From positions 1 to 64,000 of the forward strand of contig JAOUFN010000008.1 of the NCBI GenBank assembly GCA_029858285.1: a stretch of DNA of 64,000 bases, read 5' to 3'. Below the pieces are notes generated by a model. It was not told the DNA's origin and ran no database searches. It worked only from the letters and a program-made list of their open reading frames with translations. A program made the position numbers and the translations under genes. Of this stretch, positions 1 through 64,000 are shown in pieces (positions within the stretch are counted from its first letter, which is position 1; each line of letters begins with the position of its first letter). Source of the stretch: Nitrospirota bacterium. Its GTDB lineage: Bacteria; Nitrospirota; JACRHL01.

Positions 1-244
1 CGATCTCAATAGTACGGCCGCAGCCGCGGATGGTGGTGGCGGAACCGGTACGGGGGGCGGTGGCGGCATTGGTGGAGGAGGAACTGGCGGGGTTGGCGGG
101 GTTGGCGGGGTTGGCGGAACCGGTTCGGGCAACCCCTCCCAGGAAAGCGCCGCAGGCTGTAGCGTGGGGGGGGGCGCCGATGCCCTGCTGGCGGGGCTGT
201 TGATCGTGGCCCTGTGTGCGGGGGCGCGGCGTCGGAGCCTGTAG
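1..244 (+). CDS. C-terminal end of a Gly-rich, probably surface-sorted protein (5' truncated)
   Basis: An open frame enters from the left edge (first complete codon at base 2) and stops with TAG at 242-244. The visible 80 residues are a glycine/threonine/valine-rich stretch, partly encoded by 9-bp repeats, then a Cys-containing turn (AAGCSVGGGAD), one hydrophobic helix (ALLAGLLIVALCAGA) and a basic end (RRRSL). This tripartite tail of Cys motif, transmembrane helix and Arg cluster is the architecture of C-terminal protein-sorting signals such as MYXO-CTERM or Synergist-CTERM. By inference the mature protein is exported and its tail is cut or anchored at the membrane. The body of the protein lies outside the window, so its function is unknown. 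No sortase-like processing enzyme is seen nearby. Confidence 0.7.
   Translation, partial: DLNSTAAAADGGGGTGTGGGGGIGGGGTGGVGGVGGVGGTGSGNPSQESAAGCSVGGGADALLAGLLIVALCAGARRRSL
86..112 (+). repeat. Three tandem 9-bp repeats (GGCGGGGTT) coding Gly-Gly-Val
   Basis: Three perfect copies of a 9-base unit lie inside the Gly-rich linker of the left-edge gene. The repeat keeps the frame, so changes in copy number would lengthen or shorten the linker without breaking the gene. Confidence 0.85.
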
Positions 245-254
245 CACCGGATTC

Positions 255-863
255 CTAGTCGAAGCGCACGGGCAGCGTCAGCGCATGCCCAAGGCGCTTC
301 AGGTATTCGGCCAGAGGGATCAGGGTGGCTCCGAAGCCCATCAGATGGCTGGTGACAAACTGGGTATCCAGCAGCGCGAAACCACGTTGCCGCAACCGCT
401 CCACCAAAAACACCAGCGCCACCTTGCTGGCGTCGCGCTCGCGGGAGAACATGGACTCACCCATGAACGCTCCCCCCAGTGCCACGCCGTAAAGTCCGCC
501 CACGCGATGGCCATCGCGCCATGCCTCCACGCTGTGGGCCTTGCCTTGGGCGTGCAATTCCCCGTAAACCCGGATGAGGTCCCCGTTGATCCAACTGCTG
601 GGACGTCCCGGCCCCGGGACGGAACAATCGCGCATGGTGCCCTGGAAGTCGGCGTTCACCCGAACTTCGAAATGCCCGCAGCGCACTGTGCGGGCCAGAC
701 GGCGCGGCACATGGAAGGAGTCCAGTTCGAACACCGCGCGCGGATCGGGGGCGTACCACTGGATTGACCCGTCCTCCGGGTCGGCCATGGGAAAGATGCC
801 GTGGCGGTAGGCATGCTCCACCAGTCGGGCATCGAAGGGAGAATGCAGGCGGGGCGGACTCAC
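255..863 (-). CDS. aat: Leucyl/phenylalanyl-tRNA--protein transferase
   Basis: The 202-residue product transfers Leu or Phe from aminoacyl-tRNA to N-terminal Arg or Lys of proteins, marking them for ClpS/ClpAP in the bacterial N-end rule pathway. It acts in the cytoplasm. Family hallmarks are visible: GIFPM (22-26), WYAPDPRAV (36-44), SSWINGDLIRVY (89-100) and the glycine-rich GGLYGVALGGAFMGESMF (122-139). Length is close to the usual 200-240 residues, with short ends. The start is GTG at 863. It lies 66 bases downstream of a TPR gene on the same strand and may be read through from it. No clpS or clpA is in the window. Confidence 0.95.
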   Translation of the reverse strand: MSPPRLHSPFDARLVEHAYRHGIFPMADPEDGSIQWYAPDPRAVFELDSFHVPRRLARTVRCGHFEVRVNADFQGTMRDCSVPGPGRPSSWINGDLIRVYGELHAQGKAHSVEAWRDGHRVGGLYGVALGGAFMGESMFSRERDASKVALVFLVERLRQRGFALLDTQFVTSHLMGFGATLIPLAEYLKRLGHALTLPVRFD

Positions 864-929
864 GGGGGATAATCTACCGAGAATGGCGTAATTTGCCGCG
901 ATCTGTTCCCGCCAGACGGGACGGCAAGG

Positions 930-2132
930 TTATGGGGTGGCTCCGGGTTCGGCGGGAAGGCCCGCCACCACGCGGAAACGCGGTTCCAGCGCGATGCGGC
1001 GGAAGCAGGCTTCCACCTGCCCGTCGGGGCGCACGCACCAGTTTCGCGCTGCAGCGGGGTCGATGCGGTGGGCGTCTTCCAGCAGGTTCAGAGCGCGGGT
1101 CGCCTCACCGGTCTCAGCCATTAGTCCGGCCAGGTAATGGCGAGCCGCAAAGGCCTCCGGTCGTTCGGTGATCAGGCCTTCCCACATGGCAATCGCCCGA
1201 GGGTGATCCCCGGAGTCCATGGCCAGCCAGCCGAGGAAAGCGGCCAGGTCGTCCCGTTCCGGCCCGTCGGCGGCGGTGGTCAGTGCCTGCTCTACTATCC
1301 GAAAGGCGCGTGGTCCGTCTCCGTTTCTGGACAGAAAGCGGGCAAACTCCTCCAGCACCGAGGGGTCGTCGCCAAATTCATCATAGAGGGTTTGAAAGAC
1401 GTTGCGTGCGGCGTCCTTGCGCCCCATTTCGTCGTACAGGTGGGCCAGGTTGATCTGCGGTACCGGGTCGTCAGGGTCCAGTTCCACGGCGCGGAGGTAG
1501 CTTTTCAAGGCACGCGGATGGCGGCCTTCCAACTGGTAGATACGCCCCAGATTGGTCATGTGGCTGGCGCAGCCGGGGCTCTTGCGGGCCACGCGCTTGA
1601 GGTGAAAGCGGGCCTCTTCCAACCGCCCGGTTTCGGTGAGGGCGATGCCCTCCAGGGTCTCCAGACACTCCACGGCGTCCGGCCACTGGGTTTCCATTTC
1701 CGGGCTGCGTTCGGCGCGGGTGAGTTCGAGGACGCTGGGGAAATTTCCTTCCTCGTAAGCGCGGTGCGCCAGGTACTCCCGCGCCGGCAGGTCACCCTGA
1801 CCGGAGAGCTCTTCGAGAATACCCACGCCGCGTTCTGCGTCCACACCCTCTTCCACCAGCAGCGCTGCCAGTTCGTAGAGAGAGCCGGCAGGCTTGGGGG
1901 CGGCGGCACTCTGTTCCAGAGCCTCCACCGCCTCACGCAACCGCCCCAGATGGCGGAGGGTGACGCCCTTCCAGTGGTAAAGGTCCATGTTGGGGCCAAA
2001 GTGCGCCAGGGCCCCCTCGAAAATCTTCAGCGCATCCTCGTACCGCCCCTCATCGAACAGGGCCAGCCCTTCGCGCAGGGTGCGGTCGATGCCACGCGCA
2101 GTCACCGAAACAATATCATCCATAGGGGCCAT
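930..2132 (-). CDS. Tetratricopeptide-repeat protein of unknown role
   Basis: About 400 residues made almost entirely of helical TPR-like repeats. Clear units read EGRYEDALKIFEGAL near the N-terminus, LEGRHPRALKSYLRAVELDP in the middle and an LAGLMAETGEATRALNLLEDA unit near the end. No signal peptide or membrane segment is visible, so a cytoplasmic scaffold or interaction protein is most likely. I set the start at ATG 2132 (MAPMDDI), just after GGGG; ATG 2123 (MDDIVSV) is equally possible. The open frame runs further upstream to 2252, but that part is low-complexity and overlaps the divergent promoter region of the FmdB-like gene. aat follows on the same strand. Beyond TPR I do not recognise the family. 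Confidence 0.75.
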   Translation of the reverse strand: MAPMDDIVSVTARGIDRTLREGLALFDEGRYEDALKIFEGALAHFGPNMDLYHWKGVTLRHLGRLREAVEALEQSAAAPKPAGSLYELAALLVEEGVDAERGVGILEELSGQGDLPAREYLAHRAYEEGNFPSVLELTRAERSPEMETQWPDAVECLETLEGIALTETGRLEEARFHLKRVARKSPGCASHMTNLGRIYQLEGRHPRALKSYLRAVELDPDDPVPQINLAHLYDEMGRKDAARNVFQTLYDEFGDDPSVLEEFARFLSRNGDGPRAFRIVEQALTTAADGPERDDLAAFLGWLAMDSGDHPRAIAMWEGLITERPEAFAARHYLAGLMAETGEATRALNLLEDAHRIDPAAARNWCVRPDGQVEACFRRIALEPRFRVVAGLPAEPGATP

Positions 2133-2250
2133 TTTACCCCAATACGGGCCTCCGGTCCCGCCCGTTTCGCGTTGTGGACCACTGACCTGCCGTGTTACCA
2201 TGAAAAACCAGTAATCACCGGTGTTTCGACGGGCAGTTCGAGGAGTTCCC

Positions 2251-2493
2251 ATGCCGCTTTACGAGTATCGTTGCGAACCTTGTGGGGATGAATTCACCCT
2301 GTTGCAGCCAATGAGTGTTCGCCCCGGAGACACCACCTGCCCGGCCTGTGGCGGCCGAGAGGTGGCGCGCCGTATGAGCGTGTTTGCACCGTCGGTTCCG
2401 TCTGGCCCCGCTTCCGCGCAGGGAGGCTGTGGCCCCATGGGCGGATGCGGGATCCCCCAGTCCGGGTGCGGTAGCGGTGGGTGCGGGTTGTGA
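2251..2493 (+). CDS. FmdB-like putative regulatory zinc-ribbon protein
   Basis: An 80-residue protein that starts MPLYEYRCEPCGDEF, the signature of the FmdB/CxxC_CxxC_SSSS family. Two CxxC knuckles (residues 8-11 and about 31-34) form a small zinc ribbon. The C-terminus is Gly/Cys-rich, with several more cysteines in GGCG and SGCG motifs, as is common in this family. The start is well fixed by GAGGAG 7 bases before ATG 2251; in-frame codons upstream lack this site. Members are usually called putative transcriptional regulators after methylotroph FmdB, but the biochemical role is not established. It is transcribed away from the TPR gene. Confidence 0.85.
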   Translation: MPLYEYRCEPCGDEFTLLQPMSVRPGDTTCPACGGREVARRMSVFAPSVPSGPASAQGGCGPMGGCGIPQSGCGSGGCGL

Positions 2494-2570
2494 CCGTGCG
2501 GGCACGAACGGGGAACCTCTGATCCCGGGGGTGGGCCGTTGCGCACCCCCTTACTCGTGAAGCACTACTC

Positions 2571-4091
2571 ATGAAGACCCCCATCGTCATCCACAAGGAG
2601 CGTTGCAACCTGTGCGGCGGCGCTCCAGCGTGTGTGCCCGCCTGTCCGCAGCAGATTCTTACCACCGACGGGCGGCGCATCGTGCTGACGCACACCAACC
2701 GTTGCCCGGAGGGGTGCACCATCTGCGTGGATGTGTGCGACTCGCACGTCTTTTCGCTGGTGGAAGAGGTACACAACGGGCTGGGAGTGGTGCCCGCCGA
2801 GCGTATCAACGGACCCGCGCGGCTGCATCATGTGTCGTACCTGCGTGACGAGGAGCAGGGTCGGGACGAAATGTCCCGTCGCTTTTCGGCCCTGTGCGAT
2901 CGCCTTGGTATCCCGGACAGCCAGCGTACCCAGGGTGAAACCCGTGCCCACGCCTGGGGCACCGTGCCTGGCCATACGGACACCGCCCTGCAACTGACCT
3001 GGGAATTGCATACCGAGTATTACTTTGTGCGCGCCATTCTCGCCCACGACGAGGGCTCGTCAAAGCATGACCAGATGCCGGACGAAAAACTGGTGGAGGT
3101 GGTGGTGCCCCACTTGCAGGCCTTCGGCAGGCCGCCTCTGCTCACCTGCCTGGATATTCTTGTGGCAGACCGCCCCCTGGGGGGCGACGAGGTTTGCGAC
3201 TGGATCGTTTGCCGCAACCGGTTTGGCGCTCGCGTGCTGGGTGGAGACCTGGCCGTCTATACGAACTACGAGCCGGTAAGCGGGCGTGAGCGCTATGTTC
3301 TGTGCGGCACGCCGGAGGCCATCCGCAGACACGGGGCGTTTGCCGCCGCCAACATTTGCCAGATCGAAAATTACTACCACCTGCTGATGATCCCGCGCAC
3401 CGAGGTGCGCGACGTGGTGCAGGAAGCGTATCGCATGGAAAAGGCGCTTGGACAGCGCATCCGTGCCATCACCGCCGCCATCGCCAAGTCGGAACCGGCG
3501 CAAATGGAGGAGTGGCTCAAGGATCTTACCGTGGACCTGTCGCGGGTGGTGGGGTGGTCGGCGCGTTTCAACCATGTGTTGTCGGCCTCATTTCCCTATG
3601 GTGAGATGGTGCGGGGGGGATTTGCCGAGTGGAAGGAGACGCCGGTCGAGGGATTTTCCCTGCTGTCGCCGATAATCATTGAGCGGGTGACTTCGGTGGT
3701 GGAGGAGTACCGCGCCTTTTCCGCCCGACTGGATCGGCTGGAGAACGAGGTCTCCGATCTGGTGGCAATCCTGCGCACCCGCGCCGAGATGAACATGGAA
3801 AGCCAGAATACCCAGTTGCTGCAAAATCTGGATGCCCGATCGGCCATTCAGTTGCGCCTTCAGGAGATGGCCGAGGGGTTGTCGGTGATCGTCATTTCGT
3901 ACTACCTGACCGGGTTGGCCGGGTATGTGTTCAAGGCGCTGGAGAAACAGCGGATTATCGACAACGCCACGATCCCTACCGCTGTGTTCATCCCGGTGGC
4001 GGTGGCAACTGCGTTCTATATCGCCCACCGGGGGGTGTCGAAGCTGCGCAAAAAAGCCTCCCGGATTTCTTCCCACCCGCCCGCGGGCTAA
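2571..4091 (+). CDS. Two-cluster ferredoxin domain fused to a DUF3422 membrane-anchored protein
   Basis: The 506-residue protein has two parts. Residues 1-65 form a ferredoxin-like module with eight cysteines in two sets (C12, C15, C21, C25 and C45, C49, C52, C56), able to bind two [4Fe-4S] clusters. The rest matches the DUF3422 family, best known in alphaproteobacteria: LTWELHTEYYFVRAI, the YRMEKALGQRIRAI region, a coiled region around SARLDRLENEVSDLVAILRT, and a C-terminal pair of hydrophobic helices (ISYYLTGLAGYVF and TAVFIPVAVATAFYI) followed by a basic tail. DUF3422 proteins usually lack a ferredoxin head. The head has no signal peptide, so the clusters should face the cytoplasm. The role is unknown; a membrane-tethered electron-transfer or redox-sensing function is inference. 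It stands 77 bases after the FmdB-like gene. Confidence 0.8.
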   Translation: MKTPIVIHKERCNLCGGAPACVPACPQQILTTDGRRIVLTHTNRCPEGCTICVDVCDSHVFSLVEEVHNGLGVVPAERINGPARLHHVSYLRDEEQGRDEMSRRFSALCDRLGIPDSQRTQGETRAHAWGTVPGHTDTALQLTWELHTEYYFVRAILAHDEGSSKHDQMPDEKLVEVVVPHLQAFGRPPLLTCLDILVADRPLGGDEVCDWIVCRNRFGARVLGGDLAVYTNYEPVSGRERYVLCGTPEAIRRHGAFAAANICQIENYYHLLMIPRTEVRDVVQEAYRMEKALGQRIRAITAAIAKSEPAQMEEWLKDLTVDLSRVVGWSARFNHVLSASFPYGEMVRGGFAEWKETPVEGFSLLSPIIIERVTSVVEEYRAFSARLDRLENEVSDLVAILRTRAEMNMESQNTQLLQNLDARSAIQLRLQEMAEGLSVIVISYYLTGLAGYVFKALEKQRIIDNATIPTAVFIPVAVATAFYIAHRGVSKLRKKASRISSHPPAG

Positions 4092-4172
4092 CCGGATATC
4101 CAGTCGGAGTCGCCCACGGGGGTGGGCCAAGAGCTCGGGGATTTGTCCCCAGGGTGATTTTGGACACACGTG

Positions 4173-6242
4173 ATGGGTGTAGAACAAACAGGTATGTGGC
4201 AGCCCATTCTGGCCTTGCTGCTTTTTGCCACTTCCACATGGGGGTGGGGATGGCTGGCGGAGCGGATTGTTGGCGGGCATTCTGGCAGCCTCCCCGGAGG
4301 AAATTCCAATACCCGCTGGGCTTTTTCCATGGTGCTGGGGCTGGCGACGCTGGCGCTGTGCGGTGGTGTGCTCAATTTGCTGGAGTTGGCGTATGCCCCG
4401 GCCTTGTGGGCTCTGTTAGCCATAGGCTGGCTGGTGGCTGTGGCACAGATGGTGATGTGGTGGCGCCGGGGGCGGGCACTGCCGGACCGGGAAGGGTGGC
4501 AGTGGGCGCTGGTCAGTGCCGGACCTGCATTGGTGGTGCTGGTATTTTTCGCCGTCACCCTGATGCCCGCAGGTATGTTAAATATCGGCGACGACCTGAA
4601 TACCTACTTGCCGCGGCCAGTGAGGATGTTGGACACCGGCATCTTGGCCGCAGGCCCATTCGCGTTGATCGGTGTCGACAGCCTGGGGGTGCAGGGATTT
4701 TTTCATGCCTTCCTGCTGCTGGTGTTTCCCCTGACATTTCTGAATGGCTTTGACGCGGTGTTCTGCCAGGCCTTGTCGGTGGCCTTGGCAATTGGGGCGG
4801 CACGTTTCTTGGGAGGTCGTCCGTGGCACGGGGCCGCCGCTGCCGGGGTGGTGCTGCTGGTCAATATTCAGCAGGTGAATATTTCGGCCAACTACGCGCT
4901 GGTGGCGGGGGTTCTAGGGCTTTTTTTCGCCACCGAGGCATTGCAATTGCGACTGCTTTTGGGGCGCGGGCAGAGGGGTTGCGATCGCCCCGGAATTTTA
5001 CGCGCCGCTGCCGGAGTGGGGCTATTATTGGCCTTTTTGGTGGCTCTGAAGTTTACTGCGGTTGTGTACGCCGGGTTGTTTTTCCTGTGTCTGTTCGGAG
5101 GCCTTTTGGCCACCCGTCCAGGGGACTGGCGCCGGGTGGGGTTGGCGGGTGCCACCACCGCGGGAGCGGGCACCCTTGCCCTGCTTCCGTGGCTGGTGTC
5201 CTATCGTGAGACCTATCTGGCGACGTTGCGAAACTTTACCACGGGCAGCCGTCCGCAGTGGGATGTGCGGCCGTTCCCAATGGGAGCGGAATTGCTGCCG
5301 GAGAAACTGTTCTCGACCCAGGAGTTGTTTTTGGGTGGCTTTGCTATTGTCTATAGCCTGTTGGCGCTGATTCTCGCGGTGTTGTGTGGTGTGGGTGTAT
5401 GGCAGCTGGCGCGCAGGCAGCGGGGAGAAAAAAAACAGGTGTCCTGGGTCGTCCTGCTGGCCCTATTGGCGCCGACCGTGGTCATGTATCTGGTTAATCC
5501 ATTTTTGATCGACGTAGATACTGCTATCCGTTACTCGTTGCCGTTTCTGGTCGCGTCACTGGCGGTGGTCACCCCGTTAGGGTTGGCGGTAAGGGCCGAG
5601 GGAGGCGGGGGGGACAGGCGGATTTCAGTCGTGGCGTTTTTGGGTTTGATGTCCTTGGTGTCCTTCCTTCCGTCCCTGGGGGGGCGACTCGCCCGAGCCG
5701 GGCAGCAGCACTCGGTGCTGTCCTATCCGGTAACAACAGCAGATGCCATGTATGTTCAGCATGTGGTGGCCCCCGATTTTTGCCAGTTGATTCGTCATGT
5801 GCAACAACAAGTCGAACCGGGGGCGGGGCTATTGGCGTGGATCGCCACGCCGCACTGCTTGGATTTTGCGCGCAACCGGGTGTGGGAGGCCTCGGCGCCG
5901 GGGCTGCTCAACCCGGCCTTGTCCCTAGGGTTGGAATCCCCACCCACAGCACTGTCGGATATGTTGCGTGCCAATGGGATACGCTACGTGCTGTGGGAGT
6001 ATCAAGGGTTCCCAATTGCCACAGCGCAACGTCTTGAGCGCCAACTTTCCCGTGACCGGGCGGTGTTCCGGCGCTTGGGGTGGGCCAATCTGCGCTACCG
6101 GAAGTGGTTGTCCGACCTGGCGACCGAACCTAGGTTGATGCTGGCGGACGACCACATGATCCTATTGGATTTGGATGCGCCGCAGACTGAAGTGGTTCCC
6201 GTCCACTCCGGGGGTCAGGAGCGGACGTCCGGTAAGCAATGA
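4173..6242 (+). CDS. Polytopic membrane protein, probable GT-C type glycosyltransferase
   Basis: About 689 residues with roughly eleven or twelve hydrophobic helices and a soluble C-terminal domain of about 190 residues. An acidic pair (GDDLNTYLPRPVRML) sits in the first large loop after the early helices, where GT-C enzymes such as ArnT and PMT carry their catalytic or metal-binding acid. No close named family is evident by eye. The case for a glycosyltransferase rests on topology and on its coupled partners: the next gene is a polyprenyl-phosphate GT2 enzyme and the third is a small flippase-like protein. The likely reaction is transfer of a sugar from polyprenyl-phosphate to an envelope acceptor on the outer face of the inner membrane. 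Start is ATG 4173; GTG 4170 and ATG 4194 are alternatives. Confidence 0.6.
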   Translation: MGVEQTGMWQPILALLLFATSTWGWGWLAERIVGGHSGSLPGGNSNTRWAFSMVLGLATLALCGGVLNLLELAYAPALWALLAIGWLVAVAQMVMWWRRGRALPDREGWQWALVSAGPALVVLVFFAVTLMPAGMLNIGDDLNTYLPRPVRMLDTGILAAGPFALIGVDSLGVQGFFHAFLLLVFPLTFLNGFDAVFCQALSVALAIGAARFLGGRPWHGAAAAGVVLLVNIQQVNISANYALVAGVLGLFFATEALQLRLLLGRGQRGCDRPGILRAAAGVGLLLAFLVALKFTAVVYAGLFFLCLFGGLLATRPGDWRRVGLAGATTAGAGTLALLPWLVSYRETYLATLRNFTTGSRPQWDVRPFPMGAELLPEKLFSTQELFLGGFAIVYSLLALILAVLCGVGVWQLARRQRGEKKQVSWVVLLALLAPTVVMYLVNPFLIDVDTAIRYSLPFLVASLAVVTPLGLAVRAEGGGGDRRISVVAFLGLMSLVSFLPSLGGRLARAGQQHSVLSYPVTTADAMYVQHVVAPDFCQLIRHVQQQVEPGAGLLAWIATPHCLDFARNRVWEASAPGLLNPALSLGLESPPTALSDMLRANGIRYVLWEYQGFPIATAQRLERQLSRDRAVFRRLGWANLRYRKWLSDLATEPRLMLADDHMILLDLDAPQTEVVPVHSGGQERTSGKQ

Positions 6243-6249
6243 GGTGGAA

Positions 6250-7257
6250 ATGACGGTGCAGGCAGTTGGCAGAATCGGCGTAGTGATCCCGTGCTACCGG
6301 GTGACGGCCCACATTTTTGAGGTGCTGGCGGCGATCGGTCCCGAGGTCGCGCGCATCTACGTGGTAGACGACGCCTGCCCCGAGGAGTCTGGCAAGAGGG
6401 TTGAATCCACTTGCAGTGACCCGCGGGTAACCGTGCTGTTTCACGCGCAAAACCAGGGGGTGGGTGGGGCGGTGATCACCGGCTACCGGCAGGCGTTGGC
6501 CGATGGAATGGATGTGGTGGTCAAGATTGATGGTGACGGCCAGATGGATCCGGCCCTGCTGCCATGCTTTGCGTTGCCGATTCTGGAGGGACAGGCCGAT
6601 TACACCAAGGGTAACCGGTTTCACAATCCGGAGGGTGTCGTTAAGATGCCCTTGGTGCGGTTGCTGGGCAACGCAGGGTTGTCATTCGTGGCCAAGTTCT
6701 CCGCCGGCTACTGGGACGTGTTTGACCCCACCAACGGTTACACTGCCATTCACGCCCGGGTGTTGGAGGAATTGCCGTTGGACAAGATCAGCAAACGGTA
6801 TTTTTTTGAGAGCGACATGCTGTTTCGCCTCAATATTCATCGGGCCGTGGTGCTGGACATCCCGATGCGGGCGGTATACGGCGACGAGCGCAGCAATCTG
6901 CAGATCGCCCGGGTGGCGCCGGAAATTTTTGTTAAAAACCTGCGCAACCTGGGCAAACGCATTGTTTATAACTATTTCTTGCGGGACACTTCAGCCGCCT
7001 CCTTCGAACTGCTGGTTGGGGGCGGGTTGGCCCTGTTCGGGGTGATTTATGGCGCTGTGGCCTGGAGTCGTAGCGTGGCCATTGGGGTTCCGGCCAGCAG
7101 TGGCACCGTGATGCTGGCGGCGTTGCCCACCATCCTGGGTGTGCAATTGTTGCTGGCATTCATTGCCCACGATGTGGCCAGCGTGCCGCGCATTCCCCTT
7201 TCCGGCCGTCTGCGCCGCAAGACGGTCGTGACACAGACAGGGGAGCAGGGGGTATGA
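6250..7257 (+). CDS. Family 2 glycosyltransferase, dolichol/polyprenyl-phosphate sugar synthase-like
   Basis: The 335-residue product has a GT-A fold start (VVIPCYR), a VVDD motif (38-41) and the DxD-type KIDGDGQMDP (92-101), as in DPM1/ArnC-like enzymes that move a nucleotide-activated sugar onto polyprenyl phosphate. Two hydrophobic helices near the C-terminus (about 255-310) would hold it on the inner membrane. Start ATG 6250 follows GAGGTGG and lies 7 bases after the stop of the GT-C-like gene. Its own stop overlaps the ATG of the next gene (ATGA). With its neighbours it forms a set analogous to ArnC-ArnT-ArnE/F. The donor sugar cannot be read from the sequence. Confidence 0.85.
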   Translation: MTVQAVGRIGVVIPCYRVTAHIFEVLAAIGPEVARIYVVDDACPEESGKRVESTCSDPRVTVLFHAQNQGVGGAVITGYRQALADGMDVVVKIDGDGQMDPALLPCFALPILEGQADYTKGNRFHNPEGVVKMPLVRLLGNAGLSFVAKFSAGYWDVFDPTNGYTAIHARVLEELPLDKISKRYFFESDMLFRLNIHRAVVLDIPMRAVYGDERSNLQIARVAPEIFVKNLRNLGKRIVYNYFLRDTSAASFELLVGGGLALFGVIYGAVAWSRSVAIGVPASSGTVMLAALPTILGVQLLLAFIAHDVASVPRIPLSGRLRRKTVVTQTGEQGV

Positions 7258-7610
7258 GTCCGCTGCACCTGTTTTTGCTACTGGTGTGTGTGGCCGCCCT
7301 TGCAGCAGGCCAGATACTGTTCAAGCTGAGCGCGCGGCATCTTTCCGCCAGTGGGCAGGGCATGATTTCCCTGCTGCTTTACCCGGGATTCCTGCTGGCG
7401 CTGGTGCTCTATGGTGGGGCCACACTGCTGTGGATCTGGCTGTTGCGGAATATCCCCCTGACCTTGGCCTACCCGTTTTTTGCCCTTACTTTTCTGTTTG
7501 TACCCCTGGCCTCCTGGGCGTTTCTGGGGGAGGTGGTGGGGGCGCGTTACTGGGTGGGGGTGGGGCTGATTCTGCTGGGCATCTGGGTGACTACCTCGCA
7601 GGTGTCCTAA
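7254..7610 (+). CDS. Small four-helix EamA/SMR-family protein, putative lipid-linked sugar flippase
   Basis: A 118-residue protein with four transmembrane helices, the size of EmrE and of one ArnE or ArnF subunit. Recognisable features are the AAGQILFKLSARHL segment in helix 1 and the PLTLAYPFFALTFLFVPLASW segment near helix 3. It lacks the Glu of drug-exporting EmrE in helix 1 (AALAAGQILFK), which argues against multidrug transport and for an ArnE/F-like or undecaprenyl-phosphate-sugar flippase. It overlaps the GT2 stop codon by four bases, so the two are translationally coupled. By inference it turns the lipid-linked sugar across the inner membrane for use by the GT-C protein. It would have to act as a dimer or oligomer. 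Confidence 0.75.
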   Translation: MSPLHLFLLLVCVAALAAGQILFKLSARHLSASGQGMISLLLYPGFLLALVLYGGATLLWIWLLRNIPLTLAYPFFALTFLFVPLASWAFLGEVVGARYWVGVGLILLGIWVTTSQVS

Positions 7611-7637
7611 CGTGCGGCGTTTGCTCCCGGTTGCGGG

Positions 7638-8309
7638 TCAGATCGGCTGGCAGCGGAACACCTGGAACAGGTGAGGCGGCAACGCGAACGGCAGATTGGC
7701 CCGGTCGGTTACGCGGAAGCCACCGGCCTCAAAAACCTGGCGGATGTCGGCGATGTCGGTGTGGTGGTACTCGCCCTTGCCGGAAAAACCTGCGACAAAA
7801 CGACCGATGCGGTAGGCGACGTTCTCCGTCGGTCCGCTCACCAGCATGCGCCCGCCGGGCTTGAGCCTGGTGTGGAAGGCGCGCACCCAGCCGGGGAGGT
7901 CGTCCACGTGCTCCAGCACGTCGGCGGCGACGATCAGGTCCTGCGAGTGGTCCGGGATAGCCTCGATGCGCTCGGGAAACGCCACATCAAGGTGAAGTTG
8001 TTGCGTCAAAGTGCGGGCAAACTGGGGGAACAGGTCGATGGCCGACACGCGTCGCCCTTCACCCGCTAGGGTGGGCAGAAACAGCCCGATGCCGCAACCA
8101 AACTCCAGCACCGTCTCGCCGGGGGCCAGCAGGGCCAGCCGGGCAATTTCCTCGTAACGCCGCCACATCAACCAGCGGATCAGGGGGTTGCCGTGGGTGT
8201 AGGAAGGGATGGCCATTTCATCCCTATCGCGCTCCGGAATGTCCGCGCGGGTAGCCGCAAGAATGCGCTGGATGTCGGGTGGCGACAGCTTCTTCACGAT
8301 GCTCCTCAA
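7638..8309 (-). CDS. Class I SAM-dependent methyltransferase
   Basis: A 223-residue soluble protein of the UbiG/Methyltransf_11 type. Motif I is VLEFGCGIG (67-75), the acidic ribose-binding residue follows in VSAIDLFP, and AADVLEHVDD (128-137) is the usual post-motif segment. LKPGGRMLVSGP completes the fold. No substrate domain is recognisable, so the methyl acceptor is unknown. It lies convergent to the flippase-like gene and 71 bases downstream of sat on the same strand, so co-transcription with the sulfur operon is possible but not demonstrated. A role in envelope sugar or lipid methylation, because of the adjacent glycosyltransferases, is only a guess. Confidence 0.85.
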   Translation of the reverse strand: MRSIVKKLSPPDIQRILAATRADIPERDRDEMAIPSYTHGNPLIRWLMWRRYEEIARLALLAPGETVLEFGCGIGLFLPTLAGEGRRVSAIDLFPQFARTLTQQLHLDVAFPERIEAIPDHSQDLIVAADVLEHVDDLPGWVRAFHTRLKPGGRMLVSGPTENVAYRIGRFVAGFSGKGEYHHTDIADIRQVFEAGGFRVTDRANLPFALPPHLFQVFRCQPI

Positions 8310-8380
8310 GTCTGCCTGGTGGGGGCCGGGAGTATACCAGTTGGAGCCCTTCTTGGGTTCCCGTTCCCTGCAATCCGGGG

Positions 8381-9547
8381 TCAGCGAGGCCCCGACAGCA
8401 TGTGTTTGATGAGCACATCGGCCACTTCGTGGCGAGTGAACTCGTGGGGTGGCACCACACCGTCACGGAGCATGGCGCGCACTTTGGTGCCGGACAGGAT
8501 CACGTGGTCGTCGGCGCCGTGCGGGCAGGTCTTGTAGCTGGCCATACCCTCGCATGCCTTGCAGAAGAAGGAATGGTCGAAAAACATCGGGGTGATGTCC
8601 AGCTCTTCGGGGTCGAATTCGTCGAAAATATATTGGGCGTCGAAGGTGCCGTAGTAGTCGCCGACTCCGGCGTGGTCGCGCCCCACGATGAAGTGGGTGC
8701 AGCCGTAATTTTTGCGAACCAGGGCGTGAAAGATGGCCTCGCGCGGGCCTGCGTAGCGCATCGCTGCGGGGAATACCGAGAGGGCAGTGCGGTCCTTGGG
8801 GTAGTAGCGTGACAGCAGTACCTGGTAACACTCCATGCGCACGTTGCTGGGGATGTCGTCGCTCTTGGTATCACCTACCAGGGGATGGACCAGCAAGCCA
8901 TCCACCGTCTCCAGTGCACACTTCTGGATGTATTCGTGGGCACGGTGAATGGGATTGCGGGTTTGAAAGCCGACGATGCGCTTCCAGCCGCGCTCCCGGA
9001 ACAGGGTGCGGGTCTCCGCCGGATCCAGCCTGAACTCCAGGAAATCCTTGTGTGGCGGGCGGGCAAACAGCGTCACTGGCCCGCCGATCAGCCACTCGCC
9101 CTGCTCATAGACCTTGGCCACGCCGGGGTGTTTTTCGTCCTCGGTACGGTAAACCTCCAGGGCTTCCTTGCGCTTGTCACGGCGGAAGATGTCGGCAATT
9201 TTCATCACTGCCAGAAGCTGGCCGTCCGGTGCTTCCAGCGTCACTTCCTGGCCGGCCTTGAGGCGGGGGGCCAGATCGTCCGTCACCGCCAGGGTGACCG
9301 GCAGGGACCATGCCAGGCCGCTGGTGAGGTGCATGGTGTCTACCACCTGATCGTAGTCGTCCTTGACCATGAAACCGGTCAGTGGGCTCAGGGCGCCAGT
9401 ACCGATCATTTCCAGGTCGGAGACCTCGCGGCTGGTAAGGGGCACATGCGTCAGGGTGCGGGCGCGCTTTGCCAGCTCTTCCTGTTCATGGCCGGTGGCG
9501 ATGCGGTTGATGAGTTCCCCACCGTGGGGGGCAATGTTGTGGGTCAT
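8381..9547 (-). CDS. sat: Sulfate adenylyltransferase (ATP sulfurylase, homo-oligomeric type)
   Basis: The 388-residue enzyme interconverts ATP plus sulfate with APS plus pyrophosphate. The nucleotide-binding loop [11 protein letters not shown] (195-205) with its HxxH pair, and GRDHAGVG (289-296), are intact. Near the C-terminus CKAC and a later TCPHG supply cysteines that bind zinc or cobalt in Sat of Archaeoglobus and phototrophs. There is no fused APS-kinase domain. It is the last gene of rrf2-aprA-aprB-sat, 81 bases after aprB. The gap holds an imperfect GC-rich hairpin around 9594-9614. Sat alone does not reveal direction: it serves sulfate activation or, in sulfur oxidisers, ATP formation from APS. 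Confidence 0.96.
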
Positions 9548-9628
9548 GGCAAAAACAACCTGTTGGGCAATACGGTTTGGTGATAAAACAACACACCCGG
9601 CATCTGTGCCGGTGTCCCTGATGGTGAC

Positions 9629-10012
9629 CTAGATGGAGAAGTCCGGCGTAGGCTCGCCCTCAATGCGTTCGTCGAGCGCGACCTCCAGCACCTTGGTGCG
9701 GATATTGAATTCTTCCTTGTGGCCGTGAGCGTCCACCAGGGTCCAGGTAATGTTCTGGCGGTCGCGGTGGATGTGGGGCTGCAACGATGCGCTGAAGAAA
9801 CCCATCTGGTAGGAAAGCTGAAAACGGATTGCCTCCTCCGGGCAGGCCTTGATACAAGGCAGGCAGTCCCAACAGTCCTCGAAGTATTTGAGATACGCCT
9901 TGTTGGTCTGGAAATCCTTGACGATCAGGTCGCCGGGGCACATGCGGACACAGGGTGGCTGCTTGGAATTGTGGCAGCCGTTGCACTTGTCTGGATCAAC
10001 GATGACGGGCAT
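9629..10012 (-). CDS. aprB: Adenylylsulfate reductase beta (iron-sulfur) subunit, short form
   Basis: The 127-residue ferredoxin-like subunit carries two [4Fe-4S] sets: C10, C13, C21, C25 and C47, C50, C53, C57. It passes electrons to the FAD of AprA for reduction of APS to sulfite and AMP, or the reverse. The segment after the clusters (MGFFSASLQPHIHRD and WTLVDAHGHKEEFNIRT) matches AprB, but the C-terminal tail that wraps the alpha subunit in classical AprB is missing; classical proteins are about 150-165 residues. It follows aprA by 34 bases and precedes sat. In most dissimilatory operons known to me aprB comes before aprA, so this order is unusual. Confidence 0.92.
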   Translation of the reverse strand: MPVIVDPDKCNGCHNSKQPPCVRMCPGDLIVKDFQTNKAYLKYFEDCWDCLPCIKACPEEAIRFQLSYQMGFFSASLQPHIHRDRQNITWTLVDAHGHKEEFNIRTKVLEVALDERIEGEPTPDFSI

Positions 10013-10046
10013 GGATCTTTCTCACTTGAGGCCTGGCTGATGTGGC

Positions 10047-11813
10047 TCAGTTCGGTTTCGGGTGCGGCTTGGCGCCTGGGTGGTAGCGGTCACCGGGTAC
10101 TAGTTGCTGGTAGGGGCGGAACAGTACTTCGATCTTGCCACTGGAGCGGTCGCGGCGGGTGTTCACGAATTTGAGCCAGTTGAGGTCGTCCCGCTCCGGG
10201 TAGTCGGTGCGGGTTTGGTAACTGGGCCAGCGGGTTTCCTTCCTGGCCATCAGATGCTCAATCAGTACCTGGCCCACCACCACTCGGTCCATCACCTCGT
10301 GGGCGCGCATCAGGTCGTGCATGTCCGCCACCACCAGTTGATCGAACTGGCCGGGGAGCTGGTCCATGTATTTGCGGGCCAGTTGCAGACGTTCTTCGTT
10401 CATTTCGTAGTTCTGGCTGGTGCCGCCCGCGTACTCCTCCATGATTTTCTGCATGCGCACTTCCATGTCGTAGGGTTTGACCCCGTACTTGACCTTGCCG
10501 TGGTTGAACAGGGGGTCAAAGCAGCGCTGATAGGCGGTTTCCACCTGCAGGTGGTCCACCTCCGGCAGAGCCATGGACTGCACTTCCTTTCCCGCGTGGC
10601 GGGCGGCGAGGATGCCCTCTGCCCAGCAACCGGAAACAAACTTGAAGGGGGCACCGCCGGCTACGTCGCCTGCGGCATACAGACCGGGCACAGTGCTTTG
10701 GCGATCAATGTCCACCCAGTAGCCGCCCTGGCAGTGGCCGCCTACGATGTACGGCTCGGTGGTTTGCACTTCCACCGGGTGCCGGGCCGGGTCAATGTCG
10801 TTGGCGGCCCAGTACAGTACCTGGGAGGGGTACATGTCGAGATAGGCCATCTTGAGCTGGCGGCTCTGCTCGTCGGTAATGTGGGTGGTGTCGAGGTAGC
10901 AGGGCCCGCGACCGGCCTTTACCTCCTGGATCGGGCCGTAGGCGCGGTAGGGGGTGGGAGCACCATCACCGCCCAGATGGGCGTAGCGGGTTTGCATAAA
11001 GCGCTCGCCCTTCGAATTGACCAAGGGGGCGTTCACCCCCAGCGCCAGGGTGCCGGTGGGGGCAATGGCGTCCTTGGTACGCAGGGCCACATAGCGCATT
11101 TCGAAGGAGGTCATTTCGGCCCCGGCGCGGATGCCCATGGCGTAGCCGGCACCGTTGTTGAATGGCGAGTACCAGGTTTTGTGCTGGGCGTCGTAGGCGT
11201 TGTTCGGCTTGTAAAGCCCGGCGGCGCCTCCGGTGGCGACGATGGTGGCCTTGGCGCGGAAGGTATAAAAAGTGTTGTGGCGCAGGGAAAAGCCCACCGC
11301 TCCGGCGCAGCGCTCGCCGCTCATCAGCAGGTCGGTCACCACCACCCAGTTGTGGATTTTGGCACCTGAGTCGCGGGCTGCCTTGGCGATGATCGGCTTC
11401 AGACTCTCGCCGTTGATCTTGATGTTCCAGCGTCCGCGTGGGGCATAGTTGCCACTTTCATCGCACAGGATCGGCAGGCCCCACCCCTCGACCTTCTTGA
11501 CCGAGTACTCGAATAGCTCGGCCATGGACTGCACCAGATCCTCGCGGATCAGGCCACAGGAGTCGTAGCGTACATATTTGACGAAGCTTTCCGGGGTTTC
11601 GCCGGGATTCAGATAGGCGTTGATCGCGTTCATGCCCGCAGCCAGGCAGCCGCTGCGATCCACGTGGGCCTTTTCCACGATGGTCACCGACAGGTGCGGG
11701 TATTTTTCCTTGATCTCCGTTGCCGCCAGGCACCCGGAGGTGCCGCCACCGATGATGAGAATGTCAGTGTCGTGGGTGATCCGTTGAATGGACTGCTGAT
11801 CCGGACGCTCCAT
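10047..11813 (-). CDS. aprA: Adenylylsulfate reductase alpha (FAD) subunit, divergent short form
   Basis: A 588-residue flavoprotein of the fumarate-reductase superfamily. The dinucleotide fold IIGGGTSGCLAA (20-31) and the later VATGGAAG and YAAGDVAGG motifs bind FAD. The APS-site residues of structurally known AprA appear conserved at N65 (NAIN), W214 (KTWY), R245 (ALRTKD) and H360 (VGGHC). Local sequence differs from classical AprA: RSGCLAAGMNAINAY stands where RSGAVAQGLSAINTY is usual, and the protein is some 50-70 residues shorter. The start is ATG 11813 with GAGG upstream, 37 bases after rrf2. No qmoABC or aprM electron partner is present. This lineage may be the AprA-like type linked to assimilatory sulfur clusters. 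Confidence 0.9.
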   Translation of the reverse strand: MERPDQQSIQRITHDTDILIIGGGTSGCLAATEIKEKYPHLSVTIVEKAHVDRSGCLAAGMNAINAYLNPGETPESFVKYVRYDSCGLIREDLVQSMAELFEYSVKKVEGWGLPILCDESGNYAPRGRWNIKINGESLKPIIAKAARDSGAKIHNWVVVTDLLMSGERCAGAVGFSLRHNTFYTFRAKATIVATGGAAGLYKPNNAYDAQHKTWYSPFNNGAGYAMGIRAGAEMTSFEMRYVALRTKDAIAPTGTLALGVNAPLVNSKGERFMQTRYAHLGGDGAPTPYRAYGPIQEVKAGRGPCYLDTTHITDEQSRQLKMAYLDMYPSQVLYWAANDIDPARHPVEVQTTEPYIVGGHCQGGYWVDIDRQSTVPGLYAAGDVAGGAPFKFVSGCWAEGILAARHAGKEVQSMALPEVDHLQVETAYQRCFDPLFNHGKVKYGVKPYDMEVRMQKIMEEYAGGTSQNYEMNEERLQLARKYMDQLPGQFDQLVVADMHDLMRAHEVMDRVVVGQVLIEHLMARKETRWPSYQTRTDYPERDDLNWLKFVNTRRDRSSGKIEVLFRPYQQLVPGDRYHPGAKPHPKPN

Positions 11814-11850
11814 GGTTGCCTCAATCACACGTACAGGAGGGCGGGAGCCC

Positions 11851-12294
11851 TCAAATATGAAACATGATGCCGCGGGACCCTTCCAGTTTGCGCTTGCGCT
11901 CCACCAGATCCCGCAGGGTGATGCACTCGAACAGATTGCGCACGGCGTCCTGGGCCTCTTGCCACAGGGCGTGGACAGCGCGAGATGCGGCGGGCGCCTG
12001 ATCGCCGTGTGCGGACTTTTCCCACTCCTCCTGGAACGGCCCCTCCACCGCCTGAAGCACCTGACCCACACGGATCAGTCCCGGTTCCGTCGCCAGCATG
12101 TAGCCGCCTCGGGCCCCCCGCACGCTGCGTACCAGCCCGGTTTTTTTCAGCGCCGCCATGATCTGCTCCAGAAAACGCACCGGAATGCCTTGTCCGTCAG
12201 CGATAGAGCGAACTTGCACGGGCTCCCCCTCGGGGGCTTCGGCCAATGCCAGAAGCGCTTCCAGCGCATATTGCGAACGGGCAGAAAACTTCAT
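11851..12294 (-). CDS. Rrf2-family transcriptional regulator without an iron-sulfur cysteine triad
   Basis: A 147-residue protein beginning MKFSARSQYALEALLALAE, the typical Rrf2 start, followed by the winged-helix region VRSIADGQGIPVRFLEQIM and the wing VRGARGGYML. Only one cysteine (C124) is present where IscR or NsrR would carry three, so it should not bind a cluster in that way. This resembles CymR-type Rrf2 proteins, which regulate sulfur and cysteine genes with a metabolic enzyme partner. It is the first gene of the aprA-aprB-sat operon, behind a near-consensus promoter flanked by an inverted repeat. Control of its own operon in response to sulfur supply is therefore likely, but is inference. 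Confidence 0.9.
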   Translation of the reverse strand: MKFSARSQYALEALLALAEAPEGEPVQVRSIADGQGIPVRFLEQIMAALKKTGLVRSVRGARGGYMLATEPGLIRVGQVLQAVEGPFQEEWEKSAHGDQAPAASRAVHALWQEAQDAVRNLFECITLRDLVERKRKLEGSRGIMFHI

Positions 12295-12302
12295 AACAAC
12301 GT

Positions 12303-12369
12303 ATTCCGATCAATTTAGTGCAGATTGTATCTGCGGGCCCCCCGTGTGTCAAGGGATCCGGATCGGAAT
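12303..12369. promoter_or_regulatory. Inverted repeat flanking the rrf2-apr-sat promoter (candidate operator)
   Basis: ATTCCGATC at 12303-12311 and its exact reverse complement GATCGGAAT at 12361-12369 bracket the promoter, one arm just past the expected start of transcription and the other just upstream of the -35 box. A second palindrome, GATCCGGATC, partly overlaps the upstream arm. Such placement suits binding by the Rrf2 regulator, possibly with looping, but no binding is shown. Confidence 0.45.
12324..12352 (-). promoter_or_regulatory. Sigma-70-type promoter of rrf2-aprA-aprB-sat
   Basis: On the minus strand TTGACA (12352-12347), a 17-base spacer and TACAAT (12329-12324) form a near-consensus promoter about 30 bases upstream of the rrf2 start. 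It lies just after the terminator-like hairpin of the preceding gene. Confidence 0.8.
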
Positions 12370-12377
12370 TGGTGGAA

Positions 12378-12413
12378 AACCGGGTCCCGGCTCTGGAGAG
12401 CCGGGACCCGGTT
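12378..12413 (-). terminator. Strong 17-bp hairpin terminator after the metalloprotease gene
   Basis: A perfect inverted repeat with 17-base arms (12378-12394 and 12397-12413) and only two bases between. On the minus strand it is followed by TTTT within GGTTTTCC. It sits 14 bases past the stop of the metalloprotease-like gene and separates the pilus/aro operon from the sulfur operon. Confidence 0.75.
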
Positions 12414-12426
12414 GGCAGGTGGGTGG

Positions 12427-14076
12427 TTACGGTGAGGTGACGGTAAGGGCGTAGGCGCCGAACTGCCCGGCGTAGGGGGGGGAGATGGCCGAATGTTTGA
12501 CCCAAATCTGGTACACGCCACCCATGAGTGCGGGTGGTGTGTATGAAATTGCCGGATCAAAGGACGAACCATTGCGCGGGCAACTGGGAGGGAGGTAGAA
12601 ACCGCATGTCGAGTAGTCTATCCCCAGGTTGTCGTCACTGGCGACATTAGCACCGGCCGGGTCGTTCAGTGCCAGCATTGCATCCAGCCCGCCGCTTTGG
12701 TAAGAGATCCGGAAAGTATACGGCGTGCTGGCAGCCAGGGTGACCAGATAGTAATCCGTGTCCGAACTGAGGAAAAACGGATTGGGGGCGAGGTTGCCGA
12801 ACACAGCAGGTCCATTTGGGGTGACCGATACCGTCGCACCAGCGAAGGTGTCGTCCAGGCCACCGTCCCACGTCAGGTCCATGCCATTCAGGGCTGCGGT
12901 GGCTTCCACCGCAGCGAGGCTGGGGCCCAGCCCCGGGGTGAGTTTTCTCCAGAATTCGTCGTGGGTGGTGTTCAACACAAGGCCCAGGGCGGTAAACGCT
13001 GTCAGCACATTGGGGCCAAGGCCCGATGTTCCATCGTCGTCGGTCGCCGGGGTGTCCACCAGATCCCAAAGGAAGGCCGCAACGTCGTTCTCGCTGACAC
13101 TGCCGCCACGCGCCGGAAAGACCGGGCCGCTGCCCAGCGCCCAGAATAAGGGGTCGGAGGCAACCGTTTCCAGGTCATACCCCCAATTTTTGGTGGGGTT
13201 GGTGTCTAAATAAATGGGGCTGCCAAGGGCAGCTCCGGAGAAGTAGCCGCCCCATCCCTCCGACCACGCGAGGCGGGCATCCTGGTCCGGCTCGAAGAGG
13301 TAGTGGATGCCACCCGGAGAGGTGTCCTTGGACAGTGCATAGGCCACGAAGTGGCCCATCTCGTGCATCATCACTGTATCGTCGTACTCGTCGGGATCGC
13401 TGATGGTGCTGTTGATGGTGATGGTGGGTACCGTGAAGGGCACTGAAAAATAGGAGGAGCCGACCCCGAACCCCGATCTCCAAACGACGTCGAGGGGGGG
13501 GAGAGGGGAGGCCAACGCCAGGTTGGCGATCATGTACTCAATACCCTTGGTGCCCACGTCCAGCAGGTTGAAGGCGGCGCCCGCTGTTGTCACGGGGGCG
13601 GTGAGGCTCAGGGCTGGGGAGGTGCGCTCATCAATGCGACCGGTGGCCATCGCGTAGACGTTGCCCCGCAAGTCCGTCACTATGACCGGATTCTGGCCGG
13701 GAACCGTGGCATTGGAATAGACGCGCACCTGTACGCCAGGAGAGCCGGTGTTGTTGCCCGATACCGTGAAATTCCCGTTGATATCGGTGGAGGCAGAGGC
13801 GAGTTTAAGGGAGTCAGAACAGCGCAACACGTCTACCGTCGCGTAGCGGACGGGCAGGGTGGCCACGCCGGTAAAACTGTTGGCGTCGTAGGTTTTGTCC
13901 TCGTACAGCGCGGTACCGGAGAATGTAAAGGCGCCGGAAGTTCCCGCGAAGGGGATGCACAACCCGGTGGTGGTGGTGGCAGTGGCGGCGGACTGTCCAA
14001 AATCAACATTGCTGCCACAGGAAAGCAGCAGGGTAGCGAGCAGCCAGGGGAAAAAATTTGTTTTGCGCACCATCAT
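12427..14076 (-). CDS. Putative secreted metalloprotease-like lipoprotein
   Basis: A 549-residue exported protein. The N-terminus is a lipoprotein signal with lipobox LLSC (17-20). Residues around 50-150 look like a carboxypeptidase-regulatory-like beta domain (VDVLRCSDS, TDINGNFTVSG). The metal site is HEMGH (238-242), with a downstream acid in WSEGWGGYFSGA (E273). This is a zincin signature, although I cannot name the peptidase family. The C-terminal 120 residues resemble a bacterial pre-peptidase (PPC) beta-sandwich: DTDYYLVTLAASTPYTFRIS and GGVYQIWVK. Its ATG overlaps the aroB stop (ATGA), so it is coupled to an unrelated metabolic gene. Since the operon begins with pilMNOPQ, a cell-surface role is plausible. 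Cleavage activity is unproven. Confidence 0.7.
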   Translation of the reverse strand: MMVRKTNFFPWLLATLLLSCGSNVDFGQSAATATTTTGLCIPFAGTSGAFTFSGTALYEDKTYDANSFTGVATLPVRYATVDVLRCSDSLKLASASTDINGNFTVSGNNTGSPGVQVRVYSNATVPGQNPVIVTDLRGNVYAMATGRIDERTSPALSLTAPVTTAGAAFNLLDVGTKGIEYMIANLALASPLPPLDVVWRSGFGVGSSYFSVPFTVPTITINSTISDPDEYDDTVMMHEMGHFVAYALSKDTSPGGIHYLFEPDQDARLAWSEGWGGYFSGAALGSPIYLDTNPTKNWGYDLETVASDPLFWALGSGPVFPARGGSVSENDVAAFLWDLVDTPATDDDGTSGLGPNVLTAFTALGLVLNTTHDEFWRKLTPGLGPSLAAVEATAALNGMDLTWDGGLDDTFAGATVSVTPNGPAVFGNLAPNPFFLSSDTDYYLVTLAASTPYTFRISYQSGGLDAMLALNDPAGANVASDDNLGIDYSTCGFYLPPSCPRNGSSFDPAISYTPPALMGGVYQIWVKHSAISPPYAGQFGAYALTVTSP

Positions 14077-15155
14077 GTCCCCCTTACGAGTTCCCGTACC
14101 TTCTCGGCAGAAAACGCTACCAACTTGACCTGTCCGATCCGTTCCGCGAGCACCATGCGGATGTGGCCCCCTGCCGCCTTCTTGTCCAGGGTCATGGCGT
14201 CAGCGACAGCGGCGCGGTCGATGCGGGCGGGAATTTCCGTGGGCAGGCCGAAACGTTGCAACAGCGTCCGCTGGCGCTCCATCTGATCTTCGTCCAGGAT
14301 GCCCTCGCGATGGGCGATGCGTGCAGCGGCCACCATGCCGATACCGACCGCCTCGCCGTGCAGATAGCGACGATAGCGGGTAACGGCTTCCAGTGCGTGA
14401 CCCACCGTGTGGCCGTAATTGAGGATGGCGCGGCGCCCGCTGGTTTCGCGCTCGTCGTCTGCGACTACAGCAGCCTTCAATTCGCAGCAGCGGCGCACCA
14501 CGTGGGCAGTCACTCCCGGTTCAAGGGCCAGGATTTCCTCCACATTGGCTTCCAGATAATCGAAAAATACGGGGTCGGAGATGACCCCGTATTTGATCAC
14601 CTCGGCGATGCCTGCCAGTAACTCCCGGCGGGGCAGTGTGGCCAGTGTGTTCATGTCCATGAATACCAGGCGGGGCTGGTGGAAGGCGCCGATCAGGTTT
14701 TTTCCCCTGGGATGGTTGACGCCGGTTTTACCGCCCACGGAGGAATCCACCTGGGCCACTACCGTCGTGGGAACCTGCACAAAGCCGATGCCGCGCAGGA
14801 AGGTGGCGGCGGCAAAACCGGCCATGTCGCCGATCACCCCTCCCCCCAGTGCTACCAGCAGGCCGTTCCGGTCCATGCGGCGCGCCACCAGATGGTCGTG
14901 GATATGGCTGATGGAACGTATGGTCTTGAAGCGTTCACCATCCTCCAGTTCACACACCGACACGTCAAAGTCGGCTTTCGCCAGAGAGGACTGGACAGTT
15001 GTCAGATAGTGGGCGGCCACCGTTTGGTTGGTGACGATGGTGGCTGCAGTCCCCGGCCCCAAGGTACGGCAATGAGCACCCAGGGTGGGCAATGTGGCGC
15101 TGCCGATGAGGATATCGTAGCCACGTTCGCCGAGTTGGACGGTTACCTTTTCCAT
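14073..15155 (-). CDS. aroB: 3-Dehydroquinate synthase
   Basis: The 360-residue NAD- and zinc-dependent enzyme converts DAHP to 3-dehydroquinate in the shikimate pathway. Seen motifs include LEDGERFKT, LVALGGGVIGDMAGFAAATFL, the PTTVVAQVDSSVGGKTGVNH segment and LNYGHTVGHALE, which hold the NAD-binding and metal-ligand residues. The start is ATG 15155, inside the last codons of aroK (13-base overlap). The open frame continues upstream only as a shadow of aroK. Its stop overlaps the start of the metalloprotease gene. The pilQ-aroK-aroB neighbourhood is common in Gram-negative bacteria. Confidence 0.97.
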   Translation of the reverse strand: MEKVTVQLGERGYDILIGSATLPTLGAHCRTLGPGTAATIVTNQTVAAHYLTTVQSSLAKADFDVSVCELEDGERFKTIRSISHIHDHLVARRMDRNGLLVALGGGVIGDMAGFAAATFLRGIGFVQVPTTVVAQVDSSVGGKTGVNHPRGKNLIGAFHQPRLVFMDMNTLATLPRRELLAGIAEVIKYGVISDPVFFDYLEANVEEILALEPGVTAHVVRRCCELKAAVVADDERETSGRRAILNYGHTVGHALEAVTRYRRYLHGEAVGIGMVAAARIAHREGILDEDQMERQRTLLQRFGLPTEIPARIDRAAVADAMTLDKKAAGGHIRMVLAERIGQVKLVAFSAEKVRELVRGT

Positions 15156-15667
15156 GTCCCTTCCCGATGCAGTCGGACCACCTCGCGGGCCACGTCGTCC
15201 ACTGGACGTCCTGTGGTATCCACCACATGGTGGCATTCCCGGTAGTATGGGGCCCGCGCTTCCAGTAGTGATTCCACCTGGGAGGCCAGGCTGCCGCCAG
15301 TGTCCAGCAGTGGGCGCCCGGCCCGGTGGCGGCGGGTGCGGCGCACGATGGCTGCCACCGAGGCGGTAAGGCACACCACATGGCCTGTGGCCGCCATGAT
15401 GCGCCGGTTTTCGGCGATGGTCACGGCACCACCCCCGGTGGCAACCACGCAACCGTCCCGGCGCGCCACCTGCCGCAGGGCGTCGGTCTCCCGGCTGCGG
15501 AAGGCGGCCTCTCCCTCGGTCTCGAAGAGCTTGGGGATGGACTTTCCCGCTGCCCGCTCAATCACCCGGTCGAGATCGACAAACTCATAGCCGAGATGGC
15601 GCGCCACCAGTGGCCCCACGACACTTTTGCCGGTACCCATGAAGCCGGTGAGGAACAGACATTCCAT
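15143..15667 (-). CDS. aroK: Shikimate kinase
   Basis: A 174-residue P-loop kinase that phosphorylates shikimate at O3. It has Walker A GFMGTGKS (8-15), the DLD acidic motif (EFVDLDRVIE) that contacts shikimate, the R in FRSRET, and the VVATGGGAV glycine loop. RAGRPLL is the lid arginine region. It starts 23 bases after the lipoprotein gene stop and overlaps aroB. The product is full length. Confidence 0.96.
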   Translation of the reverse strand: MECLFLTGFMGTGKSVVGPLVARHLGYEFVDLDRVIERAAGKSIPKLFETEGEAAFRSRETDALRQVARRDGCVVATGGGAVTIAENRRIMAATGHVVCLTASVAAIVRRTRRHRAGRPLLDTGGSLASQVESLLEARAPYYRECHHVVDTTGRPVDDVAREVVRLHREGTWKR

Positions 15668-15690
15668 GGAAAGGCTTCAGGGGTCGCGCT

Positions 15691-16413
15691 TCACCCGCAC
15701 TTCACCTGGATAATCGAATTCCAGCGTGCGGAGGTGCCCTCAATGGCGGCTGCCAGGCCGGAGCTTGCGGAGTAAGAGTATGCCTCTATGGCGGCAGGGC
15801 AGCTCAGGATTACCACCGGAACTGCCTCGACGAAGCCGTGGTCGTCGGTTTTAGTGTGCCAAATGCCGTTCAGAATATCCGCCGTCAAATCCCCGGCCCC
15901 CAGGTTGTAGGCGGCGTCGATGAGGGAAAAATCGAAGTTGTCGTAGCCCCGGAAAATGAGTTCTGCCTTGAAACCTGCCAAGCTGCCGAAATGGTAGTTA
16001 GCCAACCCCATGTTTATCGCCAGAACCGTGGACCGGTTGCTGGCCGCCACGATCATGTGAGAGTCGAGCCCGGCGTAGACGGTGATGTCTGCCCCTGCAA
16101 TTGGTCCGGGGTCATAAGTGGTGGTTCCCGACTGCGGATCGTATACAGGAAACGGCCGCGTCACCTCGAATTGCACGGTGGCCGAGGGGAAGAATACGAT
16201 GGCCTGGCCAAAGGGCATGCTGTAGCCCCAGACGGTATCTGGACCCCAGGCGGTCAGGCTGCACAAATGGCAGGTGCGGCTGTCTGAGCCGCAACCGGCA
16301 ATCGTAAGCGCCAGCAGGATACCGATTGCAGTTCTCCCGGGCCGTGAGATCCTGGTGCGAAAGCGGGTGTACAGCGCTCTCCATTCGTTTTGCATGTAGG
16401 AATAAATCCGCAT
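15691..16413 (-). CDS. Lipoprotein of unknown function in the pilus/aro operon
   Basis: A 240-residue protein with an N-terminal basic segment, a hydrophobic helix (RTAIGILLALTIAG) and a lipobox cysteine at C41 (IAGC). A CxxC pair follows (TCHLC, 48-51). The rest is rich in beta-type sequence with aromatic residues (AELIFRGYDNFDFSLIDAAYN), and there is another cysteine near the end. I do not recognise the family. It lies 9 bases after pilQ and 23 before aroK, so it is transcribed with both. Because pilQ here is short and lacks peptidoglycan-binding domains, a pilotin-like or secretin-accessory role is an attractive guess. Nothing in the sequence proves it. Confidence 0.65.
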   Translation of the reverse strand: MRIYSYMQNEWRALYTRFRTRISRPGRTAIGILLALTIAGCGSDSRTCHLCSLTAWGPDTVWGYSMPFGQAIVFFPSATVQFEVTRPFPVYDPQSGTTTYDPGPIAGADITVYAGLDSHMIVAASNRSTVLAINMGLANYHFGSLAGFKAELIFRGYDNFDFSLIDAAYNLGAGDLTADILNGIWHTKTDDHGFVEAVPVVILSCPAAIEAYSYSASSGLAAAIEGTSARWNSIIQVKCG

Positions 16414-16422
16414 GGTGCTACC

Positions 16423-17703
16423 TCACTCCTCGATCCGCGGGGTGATGAATACCAGCAACTCCCGGACGGTTTCGGATTTCACGTTGTTTTCAAACAGCAG
16501 CCCGATCAGAGGCAGTTTGTTGAGGAACGGTATTCGCTTGGTGGAGGTGTTTTGCTCTTGCTCGTAGATGCCACCGATCACAGTAGTTTCACCGTTCATC
16601 ATCAGCACAGTGGTTTCGGCGTGGCGGGTGGCAATGGTGATTTCGCCGTTGATGATTTCGGGGGCATCCTTGTTGACCGAAATTTCCAAGGATACCCGAC
16701 CGTCACCGGTGATGCGGGGGGTAACCTGCAGTCCCAGTACGGCGGGGATGAGCTGGACCTTGGTGCCCTCGGAACTCACCGTGCGGAAGGGAATCTGGTT
16801 ACCGGCCTGAATGGAGGCCTTTTCGTTGTCCAGCACGGTGATTTTGGGCGAGGAGATGACCTTGTTGAGGCCCTGCGTTTCGCCGGCGTCCAGACGCAGA
16901 TCCAGGGCCAGAGGGGTTCCGATCAGGCGCCCGAAACTGAAGCCAAGGTTGCCTTCCGTGGCACCTCCTGGCAGGTTCACCGAGATGTCCGGAGCCAGGT
17001 AACTTGTGGCGCCGTAGACTGAAGCGGCGCCTCCCCACTGAATGCCCAGGTTGCGGCTGAAGGTAGGGGTCACCTGCACGATGCGGGCCTCGATGGTTAC
17101 CTGCGGGGTGGGGCGGTCCATGTCCCGGATCAGCTTCGCCACCAGGTCCATGTTGCTGGCAATTTCCTTGACGATCAGGGTTTTGGTGCGATCTTCCACG
17201 GAAACGGTGCCGCGGTTGGACAGGATGGAGCCACCCGGAGAACCTTGTCCGTCGGTGATCAGTTTTTTCATGTCGTCCGGCTTGGCGTAGTGCACGGAGA
17301 TCATGCGCGTGGTCAACGACTCGGCGCTTTCGATGGCCGCTTCGGCCCGGGAAGCCTCGTCACGTTGCCGTGCCAATGCCGTCAGCGTGTCGATACGCAG
17401 GACGTTGCCTTCCTCTTCCATGCCCAGGCCACCCACCTTGAGGACCAGGTCCAGGGCCTGGTCCCAGGGAACCTTCTCAAGCTTGAGGGTCACCGTGCCC
17501 TTGACCGAATCGGAGATGACCACGTTGCGCCCGCTGACGTCGGTGATCAGTTGCAGTACCTGCCGGATTTGTGCGTCCTGAAAATCCAGAGAGATGCGTT
17601 CTCCGGACCAGCGGCTGGCCTGGAGGGTGACGCCCCCTTGCGGCATGGCGACGCCCGCTATCAGCACGGATCCGAGTACGCAGGCGGTTATCAGTCGTTT
17701 CAT
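16423..17703 (-). CDS. pilQ: Type IV pilus secretin PilQ, short form without AMIN domains
   Basis: The 426-residue secretin forms the outer-membrane channel for the pilus. After a signal peptide comes an STN/N0-like domain (ISLDFQDAQIRQVLQLITDV, about 37-56; VPWDQALDLVLKVGGL), an N1-type domain (about 130-200: MISVHYAKPDDMKKLI), and the secretin core ending in the conserved IPFLNKLPLIGLLF and ELLVFITPRIEE. Typical PilQ is 700 residues or more because of N-terminal AMIN domains that bind peptidoglycan; none is present. It overlaps pilP by four bases and ends the pilMNOPQ block, followed at once by a lipoprotein gene. Confidence 0.93.
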   Translation of the reverse strand: MKRLITACVLGSVLIAGVAMPQGGVTLQASRWSGERISLDFQDAQIRQVLQLITDVSGRNVVISDSVKGTVTLKLEKVPWDQALDLVLKVGGLGMEEEGNVLRIDTLTALARQRDEASRAEAAIESAESLTTRMISVHYAKPDDMKKLITDGQGSPGGSILSNRGTVSVEDRTKTLIVKEIASNMDLVAKLIRDMDRPTPQVTIEARIVQVTPTFSRNLGIQWGGAASVYGATSYLAPDISVNLPGGATEGNLGFSFGRLIGTPLALDLRLDAGETQGLNKVISSPKITVLDNEKASIQAGNQIPFRTVSSEGTKVQLIPAVLGLQVTPRITGDGRVSLEISVNKDAPEIINGEITIATRHAETTVLMMNGETTVIGGIYEQEQNTSTKRIPFLNKLPLIGLLFENNVKSETVRELLVFITPRIEE

Positions 17704-18515
17704 GGAGTCACCTCATCGGGCCGGAGGGCCAGCGGTGTTTCAATGCGGATTTTTGTGCCGTTCACCGTTGTATCCCATTCCTCGACGATCACTGTGTTGC
17801 GGGTGATCTTGCGGACGACACCGCCGTTCTGGCCGATGGCCGTGCCGCGACGAATCGTATACCCCTTGCCGTCCTGGGTGATGACCCGCGCGTAGCCACC
17901 GTGGGCGGACCAGACGATGCCCACTAGTTTGAATTCGGACAGTTGGATCGTTTCCAACACCGCATTGGGGTTATTGAAATCAGTTTTCCGCTGCTGCGGC
18001 AAGGCAAATGGGTCCCGTAATCCACGCCCGGTGTAGGCGAATGGCACCGGCGATCCAATATCCTCAGCTTCTTCCTTTGCCGGGATTCCAGGCAAACCAC
18101 CGACTCCGGGGCGACCGCCAGCAGCCGGCATTTGCGTCGGCAGCCCCCCCCCTGCCGGGATGGCGGTTGGCATGGCCGCTTGCGGCGTGGTCGGGGCCGC
18201 AGGTGTAGTCGGGGCCGCAGGTGTGGTCGGGGCCGCAGTGGGCAAAGCCGGTTTCGGCGTGGCCGGGGCGGCGGGTAGGGCCGGGGTGGCAGCGGGCAAA
18301 GCCGGTTTCGGCGCGGCCGGGGCGCCAGCAGGCGGAACAAGGGCGGGCAGGTCTGCGGGTGCGGCGGTCTGCGGGGGCGTCAACGGCGGCAATGCCGATG
18401 GATCGGCTGCTGTGGCCGCGGTCCCTGCGGCCGCAACGATGCCAAGGAGAGCCGCCAGCAGGAAAACCCACAGCGTCACTCGTGGGCGCAGCATATGGTG
18501 CTTGCTTCGCGTCAC
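17700..18515 (-). CDS. pilP: Type IV pilus assembly protein PilP with a long Ala/Pro/Thr linker
   Basis: The 271-residue protein bridges the inner-membrane PilN/PilO complex and PilQ in the periplasm. An N-terminal hydrophobic helix (LWVFLLAALLGIVAAAG) is followed by about 120 residues of Ala/Pro/Thr repeats, then the folded PilP domain (GRGLRDPFALPQ, SEFKLVGIVWSAHGGYARV, IRRGTAIGQNGGVV). PilP is usually a lipoprotein, but I see no lipobox cysteine, so this one is probably held by its uncleaved helix. The linker is encoded by direct repeats and probably varies in length between strains. It lies between pilO and pilQ with a four-base overlap to pilQ. Confidence 0.9.
   Translation of the reverse strand: MTRSKHHMLRPRVTLWVFLLAALLGIVAAAGTAATAADPSALPPLTPPQTAAPADLPALVPPAGAPAAPKPALPAATPALPAAPATPKPALPTAAPTTPAAPTTPAAPTTPQAAMPTAIPAGGGLPTQMPAAGGRPGVGGLPGIPAKEEAEDIGSPVPFAYTGRGLRDPFALPQQRKTDFNNPNAVLETIQLSEFKLVGIVWSAHGGYARVITQDGKGYTIRRGTAIGQNGGVVRKITRNTVIVEEWDTTVNGTKIRIETPLALRPDEVTP
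18187..18240 (-). repeat. Three 18-bp tandem repeats in the pilP linker
   Basis: Three near-identical 18-base units (18187-18204, 18205-18222, 18223-18240) encode repeated Ala-Pro-Thr-Thr-Pro-Ala units. The period is a multiple of three, so copy-number change would only alter linker length. Confidence 0.85.
18240..18324 (-). repeat. 54-bp-spaced direct repeat in the pilP linker
   Basis: A roughly 30-base sequence at about 18240-18270 recurs almost unchanged at about 18294-18324, encoding repeated Pro-Ala-Ala-Pro and Pro-Lys-Pro-Ala-Leu-Pro segments. The 54-base spacing is in frame. Confidence 0.75.
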
Positions 18516-18518
18516 GTC

Positions 18519-19187
18519 CTAGTGGCCTTTTTCTGTCAGCTTGGCCCCTGGGGGGGTGGGGCCCTTACCCTTCGCACCGGGTTTTTCTGCAGCCCCGCAC
18601 GTTCCCGCCGCTTCCGCTCCTGGAGGAGGGGCTGCGAAGGCGGTTGCCGTAAATCCGGTACTCAGGCGGGAGGATTCCTTGTTTTTGTCCGCCTTGATGT
18701 GGACCTTGGAGAAATTGACGATACGGTCGAGCTGTCCCAAGTACTCGAAAAATACCCCCAACTGGTGATAACTCCCCTCCACCTCAAGGTGAATGGGCAG
18801 TTCCTGGTACAAACAATTCGGATTCTGCTTTTCGTCATCCGGGCGCCAAACCTGGAGAGAGAGCCCGGCTCGGGAACCGGAGTTGGAAATCTGCTTGAGC
18901 AGGGTATCCACCTCGAAGGTATCCGGAAGCTGTCGCTTTTGTTGTTCCAGTAACGTCTGCAACCGCTTGTTTTCATTTATCAATTGGTCAAGGCGCTTCA
19001 TCTTTGCCTGGGCGATTGCCAATTCACCGTCGAGCGCAATCCCCTTGGCTTTCAGATCGGTAATGGACTGAATCTGGGGCCAGATACCGAGCAGCCCCAC
19101 CAGCAATACCGTTACCGCCACGGCACCGCCGGTCACACCCTTGCGCTGCTTGGGTGTGAGGTTCTTGATGGCGTCCATCGGTTTCAC
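18519..19187 (-). CDS. pilO: Type IV pilus inner-membrane alignment protein PilO
   Basis: The 222-residue protein has a short cytoplasmic start, one transmembrane helix (GGAVAVTVLLVGLLGIWPQI, about 21-40), a coiled coil (about 45-95, DGELAIAQAKMKRLDQLINE) and a ferredoxin-like periplasmic domain that includes LPIHLEVEGSYHQLGVFFEY. It pairs with PilN to align the pilus machine through the periplasm. The C-terminus ends in a Gly/Pro/Ala-rich tail. It overlaps pilN by four bases and precedes pilP by three. Confidence 0.93.
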   Translation of the reverse strand: MKPMDAIKNLTPKQRKGVTGGAVAVTVLLVGLLGIWPQIQSITDLKAKGIALDGELAIAQAKMKRLDQLINENKRLQTLLEQQKRQLPDTFEVDTLLKQISNSGSRAGLSLQVWRPDDEKQNPNCLYQELPIHLEVEGSYHQLGVFFEYLGQLDRIVNFSKVHIKADKNKESSRLSTGFTATAFAAPPPGAEAAGTCGAAEKPGAKGKGPTPPGAKLTEKGH

Positions 19188-19789
19188 GGGATCTTGGATC
19201 CTGCGGGGGCGGCTACAGGCTCGCCGGTCACAATGACGGCCCGGATGGTAAATTCAAAGGCCGACATCCCTTCACGGCTGGAGCGCTTGGACTCCTTGAG
19301 TTGCACGCCGCTGATCAGATCCAGCTGTTTCAGTTCACGCAGCATTTCCACAATGTCGGTGTTGGAAAGCGCCATGCCGGTGATCTCCACGATCTCCTTT
19401 TTGGTTTTGGTGTCCTCCGATTCTTCAATTTCCGTCAACCACACCTGATTTGGCATGTGATGGGCCAGGGCGTCGAGGAATCGCACCGGTCGCGTCTGGT
19501 GCTTGCGAAGGCGGCGGATGACTGCGATTTTTTCCTCGAAGCGGGCCTTGTTCTCCTCGAAATTGGCAATCTGCTTGCTGTCGTTCTTGAGCTTGTCGAT
19601 CTGCGCGTTCATTTCGTCGTTGTGGCTTTCCAGCGTGCTGGCGTTTGCAAGCAGAACACCGGTGGCGACAAAGCCGACGATCATGGTGGCCACTACCGCA
19701 GCCACTGTGATGGCGATGAAATTGCGGACCTCGACGGTTTTCTTGGAAACACGTCCGCGCTTTTGTGGGAGGAGATTGATGTGGATCAT
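19184..19789 (-). CDS. pilN: Type IV pilus assembly protein PilN
   Basis: The 201-residue protein opens with MIHINLLPQKR, the conserved INLLP motif that docks into the groove of PilM. One transmembrane helix follows (ITVAAVVATMIVGFVATGVL), then a coiled coil rich in Asn, Lys and Glu, and a periplasmic ferredoxin-like domain (VWLTEIEE...VEITGMALSN). Its ATG shares a base with the pilM stop, consistent with coupled translation of the two partners. Confidence 0.95.
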   Translation of the reverse strand: MIHINLLPQKRGRVSKKTVEVRNFIAITVAAVVATMIVGFVATGVLLANASTLESHNDEMNAQIDKLKNDSKQIANFEENKARFEEKIAVIRRLRKHQTRPVRFLDALAHHMPNQVWLTEIEESEDTKTKKEIVEITGMALSNTDIVEMLRELKQLDLISGVQLKESKRSSREGMSAFEFTIRAVIVTGEPVAAPAGSKIP

Positions 19790-20901
19790 CAGTCAGCCAG
19801 CCTGCGGGTGGCGAGTCCTGCGGCAACGCCGAGGAACGGGGCATCTTGCTTGAGCACTTCGGGGTCAATTCCCTTGGCGATATGCAGGTTGGCGAACGGG
19901 TTGAACAGTTCCACCGGGATGCCCAGACGGTCGGCGACCTGTTCCACCAGACCGGAGGCCTTGGCGCCACCCCCGGAAAGATAAACGCGGCTGACCTGCT
20001 GGGATTGGACGGTGCTGCGGAAGTAATCGAAGGTGCGACCGATCTCGGCGGCGACTTCGCCGTTGGTGTCCTGGACGATGGCCAGCACCCGGTCTTCGTC
20101 GATGCCTTCAATGGCTTCGCCGCACTTGGCGCGTTCCGCCTCCATGAAACTGATGTTCAGCGATTTCTGGATTTCCTCGGTGTAGCGGCTGCCACCCATG
20201 GAAATGTCGCGAGTGAACGCCGAAACGCCGTCCACCAACACATTGATGTTGATCACCGTGGCGCCGATGTTGACCAACCCCACGATGGGGTCGCCGGCGC
20301 CATAATTGGCGCAAAAGATGTTTTCCAGGCCGAAGGCGTCCACGTCCACTACCACGACGGAGGCGCCTGCCTCTTCCACCATGGCAATCATCTCGCTGAC
20401 GCGGTCCTTCTTGGCCGCCACCAGCAGCACCGGCATCTGCCCCTCGGGGGCGGGTCGGCTATCGTTGTCCATGATGTGGAAATCAAGGTGGACATCGCTG
20501 ATCTCGAACGGAATGTACTGTTCGGCCTCAACCGCAATGGCGGCGCCGAGCTCATCCTCGTCCATGATCGGCAGATTGATTTTTTTGACGATCACTGAAT
20601 TGCCCGCTACCGAGATCGCCACCTTTTTGGTGGGCACCTTGGTTTCGGTAAACAGGCTGCGAATGGTGTCCGCCACCTGCGAGGCGTCCATCACCGCACC
20701 ATCCACGATAGCGTCGGGGTCAAGCTCCGCAAGGGCATAGTGCTCCAGCGTAAACTCGCCGTCCTTTTCCGCCAGATGTACCAGCTTGACGTTGCTGGAA
20801 CCGATGTCGAGGCCAATCAGGGGGCCGCTCTGAAGGTTCGGCAGAAACTGGAGTAACTGCTGAAGCTTCGGATGCTGCAGGATCCGCTGGAAAGACATCA
20901 C
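19789..20901 (-). CDS. pilM: Type IV pilus assembly ATPase-fold protein PilM
   Basis: The 370-residue actin-like cytoplasmic protein binds PilN and helps link the pilus base to the motor. The ATPase-fold phosphate loops are visible as IGLDIGSSNVKLVHL (about 32-46) and a later LVNIGATVININV. The SHS2 insertion and the YLSGGGAKASGL adenosine motif follow. It heads the operon. A strong ribosome site (AGGAGGTGGAGTG) precedes ATG 20901. Upstream (20902-21064) a TACAAT element is seen, but without a well-spaced -35 box, so the promoter is not assigned. Confidence 0.95.
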   Translation of the reverse strand: MMSFQRILQHPKLQQLLQFLPNLQSGPLIGLDIGSSNVKLVHLAEKDGEFTLEHYALAELDPDAIVDGAVMDASQVADTIRSLFTETKVPTKKVAISVAGNSVIVKKINLPIMDEDELGAAIAVEAEQYIPFEISDVHLDFHIMDNDSRPAPEGQMPVLLVAAKKDRVSEMIAMVEEAGASVVVVDVDAFGLENIFCANYGAGDPIVGLVNIGATVININVLVDGVSAFTRDISMGGSRYTEEIQKSLNISFMEAERAKCGEAIEGIDEDRVLAIVQDTNGEVAAEIGRTFDYFRSTVQSQQVSRVYLSGGGAKASGLVEQVADRLGIPVELFNPFANLHIAKGIDPEVLKQDAPFLGVAAGLATRRLAD

Positions 20902-21064
20902 TCCACCTCCTTATGAAGTGACGCAGCCATATGCCGCACGGTCGGGATTGTACCCGGTCGTGCCGACATTGTGGGCGTCAAATTTTTGTTGGTGTGTGGT
21001 TTTTCCATGCCTTCCCTGGCGCCGACTGCTCGGTAACCTGTAATTCCCTTGTGGCCGTAGGCCG

Positions 21065-21709
21065 TCACTTGTTTTTGCCCGTCCGTGGGCGCTGTCGGGA
21101 GGGGGCCGAAACACCCTGCCAGCGGGGGGTGATATCCCCGCCTGCCCCAAGATTATCCAATATCCGTGCCACAACAAAGTCCACCAGATCGTTGACACTT
21201 TGTGGCCGGGTGTAAAACGCAGGCATCGCAGGCAGTATGCGGACCCCGGGTACGGCCGCCAGGGTGCGCATGTTGTCCAGGTGAATCAGGCTCAGAGGGG
21301 TTTCCCTGGGCACCAGGATCAGCGGTCGGCCCTCCTTCATGTGGACGTCTGCGGCGCGGCCAAGCAGGGTGTCGGACAGGCCGTGGGCAATACTGGCAAG
21401 TGTCTTCATGGAGCAGGGCGCCACCACCATGCCATCGGTGGGAACGCTGCCGCTGGCGATGGTGGCGTAGAGGTTGCGCGGGTCGTGAACCTGCAATTCA
21501 GCGGCGCCGGGGGCGTGGGCGGAAAGGGCGCGGGAGGCCGCTTCTGGCCCCTGCCCCAGGTCAAGCCCGGTTTCATCGCGCACAATGCTGCGCGCGGTGT
21601 CAGAAATCACCACGTGCAGTGCGTGGCCCTGGAGGGCCAGGGCCGCGATCAGGCGCGTGCCGTAAACAGCGCCACTGGCGCCGCTGATGCCAACCACGTA
21701 GGTGGCCAT
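21065..21709 (-). CDS. ubiX: Flavin prenyltransferase UbiX
   Basis: The 214-residue enzyme makes prenylated FMN for UbiD-type decarboxylases. It opens MATYVVGISGASGAVYGTRL, the flavin-binding P-loop-like start, which fixes ATG 21709 as the start although the frame is open 27 codons upstream. MVVAPCSMKTLASIAHG and LILVPRETPLSLIHLDNM are the other conserved segments, and the YTRPQSVNDLVDFVVARILD end matches the family. No ubiD is in the window. It follows rapZ by 126 bases on the same strand. A basic tail of about 20 residues (PSRQRPRTGKNK) is a small extension. Confidence 0.95.
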   Translation of the reverse strand: MATYVVGISGASGAVYGTRLIAALALQGHALHVVISDTARSIVRDETGLDLGQGPEAASRALSAHAPGAAELQVHDPRNLYATIASGSVPTDGMVVAPCSMKTLASIAHGLSDTLLGRAADVHMKEGRPLILVPRETPLSLIHLDNMRTLAAVPGVRILPAMPAFYTRPQSVNDLVDFVVARILDNLGAGGDITPRWQGVSAPSRQRPRTGKNK

Positions 21710-21835
21710 GTCCCTCCCTGAACGGCCCGCCCTGAGAGGGGCGGGGATCTGCTTCCCTGCGATCCTCACTGGCGGTACCTTCCTGGTCACGCCAGCCGGA
21801 TCAATTCCTGTCTGCCCGCCCGATCGCGATCCCCC

Positions 21836-22735
21836 TCAGATGGTGTCGGCCTCTTGCTGTGCCTTCGCCTTTGGGGCGTCGCGCAGTCGCAATTCCACCA
21901 CATGCCCCGCCTGGCGCAGACGCTGTGCCAGTTCGCCAGCCATCACTACCGAACGGTGTTTTCCACCTGTACAGCCGATGCCCACGGTAAGGTAACTGCG
22001 CCCTTCCCGTGCGTATTCCGGGATGGAAAAGGCCAGCAACCCCTCCAGTCGTTCCAGCAGTGGTCCTGTCCGAGGATCGGCCAAAACATGGTCTCGTACC
22101 GCCGGATGCTCACCAGTGTGTGCCGTGAGCTCGGGGACGAAATGTGGATTTGACAGAAAACGGACGTCGAAAAGCAAATCTGCTTCCAACGGGATGCCGT
22201 ACTTGAACCCGAAGGCGACAAGGGAGATCGTCAATGTTTTGGCGGACGACTGTCGGCCGTAGTGGCTTTGAATGTAATTGCGCAAATCGTGGATCGACCA
22301 TGTGGATGTGTCGATGCGCCGCTCGGCGGTGTTGCGCAAGGGAGCCAGCAGATCCCGTTCCTTGAGGATACCCTCAATAACACCCCCGTCTGGGGACAGA
22401 GGGTGGGGGCGGCGGGTTTCCGAGTAGCGACGGATGAGTACTGCGTCGTCGGCGTCCATAAACACGGTTTCCACCCGGTGCCCCATGGAGCGCAGGCGTG
22501 CGATGGGTTCGGTGCCGGCCTCAAGGAAGAAACGCTCTCGCACGTCCACCACCAGGGCGATCTTGTCTACCTGATGGTGGGGTTGGCTAAACAGCTCGGC
22601 GAACGGGGGGATAAGGGTGAGGGGCAGATTGTCGACACAGAAATACCCCGCGTCCTCAAGGAAATTGAGGGCGTGGCTCTTGCCCGAGCCCGAGGTGCCG
22701 GTCAGAACGACAAAATGAATGGGCGGATGGGTCAC
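21836..22735 (-). CDS. rapZ: RapZ/YvcJ-family nucleotide-binding RNase adapter
   Basis: About 299 residues with Walker A GTSGSGKS near the N-terminus, VDNLPLTLIPPF, DADDAVLIRRYSETRRPHPL, VAFGFKYGIPLEADLLFDVR and the C-terminal TVGIGCTGGKHRSVV. In E. coli the protein presents small RNAs GlmY/GlmZ to RNase E and so controls GlmS; elsewhere it acts in cell-wall homeostasis. I choose GTG 22735, preceded by GAGAGGGG; ATG 22777 (313 residues) is open but lacks a ribosome site. It lies 42-84 bases after hpf. The ptsN and hprK genes that often sit between hpf and rapZ are absent. Confidence 0.92.
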   Translation of the reverse strand: MTHPPIHFVVLTGTSGSGKSHALNFLEDAGYFCVDNLPLTLIPPFAELFSQPHHQVDKIALVVDVRERFFLEAGTEPIARLRSMGHRVETVFMDADDAVLIRRYSETRRPHPLSPDGGVIEGILKERDLLAPLRNTAERRIDTSTWSIHDLRNYIQSHYGRQSSAKTLTISLVAFGFKYGIPLEADLLFDVRFLSNPHFVPELTAHTGEHPAVRDHVLADPRTGPLLERLEGLLAFSIPEYAREGRSYLTVGIGCTGGKHRSVVMAGELAQRLRQAGHVVELRLRDAPKAKAQQEADTI

Positions 22736-22819
22736 CGCAATCGTCCCCTCTCCCGCTCCGGATGCCTGCGGGGACATCCGGTCGCCGTGTGCGCGGTGGA
22801 TGGCCGGAGCATCCCGCTT

Positions 22820-23167
22820 TCAGTCGGTCAGTTCGTCCCCGACGATGGTGGCTGCTTCATCCGCCAGGGAGGTGCCCCCCTTGTGGTGGACATTCTTGCC
22901 CTTGTAACGGCGCAACTGCTGTTCGATTTTATCCATGGCGCCATCGATGGATGCGTACATCTCCGCTCCTTCTTCCTTGGCGGTAAGCTGCTCGCCCTTG
23001 ACGTGCAGGATAATCTCCGCAATGTGGCGCAGCTTGTTCACCTCCAGAACCACCCGTGCCCCGTAGGAGCGATTCACATATTTTTCCGCCTTGGCGATGC
23101 GGCTGTGCACATAGTCGCGAAGGGCCGGGGTGATTTCCATCTGGCGGGCGGTGATGTCCACTTCCAT
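22820..23167 (-). CDS. hpf: Ribosome hibernation promoting factor, short form
   Basis: A 115-residue protein of the HPF/YfiA (S30AE) family that binds the ribosomal A and P sites in stationary phase. It starts MEVDITARQMEITPALRDYV, continues ARVVLEVNKLRHIAEIILHV, and ends soon after the YASIDGAMDKIEQQLRRYKG helix. The C-terminal dimerisation domain of long HPF is missing. Start ATG 23167 follows AAAGGAGC. It lies downstream of rpoN, the standard position in many Gram-negatives. Confidence 0.94.
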   Translation of the reverse strand: MEVDITARQMEITPALRDYVHSRIAKAEKYVNRSYGARVVLEVNKLRHIAEIILHVKGEQLTAKEEGAEMYASIDGAMDKIEQQLRRYKGKNVHHKGGTSLADEAATIVGDELTD

Positions 23168-23234
23168 GGGGGCGGGCTCCTTTTGAAAAAAATTCTTCAG
23201 CAGTCCAGGTTGGCAACTTCCGGATACTGGGGGA

Positions 23235-23240
23235 ATTATA
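23235..23240 (-). promoter_or_regulatory. Candidate -10 element upstream of hpf
   Basis: A perfect TATAAT lies on the minus strand in the rpoN-hpf gap, about 68 bases before the hpf start. No good -35 box is found at 17 bases. An hpf promoter independent of rpoN is plausible but weakly supported. Confidence 0.3.
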
Positions 23241-23243
23241 GTG

Positions 23244-24728
23244 TCAAAACGGTCGTTTGCGCCGGTTTGACGGGGGAATGTTGAGTTCTGTCCGGTATTT
23301 GGCCACGGTGCGGCGGGCTACCACGACGTTGCGTCCCCGCAGGATTTTGACGATCTCCTGGTCCTTGAGGGGGTTGGTAGGGTTCTCGTCGGCCACCAGC
23401 AGGCGGATGGTTTCCCGCACCGACACCGAGGATACGTCCTCGCCGTAGCCCCCGACCCGCGCTAGTCCGCTGTTGAAGAAATACTTCAATTCGAGGATGC
23501 CGTGGGGGGTGTGCATGTACTTGTTGGTAGTCACGCGGCTGATGGTGGACTCGTGCATACTGATGTCGTCCGCCACCTGCTTCAGGATCAGGGGTTTGAG
23601 GTGGCTGACGCCAAAGTCGAAGAATTCGCGCTGGAAACGCACGATGCTTTCCGCCACGCGCACGATGGTGCGGTTACGCTGTTCGATGCTCTTGATCATC
23701 CACAGCGCGGAGCGCAGCTTGCCATCAAGGTATTCGCGGGCCTCGCTGGGCGCCTGATCGCGGTTGGCCAGCATCTTGCGGTAGTAGGGGCTGATGCGCA
23801 GCCGTGGCAGACCCTCGTCATTGAGGCGCACGCGGTATTCGCCGTCCACCGGAATCACGTATACGTCGGGGGTGATGGTGAAATTTTGTGTGGTGGCAAA
23901 CGGTCGCCCCGGCTTGGGTTCCAGCCCCTCGATCACCTTGGCGGCCTGGTGGACCTCTTCCGGCTTGATCTTGAGGGCGCGGGCGATCTGCGGATAGCGG
24001 CGCCGTTCCAGGTCTTCCAGGTGATTGGCGACGATCTGCTCCACAGTGGTGTCTTCCAGGTCCAGTTGAGAGACCTGGATGAGCAGGCATTCCCGCAGGT
24101 TGCGGGCGCCGACGCCAGCCGGATCGAATTCCTGGATGACTCCGAGAATGCGTTCCACGTCGGCTTCCGGGGCGTTGCAGGCGGTGGCGATTTCGGCTAT
24201 TTCGGTGCGCAGGTAGCCATCGTCGTCGATGTTGCCGATGATCTCCTCTCCGATCGCCATCTCACGCTCGGAGAGCGGGCACATGCGCAACTGCCAGCTC
24301 AGGTGTTCACCAAGGCTGGTGGTGCCGGCCAAAGTCTGCTCGAAGGAAGGCAACTCGTCGGGGGCGGAATCCACTCCGCCAAAGTCGCGGCCATCCCCCA
24401 TGTCCTGGGCAAAATATTCTTCCCACTTGTAGCCCAGGGATTCGGCGTCGTCATCCATGGGACGGTCGTCCATGGGGCGCTCGTCCAGGGTGGGTGACGG
24501 GGTGAGGGGGGGATCTGCCGTGTCAGGAGCAGTCTCGGCGTCCACGGGGAGGTTGGACTCCGGCTCGTCCGCGAGATCGGCCTCCTCCATGGTCGGATTT
24601 TCCATCATCTCTTCGTCGATGGCCTGTTCCAGTTCCTGGCGCGACAACTGGAGCAGACGGATGGCCATCTGCAGTTGCGGCGTCATCACCAGTTTCTGGG
24701 TGAGAAGCGGACGGAGAGTGAGTTTCAT
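23244..24728 (-). CDS. rpoN: RNA polymerase sigma-54 factor
   Basis: The 494-residue factor directs transcription from -24/-12 promoters together with AAA+ activators. The N-terminal activator-interaction region is Gln/Leu-rich (KLVMTPQLQMAIRLLQLSR), followed by an acidic region II (about 55-105), the core-binding domain and the DNA-binding HTH. The RpoN box ARRTVAKYR is intact near the C-terminus. ATG 24728 is preferred over the open GTG at 24737. It sits between lptB (123-base gap) and hpf, a conserved linkage. No enhancer-binding activator is in the window, and I found no convincing sigma-54 promoter here. Confidence 0.97.
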   Translation of the reverse strand: MKLTLRPLLTQKLVMTPQLQMAIRLLQLSRQELEQAIDEEMMENPTMEEADLADEPESNLPVDAETAPDTADPPLTPSPTLDERPMDDRPMDDDAESLGYKWEEYFAQDMGDGRDFGGVDSAPDELPSFEQTLAGTTSLGEHLSWQLRMCPLSEREMAIGEEIIGNIDDDGYLRTEIAEIATACNAPEADVERILGVIQEFDPAGVGARNLRECLLIQVSQLDLEDTTVEQIVANHLEDLERRRYPQIARALKIKPEEVHQAAKVIEGLEPKPGRPFATTQNFTITPDVYVIPVDGEYRVRLNDEGLPRLRISPYYRKMLANRDQAPSEAREYLDGKLRSALWMIKSIEQRNRTIVRVAESIVRFQREFFDFGVSHLKPLILKQVADDISMHESTISRVTTNKYMHTPHGILELKYFFNSGLARVGGYGEDVSSVSVRETIRLLVADENPTNPLKDQEIVKILRGRNVVVARRTVAKYRTELNIPPSNRRKRPF

Positions 24729-24851
24729 ACCTGACACGTTGCAACCAACCTTGCCGGATAAGCGGCCAAATAACGGACCGTGACGTTCAACCTATCGGCA
24801 TTCCGGGGCCGAGGGTTTACCTGATTCCACACGCGCAGACCCCGGGGCTCG

Positions 24852-25571
24852 CTACAGGGCGAAGCGTTCCCCAAGGTAGATGTTGCGCACGCTGGGACTC
24901 TCCGCCACCTGGCGGGGGGTGCCCGACTCCAGAATTGTGCCTTGGTAAATGATGTATGCGCGGTCCGTAATTTGCAAGGTCTCTCGCACATTGTGGTCGG
25001 TGATCAATACGCCGATTCCAGCTTTTTTCAATTTTTCCACGATGTTCTGGATTTCACTGACGGCAATGGGGTCGATGCCTGCGAAGGGTTCGTCGAGCAG
25101 CAGGTGGCGGGGAGAGGTGGCCAGGGCGCGGGCAATTTCTGCCCGCCGCCGTTCACCGCCGGACAGGGTGTAGGCTCGGGCGTCGCGGATGTGGCCGATG
25201 TGGAATTCCTCCAGCAGTTCCTCCCGCCGGTATTGCCGCTGGTGGCGGGTAAGAGGCTGGTGTTCCAGGATGGCGTCCAGATTCTGCGCCACGGTAAGTT
25301 TGCGGAATATGGAGTTTTCCTGCGCCAGATAAGAGATGCCTTGGCGGGCACGGCGGTGCATTGGTAGCTGGGTGATGTCCTCGCCACCCAGGTGAACGCT
25401 GCCGCCGTCCGGCCGTACCAGACCGATGACCATGTAAAACGCCGTTGTTTTGCCCGCGCCGTTGGGACCGAGCAGCCCCACTACCTCGCCGGGCGCCACC
25501 TGTAACGACACATCGCGTACCACTGGTCGACCACCATAGGCCTTGCGCAACTCCCGGACTTCCAGCGGCAT
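24852..25571 (-). CDS. lptB: LPS export ABC transporter ATP-binding protein
   Basis: The 239-residue ATPase powers extraction of LPS from the inner membrane with LptF and LptG, whose genes lie at 36-38 kb. Walker A GPNGAGKT, the Q-loop, signature [15 protein letters not shown], Walker [13 protein letters not shown] and the switch His in [10 protein letters not shown] are all present. It begins one base after the lptA stop (TGA-C-ATG), so the three genes lptC-lptA-lptB form one unit. Confidence 0.97.
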
Positions 25572-25572
25572 G

Positions 25573-26133
25573 TCACTGCCCTCCTGCAGGGGGGGCCGTG
25601 TCCGTCCCTTGATCCGGTTCGGTGTAGGTAAACGAGCCGCCTTGTACGGTACTCTCCTGGGTGTTCAGGTCGATGGTGATGACCTCTCCCGCCACCTGCA
25701 TGCGCGGGTCGGACAGCTTGGGGGTGCCGGTCAACACCACGGTGGCGGTCGCCGGGGTATACTCCGCCCGCCCGGCCCGGGCAGTGCGGTCGCCGTACTC
25801 GAACACCACGTTGCCCTCCGCCACCATGCGGCTGACGTCGCGCCGCGGGGTGCTTTTTTCGCCCGCCGGGCCTGCCTGGGCCGCGTCCAGGGATACTTCC
25901 AACCGGTCGGAGCTCATGATCTGTCCTTCCCGAACCACCTGGACGTGTCCGGAAAAGATCAGTTTTCCATCACGGTTGGCATAGGCCATCTGGTCGGCGC
26001 TGACGGTCACCGGCACACCTCCCCCCGCCAGGTTTTGCAATGGGCGTTCCGCTGCGTCCGTCGGGACCACCGGGCCCAAGCCAAGCGTTGCGGCCAGGAC
26101 CAGTATGCGTATCCGGCTGTTTACGGCTGCCAT
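25573..26133 (-). CDS. lptA: LPS transport periplasmic bridge protein LptA
   Basis: The 186-residue periplasmic protein has a signal peptide (about 1-28, ending in TDAAE) and the OstA-like beta-jellyroll: [36 protein letters not shown] and [19 protein letters not shown]. Subunits stack to carry LPS across the periplasm to LptD. It overlaps lptC by 13 bases. A Pro/Gly-rich C-terminal tail follows the fold. Confidence 0.92.
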
Positions 26134-26708
26134 TGGACCTTCACGCCGTTCTTCAGGGTCACGGTCTGGCTGTCCACGTTGGCCTCCAGGGCGTTGCCGG
26201 TAGCGGTGAACTGTTGTTGAGAAAGGGTGGCGGCACCGACAGAGCGCACCGTGCGGGAGGCAGGGTCCCAGGTCAATCCGGGAGCCAACACGGTGATGCC
26301 GCCGGACAGCAACTCCACCCGGGCGGGATTGTCGGGCGGGCCGGAGACGTTGATGCTGTTGTCATCAAGGTTCACTTCGCCGCTGCGGGCACTCAGGGTT
26401 GCTGCCGGGGAGCCACGATCAAAAAACGTCACACTGAGGCCGTCGGCCAGTAGCCGGTGGTTGTCTTCGGTCAGCCTGGCCTGGCGGGCAGACAACTGCA
26501 CATGGGGGCCGTCGGCACCCACTTCCTCCATGCGGAAGCCGGTGAGGGAAAGGTCAGCGGTAATTTCCCATGTGCCGCGGGACGGGCTGTCGCTGATGCG
26601 AGATACGTGCTCAGCCACCAGTCCCACCACCAATACGCCGCCAAAGGCGGCCACCGCCAGCAGTATACGGCGGAAAAACTGCAGGTGTTGGGGCACCTCA
26701 GGCACCAC
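26121..26708 (-). CDS. lptC: LPS export inner-membrane-anchored protein LptC
   Basis: About 195 residues: one N-terminal transmembrane helix (RRILLAVAAFGGVLVVGLVA) and a periplasmic LptC/YrbK jellyroll (EITADLSLTGFRMEEVGADG, ARLTEDNHRLLADGLSVTFF). It accepts LPS from LptBFG and hands it to LptA. The start must be one of several GTG codons at 26708, 26705 or 26696; the first two overlap the stop of the amidotransferase gene. The frame is open upstream but reads as a shadow of that gene. Confidence 0.85.
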   Translation of the reverse strand: MVPEVPQHLQFFRRILLAVAAFGGVLVVGLVAEHVSRISDSPSRGTWEITADLSLTGFRMEEVGADGPHVQLSARQARLTEDNHRLLADGLSVTFFDRGSPAATLSARSGEVNLDDNSINVSGPPDNPARVELLSGGITVLAPGLTWDPASRTVRSVGAATLSQQQFTATGNALEANVDSQTVTLKNGVKVQWQP

Positions 26709-27420
26709 GCCGGGCGGACAGTTCCAGCCAGCGGCCGACGATGTGTTCGGCGGTCGCAGCCAGGCCGCCACAGCGGGTGTCGGCATCGTGTTCCAGGGCG
26801 GGGTCGCCGCTGCGGCCGAGGCGGACCAGTTCTTCGTGATTGACCGCCATCCACTCCTTGACCATGGGGGCGTCGGTTTCCATATGGAATTGCAGGGCAT
26901 AGACACAACTGCCTATCCGGAACGCCTGGTGCGGGAAGCGTGGCGAACTGGCCAGATGCACCGCGCCGCGTGGCAGATCGAAGCCTTCTCCGTGCCACTG
27001 GAACACCGGCAACGGATTGGGCAGGCCGGAGAACACCTGGTCGCGAGAGCTTTCCAGGCTCAGGTGCACCTCGTCCCAGCCGATCTCGGGGGCGGGACCG
27101 GGAAACACTCGGGCGCCTGCGGCCAATGCGATGAATTGCGCCCCCAGGCAGATACCCAGGGTGGGAAAGTCGTGGGCAATGGCCTCCTGCACCAGTCGTA
27201 ACTCGGCGCCCAGAACAGGGTCGGTGGAACTGTCGTTGACACTCATCGGCCCGCCCAGCACGATGAGTCCCCGGTAGCCGTTCAGGCTGCGCGGAACCGT
27301 AGCGTCGGGGTGGTAGCACGGCACCACCTCCTCTGCGGCGCCGGCGCGGCGCAGCAGGGGATAAATTGAGCCCAGTCCCTCGTGTGGCACCTGTTGAAGC
27401 ACCAAAATGCGGTTGTGCAT
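26698..27420 (-). CDS. Class I glutamine amidotransferase-like protein
   Basis: The 240-residue protein has the GuaA N-terminal-type amidotransferase fold with a full catalytic triad: C91 in GICLGAQ and H179 with E181 in LQFHMETD. VLQQVPHEGLGSI at the start is typical of stand-alone GMP synthase-like or PuuD/YfeJ-like amidotransferases of unknown substrate. It probably releases ammonia from glutamine or hydrolyses a gamma-glutamyl compound in the cytoplasm. Start ATG 27420 is chosen over the earlier in-frame codon at 27444. Its stop overlaps lptC, so it appears to be the first gene of the lpt-rpoN run, an odd partner for LPS export. Confidence 0.88.
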   Translation of the reverse strand: MHNRILVLQQVPHEGLGSIYPLLRRAGAAEEVVPCYHPDATVPRSLNGYRGLIVLGGPMSVNDSSTDPVLGAELRLVQEAIAHDFPTLGICLGAQFIALAAGARVFPGPAPEIGWDEVHLSLESSRDQVFSGLPNPLPVFQWHGEGFDLPRGAVHLASSPRFPHQAFRIGSCVYALQFHMETDAPMVKEWMAVNHEELVRLGRSGDPALEHDADTRCGGLAATAEHIVGRWLELSARRGA

Positions 27421-27615
27421 GGCTCGCGGCTTCCTTCCGTACATATCTGCGGCGCGCCCACAACGCGCCGACGGCGGGGTCCGGAACTCCTCCGATGGCG
27501 ATCGGTCGGGGAATCGGGGGCGTCACAAACGGTGCCCCATGCGCCATTCTATCGCAAATTCGCGGACCCGGCATGGCGGTTGCCCCCCCCGGCCTTTCGT
27601 CCTGCTTCCCGGGGT

Positions 27616-28083
27616 TTACCCGGTGGTTACCTCCTCGGGCCGGATGCGGTAGGCTTGTCCGAACCCGGCCACCAGTTGAATGGATACCGGGCGGAACGCG
27701 AACAGGCGGAAGTCCGCCAGTTGGAACATCATGTCCGACTCCGGGAAACGCGCTACATAGAGGGCACGGGCCTGCTCGTAGTCGGCGCTGCCCCGAACGA
27801 GGGGTAGCGCCTCGCCGCCCAGGGTGGCGCGTACCAGCGCCAGGGGGTTTTTGTCGGGACCGTCGGATTCCGCCAGCAGCAGGGAGGCGCGGGGCTGTTC
27901 TTCCAGATTGCGGGTGTGAAGAGCCATTTTGCTCAGGTGCAGGTAGAGGATGCCGAGGTCGGCGGAGGGGCAGATGGGGGCCAGTGAGCAGTAGGGCGCA
28001 CCGCCACCCACGGTGGCCAAACTGGCGACACGGGTGCCGGAGAGCATGTGCTTGAGCAGGGTCAGGCGTTCTGTCGGCTGCAT
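27616..28083 (-). CDS. Pyridoxamine 5'-phosphate oxidase-fold (HugZ-like) flavin-binding protein
   Basis: A 155-residue split-barrel protein: RVASLATVGGGAPYCSLAP, LHLSKMALHTRNLEEQPRAS and LVRATLGGEALPLV correspond to the FMN-binding and heme-utilisation HugZ-type subfamily. The fold usually binds FMN or heme as a dimer. The activity cannot be stated. It starts four bases after the dxr stop, so it is the last gene of uppS-cdsA-dxr. The 195 bases downstream, before the next gene, hold nothing I recognise. Confidence 0.8.
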   Translation of the reverse strand: MQPTERLTLLKHMLSGTRVASLATVGGGAPYCSLAPICPSADLGILYLHLSKMALHTRNLEEQPRASLLLAESDGPDKNPLALVRATLGGEALPLVRGSADYEQARALYVARFPESDMMFQLADFRLFAFRPVSIQLVAGFGQAYRIRPEEVTTG

Positions 28084-28087
28084 GTGG

Positions 28088-29308
28088 TCAGGCGCGCCTC
28101 TGCGTGGGTTCCGCGACGGATTTCCCGGCGGGCTTTCCGGCAGATTTCCGGGTCAGGGCCAGGGCGGTTTGACGCGCCGCGCGGTCTACCTCCAGCAGCG
28201 TCTCCAGGGAGTCCAGGGATTGGGCGGGGTGGGCGTCCAGCGTGGCTGCTACCACCCGGGGAATGCCTGTGAACGGGATGTGGCGGTTCAGGAATGCGTC
28301 CACCGCCACCTCGTTGGCGGCATTCAGTACGGCGGGCAGTGTGCCGCCTTCCCGCATGGCGCGGAATGCCAGGGCCAGGCACGGGAAGCGTTCCGTATCC
28401 GGATTCTCGAAAGTCAGGGCGCCGAGGCGGGCGAAGTCCGGTACCGGCACGTCCAGCGGCAGCCGCTCCGGCCACGACATGGCGCAGGCGATGGGGGGGC
28501 GCATGTCCGGAGTGCCGAGTTGGGCAATGACGCTGCCGTCACGGTAGACCACCATGGAATGCACGATGCTCTGCGGATGCACCAGCACCCGTACCTGTTC
28601 CGGCTCCAGGTCGAACAGCCAGCGCGCCTCAATGACTTCCAGCCCTTTGTTCATCAGGGTGGCGGAGTCCACGGTGATCTTGGCGCCCATGTCCCAATTG
28701 GGGTGGTTGCGGGCCTGTTCCGGGGTAACCATTTCCAGTTCGCGCGCACCCAGGGTCCGAAACGGCCCGCCGGAGGCGGTGAGCAGGACGTGGTCCAGGT
28801 CTTCGCGGCGCCCTGCGGCCAGACATTGAAAGATGGCCGAATGCTCGCTGTCCACCGGCAGGATGCGCACCCCCCGGCGGCTGGCCTCATCGGTAAGCAG
28901 GTTGCCGGCCATGACCAGGGATTCCTTGTTGGCCAGTGCCACATCGTGCCCGGCCCGCACCGCCGCAAAGGTGGGGAGGAGCCCCGCGCCGCCGACAATT
29001 GCGGACACTACCAGATCGGTGGAAAAGGCTGCCGCCGTGGCCAGTCCACTCTCGCCCTCCAATACCTCAGGGGCACGTGTTCCCAAGATTTTTTGCAGGG
29101 TCTCGCGCAGCCGTTCCGCCGCTGTGGGATCGCCCATGGCCACTATTTCGGGGTGGAAGCGCAGGGCCAGTTCCGCCATGGCTGCGTGGTTGGTTCCCGC
29201 CGCCAGGGCGCTCACCCGATAACGTTCGGGGTGGGCAGCCACCACCGCCAGGGTGCTGGCGCCGATGGAGCCGGTGGCACCGAGTATGCTGATGCGCTTG
29301 GGTTTCAC
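28088..29308 (-). CDS. dxr: 1-Deoxy-D-xylulose 5-phosphate reductoisomerase
   Basis: The 406-residue enzyme makes MEP from DXP with NADPH, the committed step of the non-mevalonate isoprenoid pathway. The NADPH loop GATGSIGASTL (9-19), ALANKESLVMAG, metal and substrate residues in PVDSEHSAIFQ, and TASGGPFR are present, along with WDMGAKITVDSATLMNKGLE. A GTG codon starts it at 29308. It lies 83 bases after cdsA. Its product ultimately feeds the undecaprenyl pyrophosphate synthase encoded first in this cluster. Confidence 0.97.
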   Translation of the reverse strand: MKPKRISILGATGSIGASTLAVVAAHPERYRVSALAAGTNHAAMAELALRFHPEIVAMGDPTAAERLRETLQKILGTRAPEVLEGESGLATAAAFSTDLVVSAIVGGAGLLPTFAAVRAGHDVALANKESLVMAGNLLTDEASRRGVRILPVDSEHSAIFQCLAAGRREDLDHVLLTASGGPFRTLGARELEMVTPEQARNHPNWDMGAKITVDSATLMNKGLEVIEARWLFDLEPEQVRVLVHPQSIVHSMVVYRDGSVIAQLGTPDMRPPIACAMSWPERLPLDVPVPDFARLGALTFENPDTERFPCLALAFRAMREGGTLPAVLNAANEVAVDAFLNRHIPFTGIPRVVAATLDAHPAQSLDSLETLLEVDRAARQTALALTRKSAGKPAGKSVAEPTQRRA

Positions 29309-29391
29309 GCTGCGCTGTCCTGTCTGTTCTGGCGGTATCGGGCGGTCCGCACGGGAATTTCAACGGGGTGGTTCAGGTGATCCACAGCGGG

Positions 29392-30204
29392 TCACGGGAC
29401 GGGGGGACGGACCCACACCATCCATGCCAGATAGTAATACAGGCCGGTGCCGGTGAACAGAAATGCGTCCAGCTTGTCGAGCACACCGCCGTGGGCAGGA
29501 ATTAGGTTGCTGGAATCCTTCACCCCGGCCTCGCGTTTGAACAGGGATTCCACCAGATCGCCCAATAACGCCAGCACCCCCAGCAGCAGGCCAATGGCCA
29601 GCGGATCCAGGGGCGACAGGCCGGGCACGAACAGGCTGCCCAGATAGGCGGCGGCGATGCTGGCCAGAACGCCTCCCAGGGTGCCTTCCACGGTCTTGTT
29701 GGGGCTGACTGTCGTCAACCTGCGGCGGCCGATGGTCCTGCCGGTGTAGTAGGCAGCAGCGTCGCCACTCCAGGTCACCAGCATTAAAAAAAACACCCAG
29801 CGGAAGCCGCCACCTTCTGCCCCGTCCGCTGCCGCGTGCAGCAGGGGGACATGGGACAGGAGCAAGGCCACCCAGACGAGCCCCAGCACCAGGGCGCCGC
29901 AGTCTCCCAAGGCGTCCGCAACGCGTCCGCTGGCCAGACGCGCCACCAGCACCAGAAGCACCGCCGGGGCCAACAGTTGCCAGTGCAGGGGGGCCGCAGC
30001 CACCACAAAGAAGCCAGCCACCACGGCAATCCACGCTGCCGTGGTCAACCCGCCCGGAAAACGAAAGCGGTACAACTCCCACATGCCCGCAGCGGAGACG
30101 GCGGCGATCAGTACGGCAAACAACGCGGATGGCAGCCACGCCACCGCCGCTCCCACCAGAGGCAGGGCTACTGCGGCTGTTATCAGTCGGTCCTTGCCGA
30201 GCAT
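29392..30204 (-). CDS. cdsA: Phosphatidate cytidylyltransferase
   Basis: The 270-residue inner-membrane enzyme makes CDP-diacylglycerol from phosphatidate and CTP. It is largely hydrophobic with about seven helices and carries the family signature near the C-terminus: SLFKRE followed by KDSSNLIPAHGGVLDKLD. The VTWSGDAAAYYTGRTIGRRR loop is also typical. ATG 30204 lies 5 bases after uppS; the open frame before it is a shadow of uppS. Confidence 0.95.
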   Translation of the reverse strand: MLGKDRLITAAVALPLVGAAVAWLPSALFAVLIAAVSAAGMWELYRFRFPGGLTTAAWIAVVAGFFVVAAAPLHWQLLAPAVLLVLVARLASGRVADALGDCGALVLGLVWVALLLSHVPLLHAAADGAEGGGFRWVFFLMLVTWSGDAAAYYTGRTIGRRRLTTVSPNKTVEGTLGGVLASIAAAYLGSLFVPGLSPLDPLAIGLLLGVLALLGDLVESLFKREAGVKDSSNLIPAHGGVLDKLDAFLFTGTGLYYYLAWMVWVRPPVP

Positions 30205-30209
30205 GGGGG

Positions 30210-31049
30210 TCAGTCTCCTGTGGCCCGGTGGGGCATCTGGTCGCCGGTGAGGCCAAAGCGGCGCTCGCGGGACTGGTAATCGAGAATAGCCTGGTACAGG
30301 TTGGCCCTGCGGAAGTCGGGCCACAGAGTCGGGGTGAAGACAAATTCAGTGTAGGCCATCTGCCATGGCAGGAAGTTGCTGATGCGCAGTTCTCCGCTGG
30401 TGCGGATCATCAGGTCCGGGTCCGGCAGGTTGCCGGTGTCGAGGTGAGCCGCGAATACCTCCTCGGTGATGGCTTCAGGCTGCAGGGTGCCGTCCACGCA
30501 CTCGCGGGCGATGCGGCGCACCGCGTCAAGAATTTCCTGCCGACCGCCGTAGGCCAGTGCCAACACCAGGGTCATGGCATCGAAATCGGCGGTGTCACGG
30601 CGCACCCCGTCCAGGGTCTCCAGCACCGAGGGGGGAAGGCGTGAGATGTCGCCGATGGTGCTCAGGCGAATTTGATTGTGGGTGAGGGTTTCCAGTTCCT
30701 TGCGCAGGAACTCGTCCAGAAAACGCATCAACGCCCGCACCTCAAGGCGTGGGCGGCGCCAGTTTTCCTGGGAAAAGGCGTAAAGGGTGAGTACCTTGAT
30801 GCCCCCCAACTCACGGCAGGCGGTGGTGATCTCGCGCACACTTTCCACGCCCGCCCTGTGTCCTTCAATGCGGCTCTTGCCGCGCTCCCGCGCCCAGCGG
30901 CCATTGCCGTCCATGATAATGGCGATGTGTCGGGGCAGGCGCTGCGGGTCGATGCGTGCCAGCAGCGCCTCGGCACTGTCACCTGTGTGGGTGGCACTGT
31001 GGGAGCAGGCGTCGGCATTAGGACCGGTGCGGGGGATGGATGTGGCCAT
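30210..31049 (-). CDS. uppS: Isoprenyl transferase / undecaprenyl diphosphate synthase
   Basis: The 279-residue cis-prenyltransferase makes the C55 carrier lipid for peptidoglycan and envelope sugars. The catalytic MDGNGRWA (46-53), TLYAFSQENWRR and DLMIRTSGELRISNFLPWQMAYTE (in parts) are intact. I set the start at ATG 31049, preceded by GAAGG; ATG 31112 is open but lacks a ribosome site. Either way the first 35 residues are a poorly conserved extension. A near-consensus promoter lies about 110 bases upstream. The gene heads uppS-cdsA-dxr. Confidence 0.95.
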   Translation of the reverse strand: MATSIPRTGPNADACSHSATHTGDSAEALLARIDPQRLPRHIAIIMDGNGRWARERGKSRIEGHRAGVESVREITTACRELGGIKVLTLYAFSQENWRRPRLEVRALMRFLDEFLRKELETLTHNQIRLSTIGDISRLPPSVLETLDGVRRDTADFDAMTLVLALAYGGRQEILDAVRRIARECVDGTLQPEAITEEVFAAHLDTGNLPDPDLMIRTSGELRISNFLPWQMAYTEFVFTPTLWPDFRRANLYQAILDYQSRERRFGLTGDQMPHRATGD

Positions 31050-31161
31050 GGATGCCTTCGGGCCGGGAAACAACAACAGGGGCGGTGCGTCTTGGCGGGC
31101 ACCATCATCCATCGGATGACACAGCGTCCCGGATGCATGGATGATTGAACAGTTTCCGCGC

Positions 31162-31190
31162 AGTCTACGGAGGCAGGGGGCGGGTGTCAA
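31162..31190 (-). promoter_or_regulatory. Sigma-70-type promoter of uppS-cdsA-dxr
   Basis: On the minus strand TTGACA (31190-31185), 17 bases, then TAGACT (31167-31162). The -35 box is perfect and the -10 box matches four of six positions. Transcription would start near 31155, about 105 bases before the chosen uppS start. Confidence 0.7.
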
Positions 31191-31223
31191 TTACAGGGGG
31201 GGTGGGGGGAAGGCCCCGGAAGG

Positions 31224-31277
31224 CATGGCGGGGGCATCCCTCGGCCACATGCCCGGCCCGAGGGATGCCCCGCCATG
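31224..31277 (-). terminator. Long GC-rich inverted repeat after the outer-membrane protein gene
   Basis: Arms of 20-21 bases at 31224-31244 and 31258-31277 pair with a single one-base bulge around a 13-base loop. It lies 16 bases past the gene stop and just before the uppS promoter. No T-run follows, so it may act as a terminator, an mRNA-stabilising hairpin or a REP-like element. Confidence 0.55.
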
Positions 31278-31293
31278 GATAAGCCGAGGGGGG

Positions 31294-32049
31294 TTACAGC
31301 CCCACGTTCAACCGCAGGCTGTAGGAAGTGCTGCCGCCGGACAGGGGAGCATCCCCCTGCAGGGTGAGGTTGGCGATGGGCAGAAAGGCAAATTTGAGAC
31401 CGATGTGGCCGCGGGTGACGCTCTCCTTGGCGTCGGCAAAACCGATGCCGGCCTTCTCCTTGCCCTTGATCCAGATCTGGTCGAGACCCGCGTACGGGGT
31501 GAACATCAAAAAGCCCTTGCTGACCCCGACACCAAGGCCATAGGTGGACAGGTCAAGCTCCTTGACCCCCGACAATTTGGCGCCGCTCAGTGCCACGCTG
31601 ACTGCGGGCATGGCCATGTTGCCGCCCAGCAGAGATTTGCGGATCTCGCCACCGGTGACCGAAATATTGCTGCTCGGCACCTTGATCTGGGAAAGCCCCA
31701 AATCGATGCCGAACGGCAGCCCCTTGCGTATCATCAGGCGCGGTACCGGTAGCGCTCCCGGCGGGTTGCCAGCCAGGGCGGGTGCCCACACGGCCTTGTC
31801 GATCTTCACCATGGTGACGGCGGCACCCACCTGAAAGCCGATGATGCCTTCCGGCTCGGCGGGGGCCAAGGGGTTGTAAGCGATGGCGTAACCCGCCTCC
31901 TCGACGAACTGGTCGAACTGGGGCTGCTGGCCGGCGATGAACGACAGCAGGATGTCGTTTTTGGCGGCGTGGGTGGGCATGCTCCACAGGGTGGCTACGG
32001 CCAGCGCTGCGGCCATGGCGCGCAGGGGCCTGGTGATCCGGGTCGTCAT
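31294..32049 (-). CDS. Putative outer-membrane beta-barrel protein
   Basis: A 251-residue exported protein: signal peptide MTTRITRPLRAMAAALAVAT with cleavage after THA, then alternating beta sequence with many Gly and aromatic residues (GAAVTMVKIDKAVW, LMFTPYAGLDQIWIKG, GHIGLKFAFLPIANLTLQGD). The last strand ends SYSLRLNVGL. The design resembles small porin-like or OmpW-like barrels, but I do not recognise a named family. Start ATG 32049 is preferred over the open ATG at 32064, because the signal peptide begins there; it is preceded by a GGAGGAG-like site. It lies 37 bases downstream of pfkA, and is probably co-transcribed with it. Confidence 0.7.
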   Translation of the reverse strand: MTTRITRPLRAMAAALAVATLWSMPTHAAKNDILLSFIAGQQPQFDQFVEEAGYAIAYNPLAPAEPEGIIGFQVGAAVTMVKIDKAVWAPALAGNPPGALPVPRLMIRKGLPFGIDLGLSQIKVPSSNISVTGGEIRKSLLGGNMAMPAVSVALSGAKLSGVKELDLSTYGLGVGVSKGFLMFTPYAGLDQIWIKGKEKAGIGFADAKESVTRGHIGLKFAFLPIANLTLQGDAPLSGGSTSYSLRLNVGL

Positions 32050-32086
32050 ATACAACTCCTCCATGTGTGGTAGTCCCGGAAGGCGC

Positions 32087-33172
32087 TCATCGCCCCAGGC
32101 AGATGCCGATGGCTTCGGCGGTCAGGATCAGCCCCGAATCCAGGGGCACATATTTGTAGTCGGTGATGGCTTCGTGGATCGGCACGCTGGTGATGGTCTG
32201 CCCCTTCAGACAAACCATGCGGCCAAATTCGCCCTTGGCCACCATGGCCATGGCCTTGGCGCCAAAACGGGTGGCCAGGATGCGGTCGTAGGCGGTGGGG
32301 GAGCCGCCGCGCTGAATGTGGCCAAGCACGGTGACACGCACGTCCATGCCGGTGTCGTCGGCGATCTGGTCGCCCACCTTGTTGCCGATGCCGCCGAGCC
32401 GGGGCAGACCCTTGCCCTTGCCGCCCTCGGTGACCACTGAGGCTTCACCGCCCTTGGGGCGGGCCCCCTCGGCCACTACCACCAGGGAAAATCCGGCGCC
32501 CTTCTCGACGCGGTGGCGGACCTTGTCGCACACGGCCTTGATGTCGAACGGAATCTCGGGGATGAGGATGGCGTCGGCCCCTCCGGCGATGCCGGACTCC
32601 AGGGCGATCCAGCCGGCGTAGCGGCCCATTACCTCCATCACGATCACGCGGTGATGGCTGTCGGCGGTGGTGTGCAGTTTGTCCAGCGCCTCCATGGCGG
32701 TGGTGACGGCGGAGTTGAAGCCGAAGGTGACGTCGGTGGCGCGCAGGTCGTTGTCGATGGTCTTGGGCACGCCCACCACCGGCAGGCCCTTGTCGAACAG
32801 GCGTGCCGCAATGCGGTTGGTGCCGTCACCGCCGATGGCCACCAAGCCTTCGAGACCCAATTCCTTGAAATGCACAAACACCTGGTCGGAGACATCCCGC
32901 ACCACCTGTTTGCCGTTTTCTTCGGTGGGGTATTCAAACGGGTTGGCGCGGTTGGAGCTATGCAGGATGGTTCCACCCTGCGGCAGGATGCCACGGATGC
33001 GGAAGGCATTCATTTCCCGTGTCTTGCCGGGCAGAATGAGCCCCTGAAAGCTGTCCTCAATGCCGATGACCTGCCAGCCGTGCTTGGCTTCGGCGCTTTT
33101 GACGACACCACGAATGACCGCGTTGAGGCCGGGGCAGTCGCCCCCGCCAGTGAGTACTCCGACCTTTGGCAT
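32087..33172 (-). CDS. pfkA: 6-Phosphofructokinase (group III type)
   Basis: The 361-residue enzyme phosphorylates fructose 6-phosphate in glycolysis. It starts MPKVGVLTGGGDCPGLNAVI, which fixes ATG 33172 (preceded by AGAGAGAGGGA). The phosphodonor signature is GGDGT (114-118), with Gly where PPi enzymes have Asp, and PKTIDND (136-142), with Lys where E. coli PfkA has Gly. Gly plus Lys is the pattern of ATP-using group III enzymes from actinomycetes and relatives, so ATP rather than PPi is the likely donor. MGRYAGWIALESGIAGGAD and LGHIQRGGSPTAYDR are also conserved. An outer-membrane protein gene follows. Confidence 0.93.
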   Translation of the reverse strand: MPKVGVLTGGGDCPGLNAVIRGVVKSAEAKHGWQVIGIEDSFQGLILPGKTREMNAFRIRGILPQGGTILHSSNRANPFEYPTEENGKQVVRDVSDQVFVHFKELGLEGLVAIGGDGTNRIAARLFDKGLPVVGVPKTIDNDLRATDVTFGFNSAVTTAMEALDKLHTTADSHHRVIVMEVMGRYAGWIALESGIAGGADAILIPEIPFDIKAVCDKVRHRVEKGAGFSLVVVAEGARPKGGEASVVTEGGKGKGLPRLGGIGNKVGDQIADDTGMDVRVTVLGHIQRGGSPTAYDRILATRFGAKAMAMVAKGEFGRMVCLKGQTITSVPIHEAITDYKYVPLDSGLILTAEAIGICLGR

Positions 33173-33229
33173 GTCCCTCTCTCTTTGCCACCCCGCCCGG
33201 AAACAGGGTGGGCTGCGGCTCCGCGTCCT

Positions 33230-33257
33230 AGTGTAGCAGGTCTGGCGCAGGTGGAAA
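33230..33257 (-). promoter_or_regulatory. Candidate pfkA promoter
   Basis: On the minus strand TTTCCA (33257-33252), 16 bases, TACACT (33235-33230), about 58 bases upstream of the pfkA start. Each box matches four or five of six consensus bases. Confidence 0.4.
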
Positions 33258-33318
33258 GGGGGGGGCGGAAATAGGCTGTTGAACGCGGCGCCGTGACGAC
33301 CGTGCCGGGACAATTGCG

Positions 33319-34227
33319 CTAGCCCATCCGGTACTCCCCGGCGTTTCGGGACAGGGTGCCGCACAGCCCTTGGGTAACCTGCGCCAGAGCGGTGTAATTC
33401 AGCGTATCCGGCGTGTCCGCCGGGGTGTGGTAGTGGGGATTGCGGAAGTCGGCGGTGTCGGTGATCATCATCGCCGGATAGCGGTGCAGCCAAAAAGCGA
33501 AGTGGTCGCTGCGGGAAATTGCCGGCAGCCACACCGGCGAGGCCAGGTACTGACACGGAAAATCCACCGTGTCGCGGAATCCGGCCACCAGCCGCCGAAG
33601 GGTGAACAGCCCGCGCAGGGTGCCGACCATGGCGATGAAATTGCCCTGTTGCGGATAGAGTGCCCCCAGCCCGGCGGGGTAGCGCTGGCTGTTCGGGTCA
33701 TCGGTGTAGTAGCCGAGCATCTCCAGGGACAGCATCATGCGGATGCGCTCGCGGCGCTGGCGGCAGCCTGCGGCATGCACCATAGCGCCGTGGGAACGGC
33801 CGGAAAAATGGGGCATTTCTTCGTTGGTGAACGCCACCAGTCGCAGGGTGTCGCAGGGGCGCCCGCGGGACGGTGGGGACGACCGGGGCGCAGGGGAAAA
33901 AAACCGCGCGATTTCAAGCAGGCAGGCGACGGCACTGGCGTTGTCGTCAGCGCCCGGGGTGGTGGCTACGGTATCGTAGTGGGCGCCCACCAGCCAGAGG
34001 TTGCCATTAACGCTGCCGGGCCGCTCCACGATAAGGTTGTGGGACAGGCCGTTCGCGGCGGCTACCGGTTCCCGCGTCACGGCGTGGCCCATCTGTTCCC
34101 ATGTGTCGCGGATGTAGTTTTCCGCCGCCGTCAGGGCCTCTGGGCGGAACAGTCCCCGGGGGCCGATCTCCCCCGCCAGCCGCTGCACATGGCCGCGCAG
34201 GCGGGACTCCAGGTGCGGGTCTGGCAC
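33319..34227 (-). CDS. M28-family zinc aminopeptidase-like protein
   Basis: About 302 residues with the peptidase M28 co-catalytic zinc ligands: H83 and D85 in GAHYDTV, D94 in GADDNAS, the Glu pair in TNEEMP (136-137), an acid in SLEMLGYYTDD, and a His in NPHYHTPADTPDTL. There is no signal peptide, so it may act in the cytoplasm. The start is most likely GTG 34227, 8 bases after the stop of the small UPF0434 gene; upstream open sequence is a shadow of that gene. Substrate unknown. It ends the acyltransferase-to-peptidase run. Confidence 0.85.
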   Translation of the reverse strand: MPDPHLESRLRGHVQRLAGEIGPRGLFRPEALTAAENYIRDTWEQMGHAVTREPVAAANGLSHNLIVERPGSVNGNLWLVGAHYDTVATTPGADDNASAVACLLEIARFFSPAPRSSPPSRGRPCDTLRLVAFTNEEMPHFSGRSHGAMVHAAGCRQRRERIRMMLSLEMLGYYTDDPNSQRYPAGLGALYPQQGNFIAMVGTLRGLFTLRRLVAGFRDTVDFPCQYLASPVWLPAISRSDHFAFWLHRYPAMMITDTADFRNPHYHTPADTPDTLNYTALAQVTQGLCGTLSRNAGEYRMG

Positions 34228-34235
34228 GGAGGGGT

Positions 34236-34403
34236 TCAGAATTTTTCCGCCTCGTCGATGAGCATCACCGGGATGCCGTCCTCCACTGCATAGCGCAGGC
34301 GGCAGGTGTGGCAGCTTAGGGTCTCGGGCTGTTCCCGGTAGTCCAGCTCTCCCTTGCAGCAGGGACATACCAGTTGGGCACGCAGTTCTGAGTCAAGTGT
34401 CAT
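34236..34403 (-). CDS. UPF0434/Trm112-like small zinc-ribbon protein
   Basis: A 55-residue protein starting MTLDSELRAQLVCPCCKGEL and ending VEDGIPVMLIDEAEKF, the hallmark of the YcaR/UPF0434 family. Two cysteine pairs (C13 and C16; C31 and C34) form a zinc ribbon. Trm112 relatives activate methyltransferases; the bacterial YcaR role is unclear. In E. coli the gene neighbours lpxK and kdsB; here it lies between a TPR gene (20-base gap) and an M28 peptidase gene (8-base gap) downstream of lptFG, so the link to LPS genes is partly kept. Confidence 0.9.
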   Translation of the reverse strand: MTLDSELRAQLVCPCCKGELDYREQPETLSCHTCRLRYAVEDGIPVMLIDEAEKF

Positions 34404-34423
34404 GGGTCACTCCGCGTCAGGTG

Positions 34424-36235
34424 TCATGGATTGGCTGGTTCGGGGTTGGTGGTCGGCGCGGGAGGCCGGGGCCCCTCGGCGGATTCCTGTGCAGACAGGC
34501 GCCGGTCCACTTCCTGGAGGTTCTGCACCACGTGTGAGTAGAGTATCGGAACGTTGTCCGGGGTGAGCACGGTGAGCGCCTGTTGCAGTGCCTCGTGGGC
34601 CATGGGCAGGGCGCGGGGGGCATCTTCTGACGGCAACCCGGCCAGCAGGCTGCCGCGCTTGGCCTGTATCAGGCCGTAATGTACCGGATCGGTCTGCCGC
34701 GATACGGCTTCCAGGGCCAGATCGAAATGCCCCAGGGCTTTCAGCCGGTTGTCGCGCAGGTCGCCGGACCGCATCTGTTCCCAGGAAAGGGCGATCTGCT
34801 GGTGCAGCGTCGCGTACTGGGCCGGACCGCGCTCCCGCGTCCACCATAGCAGGGCCTGTTCGTAGGAGGTCACCGCATCGTGCAGGTTGCGGTCTTCGGG
34901 TGCCAAGGGCAGATCGTGAAAGGCCTGCCCCAGATTGCTCCAGGTGGTGGCGGCAAGGTCGGGCCGTGCCTGCGACAGGGGCGTGGACAGGGCGTTGCGG
35001 TAGAGGCTGATGGCGGCCAGCAGGTTCCGGGTGTGATCCCCCACCGGCAGGCGCTGGAAGCATACCCCCATGTTGTGCAGGGCGTGGCGGTATGCCTCAG
35101 GAAAGCGCTCCGGGTCCCACAGTCGCAGGGCCAGCCGGTAGGCATTGATGGCGCGGTGCAGGTGGTAGCCGTCGCGGTCGTCCGGAAGCCTTTGCTCCAC
35201 GGTGGCGATCTGGTGCAGGATGCGGGCGTGAACGAACGGCATGTGTTCCGCCGGAAAGAACGGCAGCGCCTCCTCCAGAGCCGCGATCGCCAGTCCGTAC
35301 TGGGCCGGGCCGGTTCGCTGTGGATGCATCATCATGGCCACTCCCCGGTTCAGCCGTACCGCGCCTGCCAGTTGGGTGTCGGTGGCCGGGTCGAGCAGGG
35401 TGCGCAGGGCGTTGAAACCGTACAGCGCCCGGTCCACCTGAAGACCGTCGTTGCGATTGACGCCCAGAATCAGGTCGGCCAGCGACATGAAAAACACCAG
35501 TGGATAGCGCTCTTCGGCGGTCAGTTCCGGAGTCTGGTTGGCGGTCAGCATGGCTTGGCGGGAGGCGCCGGGCAGCCCGGCGCGGGAAAAGACGACTCCT
35601 CGCACTGCCTGTACCGTGGCGACGGGGCGGTCGGCGGAAAAATCCGGCAGGCGGTGGGCGAGGGGTACGATAGGCATGGACCCGGCAGCCTGGCGGGCGT
35701 GATGGGCTGGATCCAGGGCGTAAAGATGCAGCAACATCAGGCGCAGGCGGCCGTCTGCGGTGGGGGAGCCCCAGATCAGAAGGTCGGCCCCGGCCGCGGT
35801 CGCCGCCTCAACCAGAGCGCGGGGTGGGGTGAGGGAGTCATCGGACGGTCCTTCCTGATCCAGCACCACCACCGACATGCGCGGCAGCGAGGGAGTCTCC
35901 CTGGCATCGGCCCAGGTGAGTTCCCGCACCAGATCAACGCTTGGGCGGCGATACCCGGCCACCGGCGCCACCGCCACCCGCACCAGAGGCCTGTCTGCCC
36001 CCTGTTTGGGAATGGCGGGGGCGGCGGTGCGCGGGGTGCTGTCGGGCAGTGCGGGATCGGGGCGGATGGTATTGGCACGGACGGTGTGGTCGGTCCCGGC
36101 GCAGGCGGGTGCCAACGCTCCCAGGGTGACCAGTGCCATCAGGGTGATGATCCACCGCCCGATACGGGCGGCGCGCGTGTTCTGTCCCGGTGTCTGGCCC
36201 AAAATCCGCTTCGCCGTGCGCAATACAGAAGTCAC
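34424..36235 (-). CDS. Exported TPR-like protein coupled to lptG
   Basis: A 603-residue protein with an N-terminal basic segment and hydrophobic helix (WIITLMALVTLGALAPACAG), probably a signal peptide or anchor; the Cys in PACAG makes lipidation possible. Residues 80-230 resemble a small Rossmann- or TolB-like domain (VRVAVAPVAGYRR, AAGADLLIWGSPTADGRLRL). The rest, about 270-580, is helical repeats of the TPR/SEL1 type (AYRLALRLWDPERFPEAYRH, AAISLYRNALSTPLSQARPD). GTG 36235 overlaps the lptG stop (GTGA), so translation is coupled to the LPS exporter. No named family is recognised. A periplasmic scaffold linked to envelope assembly is inference. Confidence 0.7.
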   Translation of the reverse strand: MTSVLRTAKRILGQTPGQNTRAARIGRWIITLMALVTLGALAPACAGTDHTVRANTIRPDPALPDSTPRTAAPAIPKQGADRPLVRVAVAPVAGYRRPSVDLVRELTWADARETPSLPRMSVVVLDQEGPSDDSLTPPRALVEAATAAGADLLIWGSPTADGRLRLMLLHLYALDPAHHARQAAGSMPIVPLAHRLPDFSADRPVATVQAVRGVVFSRAGLPGASRQAMLTANQTPELTAEERYPLVFFMSLADLILGVNRNDGLQVDRALYGFNALRTLLDPATDTQLAGAVRLNRGVAMMMHPQRTGPAQYGLAIAALEEALPFFPAEHMPFVHARILHQIATVEQRLPDDRDGYHLHRAINAYRLALRLWDPERFPEAYRHALHNMGVCFQRLPVGDHTRNLLAAISLYRNALSTPLSQARPDLAATTWSNLGQAFHDLPLAPEDRNLHDAVTSYEQALLWWTRERGPAQYATLHQQIALSWEQMRSGDLRDNRLKALGHFDLALEAVSRQTDPVHYGLIQAKRGSLLAGLPSEDAPRALPMAHEALQQALTVLTPDNVPILYSHVVQNLQEVDRRLSAQESAEGPRPPAPTTNPEPANP

Positions 36236-37311
36236 TGGCGGATTCCCAAAAGGCGGTAGGAACCCCAGGCGGCAAAGCTCGCCACCGGCAGCCAGGCGGA
36301 GAGCAGGGCGGGCAACACTCCGGCGCGGCCCAGAGACAGGGACAGGGAATAGAACATCCAGAAGGCCACCGTAATCACCAGACAGATGCCCACGCCCCGC
36401 GCCAGACTGTGGGAACGGGGGGGGGTGAGTCCGAACGGGATCGCCACCAGCACCATGATGAAGCACAAAAACGGAAACGCCCCACGCGCGGCCAGGTCCA
36501 CCCGGTAGGGCAGGGCGTTATAGCCGTCCTGGGCAAGGCGTTCGACATAGCGGGACAGGCGACGGGAATTGAGGTTTTCCGGGTGTACCGAAATCTCCCC
36601 CAGCGCCTGGGGCGGGCGGATGAGGGGGGAGGGGGTGTGTTCGAAGGGTGTCAGCCGCAGCCCTTCGGGGGTGGAACGGATCACCCGGCCGTGTTCCAGG
36701 AACCAGAAGTTGTCCTGCCACACCATGCGGTCGGCGGTGATCATCCGCGCCACGCCGCCATTACCGTCCATCTCCACGATGCGCACCCCCCACAGGATGC
36801 CCTCCACCAGGTCGGCGGAACGGATACCGTAAAACGCCCCCTCCGCAGTGCGGAACCACACCTGCTCGCTGGCGGCCAAAATCGGTGATTCCCCGTCGCC
36901 GGGGGGCTTGACCGAGACCAGCACGCGTTCGGCGGCGGCGCCCGCTGCGGGCAACATGCCGATGCCCGCCCACCACAACAACAGGCTGGCCAGCAGCCCC
37001 ACCAGCAACAGGGGCATGACCACGCGCTGCACGCTGATGCCGGCAGCGCGCATGGCGGTGATCTCGGAGCGGCCGGAGAGCATTCCCAGGCCGATGACCG
37101 TGGCCATCAACAGGGAGAACGGCAACACCTGATAGATGGTGAGGGGCAATTCCAGCATCAGGTATTTCAGCAGCGCCCCGGCCGAGGCGCCGTGGCTGGT
37201 AAAAGTGCGCAGCTTGTCCAGTCCGGTGATGGCAAGATGGATACCCCCCAGGGCGCCCAGAGTAAGCAGCAGTATCCGGAACTGCTCGGTGACGATGTAG
37301 CGCAGCAGCAC
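36232..37311 (-). CDS. lptG: LPS export ABC transporter permease LptG
   Basis: About 359 residues of the YjgP/YjgQ family, with three helices at each end and a periplasmic jellyroll domain between. RSEITAMRAAGISVQRVVMP is the coupling-helix region shared by LptF/G. The periplasmic domain begins near AASEQVWFRTAEGAFYGIRS, and RGAFPFLCFIMVLVAIPFGL begins the C-terminal helices. GTG 37311 lies 2 bases after lptF and has AGGCGG upstream; GTG 37338 is an alternative start. It forms the LPS extractor with LptF and LptB. Confidence 0.9.
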   Translation of the reverse strand: MLLRYIVTEQFRILLLTLGALGGIHLAITGLDKLRTFTSHGASAGALLKYLMLELPLTIYQVLPFSLLMATVIGLGMLSGRSEITAMRAAGISVQRVVMPLLLVGLLASLLLWWAGIGMLPAAGAAAERVLVSVKPPGDGESPILAASEQVWFRTAEGAFYGIRSADLVEGILWGVRIVEMDGNGGVARMITADRMVWQDNFWFLEHGRVIRSTPEGLRLTPFEHTPSPLIRPPQALGEISVHPENLNSRRLSRYVERLAQDGYNALPYRVDLAARGAFPFLCFIMVLVAIPFGLTPPRSHSLARGVGICLVITVAFWMFYSLSLSLGRAGVLPALLSAWLPVASFAAWGSYRLLGIRQ

Positions 37312-37313
37312 GG

Positions 37314-38420
37314 TCAGCGCCGCCTGCCGAAGGGCCACGGCAGCAGGGGCCGCTCCTGATGCACCCGCACCAGCGCCCACAGTGTGGCCAGGGAAAACAG
37401 GGCGTTGGGCAGCCAGGCCCCCACCGGCACACTGACATGTTCCTTGATGACCAGCGCCTGGCAGGTGGTCAGCACCGCGTAGTAGACGAGGATGATGAGC
37501 ATGCCGGAGGTAAAACCGCCGATGCGGCCGGAACGCACCGTATGGACCCCCAGAGCGGGCCCCAGAAGGCCAAGAATCAAGCAGGCGACGCCGAAAGTGA
37601 CGTTTTTTGTGTGGTCCATCCAGAGTTGCAGCAGGGGTGCCACCGACTCTCCGGCGGCCCGTCGCTGGTCGATGCGGGCGCGGATCTGTTCCACGCTCCC
37701 GAATACTTCACCGCCGCCGGCGGCGAGGCCCAGGCGGATGTCGTAGGTGGCAAAACGCACCCGCTGCACGCTTTCCCCGGCGCGGTAGATTTCACCACCG
37801 ACAAGGCGGAAGCCCATGTGATTACCGTCCGTAGTGCGCAGCAGTTCGCCGCTGCCGGCAGTTATCAGCAAGGGGCGCTCCGGATCGCGTTCGTCGGTGA
37901 CGAACACGCCGCCGAGTTGTCCGTTCGGCTCGACGGTGGCGGCGTACACCAGCACATCGTCGAACAGGTTGTTGAAGACGCCGGGAGTGAGGGCCACGCC
38001 GGTGTGGGCCTTGATGGTCTCCAGGGCGATGTTTTTGAGCTTGCCCTTGCCCCATGGCTCGGTGGTGATGCCCAGGGTGAGGGCTGCGGCGGACACCAGG
38101 GATACGAACACAGCGATGGGCACCAGCATGCGGCCGAAGGAGATGCCCGCCGACTTCAGCGCCACCGTCTCGCTATCGGCGGACAACCGCGCAAAGGCCA
38201 CGGTGCCGGCCAGCAGCAGGGCGGCAGGCAGGGTGACCAGCAGGAACGGCGGCAGCAGCACGCCGATCAGCTTGGCGATGGCGGTGAGGGTCAGCCCGCG
38301 CCCCACGAACAGGTCGGACATGCGCACCATCTGGTTGGCCAGGAAAACGCTGGTCAGCCCCGTCACCCCGAGCAGGAACGGTGTCGCCAGTTCGCGGAAC
38401 AGGTAGCGGTCAAGGATCAC
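37314..38420 (-). CDS. lptF: LPS export ABC transporter permease LptF
   Basis: The 368-residue partner of LptG starts VILDRYLFRELATPFLLGV, the typical LptF N-terminus, which fixes GTG 38420. This start overlaps the engB stop (GTGA). Conserved features are LPPFLLVTLPAALLLAGTVA, the coupling region ALKSAGISFGRMLVPIAVF, a periplasmic jellyroll (about 130-265) and WMDHTKNVTFGVACLILGLL near the C-terminal helices. Having lptF and lptG adjacent but far from lptB is normal. Confidence 0.93.
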   Translation of the reverse strand: MILDRYLFRELATPFLLGVTGLTSVFLANQMVRMSDLFVGRGLTLTAIAKLIGVLLPPFLLVTLPAALLLAGTVAFARLSADSETVALKSAGISFGRMLVPIAVFVSLVSAAALTLGITTEPWGKGKLKNIALETIKAHTGVALTPGVFNNLFDDVLVYAATVEPNGQLGGVFVTDERDPERPLLITAGSGELLRTTDGNHMGFRLVGGEIYRAGESVQRVRFATYDIRLGLAAGGGEVFGSVEQIRARIDQRRAAGESVAPLLQLWMDHTKNVTFGVACLILGLLGPALGVHTVRSGRIGGFTSGMLIILVYYAVLTTCQALVIKEHVSVPVGAWLPNALFSLATLWALVRVHQERPLLPWPFGRRR

Positions 38421-38989
38421 AGCGCCGCCTCCATGATCTTCCACAGGGTGTCCATGCCCAGACGGTCGCGGGCCGAGACCGGCAGCGGCACATGGCCAAG
38501 CTCCCGGCGGATCAGTCCCAGGGCGCGCTGGGCCTGGTTTCGGCTGAGCTTGTCGGCCTTGGTGGCCACGACCTGAAAGGGGATGCCCAGGTGGCTTACC
38601 CACTCCACCATATTGTGGTCCAGGGCCGACGGCGGGTGACGGATATCCACCAGAATCACCACCAGACGCAGGCCCGGGCGCGAAGTGAAATATTCCTCCA
38701 GCCGCTGGGTCCATTTGCGTTTTTCGGTCTGGGGCACCCTGGCGAAACCGTAACCGGGCAGGTCCACCAGGTGAAAACGTTCGTTGATGCGGTAAAAATT
38801 GATTTCCCGGGTTTTTCCGGGAGTGCTGCTGATGCGGGCGATAGCCTTTTTACGCCCCACCATGGCATTGAGCAGGCTGCTCTTGCCGACGTTGGAACGT
38901 CCGGAAAAGGCCACATCGGGCAGTTCCCCTTCCGGGTAACCGGCGGGACTGACCGCCCCGGTGACGAACTCGACCTGGGTGACCCGCAA
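38417..38989 (-). CDS. engB: Ribosome biogenesis GTP-binding protein YihA/YsxC
   Basis: The 190-residue GTPase assists late 50S assembly. G1 is GRSNVGKS (30-37), G3 DLPGYG, G4 TKADK, and the switch region is STPGKTREINFYRI. The likely start is TTG 38989: the resulting N-terminus (RVTQVEFVTGAVSPAGYPEG) aligns with Bacillus YsxC ([20 protein letters not shown], from memory), and no ATG or GTG fits. It begins 4 bases after mtnA, and its stop overlaps lptF. Confidence 0.93.
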   Translation of the reverse strand: MRVTQVEFVTGAVSPAGYPEGELPDVAFSGRSNVGKSSLLNAMVGRKKAIARISSTPGKTREINFYRINERFHLVDLPGYGFARVPQTEKRKWTQRLEEYFTSRPGLRLVVILVDIRHPPSALDHNMVEWVSHLGIPFQVVATKADKLSRNQAQRALGLIRRELGHVPLPVSARDRLGMDTLWKIMEAAL

Positions 38990-38993
38990 CCGC

Positions 38994-40055
38994 TTACCGC
39001 ACCAGCAAGGGGGCGACGTCCACCCCGGGATCGGCCAGACGGTGCAGATCCTCCGGGCGTACCGCGCCGCGCTCGGTGATGATGGCGGCGATGTAGCGGG
39101 CGGGGGTGACGTCAAACGCCGGGTTGAACACTTTTACCCCTTCCGGGGCGATCTGCGTCTGTCCAAACACACGGGTAATTTCGTGCCCTGGCCGCTCCTC
39201 AATGGGAATCTGGGCGCCGCTGGCGATGGAAAAATCCACGGTGGACAGGGGGGCGGCCACGTAGAACGGGATGTTGTGCTCGCGGGCCAGAATGGCCACA
39301 CCGTAGGTACCGATCTTGTTGGCGGCGTCACCGTTTCTGGCGATGCGGTCCGCCCCCACCACCACGGCGCGTACCCGGCCCAGCCCCATGACGTGGGCGG
39401 CCATGTTGTCACAGATGAGGGTGACGTCGATGTCGTCCTGCATCAGTTCCCAGGCGGTCAGGCGCGCCCCCTGCAACACCGGACGGGTTTCGTCGGCGTA
39501 CACCTGAATGGATTTTCCCGCCTCCACGGCGGCGCGGATTACCCCCAGGGCGGTGCCGTAGCCGCCGGTGGCCAGCGCCCCGGCGTTGCAGTGAGTGAGC
39601 ACGCCGCCGCTGTCCGGCATCAGGTGTGCCCCGGCGGCACCGATGGCCCGGCAGGTGGCGATGTCCTCCTCCAGCATGCGCTGGGACAGGTCTACCAGTT
39701 GCTTCTTGAGGTCTGCCACCGGTTTTTCGCAGTTGGTCTTCACATAGCCCATTACCTGTCGCACCGCCCACTCCAGGTTGACGGCGGTGGGGCGCTGGGA
39801 GATGAGCATGTCACCAACTCCGGCCAGTTCCCGTGCAAAGTCATCTCCACTGCCCTCCGCAAGGGGGCGTGCGCCCAGGGCCATGCCCATGGCCGCCGCC
39901 ACGCCGATGGCGGGGGCGCCACGCACCCACAGTTCCTTGATGCCACGGGCCACGGTGGCGGCGTCAGCGCAGGTTACATAGGTCACCTCGGTGGGCAGGC
40001 GGCTCTGGTCGAGCATTTCGACGTTGCCGTCTTTCCAGTACAGGGTCGGGGTCAT
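38994..40055 (-). CDS. mtnA: S-methyl-5-thioribose-1-phosphate isomerase
   Basis: The 353-residue enzyme converts MTR-1-P to MTRu-1-P in methionine salvage. It is related to eIF2B. Catalytic C156 (LTHCNAGALAT) and D236 (VVVGADRIARNGD) are present, as is ELWVRGAPAIGVAAAMGMAL. No other salvage gene (mtnB, C, D or P) is in the window. Its ATG overlaps the stop of the acyltransferase gene. Confidence 0.95.
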   Translation of the reverse strand: MTPTLYWKDGNVEMLDQSRLPTEVTYVTCADAATVARGIKELWVRGAPAIGVAAAMGMALGARPLAEGSGDDFARELAGVGDMLISQRPTAVNLEWAVRQVMGYVKTNCEKPVADLKKQLVDLSQRMLEEDIATCRAIGAAGAHLMPDSGGVLTHCNAGALATGGYGTALGVIRAAVEAGKSIQVYADETRPVLQGARLTAWELMQDDIDVTLICDNMAAHVMGLGRVRAVVVGADRIARNGDAANKIGTYGVAILAREHNIPFYVAAPLSTVDFSIASGAQIPIEERPGHEITRVFGQTQIAPEGVKVFNPAFDVTPARYIAAIITERGAVRPEDLHRLADPGVDVAPLLVR

Positions 40056-41074
40056 GGGGCGCTCCTCGAGGTCGGTGCCGACGGCTTTGCCGCGGCGGCG
40101 GGGGTGGAATGGGTGGAGGTGGCCGCTTCGTAGAGATTCAGCCGGGGGTGTTCATGGGGGGGGCGCGCCTTCCAGCGCTTGTGGCTCCACAGCCAGTATT
40201 CGGGGCGCTCGCGGATGATTCCTTCCAGCGCCTCCAGGCAGTTGCGGGTGATTTGCAGAATGTCGGCGGCCTTGTCGTCGCTACACACCACCGGTACCGC
40301 TGGCAACAGGCGCGCGCTGTAGGTGCCGTCGCCGTTGGGCAGGCAGGTCATGGGCACAATGGGCGCGCCGCTGGCGCGGGCCAGCCCGGCCAGCGTGTCG
40401 GCAGTCGCGGCCTCGACGCCGAAGAAGGGGACAAAAATGCCTTGGGAAAAATTCTGGTCGATGGCAAAGCCGACGATCTCACCGCGCCGCAGCGCCCCCA
40501 GTGTCTTGCGGGCGGCACCTTCCTTGTAAATGATGCGGCTGCCGCTGTGGGTGCGCAGTTTTTCCAGCAGGGGATTGGCCCAGGCCGACTGCCGCTTGGC
40601 TACGCCGTTTACCGGAGCCAGGCCCATGTACGACATGGCGCTGCCCAGCAGTTCCCAGTTTCCGTAGTGGGAGAGCATCATCAGCATGCCATTTTTTTGC
40701 TCCAGCAGGGCGCGGGTGCGCGCCAAATCTTCCTCTGGAACCCGCACGAAATGCTGCCAATTATCGGGACGCAGTCGGGGGATGATGGCAACCATGTCGA
40801 ACATGCAGCCGATGAAATTCTGGAAACTGCTGGTGGCGATGTGTTCTCGCTCGGCGGGGGACAGGCGATCGCCGAAGGCCAGTTCCAGATTGATCTGGGC
40901 GGCGTGACGGCGTTTGCGATGGCGTCGCGCGGCGACGCCGCCGAGAATATTGGCCAAACCCCAGCGCAGCCGCCACGGGGTGTGCCGCAGCAGCCACAGG
41001 ACCGCCCCCGCAGCGGCAGTCCGGATGCGGTCGGCCGAGGATGGCGTCCCCTTGGTAGGTGTGCGTTCGCTCAC
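40052..41074 (-). CDS. LpxL/HtrB-type lipid A acyltransferase
   Basis: The 340-residue membrane-associated enzyme transfers a secondary acyl chain to lipid A (or a related lipid). The catalytic HxxxxE motif is HYGNWE (136-141), followed by the GSRIIYKEGAARKTLGALRR and GFAIDQNF segments of the LPLAT family. An N-terminal hydrophobic helix (TAAAGAVLWLLRHTP) anchors it. The last 30 residues are a Ser/Thr/Pro/Ala tail. GTG 41074 is the start. It heads a run with mtnA, engB, lptF and lptG. Which of LpxL, LpxM or LpxP it matches cannot be told. Confidence 0.9.
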   Translation of the reverse strand: MSERTPTKGTPSSADRIRTAAAGAVLWLLRHTPWRLRWGLANILGGVAARRHRKRRHAAQINLELAFGDRLSPAEREHIATSSFQNFIGCMFDMVAIIPRLRPDNWQHFVRVPEEDLARTRALLEQKNGMLMMLSHYGNWELLGSAMSYMGLAPVNGVAKRQSAWANPLLEKLRTHSGSRIIYKEGAARKTLGALRRGEIVGFAIDQNFSQGIFVPFFGVEAATADTLAGLARASGAPIVPMTCLPNGDGTYSARLLPAVPVVCSDDKAADILQITRNCLEALEGIIRERPEYWLWSHKRWKARPPHEHPRLNLYEAATSTHSTPAAAAKPSAPTSRSAP

Positions 41075-41172
41075 GAAAAAAATACGGAAAAAATGGCGTC
41101 AGCGTCCGATCCGGAGCGGTCGGGAGCCCATTGTAACATGGTGAAACATGCCGTGCCTTACCCCCTTCCCCC

Positions 41173-43755
41173 TCATTCACCGGATGGTACGGGTTGCCAC
41201 ATGCCGGAGGGGTTCAATAGTCGTTGCAGGTTGAGCATCTCCAGTTTTCGGGGGGTGGTTGCCCAAGGGGCCACTGGCTCGGGTGTGAGCCGCCGCCAGG
41301 TGGTGGTGCGCAGGGCCTGGCCGTCGCTCTCGAACAGCACCGCGCCGTCCCGGTCGGTGCGGGCGATGACCGATCTCTCGGCCTGGTAGCGCTCCAGCAC
41401 CTCGGTGCGGGGGTGACGGAAGGGGTTGCCCTCGCCGACGCTGATGGCCGCCACCCGTGGATGCACGGCGGCCACGAACTCCGCCGTGCTGGAGCTTGCC
41501 GAACCGTGGTGGGGGATTTTGAGCACGTCGGCCCGCAGATCCTGACCACCTTTCAGCAAATCGCGTTCGGCAGCGGCGTTGATGTCGCCGGTAAGCAGAA
41601 AACGGTGGTCGCCGTACTCCAGCCGCAACACCAGCGACTGCCCGTTGAGATCAGATTTTTTGCGCATCACGCCGTCGGGGGGGGCCGGGGGGGGATTCAG
41701 CACGCTGGCGGTCACCCCGGACAGAGGTTTCAGTGCGTCGTCCCGGAACAGGGGGGTGATGGGACTGCCGGAACCCTCCAGGGCGGTCAGCAGGTCGCGG
41801 TGCATGGCGGTGTCGGACTCTGTCCGGCCGCCAGTGTACAGGTGCGGCACGTGAAAATGCCTGACGATGTAAGGCAAGCCGCCCTCGTGGTCCCGCTGGG
41901 GGTGTGTGGAGAACAGTGTGAGGTCGTGGATGCCCTGTCGCCACAGCCAGGGGGCCACCGCCATGCGGCCGGTGTCGAAGGCGCCGAAGCGGGGTCCACC
42001 GTCCACCAGAAAGGCATCACCGGAGGGTCCGATCACCACCACCGCATCGCCCTGATCCACGTCCAGCACCGCCACCCGCAACAGGCCGGTGGGGGGGGAG
42101 GGGTGCAGGGCGTGTTGCCAGGCGAGCAGGAATACCAGTGCGCCGTGCAGTACGGCGGGTCGCGCCAGATGGGAGCGTCCCAGCCATGCCAGCAGTGCAG
42201 CCGCGTAGGTGAAGGCCAGCAACGGTGCGGGGGGGGGCGTCACCGGCAACATGGCTCCCGGCAGGGCGGCAAAGGCGGACACGGCGCGGATGAACTCTGT
42301 CAGCAGCCAGTCTACCGCCCCGGAGAGGGGCAGATGGCCGACCAGGGGGGCGGCCACGGCAGCGGCCAGAGTGAACGGTAGCACCGCCACCCCCAGCAGG
42401 GGCACCAACACCAGATTGGAGAGGAATCCGGCCCAGTTCACCTGCCCGAAATGCCACGCCACCAGCGGTCCGGTGGCCAGCCCGGCGGCCAGTGTAACCG
42501 TTCCCAGACCGCGTGCGGAACGCAGGACGCGGGCACGCCAGGTGCGGGGGGTGTCAGAATCCGGCGGTGGCGGCAGGGTCAGCAGGATGGCCAGTACCGC
42601 AATGAAGGACAACTGGAACGACGCTTGCCCCAGGGCCCGGGGGTCCACGGCCAGAATCAGCAGGGCAGCCACGGAAAGCGAGGTGATTCCGTGGGCGTCG
42701 CGCCGCGACAGCAGAGCCAGGGTCACCATCCACACCATGATCAGGGAGCGCACGGTGGGCGGGCTGCCCCCGGACAGCAAGGCGTAGCCGGTGGCCACCG
42801 CCAGCGCCGCGCCACCGGCGACCTGGCGCGGGGTGATGTGGATGGTCAGGTGCAGCAGCAGGCGATGGGGTAGGCGGGTCACCAACACGCGCACCAGCAG
42901 GAACACCACGCCGGCCACCAAACCCAGGTGGGAGCCGGAGATGGACAACATGTGGGCGACCCCGGCGGCCTGAAAGCGGTCGCGGAGATCGCTGCCGAGG
43001 CCGCCGGTCTCACCGATGGACAGGGCGGCCAGAAGGGCCGCGGGCTGGGGAGAAAGGGCCGCATCCATGGCGGTGCGCATGGCTTCGCGCCAGCGTTGCA
43101 GGCTGGTGGCAATTCCGGGGATGGGGTGGCGGATCACGACCAGCCGGGCTTTTTTTCCTAATGTTGCGCGCACCCGTATTCCCTGGCGCCATTGGTGGGC
43201 GGCGTAATCAAATCCCCCCGGATTGTGCAGGGAGGGGATGGGGCGCAGGGTGGCTTGGGCGGTGAATTGGTCCCCCCAGTGCAGGGGGGGAGACCGGGGG
43301 AGATCGGGTGCTAGGTCCGGTGCAATTTTTTTGGCGATTCCCAACACGTTTTCCGGCGGGTAGTAGTTGACGCGGAGGCGCCCCGAGACTGGTATCACCC
43401 CGGCTCCCGTGTCCACTGTCAGGGCTTCGGCCAGCAGTTGCACGCGACCGTCGTTTACCTCCGGCAGAGAGGTGATACGGGCGGTGAGAGTGACAGTCCG
43501 ACCGGCAAAGTGGGAGATGTCGTCGACGGGGATATCCCAGTGCCGATACTGACCATACACCAGTGAAAGGAGTACGGCGGCGTAGAGGATGTGGCCCGTT
43601 CGCCCCTGGCCCAGGCCAATGGCGGCCAGTGGCACCAGCAGCAGGCAGGTGAGCAGGGGCAGCCAGGTGAACAGCTCCGCCAGTGCCAGCCCGAGTAGGA
43701 CGGCGACGGTGAGGGCGATCACCGGGAAATCGCGTATGGGGGCGGTGAGGGGCAT
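41173..43755 (-). CDS. comEC: DNA internalisation/competence protein ComEC/Rec2
   Basis: The 860-residue inner-membrane channel imports single-stranded DNA during natural transformation. It has an N-terminal DUF4131-type region with helices and an OB-like part, the Competence domain (FQAAGVAHMLSISGSHLGLV, about 265; SGGSPPTVRSLIMVWMVTLA; QASFQLSFIAVLAIL), and a C-terminal metallo-beta-lactamase domain (VDQGDAVVVIGPSGDAFLVD; STHPQRDHEGGL; KIPHHGSASS). The histidine/aspartate metal motif is intact. It is a single gene with its own surroundings; comEA is not seen. Type IV pili from pilMNOPQ could supply the uptake apparatus. Confidence 0.95.
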   Translation of the reverse strand: MPLTAPIRDFPVIALTVAVLLGLALAELFTWLPLLTCLLLVPLAAIGLGQGRTGHILYAAVLLSLVYGQYRHWDIPVDDISHFAGRTVTLTARITSLPEVNDGRVQLLAEALTVDTGAGVIPVSGRLRVNYYPPENVLGIAKKIAPDLAPDLPRSPPLHWGDQFTAQATLRPIPSLHNPGGFDYAAHQWRQGIRVRATLGKKARLVVIRHPIPGIATSLQRWREAMRTAMDAALSPQPAALLAALSIGETGGLGSDLRDRFQAAGVAHMLSISGSHLGLVAGVVFLLVRVLVTRLPHRLLLHLTIHITPRQVAGGAALAVATGYALLSGGSPPTVRSLIMVWMVTLALLSRRDAHGITSLSVAALLILAVDPRALGQASFQLSFIAVLAILLTLPPPPDSDTPRTWRARVLRSARGLGTVTLAAGLATGPLVAWHFGQVNWAGFLSNLVLVPLLGVAVLPFTLAAAVAAPLVGHLPLSGAVDWLLTEFIRAVSAFAALPGAMLPVTPPPAPLLAFTYAAALLAWLGRSHLARPAVLHGALVFLLAWQHALHPSPPTGLLRVAVLDVDQGDAVVVIGPSGDAFLVDGGPRFGAFDTGRMAVAPWLWRQGIHDLTLFSTHPQRDHEGGLPYIVRHFHVPHLYTGGRTESDTAMHRDLLTALEGSGSPITPLFRDDALKPLSGVTASVLNPPPAPPDGVMRKKSDLNGQSLVLRLEYGDHRFLLTGDINAAAERDLLKGGQDLRADVLKIPHHGSASSSTAEFVAAVHPRVAAISVGEGNPFRHPRTEVLERYQAERSVIARTDRDGAVLFESDGQALRTTTWRRLTPEPVAPWATTPRKLEMLNLQRLLNPSGMWQPVPSGE

Positions 43756-43875
43756 GGCCCCTCAAGCTAGCAGAAGGGGGCCGGGAAACACATGGGGAAA
43801 TGGGAAATGGGAACCGGCGGGGCGGGGAAAGACGGAGCGGAGATGGATGGGGACAAGGCGGGGAGGAGAGAGAGA

Positions 43876-43897
43876 GGGGACGGCGGTTGCCGCCCCC
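43876..43897 (-). terminator. Hairpin after the tandem peptide genes
   Basis: On the minus strand a GC-rich hairpin of about nine base pairs (GGGGGCGGC ... GCCGTCCCC type pairing) is followed by a run of TC repeats. It lies about 43 bases past the stop of the last peptide gene. It probably ends the peptide transcript before comEC. Confidence 0.5.
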
Positions 43898-43939
43898 TCC
43901 CGGCGGCGTGTGGGGATCGGATGGATGATCTGCCCACGG

Positions 43940-44083
43940 TTATGCGGCTTTCTTCAGGTCCACCACCGGCGGATGGGTGGTGGCGCTGTCGGGGCGCTGA
44001 TGAGTCATGCGGGCGCTCATGGCGAGGAAAAGTCCTGCGCCGATGGCAACGGTGGCAATATAGGAGTAGATGACGGTAAACAT
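43940..44083 (-). CDS. Tandem small membrane peptide, copy 3 (47 aa)
   Basis: A 47-residue peptide with one transmembrane helix (residues 3-22) and a basic, proline-containing tail (MTHQRPDSATTHPPVVDLKK). It shares 36 of 47 residues with copy 2. Positive residues after the helix predict the tail inside the cytoplasm. It is preceded by AAGGACACAATCAATC directly before ATG, identical to the leader of copy 2, and lies 43 bases after that gene. The family is not recognised. Being one of three equal-length copies with a conserved tail, it is very likely a real gene. Confidence 0.8.
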   Translation of the reverse strand: MFTVIYSYIATVAIGAGLFLAMSARMTHQRPDSATTHPPVVDLKKAA

Positions 44084-44126
44084 GATTGATTGTGTCCTTG
44101 TGTCGATGTGTTTTCGGGGGGTGTGA

Positions 44127-44270
44127 TTACGCAGCCCGCTTCAATTCCACCACCGGCGGATGGGTGGTGGTGCTGTCGGGGCGCTGCCGGATCATACGGG
44201 CGCTCAGGGCGAGGAACAGGCTCGCGCCGATGGCGGTTGTGAGGATGTAGGCGTAGATGATGGTAAACAT
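44127..44270 (-). CDS. Tandem small membrane peptide, copy 2 (47 aa)
   Basis: A 47-residue single-helix peptide starting MFTIIYAYILTTAIGASLF, with the tail MIRQRPDSTTTHPPVVELKR. It shares 33 of 47 residues with copy 1 and 36 with copy 3. Most differences among the copies fall in the membrane helix; residues 21-47 are nearly constant, suggesting that the tail binds a partner. The leader carries AAGGA. It is separated from copy 1 by 43 bases. Confidence 0.8.
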   Translation of the reverse strand: MFTIIYAYILTTAIGASLFLALSARMIRQRPDSTTTHPPVVELKRAA

Positions 44271-44313
44271 GATTGATTGTGTCCTTGTTTCGAAGGTGTT
44301 TTCGGGGGTGTGG

Positions 44314-44457
44314 TTACGCAGCTTGCTTCAATTCCACCACCGGCGGAAGGGTGGTGGTGCTGTCGGGGCGCTGGCGGCTCATGCGGGCACTCAGGGCGAA
44401 GAACAGGATGGCGCTCGCGGTGGTGATTGCAAGGTAGGTGTTGATGACGGTGAACAT
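44314..44457 (-). CDS. Tandem small membrane peptide, copy 1 (47 aa)
   Basis: A 47-residue peptide, MFTVINTYLAITTASAILFF followed by ALSARMSRQRPDSTTT and LPPVVELKQAA. It is the first copy transcribed. Its leader differs from the others: GGGAG lies 10 bases before ATG 44457. An open frame extends upstream, but the sequence there is not conserved with the other copies. The gap to the cytochrome gene (44458-44702) holds a hairpin at 44588-44606 and no other gene. It is not a recognised subunit; size alone recalls accessory subunits of oxidases or photosystems, but no His or Cys is present. Confidence 0.8.
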   Translation of the reverse strand: MFTVINTYLAITTASAILFFALSARMSRQRPDSTTTLPPVVELKQAA

Positions 44458-44587
44458 GGTTTTTTTACTCCCTTGGTATTTTTTGCCGTGGGTGGCGGAC
44501 CGTCCGCAACCCGCGTATGGGCAAAGAATACAGGGGCAAGCTGAACTGCCCATGAACGCCACGCGAGTTTTTTATTAATTTGTGGAA

Positions 44588-44606
44588 GGACGGCTAAAAG
44601 CCGTCC
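44588..44606 (-). terminator. Hairpin between the cytochrome gene and the peptide genes
   Basis: GGACGGC and GCCGTCC pair perfectly around a five-base A/T loop, about 97 bases after the cytochrome stop. The following T-run is weak (TT), so termination may be incomplete. Confidence 0.45.
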
Positions 44607-44702
44607 CGGAGGGGCAGGCGGGGCGCCTTCCGGACAGGTCAGGCAGGTGAGTCGGGTAGGCCGAGTCTGGCGGGTAGGCCAAGGCCGCCAGGAAAACCCG
44701 GA

Positions 44703-45461
44703 TTATTTGTCGTGGCAGACCAGGCAAAGGTCAGGGGGCATGGCCCGCAGGTAGGGGGCCACCCGGTTACTGTGGGGGTTGTGGCAGGAGTCGCACTCCA
44801 CCTTTCCGGACCGGGTGCGCACCGCGCCAAAGCGCATTGCATCCGTGTCGGCCACCTGATAGTAGCGCGAGGTGGGGCCGGTGGGGAGAACCAGTTCACC
44901 CTCCCGCAGGTCGGGCACGGCCCAGTACTGGCGGTGCTGGGGCAGGGGGGTGGGCATCACCCAGTTACCCCGGATGTTCCTGGGATAGGTCAGGCGCACT
45001 GGATGGTCGGGTGATTTGCTGCCGCCGTGCTCCCGGGTCACCAGTTCGCCCTTTTGCTGGTGCACGCCTACGGCCAAGCCACCGTCGTGGCACTCCAGGC
45101 AGGCACTGGAGGGGTCGGCCACCTTGCCAGGGGCCACGAAGGAAGGACCGCCGAACACGCCGCTGGCCCAGCCGCCACCCCACAGGGGGGACGCCACCAA
45201 CTCGTCGCCAGAGGGGGTGTTGGTGGCCATGTGGCACCCCAGGCACGGGTCGCCGTTCAGGGTGGAAAAATCGTGGGTGGTACCGTGTATCTCCTGGCGA
45301 TAGGGGGGCTCCGCCGCCACCGACAGACCGGCCCAGCCCAGCAACCACGAGCCGATCAATATTTGTATCGACATCCGGACCAGTGCGCGGAGCGGTGGCA
45401 GGATTCCCGTATCCAATGCCGGGTGATGCACGGTGTGATGGAACATGCGTGGCGGTGTCAT
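44703..45461 (-). CDS. Tetraheme cytochrome c-type protein
   Basis: The 252-residue exported protein has four CxxCH heme motifs: CLGCH (73-77), CLECH (121-125), CDSCH (223-227) and CLVCH (246-250). The last pair forms a doubled-CxxCH-like unit at the very C-terminus. A hydrophobic signal segment ([20 protein letters not shown]) begins at residue 30, so translation might really start at 45374. However, ATG 45461 overlaps the glmM stop (ATGA), which argues for coupled translation of the longer form. It would act in periplasmic electron transfer. Partner and redox role are unknown. It closes a 14-gene run otherwise devoted to biosynthesis. Confidence 0.85.
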
Positions 45462-46819
45462 GACTCCTCCACTCCTACCTGGCCAAGGATGGTGTCGAGC
45501 ATTTCCTGTGCGAGGGTACGGATGGTGCCCTCGTCGGGACCTTCGAGCATTACCCGTACCAGCGGTTCGGTGCCGGAGTAGCGCACCAGCATGCGCCCGC
45601 TGGTGCCGAGCTTGTCCTCGATGGCGCGTCGGGTGCGCACCACCACCGGGATTCCATCCAGATCCGGCTTACGCGCCACCCGGCCGCCCAGCAGTACCTG
45701 GGGCATGGGAGTCATGCAGTTGGCCAGCGTGGACAGGGGTTGCCCGGAACGCACCATGTAATGACACACCTGCAACGCGGTGATCAGGCCGTCGCCGGTG
45801 AGGTTGTGATCCAGAAAGATGATGTGGCCGGACTGTTCGCCGCCAAAATTGAAGCCCCCTGCCAGCATGTGCTCCAGCACATAGCGGTCGCCCACCTGGG
45901 TGCGTTCGGTGCGGATTCCGGCCTCGCGCATGGCCAGTTCCAGCCCCAGGTTGCTCATTACCGTGGTGACCAGGGTGTCCTTGGCCAGACGACCATCGCG
46001 TTTAAGTTCCTTGGCGCACAGCCCCATCACCTGATCGCCGTCCACCAAATTGCCGCGTTCGTCGGCGAACAGCACCCGGTCGGCGTCGCCGTCGTGGGCC
46101 AGCCCCAGGTGCGCCCCGTGGGTCATGACTGCCTGTTGCATGGCATCCGGATACAGGCAGCCACATCCGGCGTTAATGTTGGTGCCGTCGGGTTTCACTC
46201 CCAGGGGAATGATTTCGGCGCCCAGTTCCTGGAACACCATGGGGGTGACCCGATAGGCGGCACCGTGGGCGCAATCCACCACCACCTTGAGGCCGGAAAA
46301 ATCAAAACCCTTGGGCAGGGTGGCCTTGACGTATTCCACGTAGCGGCCCACCGCATCCTCGATTTTCGAGGCCTTGCCGATGTCGGTAGCGGTGGGACGA
46401 ATGGCGTCCAGGTCACCGGAAAAAATCAGCCGCTCAATCTCCCGCTCCATTTCGTCCGGCAACTTGAGGCCGTCACGGGAGAAGAATTTGATGCCGTTGT
46501 CCTCGTAGGAATTGTGGCTGGCGGAGATGACCACTCCGGCATCGGCGCGCAGGCTCTTGGTAATGACGGAAATGGCGGGTGTGGGCATGGGGCCCACCAG
46601 GATCACATCCACCCCCATGGAACAGATGCCGCTGGTAAGTGCAGTCTCCAGCATATAGCCGGACAGGCGGGTATCCTTGCCGATGACGATCTTGTGGCGG
46701 CCCTTGCGGTTTTTGAAAAGATAGGCGATGGCGCGACCAAGCTTCAGCGCCATCTCGCTGGTCATCGGATCCACGTTGGCGGTACCGCGGATACCATCTG
46801 TGCCGAACAGTTGTCTCAC
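45458..46819 (-). CDS. glmM: Phosphoglucosamine mutase
   Basis: The 453-residue enzyme converts glucosamine-6-P to glucosamine-1-P for UDP-GlcNAc, needed for both peptidoglycan and LPS. It starts [15 protein letters not shown]. The phospho-serine is S101 in ISASHN, the metal loop is [10 protein letters not shown], the sugar loop GGEQSGH, and the phosphate site [12 protein letters not shown]. It follows ybbR by 88 bases in the classic cdaA-ybbR-glmM order, where GlmM can bind and inhibit the diadenylate cyclase. Confidence 0.97.
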
Positions 46820-46907
46820 GCGGCTGTCACGTCCTTCGGGGCTGTCACCAGGTGGGGGGCATCAAACTGCCATCGGAGCAGGCGGCCAAGGCGGTCCAAC
46901 GGCCAGC

Positions 46908-47630
46908 CTAGCGGTCACTGTCCACAAGGCTGATCGTAACATAAATAGGCTGTTGTCCGACCGGTTCCAGGTCGCGGCCCTGCAGATCCAGACGCACTTC
47001 GCGGCGCAATGACTGGGTGAGACCGCTGATATCCACCGCCTGGGTGGCCAGGGATCGCAGTCCCTGAAAGGCACTTTCGCCCCCGGTGAGGGTCACCTCG
47101 GGGGGGTCCACGACCACGGCCCCCAGGCGTTTTCCCCGTTCCGGCTTGCCGGTGATCTCGGCCTTGATACGGAAACTGCGGGACATGCGCTGCTCAATGT
47201 TGACCCGTACCTGGCGCGGCACCAGATCCACCACATCGGTACGACCGGTGCCCGCCACGTCGGCGGGTGTGAGGGGGATCCACTGGTCGCCGGGTACGGC
47301 ATCGGCAAGCCGCAGATTAACCCAAACATGGCGGGCCTGGATGCGCTGCAATTCGGCGTCCAGGCCGCGAACTCGCACGTCGGCCCGCTCTTCTCCCTGA
47401 GCGCTCAGCACCATCCCGGCAGGCAAATCCGCCGGCACGACGGGAACGGCAAAAGTCACCTCGGTCTGGCCTCGGGCATTGACGTGCAGCCACAGCACAA
47501 ACGCCACCCCGACGCTGAACAGCTTGAGGGGCAGGTTTTCGCGCCAGGCCGGGGGCAGCCTTTTCCACAGTGGGGAAATGCGCCAGGTGATTTTCAGCCA
47601 TTCCGGGTGAGTGTGCCAGGGCCACTTCAT
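46908..47630 (-). CDS. YbbR-domain protein, regulator of the diadenylate cyclase
   Basis: A 240-residue protein (CdaR/YbbR family) with an N-terminal basic segment, one transmembrane helix (NLPLKLFSVGVAFVLWLHVN) and at least two extracytoplasmic YbbR repeats (VPADLPAGMVLS with VRVRGLDAELQRI; AEITGKPERGKRLGAVVVDP with VTLTGGESAFQGL). In Firmicutes the protein modulates CdaA. ATG 47630 overlaps the cdaA stop (ATGA); upstream open codons belong to the shadow of cdaA. Confidence 0.88.
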   Translation of the reverse strand: MKWPWHTHPEWLKITWRISPLWKRLPPAWRENLPLKLFSVGVAFVLWLHVNARGQTEVTFAVPVVPADLPAGMVLSAQGEERADVRVRGLDAELQRIQARHVWVNLRLADAVPGDQWIPLTPADVAGTGRTDVVDLVPRQVRVNIEQRMSRSFRIKAEITGKPERGKRLGAVVVDPPEVTLTGGESAFQGLRSLATQAVDISGLTQSLRREVRLDLQGRDLEPVGQQPIYVTISLVDSDR

Positions 47631-48439
47631 TTGCCGCCCCCCGCATTCCAGCCGCGCAGGCGGATCGGCCACCGTGGCGAGGTGTCGGCACCTCCAAGCA
47701 GGCGGGTCAGTTCCATGTGCAACGCGGTGGCGTCCAGGTCTGGTATCAAGTGGCCACCCACCGCCAGGGAGATGTGTCCCCGCTCCTCGGAGATCACCAG
47801 CACCACGGCGTCAGTTTCTTCGGTCAGTCCGATGGCAGCGCGGTGCCGGGTGCCCAGCGAGGGATCGGGAACGCGCAACGCGATAGGCAAAAAGCAGCCC
47901 GCAGCCACTACCCGGCCGTCGTGCAGGATGGCGGCGCCGTCGTGGATTGGAGAGGCCGAATTGAAAATGGTCAGCAGCAGGTCCTTGGAGATCAAGGCGT
48001 CCATGCGGGTACCCACTTCCACCAGATCCAGCAGGCGGGTTTCGCGTTCCAGGACCAGGATGGCCCCTGTGCTGTGCCCGGCCAGGGCCACTGCCGCACG
48101 CACCAGTTCATCCACCATCAACGGGGTTTCACCGGAGGAAAGAAGGCGGGCAAAGGGGTTGCGGCCGAATTGGGCCAGTGTGCGGCGGATCTCCGGGGCG
48201 AACAGGATGATGAGAGCCAGCATGATCTGGCTCCAGAAGCTGGTGACCAGCCAGTCCAGGGTATGCAGTCCGAGCTGATTGGCGGTGACCAGCACGCCGA
48301 GCAGCAGACCGATGCCGATCATCATGCGCAGGGCCCGGGTACCCTTGATGATCAACAGGACGCGGTAGCAGATGTAGCTTACCAGCAGGATGTCCACCAC
48401 ATCCTGGGGAAAGCGGAAATTTTGCAGGGATTGCCACAT
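47627..48439 (-). CDS. cdaA: Membrane diadenylate cyclase (c-di-AMP synthase)
   Basis: A 270-residue CdaA/DacA-type enzyme with three N-terminal helices and a DAC domain. Catalytic motifs DGA (167-169, SPIHDGAAIL) and RHR (198-200, LGTRHRAAIG) are intact. It condenses two ATP to c-di-AMP, a second messenger for osmotic and cell-wall control. ATG 48439 shares a base with the folP stop. Co-occurrence with glmM and ybbR supports a cell-wall checkpoint. c-di-AMP is best known in Gram-positives, but this operon also occurs in Deltaproteobacteria. Confidence 0.95.
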   Translation of the reverse strand: MWQSLQNFRFPQDVVDILLVSYICYRVLLIIKGTRALRMMIGIGLLLGVLVTANQLGLHTLDWLVTSFWSQIMLALIILFAPEIRRTLAQFGRNPFARLLSSGETPLMVDELVRAAVALAGHSTGAILVLERETRLLDLVEVGTRMDALISKDLLLTIFNSASPIHDGAAILHDGRVVAAGCFLPIALRVPDPSLGTRHRAAIGLTEETDAVVLVISEERGHISLAVGGHLIPDLDATALHMELTRLLGGADTSPRWPIRLRGWNAGGGK

Positions 48440-49356
48440 CAGGCGTTGCGAATGGCGTCGATGACGCGGGTTACCTGGGTCATTTCGCGTACCGCATGGA
48501 CACGCACCACCCGTGCTCCGTGGGCGATGGCCCAGGCCACGGTTGCAGCGGTGCCCCACTCTCGCCGGGCCGGGTCGGGCTGCTCCAGGATGCGGCCGAT
48601 GAAGGATTTGCGGCTGCTACCTACCACCACCGGCAGTCCGGTGCGGGTTAACTGTGACAGCCCTTTGAGCAATAACAGGTTGTGCGTGGTGTCCTTGCCG
48701 AAGCCCAGCCCCGGATCCAGGGCGATGCGGTCGCGGCGGATGCCTGCGGCGATGGCGGCGCGGACGCGCCCTTCGAGGTAGTCTGCCACTTCGCCCACCA
48801 CGTTGTGGTATTCGGGGTGGTCCTGCATGGTGCGTGGTTCGCCCCGCATGTGCATCAACACCACCGGCACCTCCAGTTCGGCGCAGGTGGCAGCCATTTC
48901 AGGGTCGAGGGTGAAGGCCGAAACGTCGTTTACCGCGTCGGCGCCTGCGGCAATGGCGGCGCGGGCTACTGCCGCCTTGGTGGTATCGATGCTGATGGGC
49001 AGGGAGACGCCTGCGGCGCGCAAGGCCTGAATCACTGGCACCACGCGGCGGATCTCTTCGTCCACATCCACCGGTCGGGCGCCGGGACGGGTGGATTCGC
49101 CGCCCAGGTCGAGTAAGTCGGCCCCGTGTGTGGCCAGTTCCAGGGCATGGGCCACGGCCTGTTGGGGATGAAAAAAGTTTCCGCCGTCGGAAAAGGAATC
49201 GGGGGTGACGTTGAGCACTCCCATGAGGGCGGTGCGCCGGGCGGGTAACAGCCGTTCCCAGCCGGGGCGGTCCGGTGCTGCGTCCGGGGAATGGTCCGGT
49301 GCGGGTGTCGCAGCCGGGACGGGCGCAGGGGGGGGGGACGCCGTGCGTGCCGCCAT
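48439..49356 (-). CDS. folP: Dihydropteroate synthase
   Basis: The 305-residue enzyme joins p-aminobenzoate to the pterin in folate synthesis and is the sulfonamide target. GVLNVTPDSFSDGG, LLDLGGESTRPGA, SIDTTKAAVA, NDVSAF, DPGLGFGKD and GSSRKSFIG are all present. A Pro/Ala-rich extension of about 40 residues precedes the barrel. ATG 49356 follows ftsH by 10 bases and has AAAGGAG upstream. Confidence 0.96.
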   Translation of the reverse strand: MAARTASPPPAPVPAATPAPDHSPDAAPDRPGWERLLPARRTALMGVLNVTPDSFSDGGNFFHPQQAVAHALELATHGADLLDLGGESTRPGARPVDVDEEIRRVVPVIQALRAAGVSLPISIDTTKAAVARAAIAAGADAVNDVSAFTLDPEMAATCAELEVPVVLMHMRGEPRTMQDHPEYHNVVGEVADYLEGRVRAAIAAGIRRDRIALDPGLGFGKDTTHNLLLLKGLSQLTRTGLPVVVGSSRKSFIGRILEQPDPARREWGTAATVAWAIAHGARVVRVHAVREMTQVTRVIDAIRNA

Positions 49357-49366
49357 GGGGTCTCCT

Positions 49367-51196
49367 TTACGCCGGGGTGGCGGCGATGCCCTGTTGGGAG
49401 AGAATTTCGTCCAGGTCCGCCGAGTCCAGGGTTTCCCTTTCCACCAGTGCCTCGGCAATCGCAATCAGGGCGTTGCGATGGTCGGTGATAAGTTTTTTGG
49501 CGCGGGTGTAGTTGTCTGTCACCAGCTGCTTCACTTCCTGGTCGATGGCCACTGCGGTGGCCTCACTGTAATCCCGGTGCTGGGAGATTTCGCGACCGAG
49601 GAAAATTTCCTCCTGGGCACGGCCGTAGGACAGGGGTCCCATGGCTTCGCTCATGCCCCACTGGGTGACCATCTTGCGCGCCAGTTCGGTGGCGCGCTCA
49701 ATATCGTTGCCCGCACCGGTGCTGACGCGACCGATGAAAACTTCCTCGGCGATGCGGCCACCCATCAGGATTGCCAGGTTGTTGATGAGGAAGTCTTTGT
49801 AATAGGTGTAACGGTCTTCCTTGGGCAACTGCATGGTGACACCCAGTGCCTGGCCGCGTGGAATCACCGTGACCTTATGTACCGGGTCGGTGCCTGGCAG
49901 CAGGCGGGCGACCAGGGCGTGACCGGCCTCGTGGTAAGCGGTGTTGCGTTTCTCTTCTTCGCTGAGCACGGCGCTTTTGCGCTCCACGCCCATGATGATC
50001 TTGTCCTTGGCGTCCTCGAAATCGAGCATCTCCACCTGGCTTTTGCCACGCCGGGCGGCCAGAAGTGCGGCCTCGTTGACCAGGTTTTCCAGGTCGGCAC
50101 CGGAGAATCCGGGGGTGCCACGGGCGATGATCTCCAGGTTCACTTCGGGGGCCAGGGGCACCTTTTTGGTATGCACCTTGAGCACTTCGACGCGGCCCTT
50201 GATGTCGGGACGGCCCACATACACCTGACGGTCAAACCGGCCGGGGCGCAAAAGTGCCGGGTCGAGCACGTCCGGGCGGTTGGTGGCGGCCACCAGAATC
50301 ACCCCTTCGGTGGCCTCGAAGCCGTCCATCTCCACCAGCAACTGGTTGAGTGTCTGCTCGCGCTCGTCGTGGCCGCCGCCCAGCCCTGCCCCACGCAGAC
50401 GGCCCACGGCGTCGATCTCGTCGATAAAAATGATACACGGGGCGTGCTTGCGCCCCTGCTCGAACAGGTCGCGCACGCGGCTGGCGCCGACGCCCACGAA
50501 CATTTCCACGAAGTCGGAACCGGAAATGGACAAAAACGGCACCCCGGCCTCACCGGCGATGGCCTTGGCGAGCAGGGTCTTGCCGGTACCGGGGGGGCCG
50601 ACCACCAGCACGCCCTTGGGAATGCGGCCACCGAGTTTCTGGAACTTGGGCGGGTCCTTGAGGAATTCAACGATCTCCTGTACCTCGACCTTGGCCTCGT
50701 CCACCCCGGCCACGTCGGCGAAGGTGACCTTTTTCTTGTCTTCCGACAGCACCTGGGCACGGCTTTTGCCAAAGCTCATGGCGCGGTTGCCGCCGGACTG
50801 CATCTGGCGGATGAAGAAGACCCACAGGGCGATGATCAGCAGCATCGGCCCCCAGGACAGCAGGAAGGTAACGTACCAGGGGCTCTTGTCCGCCGGGCGC
50901 ACGGTGATGCGCACCTGCTGGCCACGCAGCTTGGGCAGTAACTCCGGATCCTGCGCCGTGTAGGTGCGGAACTGGGTGCCGTCCTTGGTGTGGCCGGTGA
51001 TGGTGTTTTCCTTGATCACCACATCGGCAATCTGTCCCGCTTCCACTGCGGCCATGAATTCGGAGAACGGCTTGTCCTCTTCTGCCGGGTTGTTCGGCAC
51101 GCTGGACAGGTTGATGACCAGAACCATGAGCAGCCCGATGATGATCCACAGGGCCAGGTTCTTGTGCTTTGGATTCATTTGTGGTTCTTGTGCCAT
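49367..51196 (-). CDS. ftsH: ATP-dependent zinc metalloprotease FtsH
   Basis: The 609-residue membrane protease has two N-terminal helices (about 14-31 and 109-130) around a periplasmic domain. The AAA+ module follows, with Walker A GPPGTGKT (200-207), Walker [10 protein letters not shown], and SRH residues in [18 protein letters not shown]. The HEAGH zinc motif is in the protease domain. It degrades membrane and regulatory proteins, including LpxC in many Gram-negatives. ATG 51196 ([11 protein letters not shown]) is preferred over ATG 51178. It follows hpt by 55 bases. Confidence 0.97.
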
Positions 51197-51251
51197 CACT
51201 CGCCGGCGGCTTAAAGGGAAGGGTTGATCGTAACACACCCCCGGGGGGTGC

Positions 51252-51836
51252 TCAACCGGAGCTGGGGTGGGAGCCTTCACCCTCTGGATTATCCAGCGAT
51301 GCGATATAGGGCAGGTTGCGGTAGCGTTCGTTGTAGTCCAGGCCGTAGCCCACCACAAACAGGTCGGGGATGGTGAAGCCGATGTAGTTGACCGGCACCT
51401 CCATGCGGCGCCGACTGGGCTTGTCCAGCAGGGTGCAGGCGGAGAGTGATGCCGGATTTTTGGTGAGCAGCATCTTCTGCAGGTAACGCATGGTGACACC
51501 GGAATCCACGATATCCTCGATGATCATCACGTGACGGCCCTGCATGTCATCGATAAACTCCGGCTGGGCGATGGTGCGCACCTCGCCGCTGGTGGCGGTG
51601 CGACCAGCGTAGGATTTGACCTGGATGAAATCCATTACCACCGGTACCTGAATGTGGCGCACCAGATCGGTGTAGAACATGGCCGCCCCCTTGAGCACGC
51701 CGATGGCGAGAATTTCGCGCCCCTCGTAATCCCGGGATATCTGCAATGCCAGTTGGCGGATGCGGTCGGACAAGGTTTTGGCGTCGATCAGCGCCTTGCC
51801 GAATTTACGCTCCGTCACCGCTTTTCTCCTGTTCAT
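51252..51836 (-). CDS. hpt: Hypoxanthine phosphoribosyltransferase
   Basis: The 194-residue purine-salvage enzyme carries the PRPP-binding motif [13 protein letters not shown], the [17 protein letters not shown] loop, the DFIQVKSY segment and [19 protein letters not shown] at the end. It overlaps the tilS stop by four bases. The tilS-hpt-ftsH order is widely conserved. Confidence 0.96.
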
Positions 51837-53263
51837 GGGGCGAGTGTCCTTGTCCGCAAGGCCAGGGACAGGTGTCCATCCCGGGGGCTGTTCAGGCTAT
51901 TTTTTACCATAAAGCGCGCATCCTGTCGCATCCCCACCACCCACAACAGCCCTTCCGGGGCCTCCACCAGCGGCACGCGGTCCCGCTGCGGGCGCGGCAC
52001 CCGGGTATCGATGAAATAATCCTGGAGCTTTTTGTGCCGCCCGCCCATGCCCGCGGGGCAAAAGCGGTCGCCGGGGCGGCGTGAGCGCACCACGAGGGGG
52101 CCGCTGAAGGCTGCCACATCGAACCACACCCAGCCGTCGTCCGGCGCCAGACCGGCCCCCCCGGTGCGGGCCTCGATGGCGAGCCCGGCCCAAGGCACGG
52201 GAGTTTCCCCCGGCACCTGTAGCGGAACGGCGGAGGCCGTTTGTTGCGTCCGGGAGTTCGGCGTCTGGGTTGCCGGAGCGCCGGGGGTGGTCAGCCACAG
52301 GGAGCCGGAGCGGGCGTCGGCGCGCACCCCGCCGGGCAGGTCAAGATGGCGTCCGCCGCCTTTGCGGAACAGATCGCGCAGGGCCTCTACATGGGTCAGG
52401 TGGGGGGGGCGTCCGGCCAGTTCCCCAAGGGCACGACGCAATACGCGCCGCGCCAGCGCCGGGGGCAGGGAGGCCAGCCGGGCCGCGTCCATGCGCAGGC
52501 CGCCGGGGATCGGCCGCGCCAGTTCGGCGTAGTGGCCGGACGCTGCCTCCTCCAGCCAGGCGTGGTCGTCCGCCAGCAGTCCGGCGGTACGCGACAGGGT
52601 GGTGGCGATGGCCGGGTTGAGGGCGCGCAGCACCGGCATCACCTGGTGGCGGATGCGGCCACGCGGGTAGCGCTGGTCGCGGTTGCTGGAGTCCTCCACG
52701 TGGGTCAGCCCGTGTTCCCGGGCGTACTGTTCCAGGGCCGCGCGGGTCTCTCCCAGCAGGGGTCGGATCAGCGGGCCGTTTTGCCTGGCCATGCCGGACA
52801 GCCCGCCGCTGCCTGTGCCACTGGCCAGCCGCAGCAGCATGGTTTCGCCCTGGTCGTCGGCGTGGTGGGCGGTGGCGATGCGTTCCGCGCCACAGGCGGC
52901 GGCGGCCTCGCGCAGGAAGGCATGGCGCACGCGGCGGGCGGCGGTGTGTGGAGATTCTCCCGACTGACGCCGCACCTCACGGCGTTCGGTCATCAATTTC
53001 ACCCCCAGCCTGGCGCACAGGCCCACGCAGAAGCTCTGGTCACGGTCGGCCTCGGCTCCGCGCAGGCCGTGGTGCAGGTGGGCGGCGCTCACCTTTACCC
53101 CCCGTAGCGGGGCCAGGTCCACCAGCAGATGCAGCAGCACTACCGAATCCAGCCCGCCGGACAGGGCCACCAACACGCGACCACCGGGGGGGAGCAGCGG
53201 AGGGTGCGCCGCGAGGGTGGCGCGTAGCCGCAGGTGGAGGGGGTAACGCGGGGGCGTAGACAC
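51833..53263 (-). CDS. tilS: tRNA(Ile)-lysidine synthetase
   Basis: The 476-residue enzyme modifies C34 of the AUA-decoding tRNA-Ile to lysidine using ATP and lysine. The PP-loop is SGGLDS (35-40), and HHGLRGAEADRDQSF and ATAHHADDQGETMLLRLASG are conserved. A C-terminal domain carries FCPAGMGGRHKKLQDYFID. A Thr/Pro/Ala-rich insert lies around 370-400. GTG 53263 overlaps the ribF stop by one base; further upstream is a shadow of ribF. Confidence 0.94.
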   Translation of the reverse strand: MSTPPRYPLHLRLRATLAAHPPLLPPGGRVLVALSGGLDSVVLLHLLVDLAPLRGVKVSAAHLHHGLRGAEADRDQSFCVGLCARLGVKLMTERREVRRQSGESPHTAARRVRHAFLREAAAACGAERIATAHHADDQGETMLLRLASGTGSGGLSGMARQNGPLIRPLLGETRAALEQYAREHGLTHVEDSSNRDQRYPRGRIRHQVMPVLRALNPAIATTLSRTAGLLADDHAWLEEAASGHYAELARPIPGGLRMDAARLASLPPALARRVLRRALGELAGRPPHLTHVEALRDLFRKGGGRHLDLPGGVRADARSGSLWLTTPGAPATQTPNSRTQQTASAVPLQVPGETPVPWAGLAIEARTGGAGLAPDDGWVWFDVAAFSGPLVVRSRRPGDRFCPAGMGGRHKKLQDYFIDTRVPRPQRDRVPLVEAPEGLLWVVGMRQDARFMVKNSLNSPRDGHLSLALRTRTLAP

Positions 53264-54270
53264 TAGGGTGTCCCCATGGCTGCGCCCGCTTTCAGCAGGT
53301 GGCGCGCAGCCTCCAGGTCCTGGGCGATCTGCAGCTTGAGCGCCTCGGCGCCCTCGAAGGTCATCTCCGGGCGCACCCGGTCCACAAAATCCACGCGGAT
53401 GCGGTGCTCGTAAAGATCGCGGAAGTCGTCCAGCAGGTGAACCTCGATCAGCCGCGTCACCTCCAGAAAGGTGGGACGGGTGCCAATGTAGACAATGGCG
53501 TCGTGCCGGGACGGGGGAGCGGGGGGAACCGGGGCGTCGGCGGGGTGTCCGGGGGACGGCGTGTCCCGGGAGGCGGGTTCCCACACCGCCACGCGGGCGA
53601 CGTAAACGCCGTTCTCGGGCACCAGTTCCTCGGGAATTTCCAGATTGGCGGTGGGATAGCCCAGTTCCCGGCCCCGGGCGCGGCCCGCGACCACCTTGCC
53701 CTTCAGGCAGTATGGCCGGGCCAGCATGAGGCTGGCCTGGGCCACATCGCCCCGGCGCAGCAGGGCGCGCACCCGGGACGACGACACGCGTTGGCCGTCG
53801 GTGGTGAACACGTCCTGGGCCGAGACCCGGAAGCCGTAGCGGCGCCCCAGTTCAGTGAGGGTTTCCACGTTACCGGAGCGGCCCATGCCGAATTTGTAGT
53901 TGCCACCCACGAACACCTCACGCACGCTCAGGGGCGACAGCACCCGGCGCACGAACTGTTCCGGCCCCAAGGCCGAAAACGCCTCGTCGAAATGCAGGCA
54001 GACGGTCAGGTCCACGCCGAGGACGGCAAACTGCTCGGCCTTGTCTTCGAAGGTGGTGAGCATGTCGTGGGGCAGGTCGGGGCGTAAAAGCAGGGTGGGG
54101 TGCGGGTCGAAGGTGAGCACCGCCGTCTCGCGTCCGGTGGCGCGAGCCTGGGCCACGGCGGCCGCCAGCACCTTGCGGTGCCCCAGGTGCACGCCGTCGA
54201 AATTGCCGATGGCCAGCACCCGGCCAAGGGATGCCGCCGGCACCTGATCCACATGACGGGCGATGCGCAT
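53263..54270 (-). CDS. ribF: Bifunctional riboflavin kinase / FMN adenylyltransferase
   Basis: The 335-residue protein makes FMN and FAD. The adenylyltransferase half has GNFDGVHLGHRK (22-33) and VFVGGNYKFGMGRSGN; the kinase half has KGKVVAGRARGRELGYPTAN and later YIGTRPTF. Between the latter two lies an unusual Pro/Ala/Ser-rich insert of some 28 residues (DTPSPGHPADAPVPPAPPSR). It lies 22 bases after hemB. FAD made here would serve AprA, among others. Confidence 0.95.
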   Translation of the reverse strand: MRIARHVDQVPAASLGRVLAIGNFDGVHLGHRKVLAAAVAQARATGRETAVLTFDPHPTLLLRPDLPHDMLTTFEDKAEQFAVLGVDLTVCLHFDEAFSALGPEQFVRRVLSPLSVREVFVGGNYKFGMGRSGNVETLTELGRRYGFRVSAQDVFTTDGQRVSSSRVRALLRRGDVAQASLMLARPYCLKGKVVAGRARGRELGYPTANLEIPEELVPENGVYVARVAVWEPASRDTPSPGHPADAPVPPAPPSRHDAIVYIGTRPTFLEVTRLIEVHLLDDFRDLYEHRIRVDFVDRVRPEMTFEGAEALKLQIAQDLEAARHLLKAGAAMGTP

Positions 54271-54292
54271 GGTGTAATCCGGCGTGGGCTGC

Positions 54293-55279
54293 CTAGGCCA
54301 GCAGCCGGGCCGCCTCCTTGGCGTGATAGGTGAGGATCAGATCGGCCCCGGCACGGCGCATGGCCAAAAGGGTTTCCAGCATCACCCGGTCGCCGTCGAT
54401 CCACCCGGCGCGGGCGGCGGCCTTGACCATGGCGTACTCACCGGACACGTTGTAGGCCGCCAGGGGCACGTCGCATACCTCGCGCACGGCGCGCAGAATG
54501 TCCAGGTAGGCGAGGGCGGGTTTGACCATCACCATGTCCGCCCCCTCTTCCAGATCGATGAGGGTTTCGCGCACCGCCTCGCGGGCGTTGGCCGGGTCCA
54601 TTTGATAGCTGCGCCGGTCGCCGAATTGCGGGGTGGAATCGGCGGCGTCACGGAATGGGCCGTAGTAGGCACTGGCGAATTTAGTGGAGTAAGACAGGAT
54701 CGGCGTCTGCTCGAACCCCCCCTTGTCCAGCCCCTCGCGAATGGCCGCGACGCGGCCGTCCATCATGTCCGAGGGGGCCACGATGTCGGCCCCGGCGCGG
54801 GCGTGGGAGACGGCCTCCTTCACCAGCAGTTGCACGGTGGGGTCGTTGTCCACCTGTTGCTCTCCCCGGGTGTCCCTGATGACGCCGCAGTGGCCGTGGT
54901 CGGTGTATTCGCACAGGCACACGTCGGTAATGACGGTCAGCTCCGGCACCGTCTTCTTGATGGCGCGCACTGCTTGCTGGACCACGCCGTTATCGTCCCA
55001 GGCGCCGGAGCCGGTAGCATCCTTGTGCTCGGGGATGCCGAACAGGATTACTGCCGGTATGCCCAGGGCGCGCACCTCTTCGCACTCGCGCGCGATCTGG
55101 TCCACCGACATCTGGTAGACGCCGGGCATGGAAACCACCTCGTTTTTCACCCCCTCGCCAGGCACTGCGAACAGGGGGTAGATGAAGTCGTCCGGCGACA
55201 GGCGGGTTTCCCGCACCATGCGGCGCAGTGATTCGGTGCGCCGCAGGCGGCGCGGGCGGGGCATGGAAACGAAGCTCAT
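54293..55279 (-). CDS. hemB: Delta-aminolevulinic acid dehydratase (porphobilinogen synthase)
   Basis: The 328-residue enzyme condenses two ALA molecules to porphobilinogen. The active lysines are in [16 protein letters not shown] and [12 protein letters not shown]. The cysteine cluster [12 protein letters not shown] indicates a zinc-dependent active site. ATG 55279 overlaps the cobA/hemD stop (ATGA). Confidence 0.97.
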
Positions 55280-56847
55280 GGTGTGTCTCCTTGCGTGTCT
55301 GGCGCGTGGCCACCGCGTTGGTGACGCGGGCCGAGAGTGGCGGCGTCGGTACGGATGGCGTCCACCAGAGCCGCAACGGCGGGGGTATCGGGTTGCAGGT
55401 GTACGGTCAGGCCCAGTTCGCGGCAGGTGGCGGCGGTCACCGGGCCGATGGCGCAGGTACGGGCCGGAGCCAGCGTGGCACGGAAGGCGGCATCCCCCAG
55501 CAGCCGGTGCAGGTTGCGCACTGTGGAAGAACTGGTAAACACGGCATAGTCCAGGGGCGCGGCCAGCAGCCGTTCCCGGTCCAGCGTCTCCGGCGCCTCG
55601 CTGCGGTAGGCGGTCACCTGCTCCACGCGGGCACCGTGGGCGGCGAGGGTCTCGGGCAGCACCGGACGGGCCTGGGCGGCCTGCACCAGCAGGATGTTCT
55701 GGTCCTTGACGCCCTGCTCCACCAGCGCGGTGGCCAGCCCTTCGGCACGGGCGTCGGCGGGTACCAGATCGGCGTGGATGCCGTGGTTGGCCAGGGCGCG
55801 CGCGGTCTCGGTCCCCACTGCGGCGATGCGCACTCCGGCCAGGGCGCGGCTGTCCTTTCCGTGTTGCCCGAGGCTGGCGAACAGGGAGTCCACGCCGTTG
55901 GCGCTGGTGACCACCAGCCACCGGTACTTGTCCAGCGCGGCGGTGGCGGCGTGCAGCGGAGCCGGGTCGTCGGGGGGCACGATGCGGATGGTGGGTACCG
56001 CCACCACGTCGGCGCCGGCGCGGTCCAGTGCGCGGGCGAGCTGTCCCTGCTGTCCGGCGGCTCGGGTGACCAGAATGCGGCGTCCGAACAGGGGCAATGA
56101 CTCGAACCAGTTGATCTGTTCCCGCAGGGTCACCACCTCGCCCACCACGATCAGGGCCGGGGGCTGCAACCGGGCCTCCTCCACCCGCTGCGCCAGGTTG
56201 TCGAGGGTGCCGCTGACGGTGTGCTGGGCCGGGTGGGTGCCCCAGCGGATGGCCGCCGCCGGGGTGTCGGGGGACAGTCCCCCGGCGATCAGCCGCCGGG
56301 CGATATGGGGAAGGCGCTTGATGCCCATGAAGAACACCAGGGTGCCGCCGGTGCGGGCCAGTTCATCCCACTGCACCCGGGTGTCGGGGCGGGACGGATC
56401 TTCCTGACCGGTGACAAAGGTGACGGTGGCGTTCAGGCCCCGGTGGGTGAGGGGGATGCCCGCGTAAGCGGTGACGGCGGTGGCGGCGGTGACGCCGGGC
56501 ACCACCTCGAAGGGCACCCCGGCACTGGCCAGAGCCGCCGCCTCCTCGCCCCCGCGCCCGAAGATGAACGGATCGCCGCCCTTCAGGCGCGCGACGGTGA
56601 GGCCCCGCTGCGCCCGTTCCACCAGCAGGGCGTTGATATCCTCCTGGCGCATGTGGTGGTTGCCGTGGCGCTTGCCCGCGTATACCCGCTCCACCTCCGG
56701 GGCCAGGGACTCCAGCAGGGCCGGGTTGGCCAAGTAGTCATACACTACCACCTGCGCGGCCTCCAGGCATTCCAGCCCCTTGACGGTGATCAGGCCAGGG
56801 TCGCCGGGACCGGCGCCAATCAGGTAGACGGTGCCCGTCCTGCTCAT
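55276..56847 (-). CDS. Fused uroporphyrinogen-III C-methyltransferase / uroporphyrinogen-III synthase
   Basis: A 523-residue CobA-HemD fusion. Residues 1-250 are the SAM-dependent methyltransferase ([53 protein letters not shown]) that makes precorrin-2. Residues about 258-510 are HemD ([40 protein letters not shown]), which closes hydroxymethylbilane to uroporphyrinogen III. Both activities sit at the branch between heme and siroheme/B12. The fusion is common in Deltaproteobacteria and Firmicutes. It overlaps hemC and hemB at both ends. Confidence 0.96.
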
Positions 56848-57818
56848 TTGCCGTCTTCCAGTTCCCGTCCGTAGACCTCTGTCAGGATGTCACGGCCACC
56901 TGCGGCCAGCACGGCCTCGGCCAGTTCCCGCCCCAGCCATTCGCAGTCGGCGGCAGGGGACTCGGCGGTCTTGCGGACCAGCCGCTTGCCATCCACACTA
57001 GCCACCAGTCCGGTAAGTTGCACGTTGGTGCCGTCGGTGGTCCGCCCCAGCGCCGCGATGGGTACCTGGCAGCCACCTTCCAGACGCAACAGGAAGGCGC
57101 GCTCGGCCTTGACGCACAGGGCGGTGTGGGGATCGCGGAACAGGTCCAGCACCGGGGTCAGGCGGGTGTCGCCGACACGGGATTCGATGCCCAGCGCTCC
57201 CTGTCCCACGGCGGGCAGGCAGATGTCGGGATCAAGGTACTCGCGCACCCGGTCGGCCCACCCCAGACGGCGTACCCCGGCGGCGGCCAGGATGATGGCG
57301 TCGTACTCCCCTTCGTCCAGCTTGCGCAGGCGGGTGTCCACATTGCCACGCAGCACTTCCACCCTGAGGTCGGGGCGGCGCGCCAGAATCTGGCTGCGGC
57401 GGCGCAGGGAACTGCTGCCGACGCGGGCGCCCCGGGGCAGGGTGTCCAGACTGGCGTGGTGGCCGGAGATCAGGGCGTCACGGCAGTCCTCGCGCTCGGG
57501 AATGGCGGACAGTTCCAGCCCGGCGGGGAGCTCGGCGGGGACGTCCTTCATGGAATGCACGGCCAGATCGGCGCTGTGGTCCAGCAGGGCTTCCTCGATC
57601 TCCTTGACGAACAGCCCTTTGCCGCCCACCTGGGCCAGGGGCACGTCGGTAATGCGGTCGCCGGTGGTCTTGATGATGTTCAATTCCACGCGCACTTGTG
57701 GAAAGTGCTGGCGGATGCGGTCTTTCACCCAGTTGGCCTGCCACAGGGCGAGTTGGCTGCCACGGGTGGCGATGGTGATGGTTGCGGGGGGCGTCTCGGG
57801 CTTGGTCACGGAGTACAC
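56844..57818 (-). CDS. hemC: Hydroxymethylbilane synthase (porphobilinogen deaminase)
   Basis: The 324-residue enzyme polymerises four porphobilinogen units on a dipyrromethane cofactor. The cofactor Cys is in LEGGCQVPIAALG. TIATRGSQLALWQANWV, HSMKDVPAELP, VGSSSLRRRSQI and LRGNVDTRLRKLDEGEYDAI are the other hallmarks. It starts 12 bases after hemA and overlaps the cobA/hemD start. Confidence 0.97.
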   Translation of the reverse strand: MYSVTKPETPPATITIATRGSQLALWQANWVKDRIRQHFPQVRVELNIIKTTGDRITDVPLAQVGGKGLFVKEIEEALLDHSADLAVHSMKDVPAELPAGLELSAIPEREDCRDALISGHHASLDTLPRGARVGSSSLRRRSQILARRPDLRVEVLRGNVDTRLRKLDEGEYDAIILAAAGVRRLGWADRVREYLDPDICLPAVGQGALGIESRVGDTRLTPVLDLFRDPHTALCVKAERAFLLRLEGGCQVPIAALGRTTDGTNVQLTGLVASVDGKRLVRKTAESPAADCEWLGRELAEAVLAAGGRDILTEVYGRELEDGK

Positions 57819-57830
57819 ACCTGTTGCGGG

Positions 57831-59282
57831 TTAACGGGGCCGGCCGCGCGAGGCGCTCCGGGGGAGGGGGTCCGGCAGGGGATCCGGGGGACTGTCGGCC
57901 GCATTGCCGACCGGGCTGTCGGGTGGGGCGTCTGCCGGGGTTTCGGTTGGAGCCTGCCGTTCCGGCAGGGCGAACAGCTTGCGGGTGATTTCCACCATCT
58001 CCTGACTGTCCCGGTCCTGGGCTTCGCGGCGCAGGCTGGTGAGGGGATTGTGGAGCAGCTTGTTGATGATGGAGGCGGCCAGCCCGCGCACCAGTTCGCG
58101 CTCTTTTTCCGACAGGTTCGGCAACTTGCCCAGCACGCGCTCGGCCTCGGAGCGGGCGATGGCGTCGGCGTGCTCGCGCAGAGCGGTGATGGTGGGCACC
58201 ACGTCCAGGGTGCGCAGCCAGCGGGCGGTGGAGTCCACCTCTTCGTCCACGATGCGCTCGGCCTTTCTGGCCTCTTCGCGGCGTTCCGCCAGGTTGGATT
58301 CCACCACCTGCTGAAGATCGTCGATGTCGTACAGGTAGACGTCGTTGACGCGGTTGACGTCGGGGGCGATATTGCGCGGAACCGAAATGTCGATCAGGAA
58401 CATGGGGCGGTGCTTGCGGGCGCGGATGGTGCGCGTCATCAGGTCACGGCCGATCACATAGTCGGGGGCGCCGGTGGAGCAGATGACGATGTCGGTCTCC
58501 ACCAGTTCGGTGGGGAAGGCGTCGAAGGGCACGGCACGCACCGTCACCGGTTCTGCGTCGGCCTCGCCCGGCTTCCGGCTGCTGGTGCCGATCTCGGCGC
58601 TCAGGCGGGTGGCAAGGCTCTGTGCGTTTTCCAGTGTGCGGGTGGAGATCACCACGTCGCGCACCCCGGCGCTGATCAGGTGGCGCAGGGCCAGTTCCGC
58701 CATTTCTCCGGCCCCGAGCAGCATCACGCGCTCGCGGGAGACATCGGAAAATACCTTGAGCGCCAGTTCCACTGCGGCGTAGCTGACCGATACCGCGCTC
58801 TGGGCGACGGCGGTTTCGGTACGCACCCGCTTGGCTACCGAGATGGCCTTCTTGACCACCTTGTTGAGCACCATGCCGCTGCTGCGGCAGGACAGGGCGG
58901 CCTCGAAGGCGTCCTTGAACTGGCCGAGGATCTGCGGCTCCCCCAGCACCATGGAATCGAGGCTGGAGGCGACCCGGAACATGTGGCCGATGGCGTCGTT
59001 GCCGGGATAGTGGTACAGGTGTGGCAAAAGGTGGGCGGGGGTGGTGTCGCCGGCCCGGCGGGCAAAGAATTCGGAAATACCCGAAAAGCCGTCCTCGGCG
59101 GTGTCGGCCACTGCGTACACCTCCACCCGGTTGCAGGTGGAGAGCACCATGGCCTCGCGTACAGCGCCGTCACCGGTGAGTTGGCGGCAGGCCTCCGGGA
59201 GCGCCTCCGCCCCCAGGGCCAGACGCTCGCGCACCTCCACCGGGGCGGTTTTGTGGGACAGTCCGACGACGATCAATTGCAC
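57831..59282 (-). CDS. hemA: Glutamyl-tRNA reductase with a Pro-rich C-terminal tail
   Basis: The 483-residue NADPH enzyme reduces glutamyl-tRNA to glutamate-1-semialdehyde, the first step of the C5 heme pathway. The catalytic Cys is C50 in STCNRVEVYA; VGLSHKTAPVEVRERLAL, GEPQILGQFKDAF and LLGAGEMAELALRHL follow. GTG 59282, behind GGGGAGGA, is the likely start; a TTG at 59309 is open. The last 45 residues are a Pro/Asp/Ser/Arg-rich tail absent from typical HemA, perhaps regulatory since HemA turnover is often controlled. Confidence 0.96.
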   Translation of the reverse strand: MQLIVVGLSHKTAPVEVRERLALGAEALPEACRQLTGDGAVREAMVLSTCNRVEVYAVADTAEDGFSGISEFFARRAGDTTPAHLLPHLYHYPGNDAIGHMFRVASSLDSMVLGEPQILGQFKDAFEAALSCRSSGMVLNKVVKKAISVAKRVRTETAVAQSAVSVSYAAVELALKVFSDVSRERVMLLGAGEMAELALRHLISAGVRDVVISTRTLENAQSLATRLSAEIGTSSRKPGEADAEPVTVRAVPFDAFPTELVETDIVICSTGAPDYVIGRDLMTRTIRARKHRPMFLIDISVPRNIAPDVNRVNDVYLYDIDDLQQVVESNLAERREEARKAERIVDEEVDSTARWLRTLDVVPTITALREHADAIARSEAERVLGKLPNLSEKERELVRGLAASIINKLLHNPLTSLRREAQDRDSQEMVEITRKLFALPERQAPTETPADAPPDSPVGNAADSPPDPLPDPLPRSASRGRPR

Positions 59283-59305
59283 TCTGGCGGATCCTCCCCG
59301 GAGGC

Positions 59306-60124
59306 TCAAAAATGCCGGTGCTCGCCGAGCACCACATCAATGCCCATGAAGCTGAGCATGACCGCGAGAAACCCGGCGATGGCCAGATACGCCCCGCGCT
59401 GGGCGCGCATCCCCAGCCAGTAACGCCCCAGCAGCATGAGCAGGTAAAACCCCCACACCAGCAGGCTGACGGTTTCCTTGGGGGTCCATTCCCAGTAGTG
59501 GCCCCACACATACCGCGCGCCGATGGCCCCGGACAGCAGCCCCAGTGTGGTGAGGGGGAAGCCCCCCAGAACGCCCCTGGCGATCATGGCGTCGCACACC
59601 TCCAGGGGCGGCAACTGGGCGTACAGGTTGCCAAAGTGCTTGCTCTTTAGCAGGCGCATCTGGATGACATACATGATGCCGGCCAGAAACGAGATGCAGA
59701 ACGCCACAGCTCCCAACACCATCAGTGAGGTATGCAGGGTCAGGCCCAGCCCCTGCAGGCGTGGATCGAGGGGGGCTGCGGAGGTGCGCAACAGGGCCGC
59801 GGCGAACACCGACAGGAATGCCAGCGGCACCGCGAACGCCCCCAGCACATGGATGCGCAGGCGGAAATCGAACAGCAGGAACACCAGAATCAAGGTCCAC
59901 GAAAAGAACGACGCCGCCTCGTAGGCGGTGGTGACGGGAAATCCGCCCAGTTCGCGCCAGCGCACCGTGAGGGCGGCGGTGTGGAAGACAAACCCCGCCA
60001 GCGTGCCACCGAGGGCTGCCGCCAGCAGCGTTTCGCGGCGGCCGCTGCCCGGCAGATAGACGAGGAACAGTACCGCCGCGATCAGGTAGGCGGTCATGGC
60101 CAGTTCAAAATAGAGGACGTTCAC
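59306..60124 (-). CDS. CcsA/HemX-type cytochrome c assembly membrane protein
   Basis: A 272-residue protein with about eight helices and the heme-handling WWD-like motif GHYWEWTPKETVSLLVW (208-224), where Thr replaces the usual Asp of WxWDPKE. Histidines in helices (FHTAAL, LHTSLMVLGA) could ligate heme. Such genes beside hemA are called ccsA, ccsX or hemX and act in heme delivery to cytochrome c, or affect HemA level. GTG 60124 follows AAGGGA. It heads the long run to the tetraheme cytochrome. A resB/ccsB partner is not in the window. Confidence 0.88.
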   Translation of the reverse strand: MNVLYFELAMTAYLIAAVLFLVYLPGSGRRETLLAAALGGTLAGFVFHTAALTVRWRELGGFPVTTAYEAASFFSWTLILVFLLFDFRLRIHVLGAFAVPLAFLSVFAAALLRTSAAPLDPRLQGLGLTLHTSLMVLGAVAFCISFLAGIMYVIQMRLLKSKHFGNLYAQLPPLEVCDAMIARGVLGGFPLTTLGLLSGAIGARYVWGHYWEWTPKETVSLLVWGFYLLMLLGRYWLGMRAQRGAYLAIAGFLAVMLSFMGIDVVLGEHRHF

Positions 60125-60259
60125 GATCCCTTGCTCGTGCCGGTGCTTCTCAATAAACTAGCGCGCATTGCGTGAGGACCTCCGGGTGGGCCGCACGGCC
60201 ACGATGATCACGATGGGGTGTGGCGGGCGGAGCCTGGCGACGGTGCCGATGAACAGCGT

Positions 60260-60289
60260 AGTTTAGGGAAGCGGGCGGCCGGGGGTCAA
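60260..60289 (-). promoter_or_regulatory. Candidate promoter of the ccsA-hem operon
   Basis: On the minus strand TTGACC (60289-60284), 18 bases, TAAACT (60265-60260), about 136 bases before the ccsA start. It lies in the 236-base divergent gap with amt. No amt promoter was convincing. Confidence 0.5.
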
Positions 60290-60360
60290 GCCGGGCCGCC
60301 TACCGCCCCGTCACCGCCCGCATTTGGCGGGGTGGGGACAACCGGAAGAGGGGATGCCTC

Positions 60361-61575
60361 GTGAACAACACCATGAGTTTGCCGGCGGGCGCCGACGTAC
60401 TGTTTTTGATGCTGGGGGCAGTGATGGTGCTGGCCATGCACGGCGGCTTCGCCTTTCTCGAAGTGGGAACGGTGCGTTACAAGAACCAGGTCAACGCCCT
60501 GGTCAAAATCCTGTCCGACTGGTCGGTGTGCAGCGTGGTGTATCTGGTGATCGGCTACCCCATCGCCTACGGTACTCATTTCTTTGCTCCCGCCTCCAGC
60601 CTGCTGGGACAGAACCAGGGGCTGGAACTGGTGCGCTTCTTCTTCCTGCTCACCTTTGCGGCGGCGATTCCGGCCATCATCTCCGGCGGCATCGCCGAAC
60701 GCGCGCGTTTTTGGCCCCAGGTGCTGGCGGCGGCCCTGCTGGTGGCGTTCGTCTATCCGTTTTACGAGTCGCTGGCGTGGGGACAGCGGAGTGGATTTCA
60801 GGACTGGATTTCGGGCCTTGCCGGGGTGCGGTTTCACGATTTTGCGGGCAGTGTGGTGGTGCATGCCATGGGCGGCTGGCTGGCATTGGCGGCGGTGCTG
60901 GTGCTGGGGTCGCGCATGGGGCGTTACGGTACGGACGGCACCAGCCACCCGTTTCCCCCCAGCAACATCCCGTTTCTGGCTCTGGGCTCGTGGATGCTGA
61001 TCGTGGGTTGGTTTGGCTTCAATGTAATGAGCGCCCAGTCGCTGTCGGGCATCTCCGGTCTGGTGGCGATCAATTCCTTGATGGCCATGGTGGGCGGGGT
61101 GCTGGCGGCGTTGGTGGCGGGCCGCTGCGACCCCGGTTTCACCCACAACGGCGCACTGGCCGGTCTGGTGGCGGTCTGCGCCGGGTCGGATGTGATGCAC
61201 CCGTTCGGGGCCTTGTTCACCGGCGTGGTGGCCGGGGTGCTGTTCGTCTACATGTTCCACTTCACCCAGGAGCGGCTGCGGCTCGACGATGTGCTGGGCG
61301 TGTGGCCCCTGCACGGGGTGGTGGGCGCGTGGGGCGGAATTGCCTGCGGCATCTTTGGTCTCAAGGGGCTGGGGGGCCTCGGAGGGGTGAACCTGCTGGC
61401 GCAGATCATTGGCACCGGCGTGGCGATTGGCCTGGCTCTGGTGTCCGGCTTCGTGGTCTACAAGGTGCTGGACATGACCATCGGCATCCGTCTGTCCCAG
61501 GAGCAGGAGTATCGGGGGGCGGACCTTTCGGTCCACAGCATTGGTGCCAACCCGGAAAAACAACAGCGGCCCTAG
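60361..61575 (+). CDS. amt: Ammonium transporter
   Basis: A 404-residue Amt/MEP/Rh channel of eleven helices without a cleaved signal. The pore is recognisable: FFLLTFAAAIPAI (outer Phe gate), DFAGSVVVHAMGG with the structural Asp and first pore His, and LHGVVGAWGG with the second His. EVGTVRYKNQVNALVK is typical of the family. It starts at GTG 60361 behind GAGGGG. glnK follows after 72 bases, the universal pairing in which GlnK plugs the channel when nitrogen is plentiful. Confidence 0.96.
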   Translation: MNNTMSLPAGADVLFLMLGAVMVLAMHGGFAFLEVGTVRYKNQVNALVKILSDWSVCSVVYLVIGYPIAYGTHFFAPASSLLGQNQGLELVRFFFLLTFAAAIPAIISGGIAERARFWPQVLAAALLVAFVYPFYESLAWGQRSGFQDWISGLAGVRFHDFAGSVVVHAMGGWLALAAVLVLGSRMGRYGTDGTSHPFPPSNIPFLALGSWMLIVGWFGFNVMSAQSLSGISGLVAINSLMAMVGGVLAALVAGRCDPGFTHNGALAGLVAVCAGSDVMHPFGALFTGVVAGVLFVYMFHFTQERLRLDDVLGVWPLHGVVGAWGGIACGIFGLKGLGGLGGVNLLAQIIGTGVAIGLALVSGFVVYKVLDMTIGIRLSQEQEYRGADLSVHSIGANPEKQQRP

Positions 61576-61608
61576 CTTGCCGTTTGATCCGCTGGGTTGG
61601 TCTGTTGA

Positions 61609-61986
<378 letters not shown>

Positions 61987-62035
61987 GCGCCGCAGTCGGT
62001 AATGGCCGTTGGCAGACGCGGGCGGGGTGCGGGTA

Positions 62036-63139
62036 ATGCCGGAGTGGCTGGGCAACCAGGGTGCCCCCGCATGGGTGGCGCAGATTTTCACCGTGGTGCT
62101 GGTGGCGCTGGTGGTGGACCTGGTACAGCAACTGGTGCTGCGGCGGCTGCACCGCAAGCTGACGGACACCCACAATCCCTGGGACGATGCCCTAATTGAC
62201 GCCCTGCGACGGCCCCTGTCGCTGCTCGTTTGGGTGGTGGGCCTTACTTTTGCCGCCGACATCGCCGCCAGCCGCGCCCAGGCCCCGATTTTCGCGGCAG
62301 TCGGCCCGTTGCGCGAACTGGGAGTGATCACCGCGGTCACCTGGTTCCTGATCCGCGTGGTGCGCCGCGTGGAATGGAACCTGTCCGCCCGTGCCGAGGC
62401 CGGCGAGGCCACCCACGACAAGACCACGCTGGACGCCATCAGCCGTCTTGTGCGCGTGGCGATTCTCATCACCGCCGTGCTGGTGGCCCTGCAAACCCTG
62501 GGCTACAGCGTGTCCGGGGTGCTTGCCTTTGGCGGCATCGGCGGCATTGCGGTGGGTTTTGCCGCCCGCGACCTGCTGGCCAATTTCTTCGGCGGCCTGA
62601 TGATCTTCATGGATCGGCCGTTCTCGGTGGGGGAGTGGGTGCGCTCACCGGACCGCAACATCGAGGGCACGGTGGAGGCCATCGGCTGGCGGCTGACCCT
62701 TATCCGTACCTTCGACAAACGGCCCCTGTACGTGCCCAACAGCGTGTTTGCCAACATCGCGCTGGAGAATCCCTCGCGCATGAGCCACCGGCGAATCTAT
62801 GAAACCATCGGTATCCGCTACGGCGACTGGCAGAAGCTGCCGCCGATCTGCACCGACATCGAGGCCATGTTGCGAGCCCACGAAGGCATTGCGGGGGATC
62901 AACTGGTGATGGTGAACTTCAACGCCTTCGGTCCCTCGTCGGTGGATTTCTTCGTCTACTGCTTCACGCGCACCACGGTGTGGCACGAATATCATCAGGT
63001 GAAGCAGGACGTGCTGCTTAAGATTCACGGCATTGTGGAGGAGCACGGCGCCGAGGTGGCGTTCCCGACCCACACCGTGCATCTGCCGGACGCCCTCAGG
63101 GTGGCGGTGGAGGCCGGAGGCCCCCGGTCCACCCCCTGA
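62036..63139 (+). CDS. MscS-family mechanosensitive channel
   Basis: A 367-residue small-conductance channel. Four N-terminal hydrophobic helices precede the pore helix and MscS beta domain: VLAFGGIGGIAVGFAARDLLAN (in parts) and FFGGLMIFMDRPFSVGEWVR, then GTVEAIGWRLTLIRTFDKRP with YVPNSVFANIALENPSRMSH. The C-terminal domain ends in an EEHGAEVAFPTHTVHLP segment, as in YbdG/YnaI-like members. ATG 62036 is chosen; 62009 is also open. It lies 49 bases after glnK. It would release solutes on osmotic downshock. Confidence 0.92.
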   Translation: MPEWLGNQGAPAWVAQIFTVVLVALVVDLVQQLVLRRLHRKLTDTHNPWDDALIDALRRPLSLLVWVVGLTFAADIAASRAQAPIFAAVGPLRELGVITAVTWFLIRVVRRVEWNLSARAEAGEATHDKTTLDAISRLVRVAILITAVLVALQTLGYSVSGVLAFGGIGGIAVGFAARDLLANFFGGLMIFMDRPFSVGEWVRSPDRNIEGTVEAIGWRLTLIRTFDKRPLYVPNSVFANIALENPSRMSHRRIYETIGIRYGDWQKLPPICTDIEAMLRAHEGIAGDQLVMVNFNAFGPSSVDFFVYCFTRTTVWHEYHQVKQDVLLKIHGIVEEHGAEVAFPTHTVHLPDALRVAVEAGGPRSTP

Positions 63140-63156
63140 GTGCCGGGCTTTCCACC

Positions 63157-64000
63157 GTGGCCGGGGCAAGGAGACCTGTTTTCCAGGCCTGTCCCCTGGT
63201 TTTTCCCCCACCCCTTTTTTCCGATATCACTTGCCGGGTCCGGACTGCCGGACTGGCGCTGGCGCTGCTGTCGGCCCTGTGTGGATGTGCCAACTGGCAG
63301 GCCCACGGTGTTACGCCGGAGGCAGGGGGACTGCCATTGGCGCTGTTGCCGGTACAGGTTACGGCCCAGGCCCGCCACCTGGCGGCCCTGACCAGCCAGA
63401 CGGATGTGGCGGATGGCGCAGGCCAGGACGAGGTTACGGCCATCAGGCGGGAACTGACGCGGGTGGGGGAACAGCGTGGCGGGGCGCTGGCGCAACGCCT
63501 GGCGGCGTTGCCCGCCCTGATGCTGGTGGACCCGGGCAGGGTGGCGGCGGTGGTGGAGGCCGCGCCGCAGGCGGGGGCCGCCGCGTGGGGGCGGGAACTG
63601 GGAGTGGCGGCGGTGCTGGAGGTCACCCTGTCGGGATACGGCGCCATTCCTCGCCGCTGGCAGTGGTGGCTGATTGGCACCGGCGTGGCGGAGGCGGTGG
63701 TGCAGGGGGTGTTGGTGGCCCAAGTGATCCACAACCCGTGGGTGCCGTGGGCGGTGGGACTGGAGGAACTTGGCTCCGAACTCCTCACCTGGGGTGGTGG
63801 TGCCTGGCTGTTCAACGCCCGCTACGCGCCGGTGGTGCTGGAGGCGCGGCTGGTAGCCAGCCGGGACGGCCGGGTGCTGTGGGACGATCTGGTGATGGTG
63901 GGTGTCGACCGTAAGGCGCTGAAGCGGCTGGAGCCCGCCGAACGGGAGCGGCGTGAGGTGGTGTTGGCCGTCACCGCCAGCCGCGCCGAACAGAAACTGG
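63157..64000 (+). CDS. Lipoprotein of unknown function, truncated by the window end
   Basis: An open frame without stops runs to the right edge. A hydrophobic stretch GLALALLSALCGC gives a lipoprotein signal with Cys in a lipobox-like LCGC. The mature part is Ala/Leu/Val-rich and includes LGVAAVLEVTLSGYGAIPRR, a hydrophobic helix (WQWWLIGTGVAEAVVQGVLV) and LVASRDGRVLWDDLVMVGVD, which recalls TolB/CsgG-like beta segments. The start is uncertain. GTG 63157 is the only in-frame start codon upstream, without a ribosome site and with an odd 30-residue lead. G/C at third positions supports this frame over the overlapping one. I do not recognise the family. Confidence 0.6.
   Translation, partial: MAGARRPVFQACPLVFPPPLFSDITCRVRTAGLALALLSALCGCANWQAHGVTPEAGGLPLALLPVQVTAQARHLAALTSQTDVADGAGQDEVTAIRRELTRVGEQRGGALAQRLAALPALMLVDPGRVAAVVEAAPQAGAAAWGRELGVAAVLEVTLSGYGAIPRRWQWWLIGTGVAEAVVQGVLVAQVIHNPWVPWAVGLEELGSELLTWGGGAWLFNARYAPVVLEARLVASRDGRVLWDDLVMVGVDRKALKRLEPAERERREVVLAVTASRAEQKL

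Follow-up and report, generated by a model that had tools for sequence, protein, structure and literature searches.

Three head-to-tail open reading frames (ORFs) on the minus strand of a 64,000-nt stretch of contig JAOUFN010000008.1 (the window), from a groundwater Nitrospirota bacterium (G000), are best read as an operon of small single-span membrane proteins that would be induced by a two-component system (TCS) and would modulate a co-regulated membrane partner; we give this reading a probability of roughly 55%. Their most likely role is that of effectors or modulators whose expression a system of the DbfQRS/SK1 type induces, with a presumed biochemical function and a predicted topology; they are probably small membrane proteins made under stress, not components of the cytochrome next to them. 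Each ORF is exactly 144 nt long (47 codons plus stop), the array has a period of 187 nt, and a Shine-Dalgarno-like (SD) sequence lies 10-11 nt 5' of the ATG in all three. The features concerned are listed below.

44314..44457, minus strand: peptide gene 1 (MFTVINTYLAITTASAILFFALSARMSRQRPDSTTTLPPVVELKQAA), SD AAGGGAG at 44468-44474
44127..44270, minus strand: peptide gene 2 (MFTIIYAYILTTAIGASLFLALSARMIRQRPDSTTTHPPVVELKRAA), SD AAGGA at 44282-44286
43940..44083, minus strand: peptide gene 3 (MFTVIYSYIATVAIGAGLFLAMSARMTHQRPDSATTHPPVVDLKKAA), SD AAGGA at 44095-44099
44525..44556, minus strand: candidate response-regulator-type operator/promoter, TTCAT-N6-TTCAG followed after 10 nt by the -10-like TATTCT (TTCATGGGCAGTTCAGCTTGCCCCTGTATTCT)
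44703..45461, minus strand: secreted tetraheme c-type cytochrome with four CXXCH motifs (doubled CXXCH), an adjacent gene that was not counted as belonging to the system

The initial annotation of this DNA had described three consecutive 144-base genes for 47-residue peptides, and all three ORFs were confirmed, each with its SD-like sequence. Its figure of 33-36 identical residues of 47 holds for copies 1-2 (33, 70%) and 2-3 (36, 77%) and is too high for copies 1-3 (30, 64%); similarly, the 187-base length of the leader-plus-gene units is correct, while the units are not exact repeats, sharing 81% identity with 35 of 43 leader nucleotides matching between copies 2 and 3. Ka/Ks, calculated between copies, was approximately 0.3-0.5 overall, 0.29 between copies 2 and 3 of the array (p 0.0016, Fisher test) and 0.25 between array copy 3 and a copy on contig C9 of the same genome (p 0.0002). 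Because substitutions between copies favour synonymous sites, the array ORFs are very probably genuine protein genes, as had been proposed; the ratio lies below 1 rather than near it among copies within and between loci, significantly so for these two pairs. The array is not a product of chance: G000 carries a second pair elsewhere, and two other genera have relatives.

A profile built from the three array copies was searched against the genomes and recovered seven further relatives, so that homologues do exist elsewhere: two in G000, four in G001 and one in G003. Together with G002 these make up a small class of four genomes, in which peptide relatives are present in three of the four genera. 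The second G000 pair (contig C9, L022 9984-10316, minus strand) begins 12 nt behind a gene with two GAF domains; the orthologue of that GAF gene in G001 (L035 13824-14939) adjoins secreted-protein genes led by the promoter box described below. G001 (groundwater Nitrospirae MAG NC_groundwater_1776), which carries three tandem peptide genes and one solitary one, was the sole genome returned by a collection-wide contig scan. No peptide was detected in G002, though the TCS is present (assembly 91% complete, 540 contigs). Outside the class, no credible member was found among 396 Nitrospirota genomes; other Nitrospirota profile matches were segments within long membrane proteins, or were weak or partial, some with stop codons. 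Weak matches at the ends of contigs C6, C7 and C26 of G061 (L012, L018, L020), which resemble copies of one repeat, were judged to be chance. Relatives were found neither in viral contigs nor in plasmids, no matching family was found in Pfam, NCBIfam (both also searched at relaxed E-value) or PHROG, in agreement with the initial failure to recognise one, and PDB sequences gave no match beyond chance. By these searches the peptides are a previously unnamed, lineage-restricted family of predicted single-helix membrane peptides, and were filed as a new putative family within a known kind, the two-component-regulated small membrane proteins.

The ten members (45-48 residues) align end to end. An N-terminal MF(T) leads straight into the helix (the start is M-F, with Y instead of F in one member), and the helix is followed by a near-invariant Arg, a basic segment, an unconserved middle and a K/R-rich end in AA; across genera only MF(T)...helix...R...K-x-AA persists. 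AlphaFold models a single confident helix that covers most of residues 2-29, and its confidence in the tail is low. There is no charged residue before position 20-27 in nine of the ten members, the exception carrying Glu4, and all ten are net positive, with charge concentrated after the helix. The earlier description of single-helix membrane peptides is thus consistent with the modelled helix, its hydrophobicity and the placement of charges behind it. Because an uncharged N-terminal part is followed by a basic segment after the helix, insertion N-out/C-in is predicted by the positive-inside rule.

Within the window array conservation is higher in the tail than in the helix, as first reported. 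In copies 1-2 synonymous sites are also conserved in the tail (pS 0.16, versus 0.39 in the helix), and their tail conservation probably stems from recent duplication or conversion; in copies 2-3 the two halves have the same pS, 0.38, and pN of 0.16 in the helix versus 0.11 in the tail is a weak difference. A tandem pair in G001 has the reverse pattern, with the helix conserved (pN 0.04) and the tail variable (pN 0.18). The nearly invariant tail is accordingly a property of this array and does not extend to the family, and on these comparisons it reads as local history rather than as a family rule. The proposal that the tail binds a shared partner while the helices differ in their contacts was not borne out, the tail middle being unconserved across genera and the pattern confined to the array; the conserved tail was therefore rejected as a binding site common to the family.

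Alignment of the peptide upstream regions brought out a box, TTCA(G/T)-N6-TTCAG-N10-TA, found upstream of four of the six peptide loci (the window array, the G003 gene and both G001 array promoters). In the four whole genomes the exact box has 15 sites against 0 for reversed-pattern controls, and a longer pattern with one mismatch allowed has 24 against 0; the N6 and N10 spacings are exact at box sites. The exact sites precede peptide genes (four), a secreted-protein family (six), a PepSY-regulator-kinase operon (one) and a 7TM-transglutaminase gene (one), with one further site between MsrB and a b561-DHC fusion, one at a contig end and one chance-like. Allowing one mismatch brings in a second 7TM-transglutaminase, so that this gene is box-led in two genomes, and the orthologous TCS operons in the three remaining genomes. 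By their predicted products, the non-peptide genes led by the box are connected with the envelope or with redox chemistry. Since the box was first noticed at peptide promoters, searching for its pattern is in part circular, a problem that is reduced, not removed, by the operon of family f25 (see below) and by a weight matrix trained on non-peptide sites only. This matrix scored the window box at 28.6 and the G003 box at 30.5, with the next-best position among ~203,600 tested at 12.7, and recovered both G001 array boxes; it placed no box at the peptide loci on G000 C9 and G001 C23. The box at G002 C270 was not counted as a regulon member, having no sensible gene start downstream, nor were the chance-like one-mismatch sites on G002 C101, C279 and C469 and on G003 C111 and C81 (position 74872).

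Several further observations were made around box sites. Between the sites at L070 1501 (G000 C13) and L071 1501 (G003 C54) identity extends past the box (TAATCTTTGACTCAGG); neither site is followed by an obvious peptide, and a conserved leader or small RNA is possible. In the window, the box is overlapped by a terminator-like hairpin (GGGCAG-TTCAGC-TTGCCC, 44534-44551, minus strand), which has a weak T-run after it and may end the cytochrome transcript. The co-regulated secreted proteins are all-helical, of approximately 220 residues, and occur box-led in all four genomes; members lie at the following coordinates.

L131 7089-7787: secreted helical family
L132 5704-6381: secreted helical family
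L133 6208-6870: secreted helical family
L035 11826-13536: secreted helical family
L073 740-1426: secreted helical family

Their model is confident (pLDDT 86) and partially resembles the small metal-binding protein SMBP; they had no Pfam match, a structure search gave no significant fold match, and identity as YfdX was rejected for want of a Pfam match.

Each of the four genomes of the class has the box before its TCS operon. The operon runs cytochrome b561-DHC (dihaem cytochrome c)-PepSY-OmpR-family regulator-kinase, beginning at PepSY in G002; the PepSY, DHC, b561 and OmpR-family domains were confirmed, and the regulators of the class are 70-71% identical to that of G002; the G000 regulator is encoded at C7:15768-16418. 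For the kinase core the best NCBIfam model was PhoQ, at a score far below that model's cut-off. The class kinases carry SGHY(F/Y)..SRSLWD, the published signature of the SK1 sensors that accompany CytB and DHC in Proteobacteria (PMC2909971). PepSY-regulator-kinase modules are of the DbfQRS type, which responds to outer-membrane stress in Vibrio (PMC12714742). Exact box sites occur in only 60 of the 292 Nitrospirota genomes searched beyond the class. Two of these 60, G158 and G254 of family f25 from another part of the phylum, have the box before the same kind of operon, b561-(DHC-PepSY)-regulator-SK1 kinase. In f25 the boxes are near-identical (TTCAGCTTCAATTCAG; L178 4012, L179 5219, L180 5800, and L181 6158 and 6892) and define a similar small regulon, in which the TCS operon is joined by an operon of outer-membrane-efflux-like genes and by a gene for a secreted protein of 169 residues. 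Mainly because box and regulator coincide in two independent lineages, the box is taken as the candidate operator of this regulator.

Membership of the peptides in a putative DbfQRS/SK1-type regulon is well supported by sequence: the putative operator stands both before the TCS operon and at the promoters of four peptide loci out of six, and the kinase, with SGxY.. and RSRSLWD periplasmic motifs, is accompanied by a PepSY partner and an OmpR-family regulator. PepSY, the OmpR-family regulator, the SGHYF/RSRSLWD kinase, b561 and DHC are shared with the DbfQRS and SK1-Orf1 systems, the difference being that the described examples are mostly from Proteobacteria and that, in the portions of those descriptions consulted, neither this operator nor such peptides appear (PMC12714742, PMC2909971). 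Because G002 and f25 have the TCS without such peptides, the distribution suggests that the peptides are an optional output rather than a core or obligate part of the sensor.

Under the preferred reading, the sensor would detect envelope or redox stress, and the phosphorylated regulator would bind the TTCA(G/T)-N6-TTCAG direct repeat, whose second half lies near -35, and would recruit RNA polymerase to the -10 ten bases on. The three peptides would be made together, alongside the b561/DHC module, secreted proteins and repair functions. Each would insert in the inner membrane as a single helix with a cytoplasmic tail and act as a dosage-dependent modulator, in either direction, of a membrane partner that is part of the system or induced by it, possibly the sensor kinase (feedback being one possibility) or its b561/DHC redox module. 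All ten members end in AA preceded by K, R or Q, and the tmRNA tags of G000, G001 and G003 end in ALAA; the C-terminal K-x-A-A may serve as an SsrA-like degron, read by cytosolic proteases such as ClpXP or FtsH, through which the peptide is removed once stress ends. A more specific version, in which the tandem paralogues are interchangeable, rapidly degraded feedback or adaptor subunits of a DbfQRS-type sensor, with different helices tuning the kinase or b561/DHC as a multi-copy counterpart of MgrB with opposite topology, is speculative and would be rather unlikely to hold in full.

MgrB, a membrane peptide of 47 residues induced by PhoP, inhibits the kinase PhoQ; its N-terminus is cytosolic, and its C-terminal region, in the periplasm, contains two essential cysteines, C28 and C39 (PMC2789325, PMC8404706). 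The peptides resemble it in length (47 residues), in having one transmembrane helix and in the place of their genes in an OmpR-family TCS regulon, but have no sequence match to it (Pfam/NCBIfam, relaxed E-value), no conserved cysteine pair in the ten members, charges after the helix with a predicted N-out/C-in (reverse) topology, and tandem paralogues. MgrB would be the closest functional analogy and is not a homologue.

The genes had been placed beside a tetraheme cytochrome, and the location and the four CXXCH motifs are as stated; it is as a link that the adjacency fails. The cytochrome, directly upstream of the array in the window, is conserved in all four genomes of the class, and the peptides adjoin it in two, the gene order glmM-cytochrome-peptide of the window recurring in G003. 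No such peptide follows it in G001 or G002, and the G001 peptide arrays sit elsewhere, next to JAB-like, helicase-like and acylphosphatase-like genes (identified by eye), so the adjacency, judged from gene order, is positional rather than functional, and a cytochrome partner was ruled out as the main link; what accompanies four of the peptide loci instead is the promoter box that they share with the two-component regulon. These neighbourhoods also weigh on the reading of the peptides as accessory subunits, like CydX or CcoQ, of a membrane electron-transfer complex formed by the tetraheme cytochrome or by b561/DHC. Such a role would fit the upstream cytochrome in the window and G003, the box common to b561 and DHC, and the fact that single-helix subunits are common in oxidases. 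We nevertheless hold it to be unlikely, in view of the cytochromes without peptides, the unrelated neighbours of the G001 peptides, the TCS operons of G002 and f25 without peptides, and the lack of a match to Pfam families of such subunits; with CydX/CcoQ the peptides share tiny size, a single helix and proximity to haem proteins, but not family, oxidase linkage or conserved cytochrome adjacency.

It is similarly doubtful that the peptides act in bulk on the membrane as stress effectors with no specific partner, whether envelope-stabilising, depolarising or as a type I toxin-like array of the Ldr/TisB kind. The K-x-AA end and N-terminal MFT/MF are conserved beyond general hydrophobicity, no type I toxin family (Ldr, TisB, Hok) was matched, the 43-nt leaders leave scant room for antisense RNA control, and the locus has no promoter-like antisense site (though antisense RNAs may escape detection) and no Rfam family over threshold, only a sub-threshold miRNA match; these points stand against a short hydrophobic helix with a basic C-terminal tail, tandem copies that raise dosage and a stress-type regulon, all of which would suit bulk action. 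Less probable again is that the box is not the operator of this regulator and that the peptide genes are constitutive or otherwise regulated, with an unrelated function. The box is a candidate operator on sequence grounds, in the window it overlaps the terminator-like hairpin, and two peptide loci lack it; set against this are the exact N6/N10 spacing with zero control sites and the repeated pairing of the box with this TCS operon, seen in two independent classes. The pentamer repeat of BqsR operators is TTAAG-N6-TTAAG, and the box likewise consists of direct pentamers with six bases between them (TTCAG versus TTAAG), but with another sequence and another regulator lineage this is a resemblance only. 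BqsR operators of Pseudomonas are built of pentamers (PMC4682146).

With induction by the DbfQRS/SK1-type system as the preferred reading, an orphan small-protein array gains a candidate regulator, operator and pathway, and a candidate operator is supplied for the widespread, poorly understood PepSY-kinase-b561/DHC systems outside Proteobacteria. If feedback on the sensor is true, small membrane regulators of sensor kinases would have arisen independently, here as expandable gene arrays.
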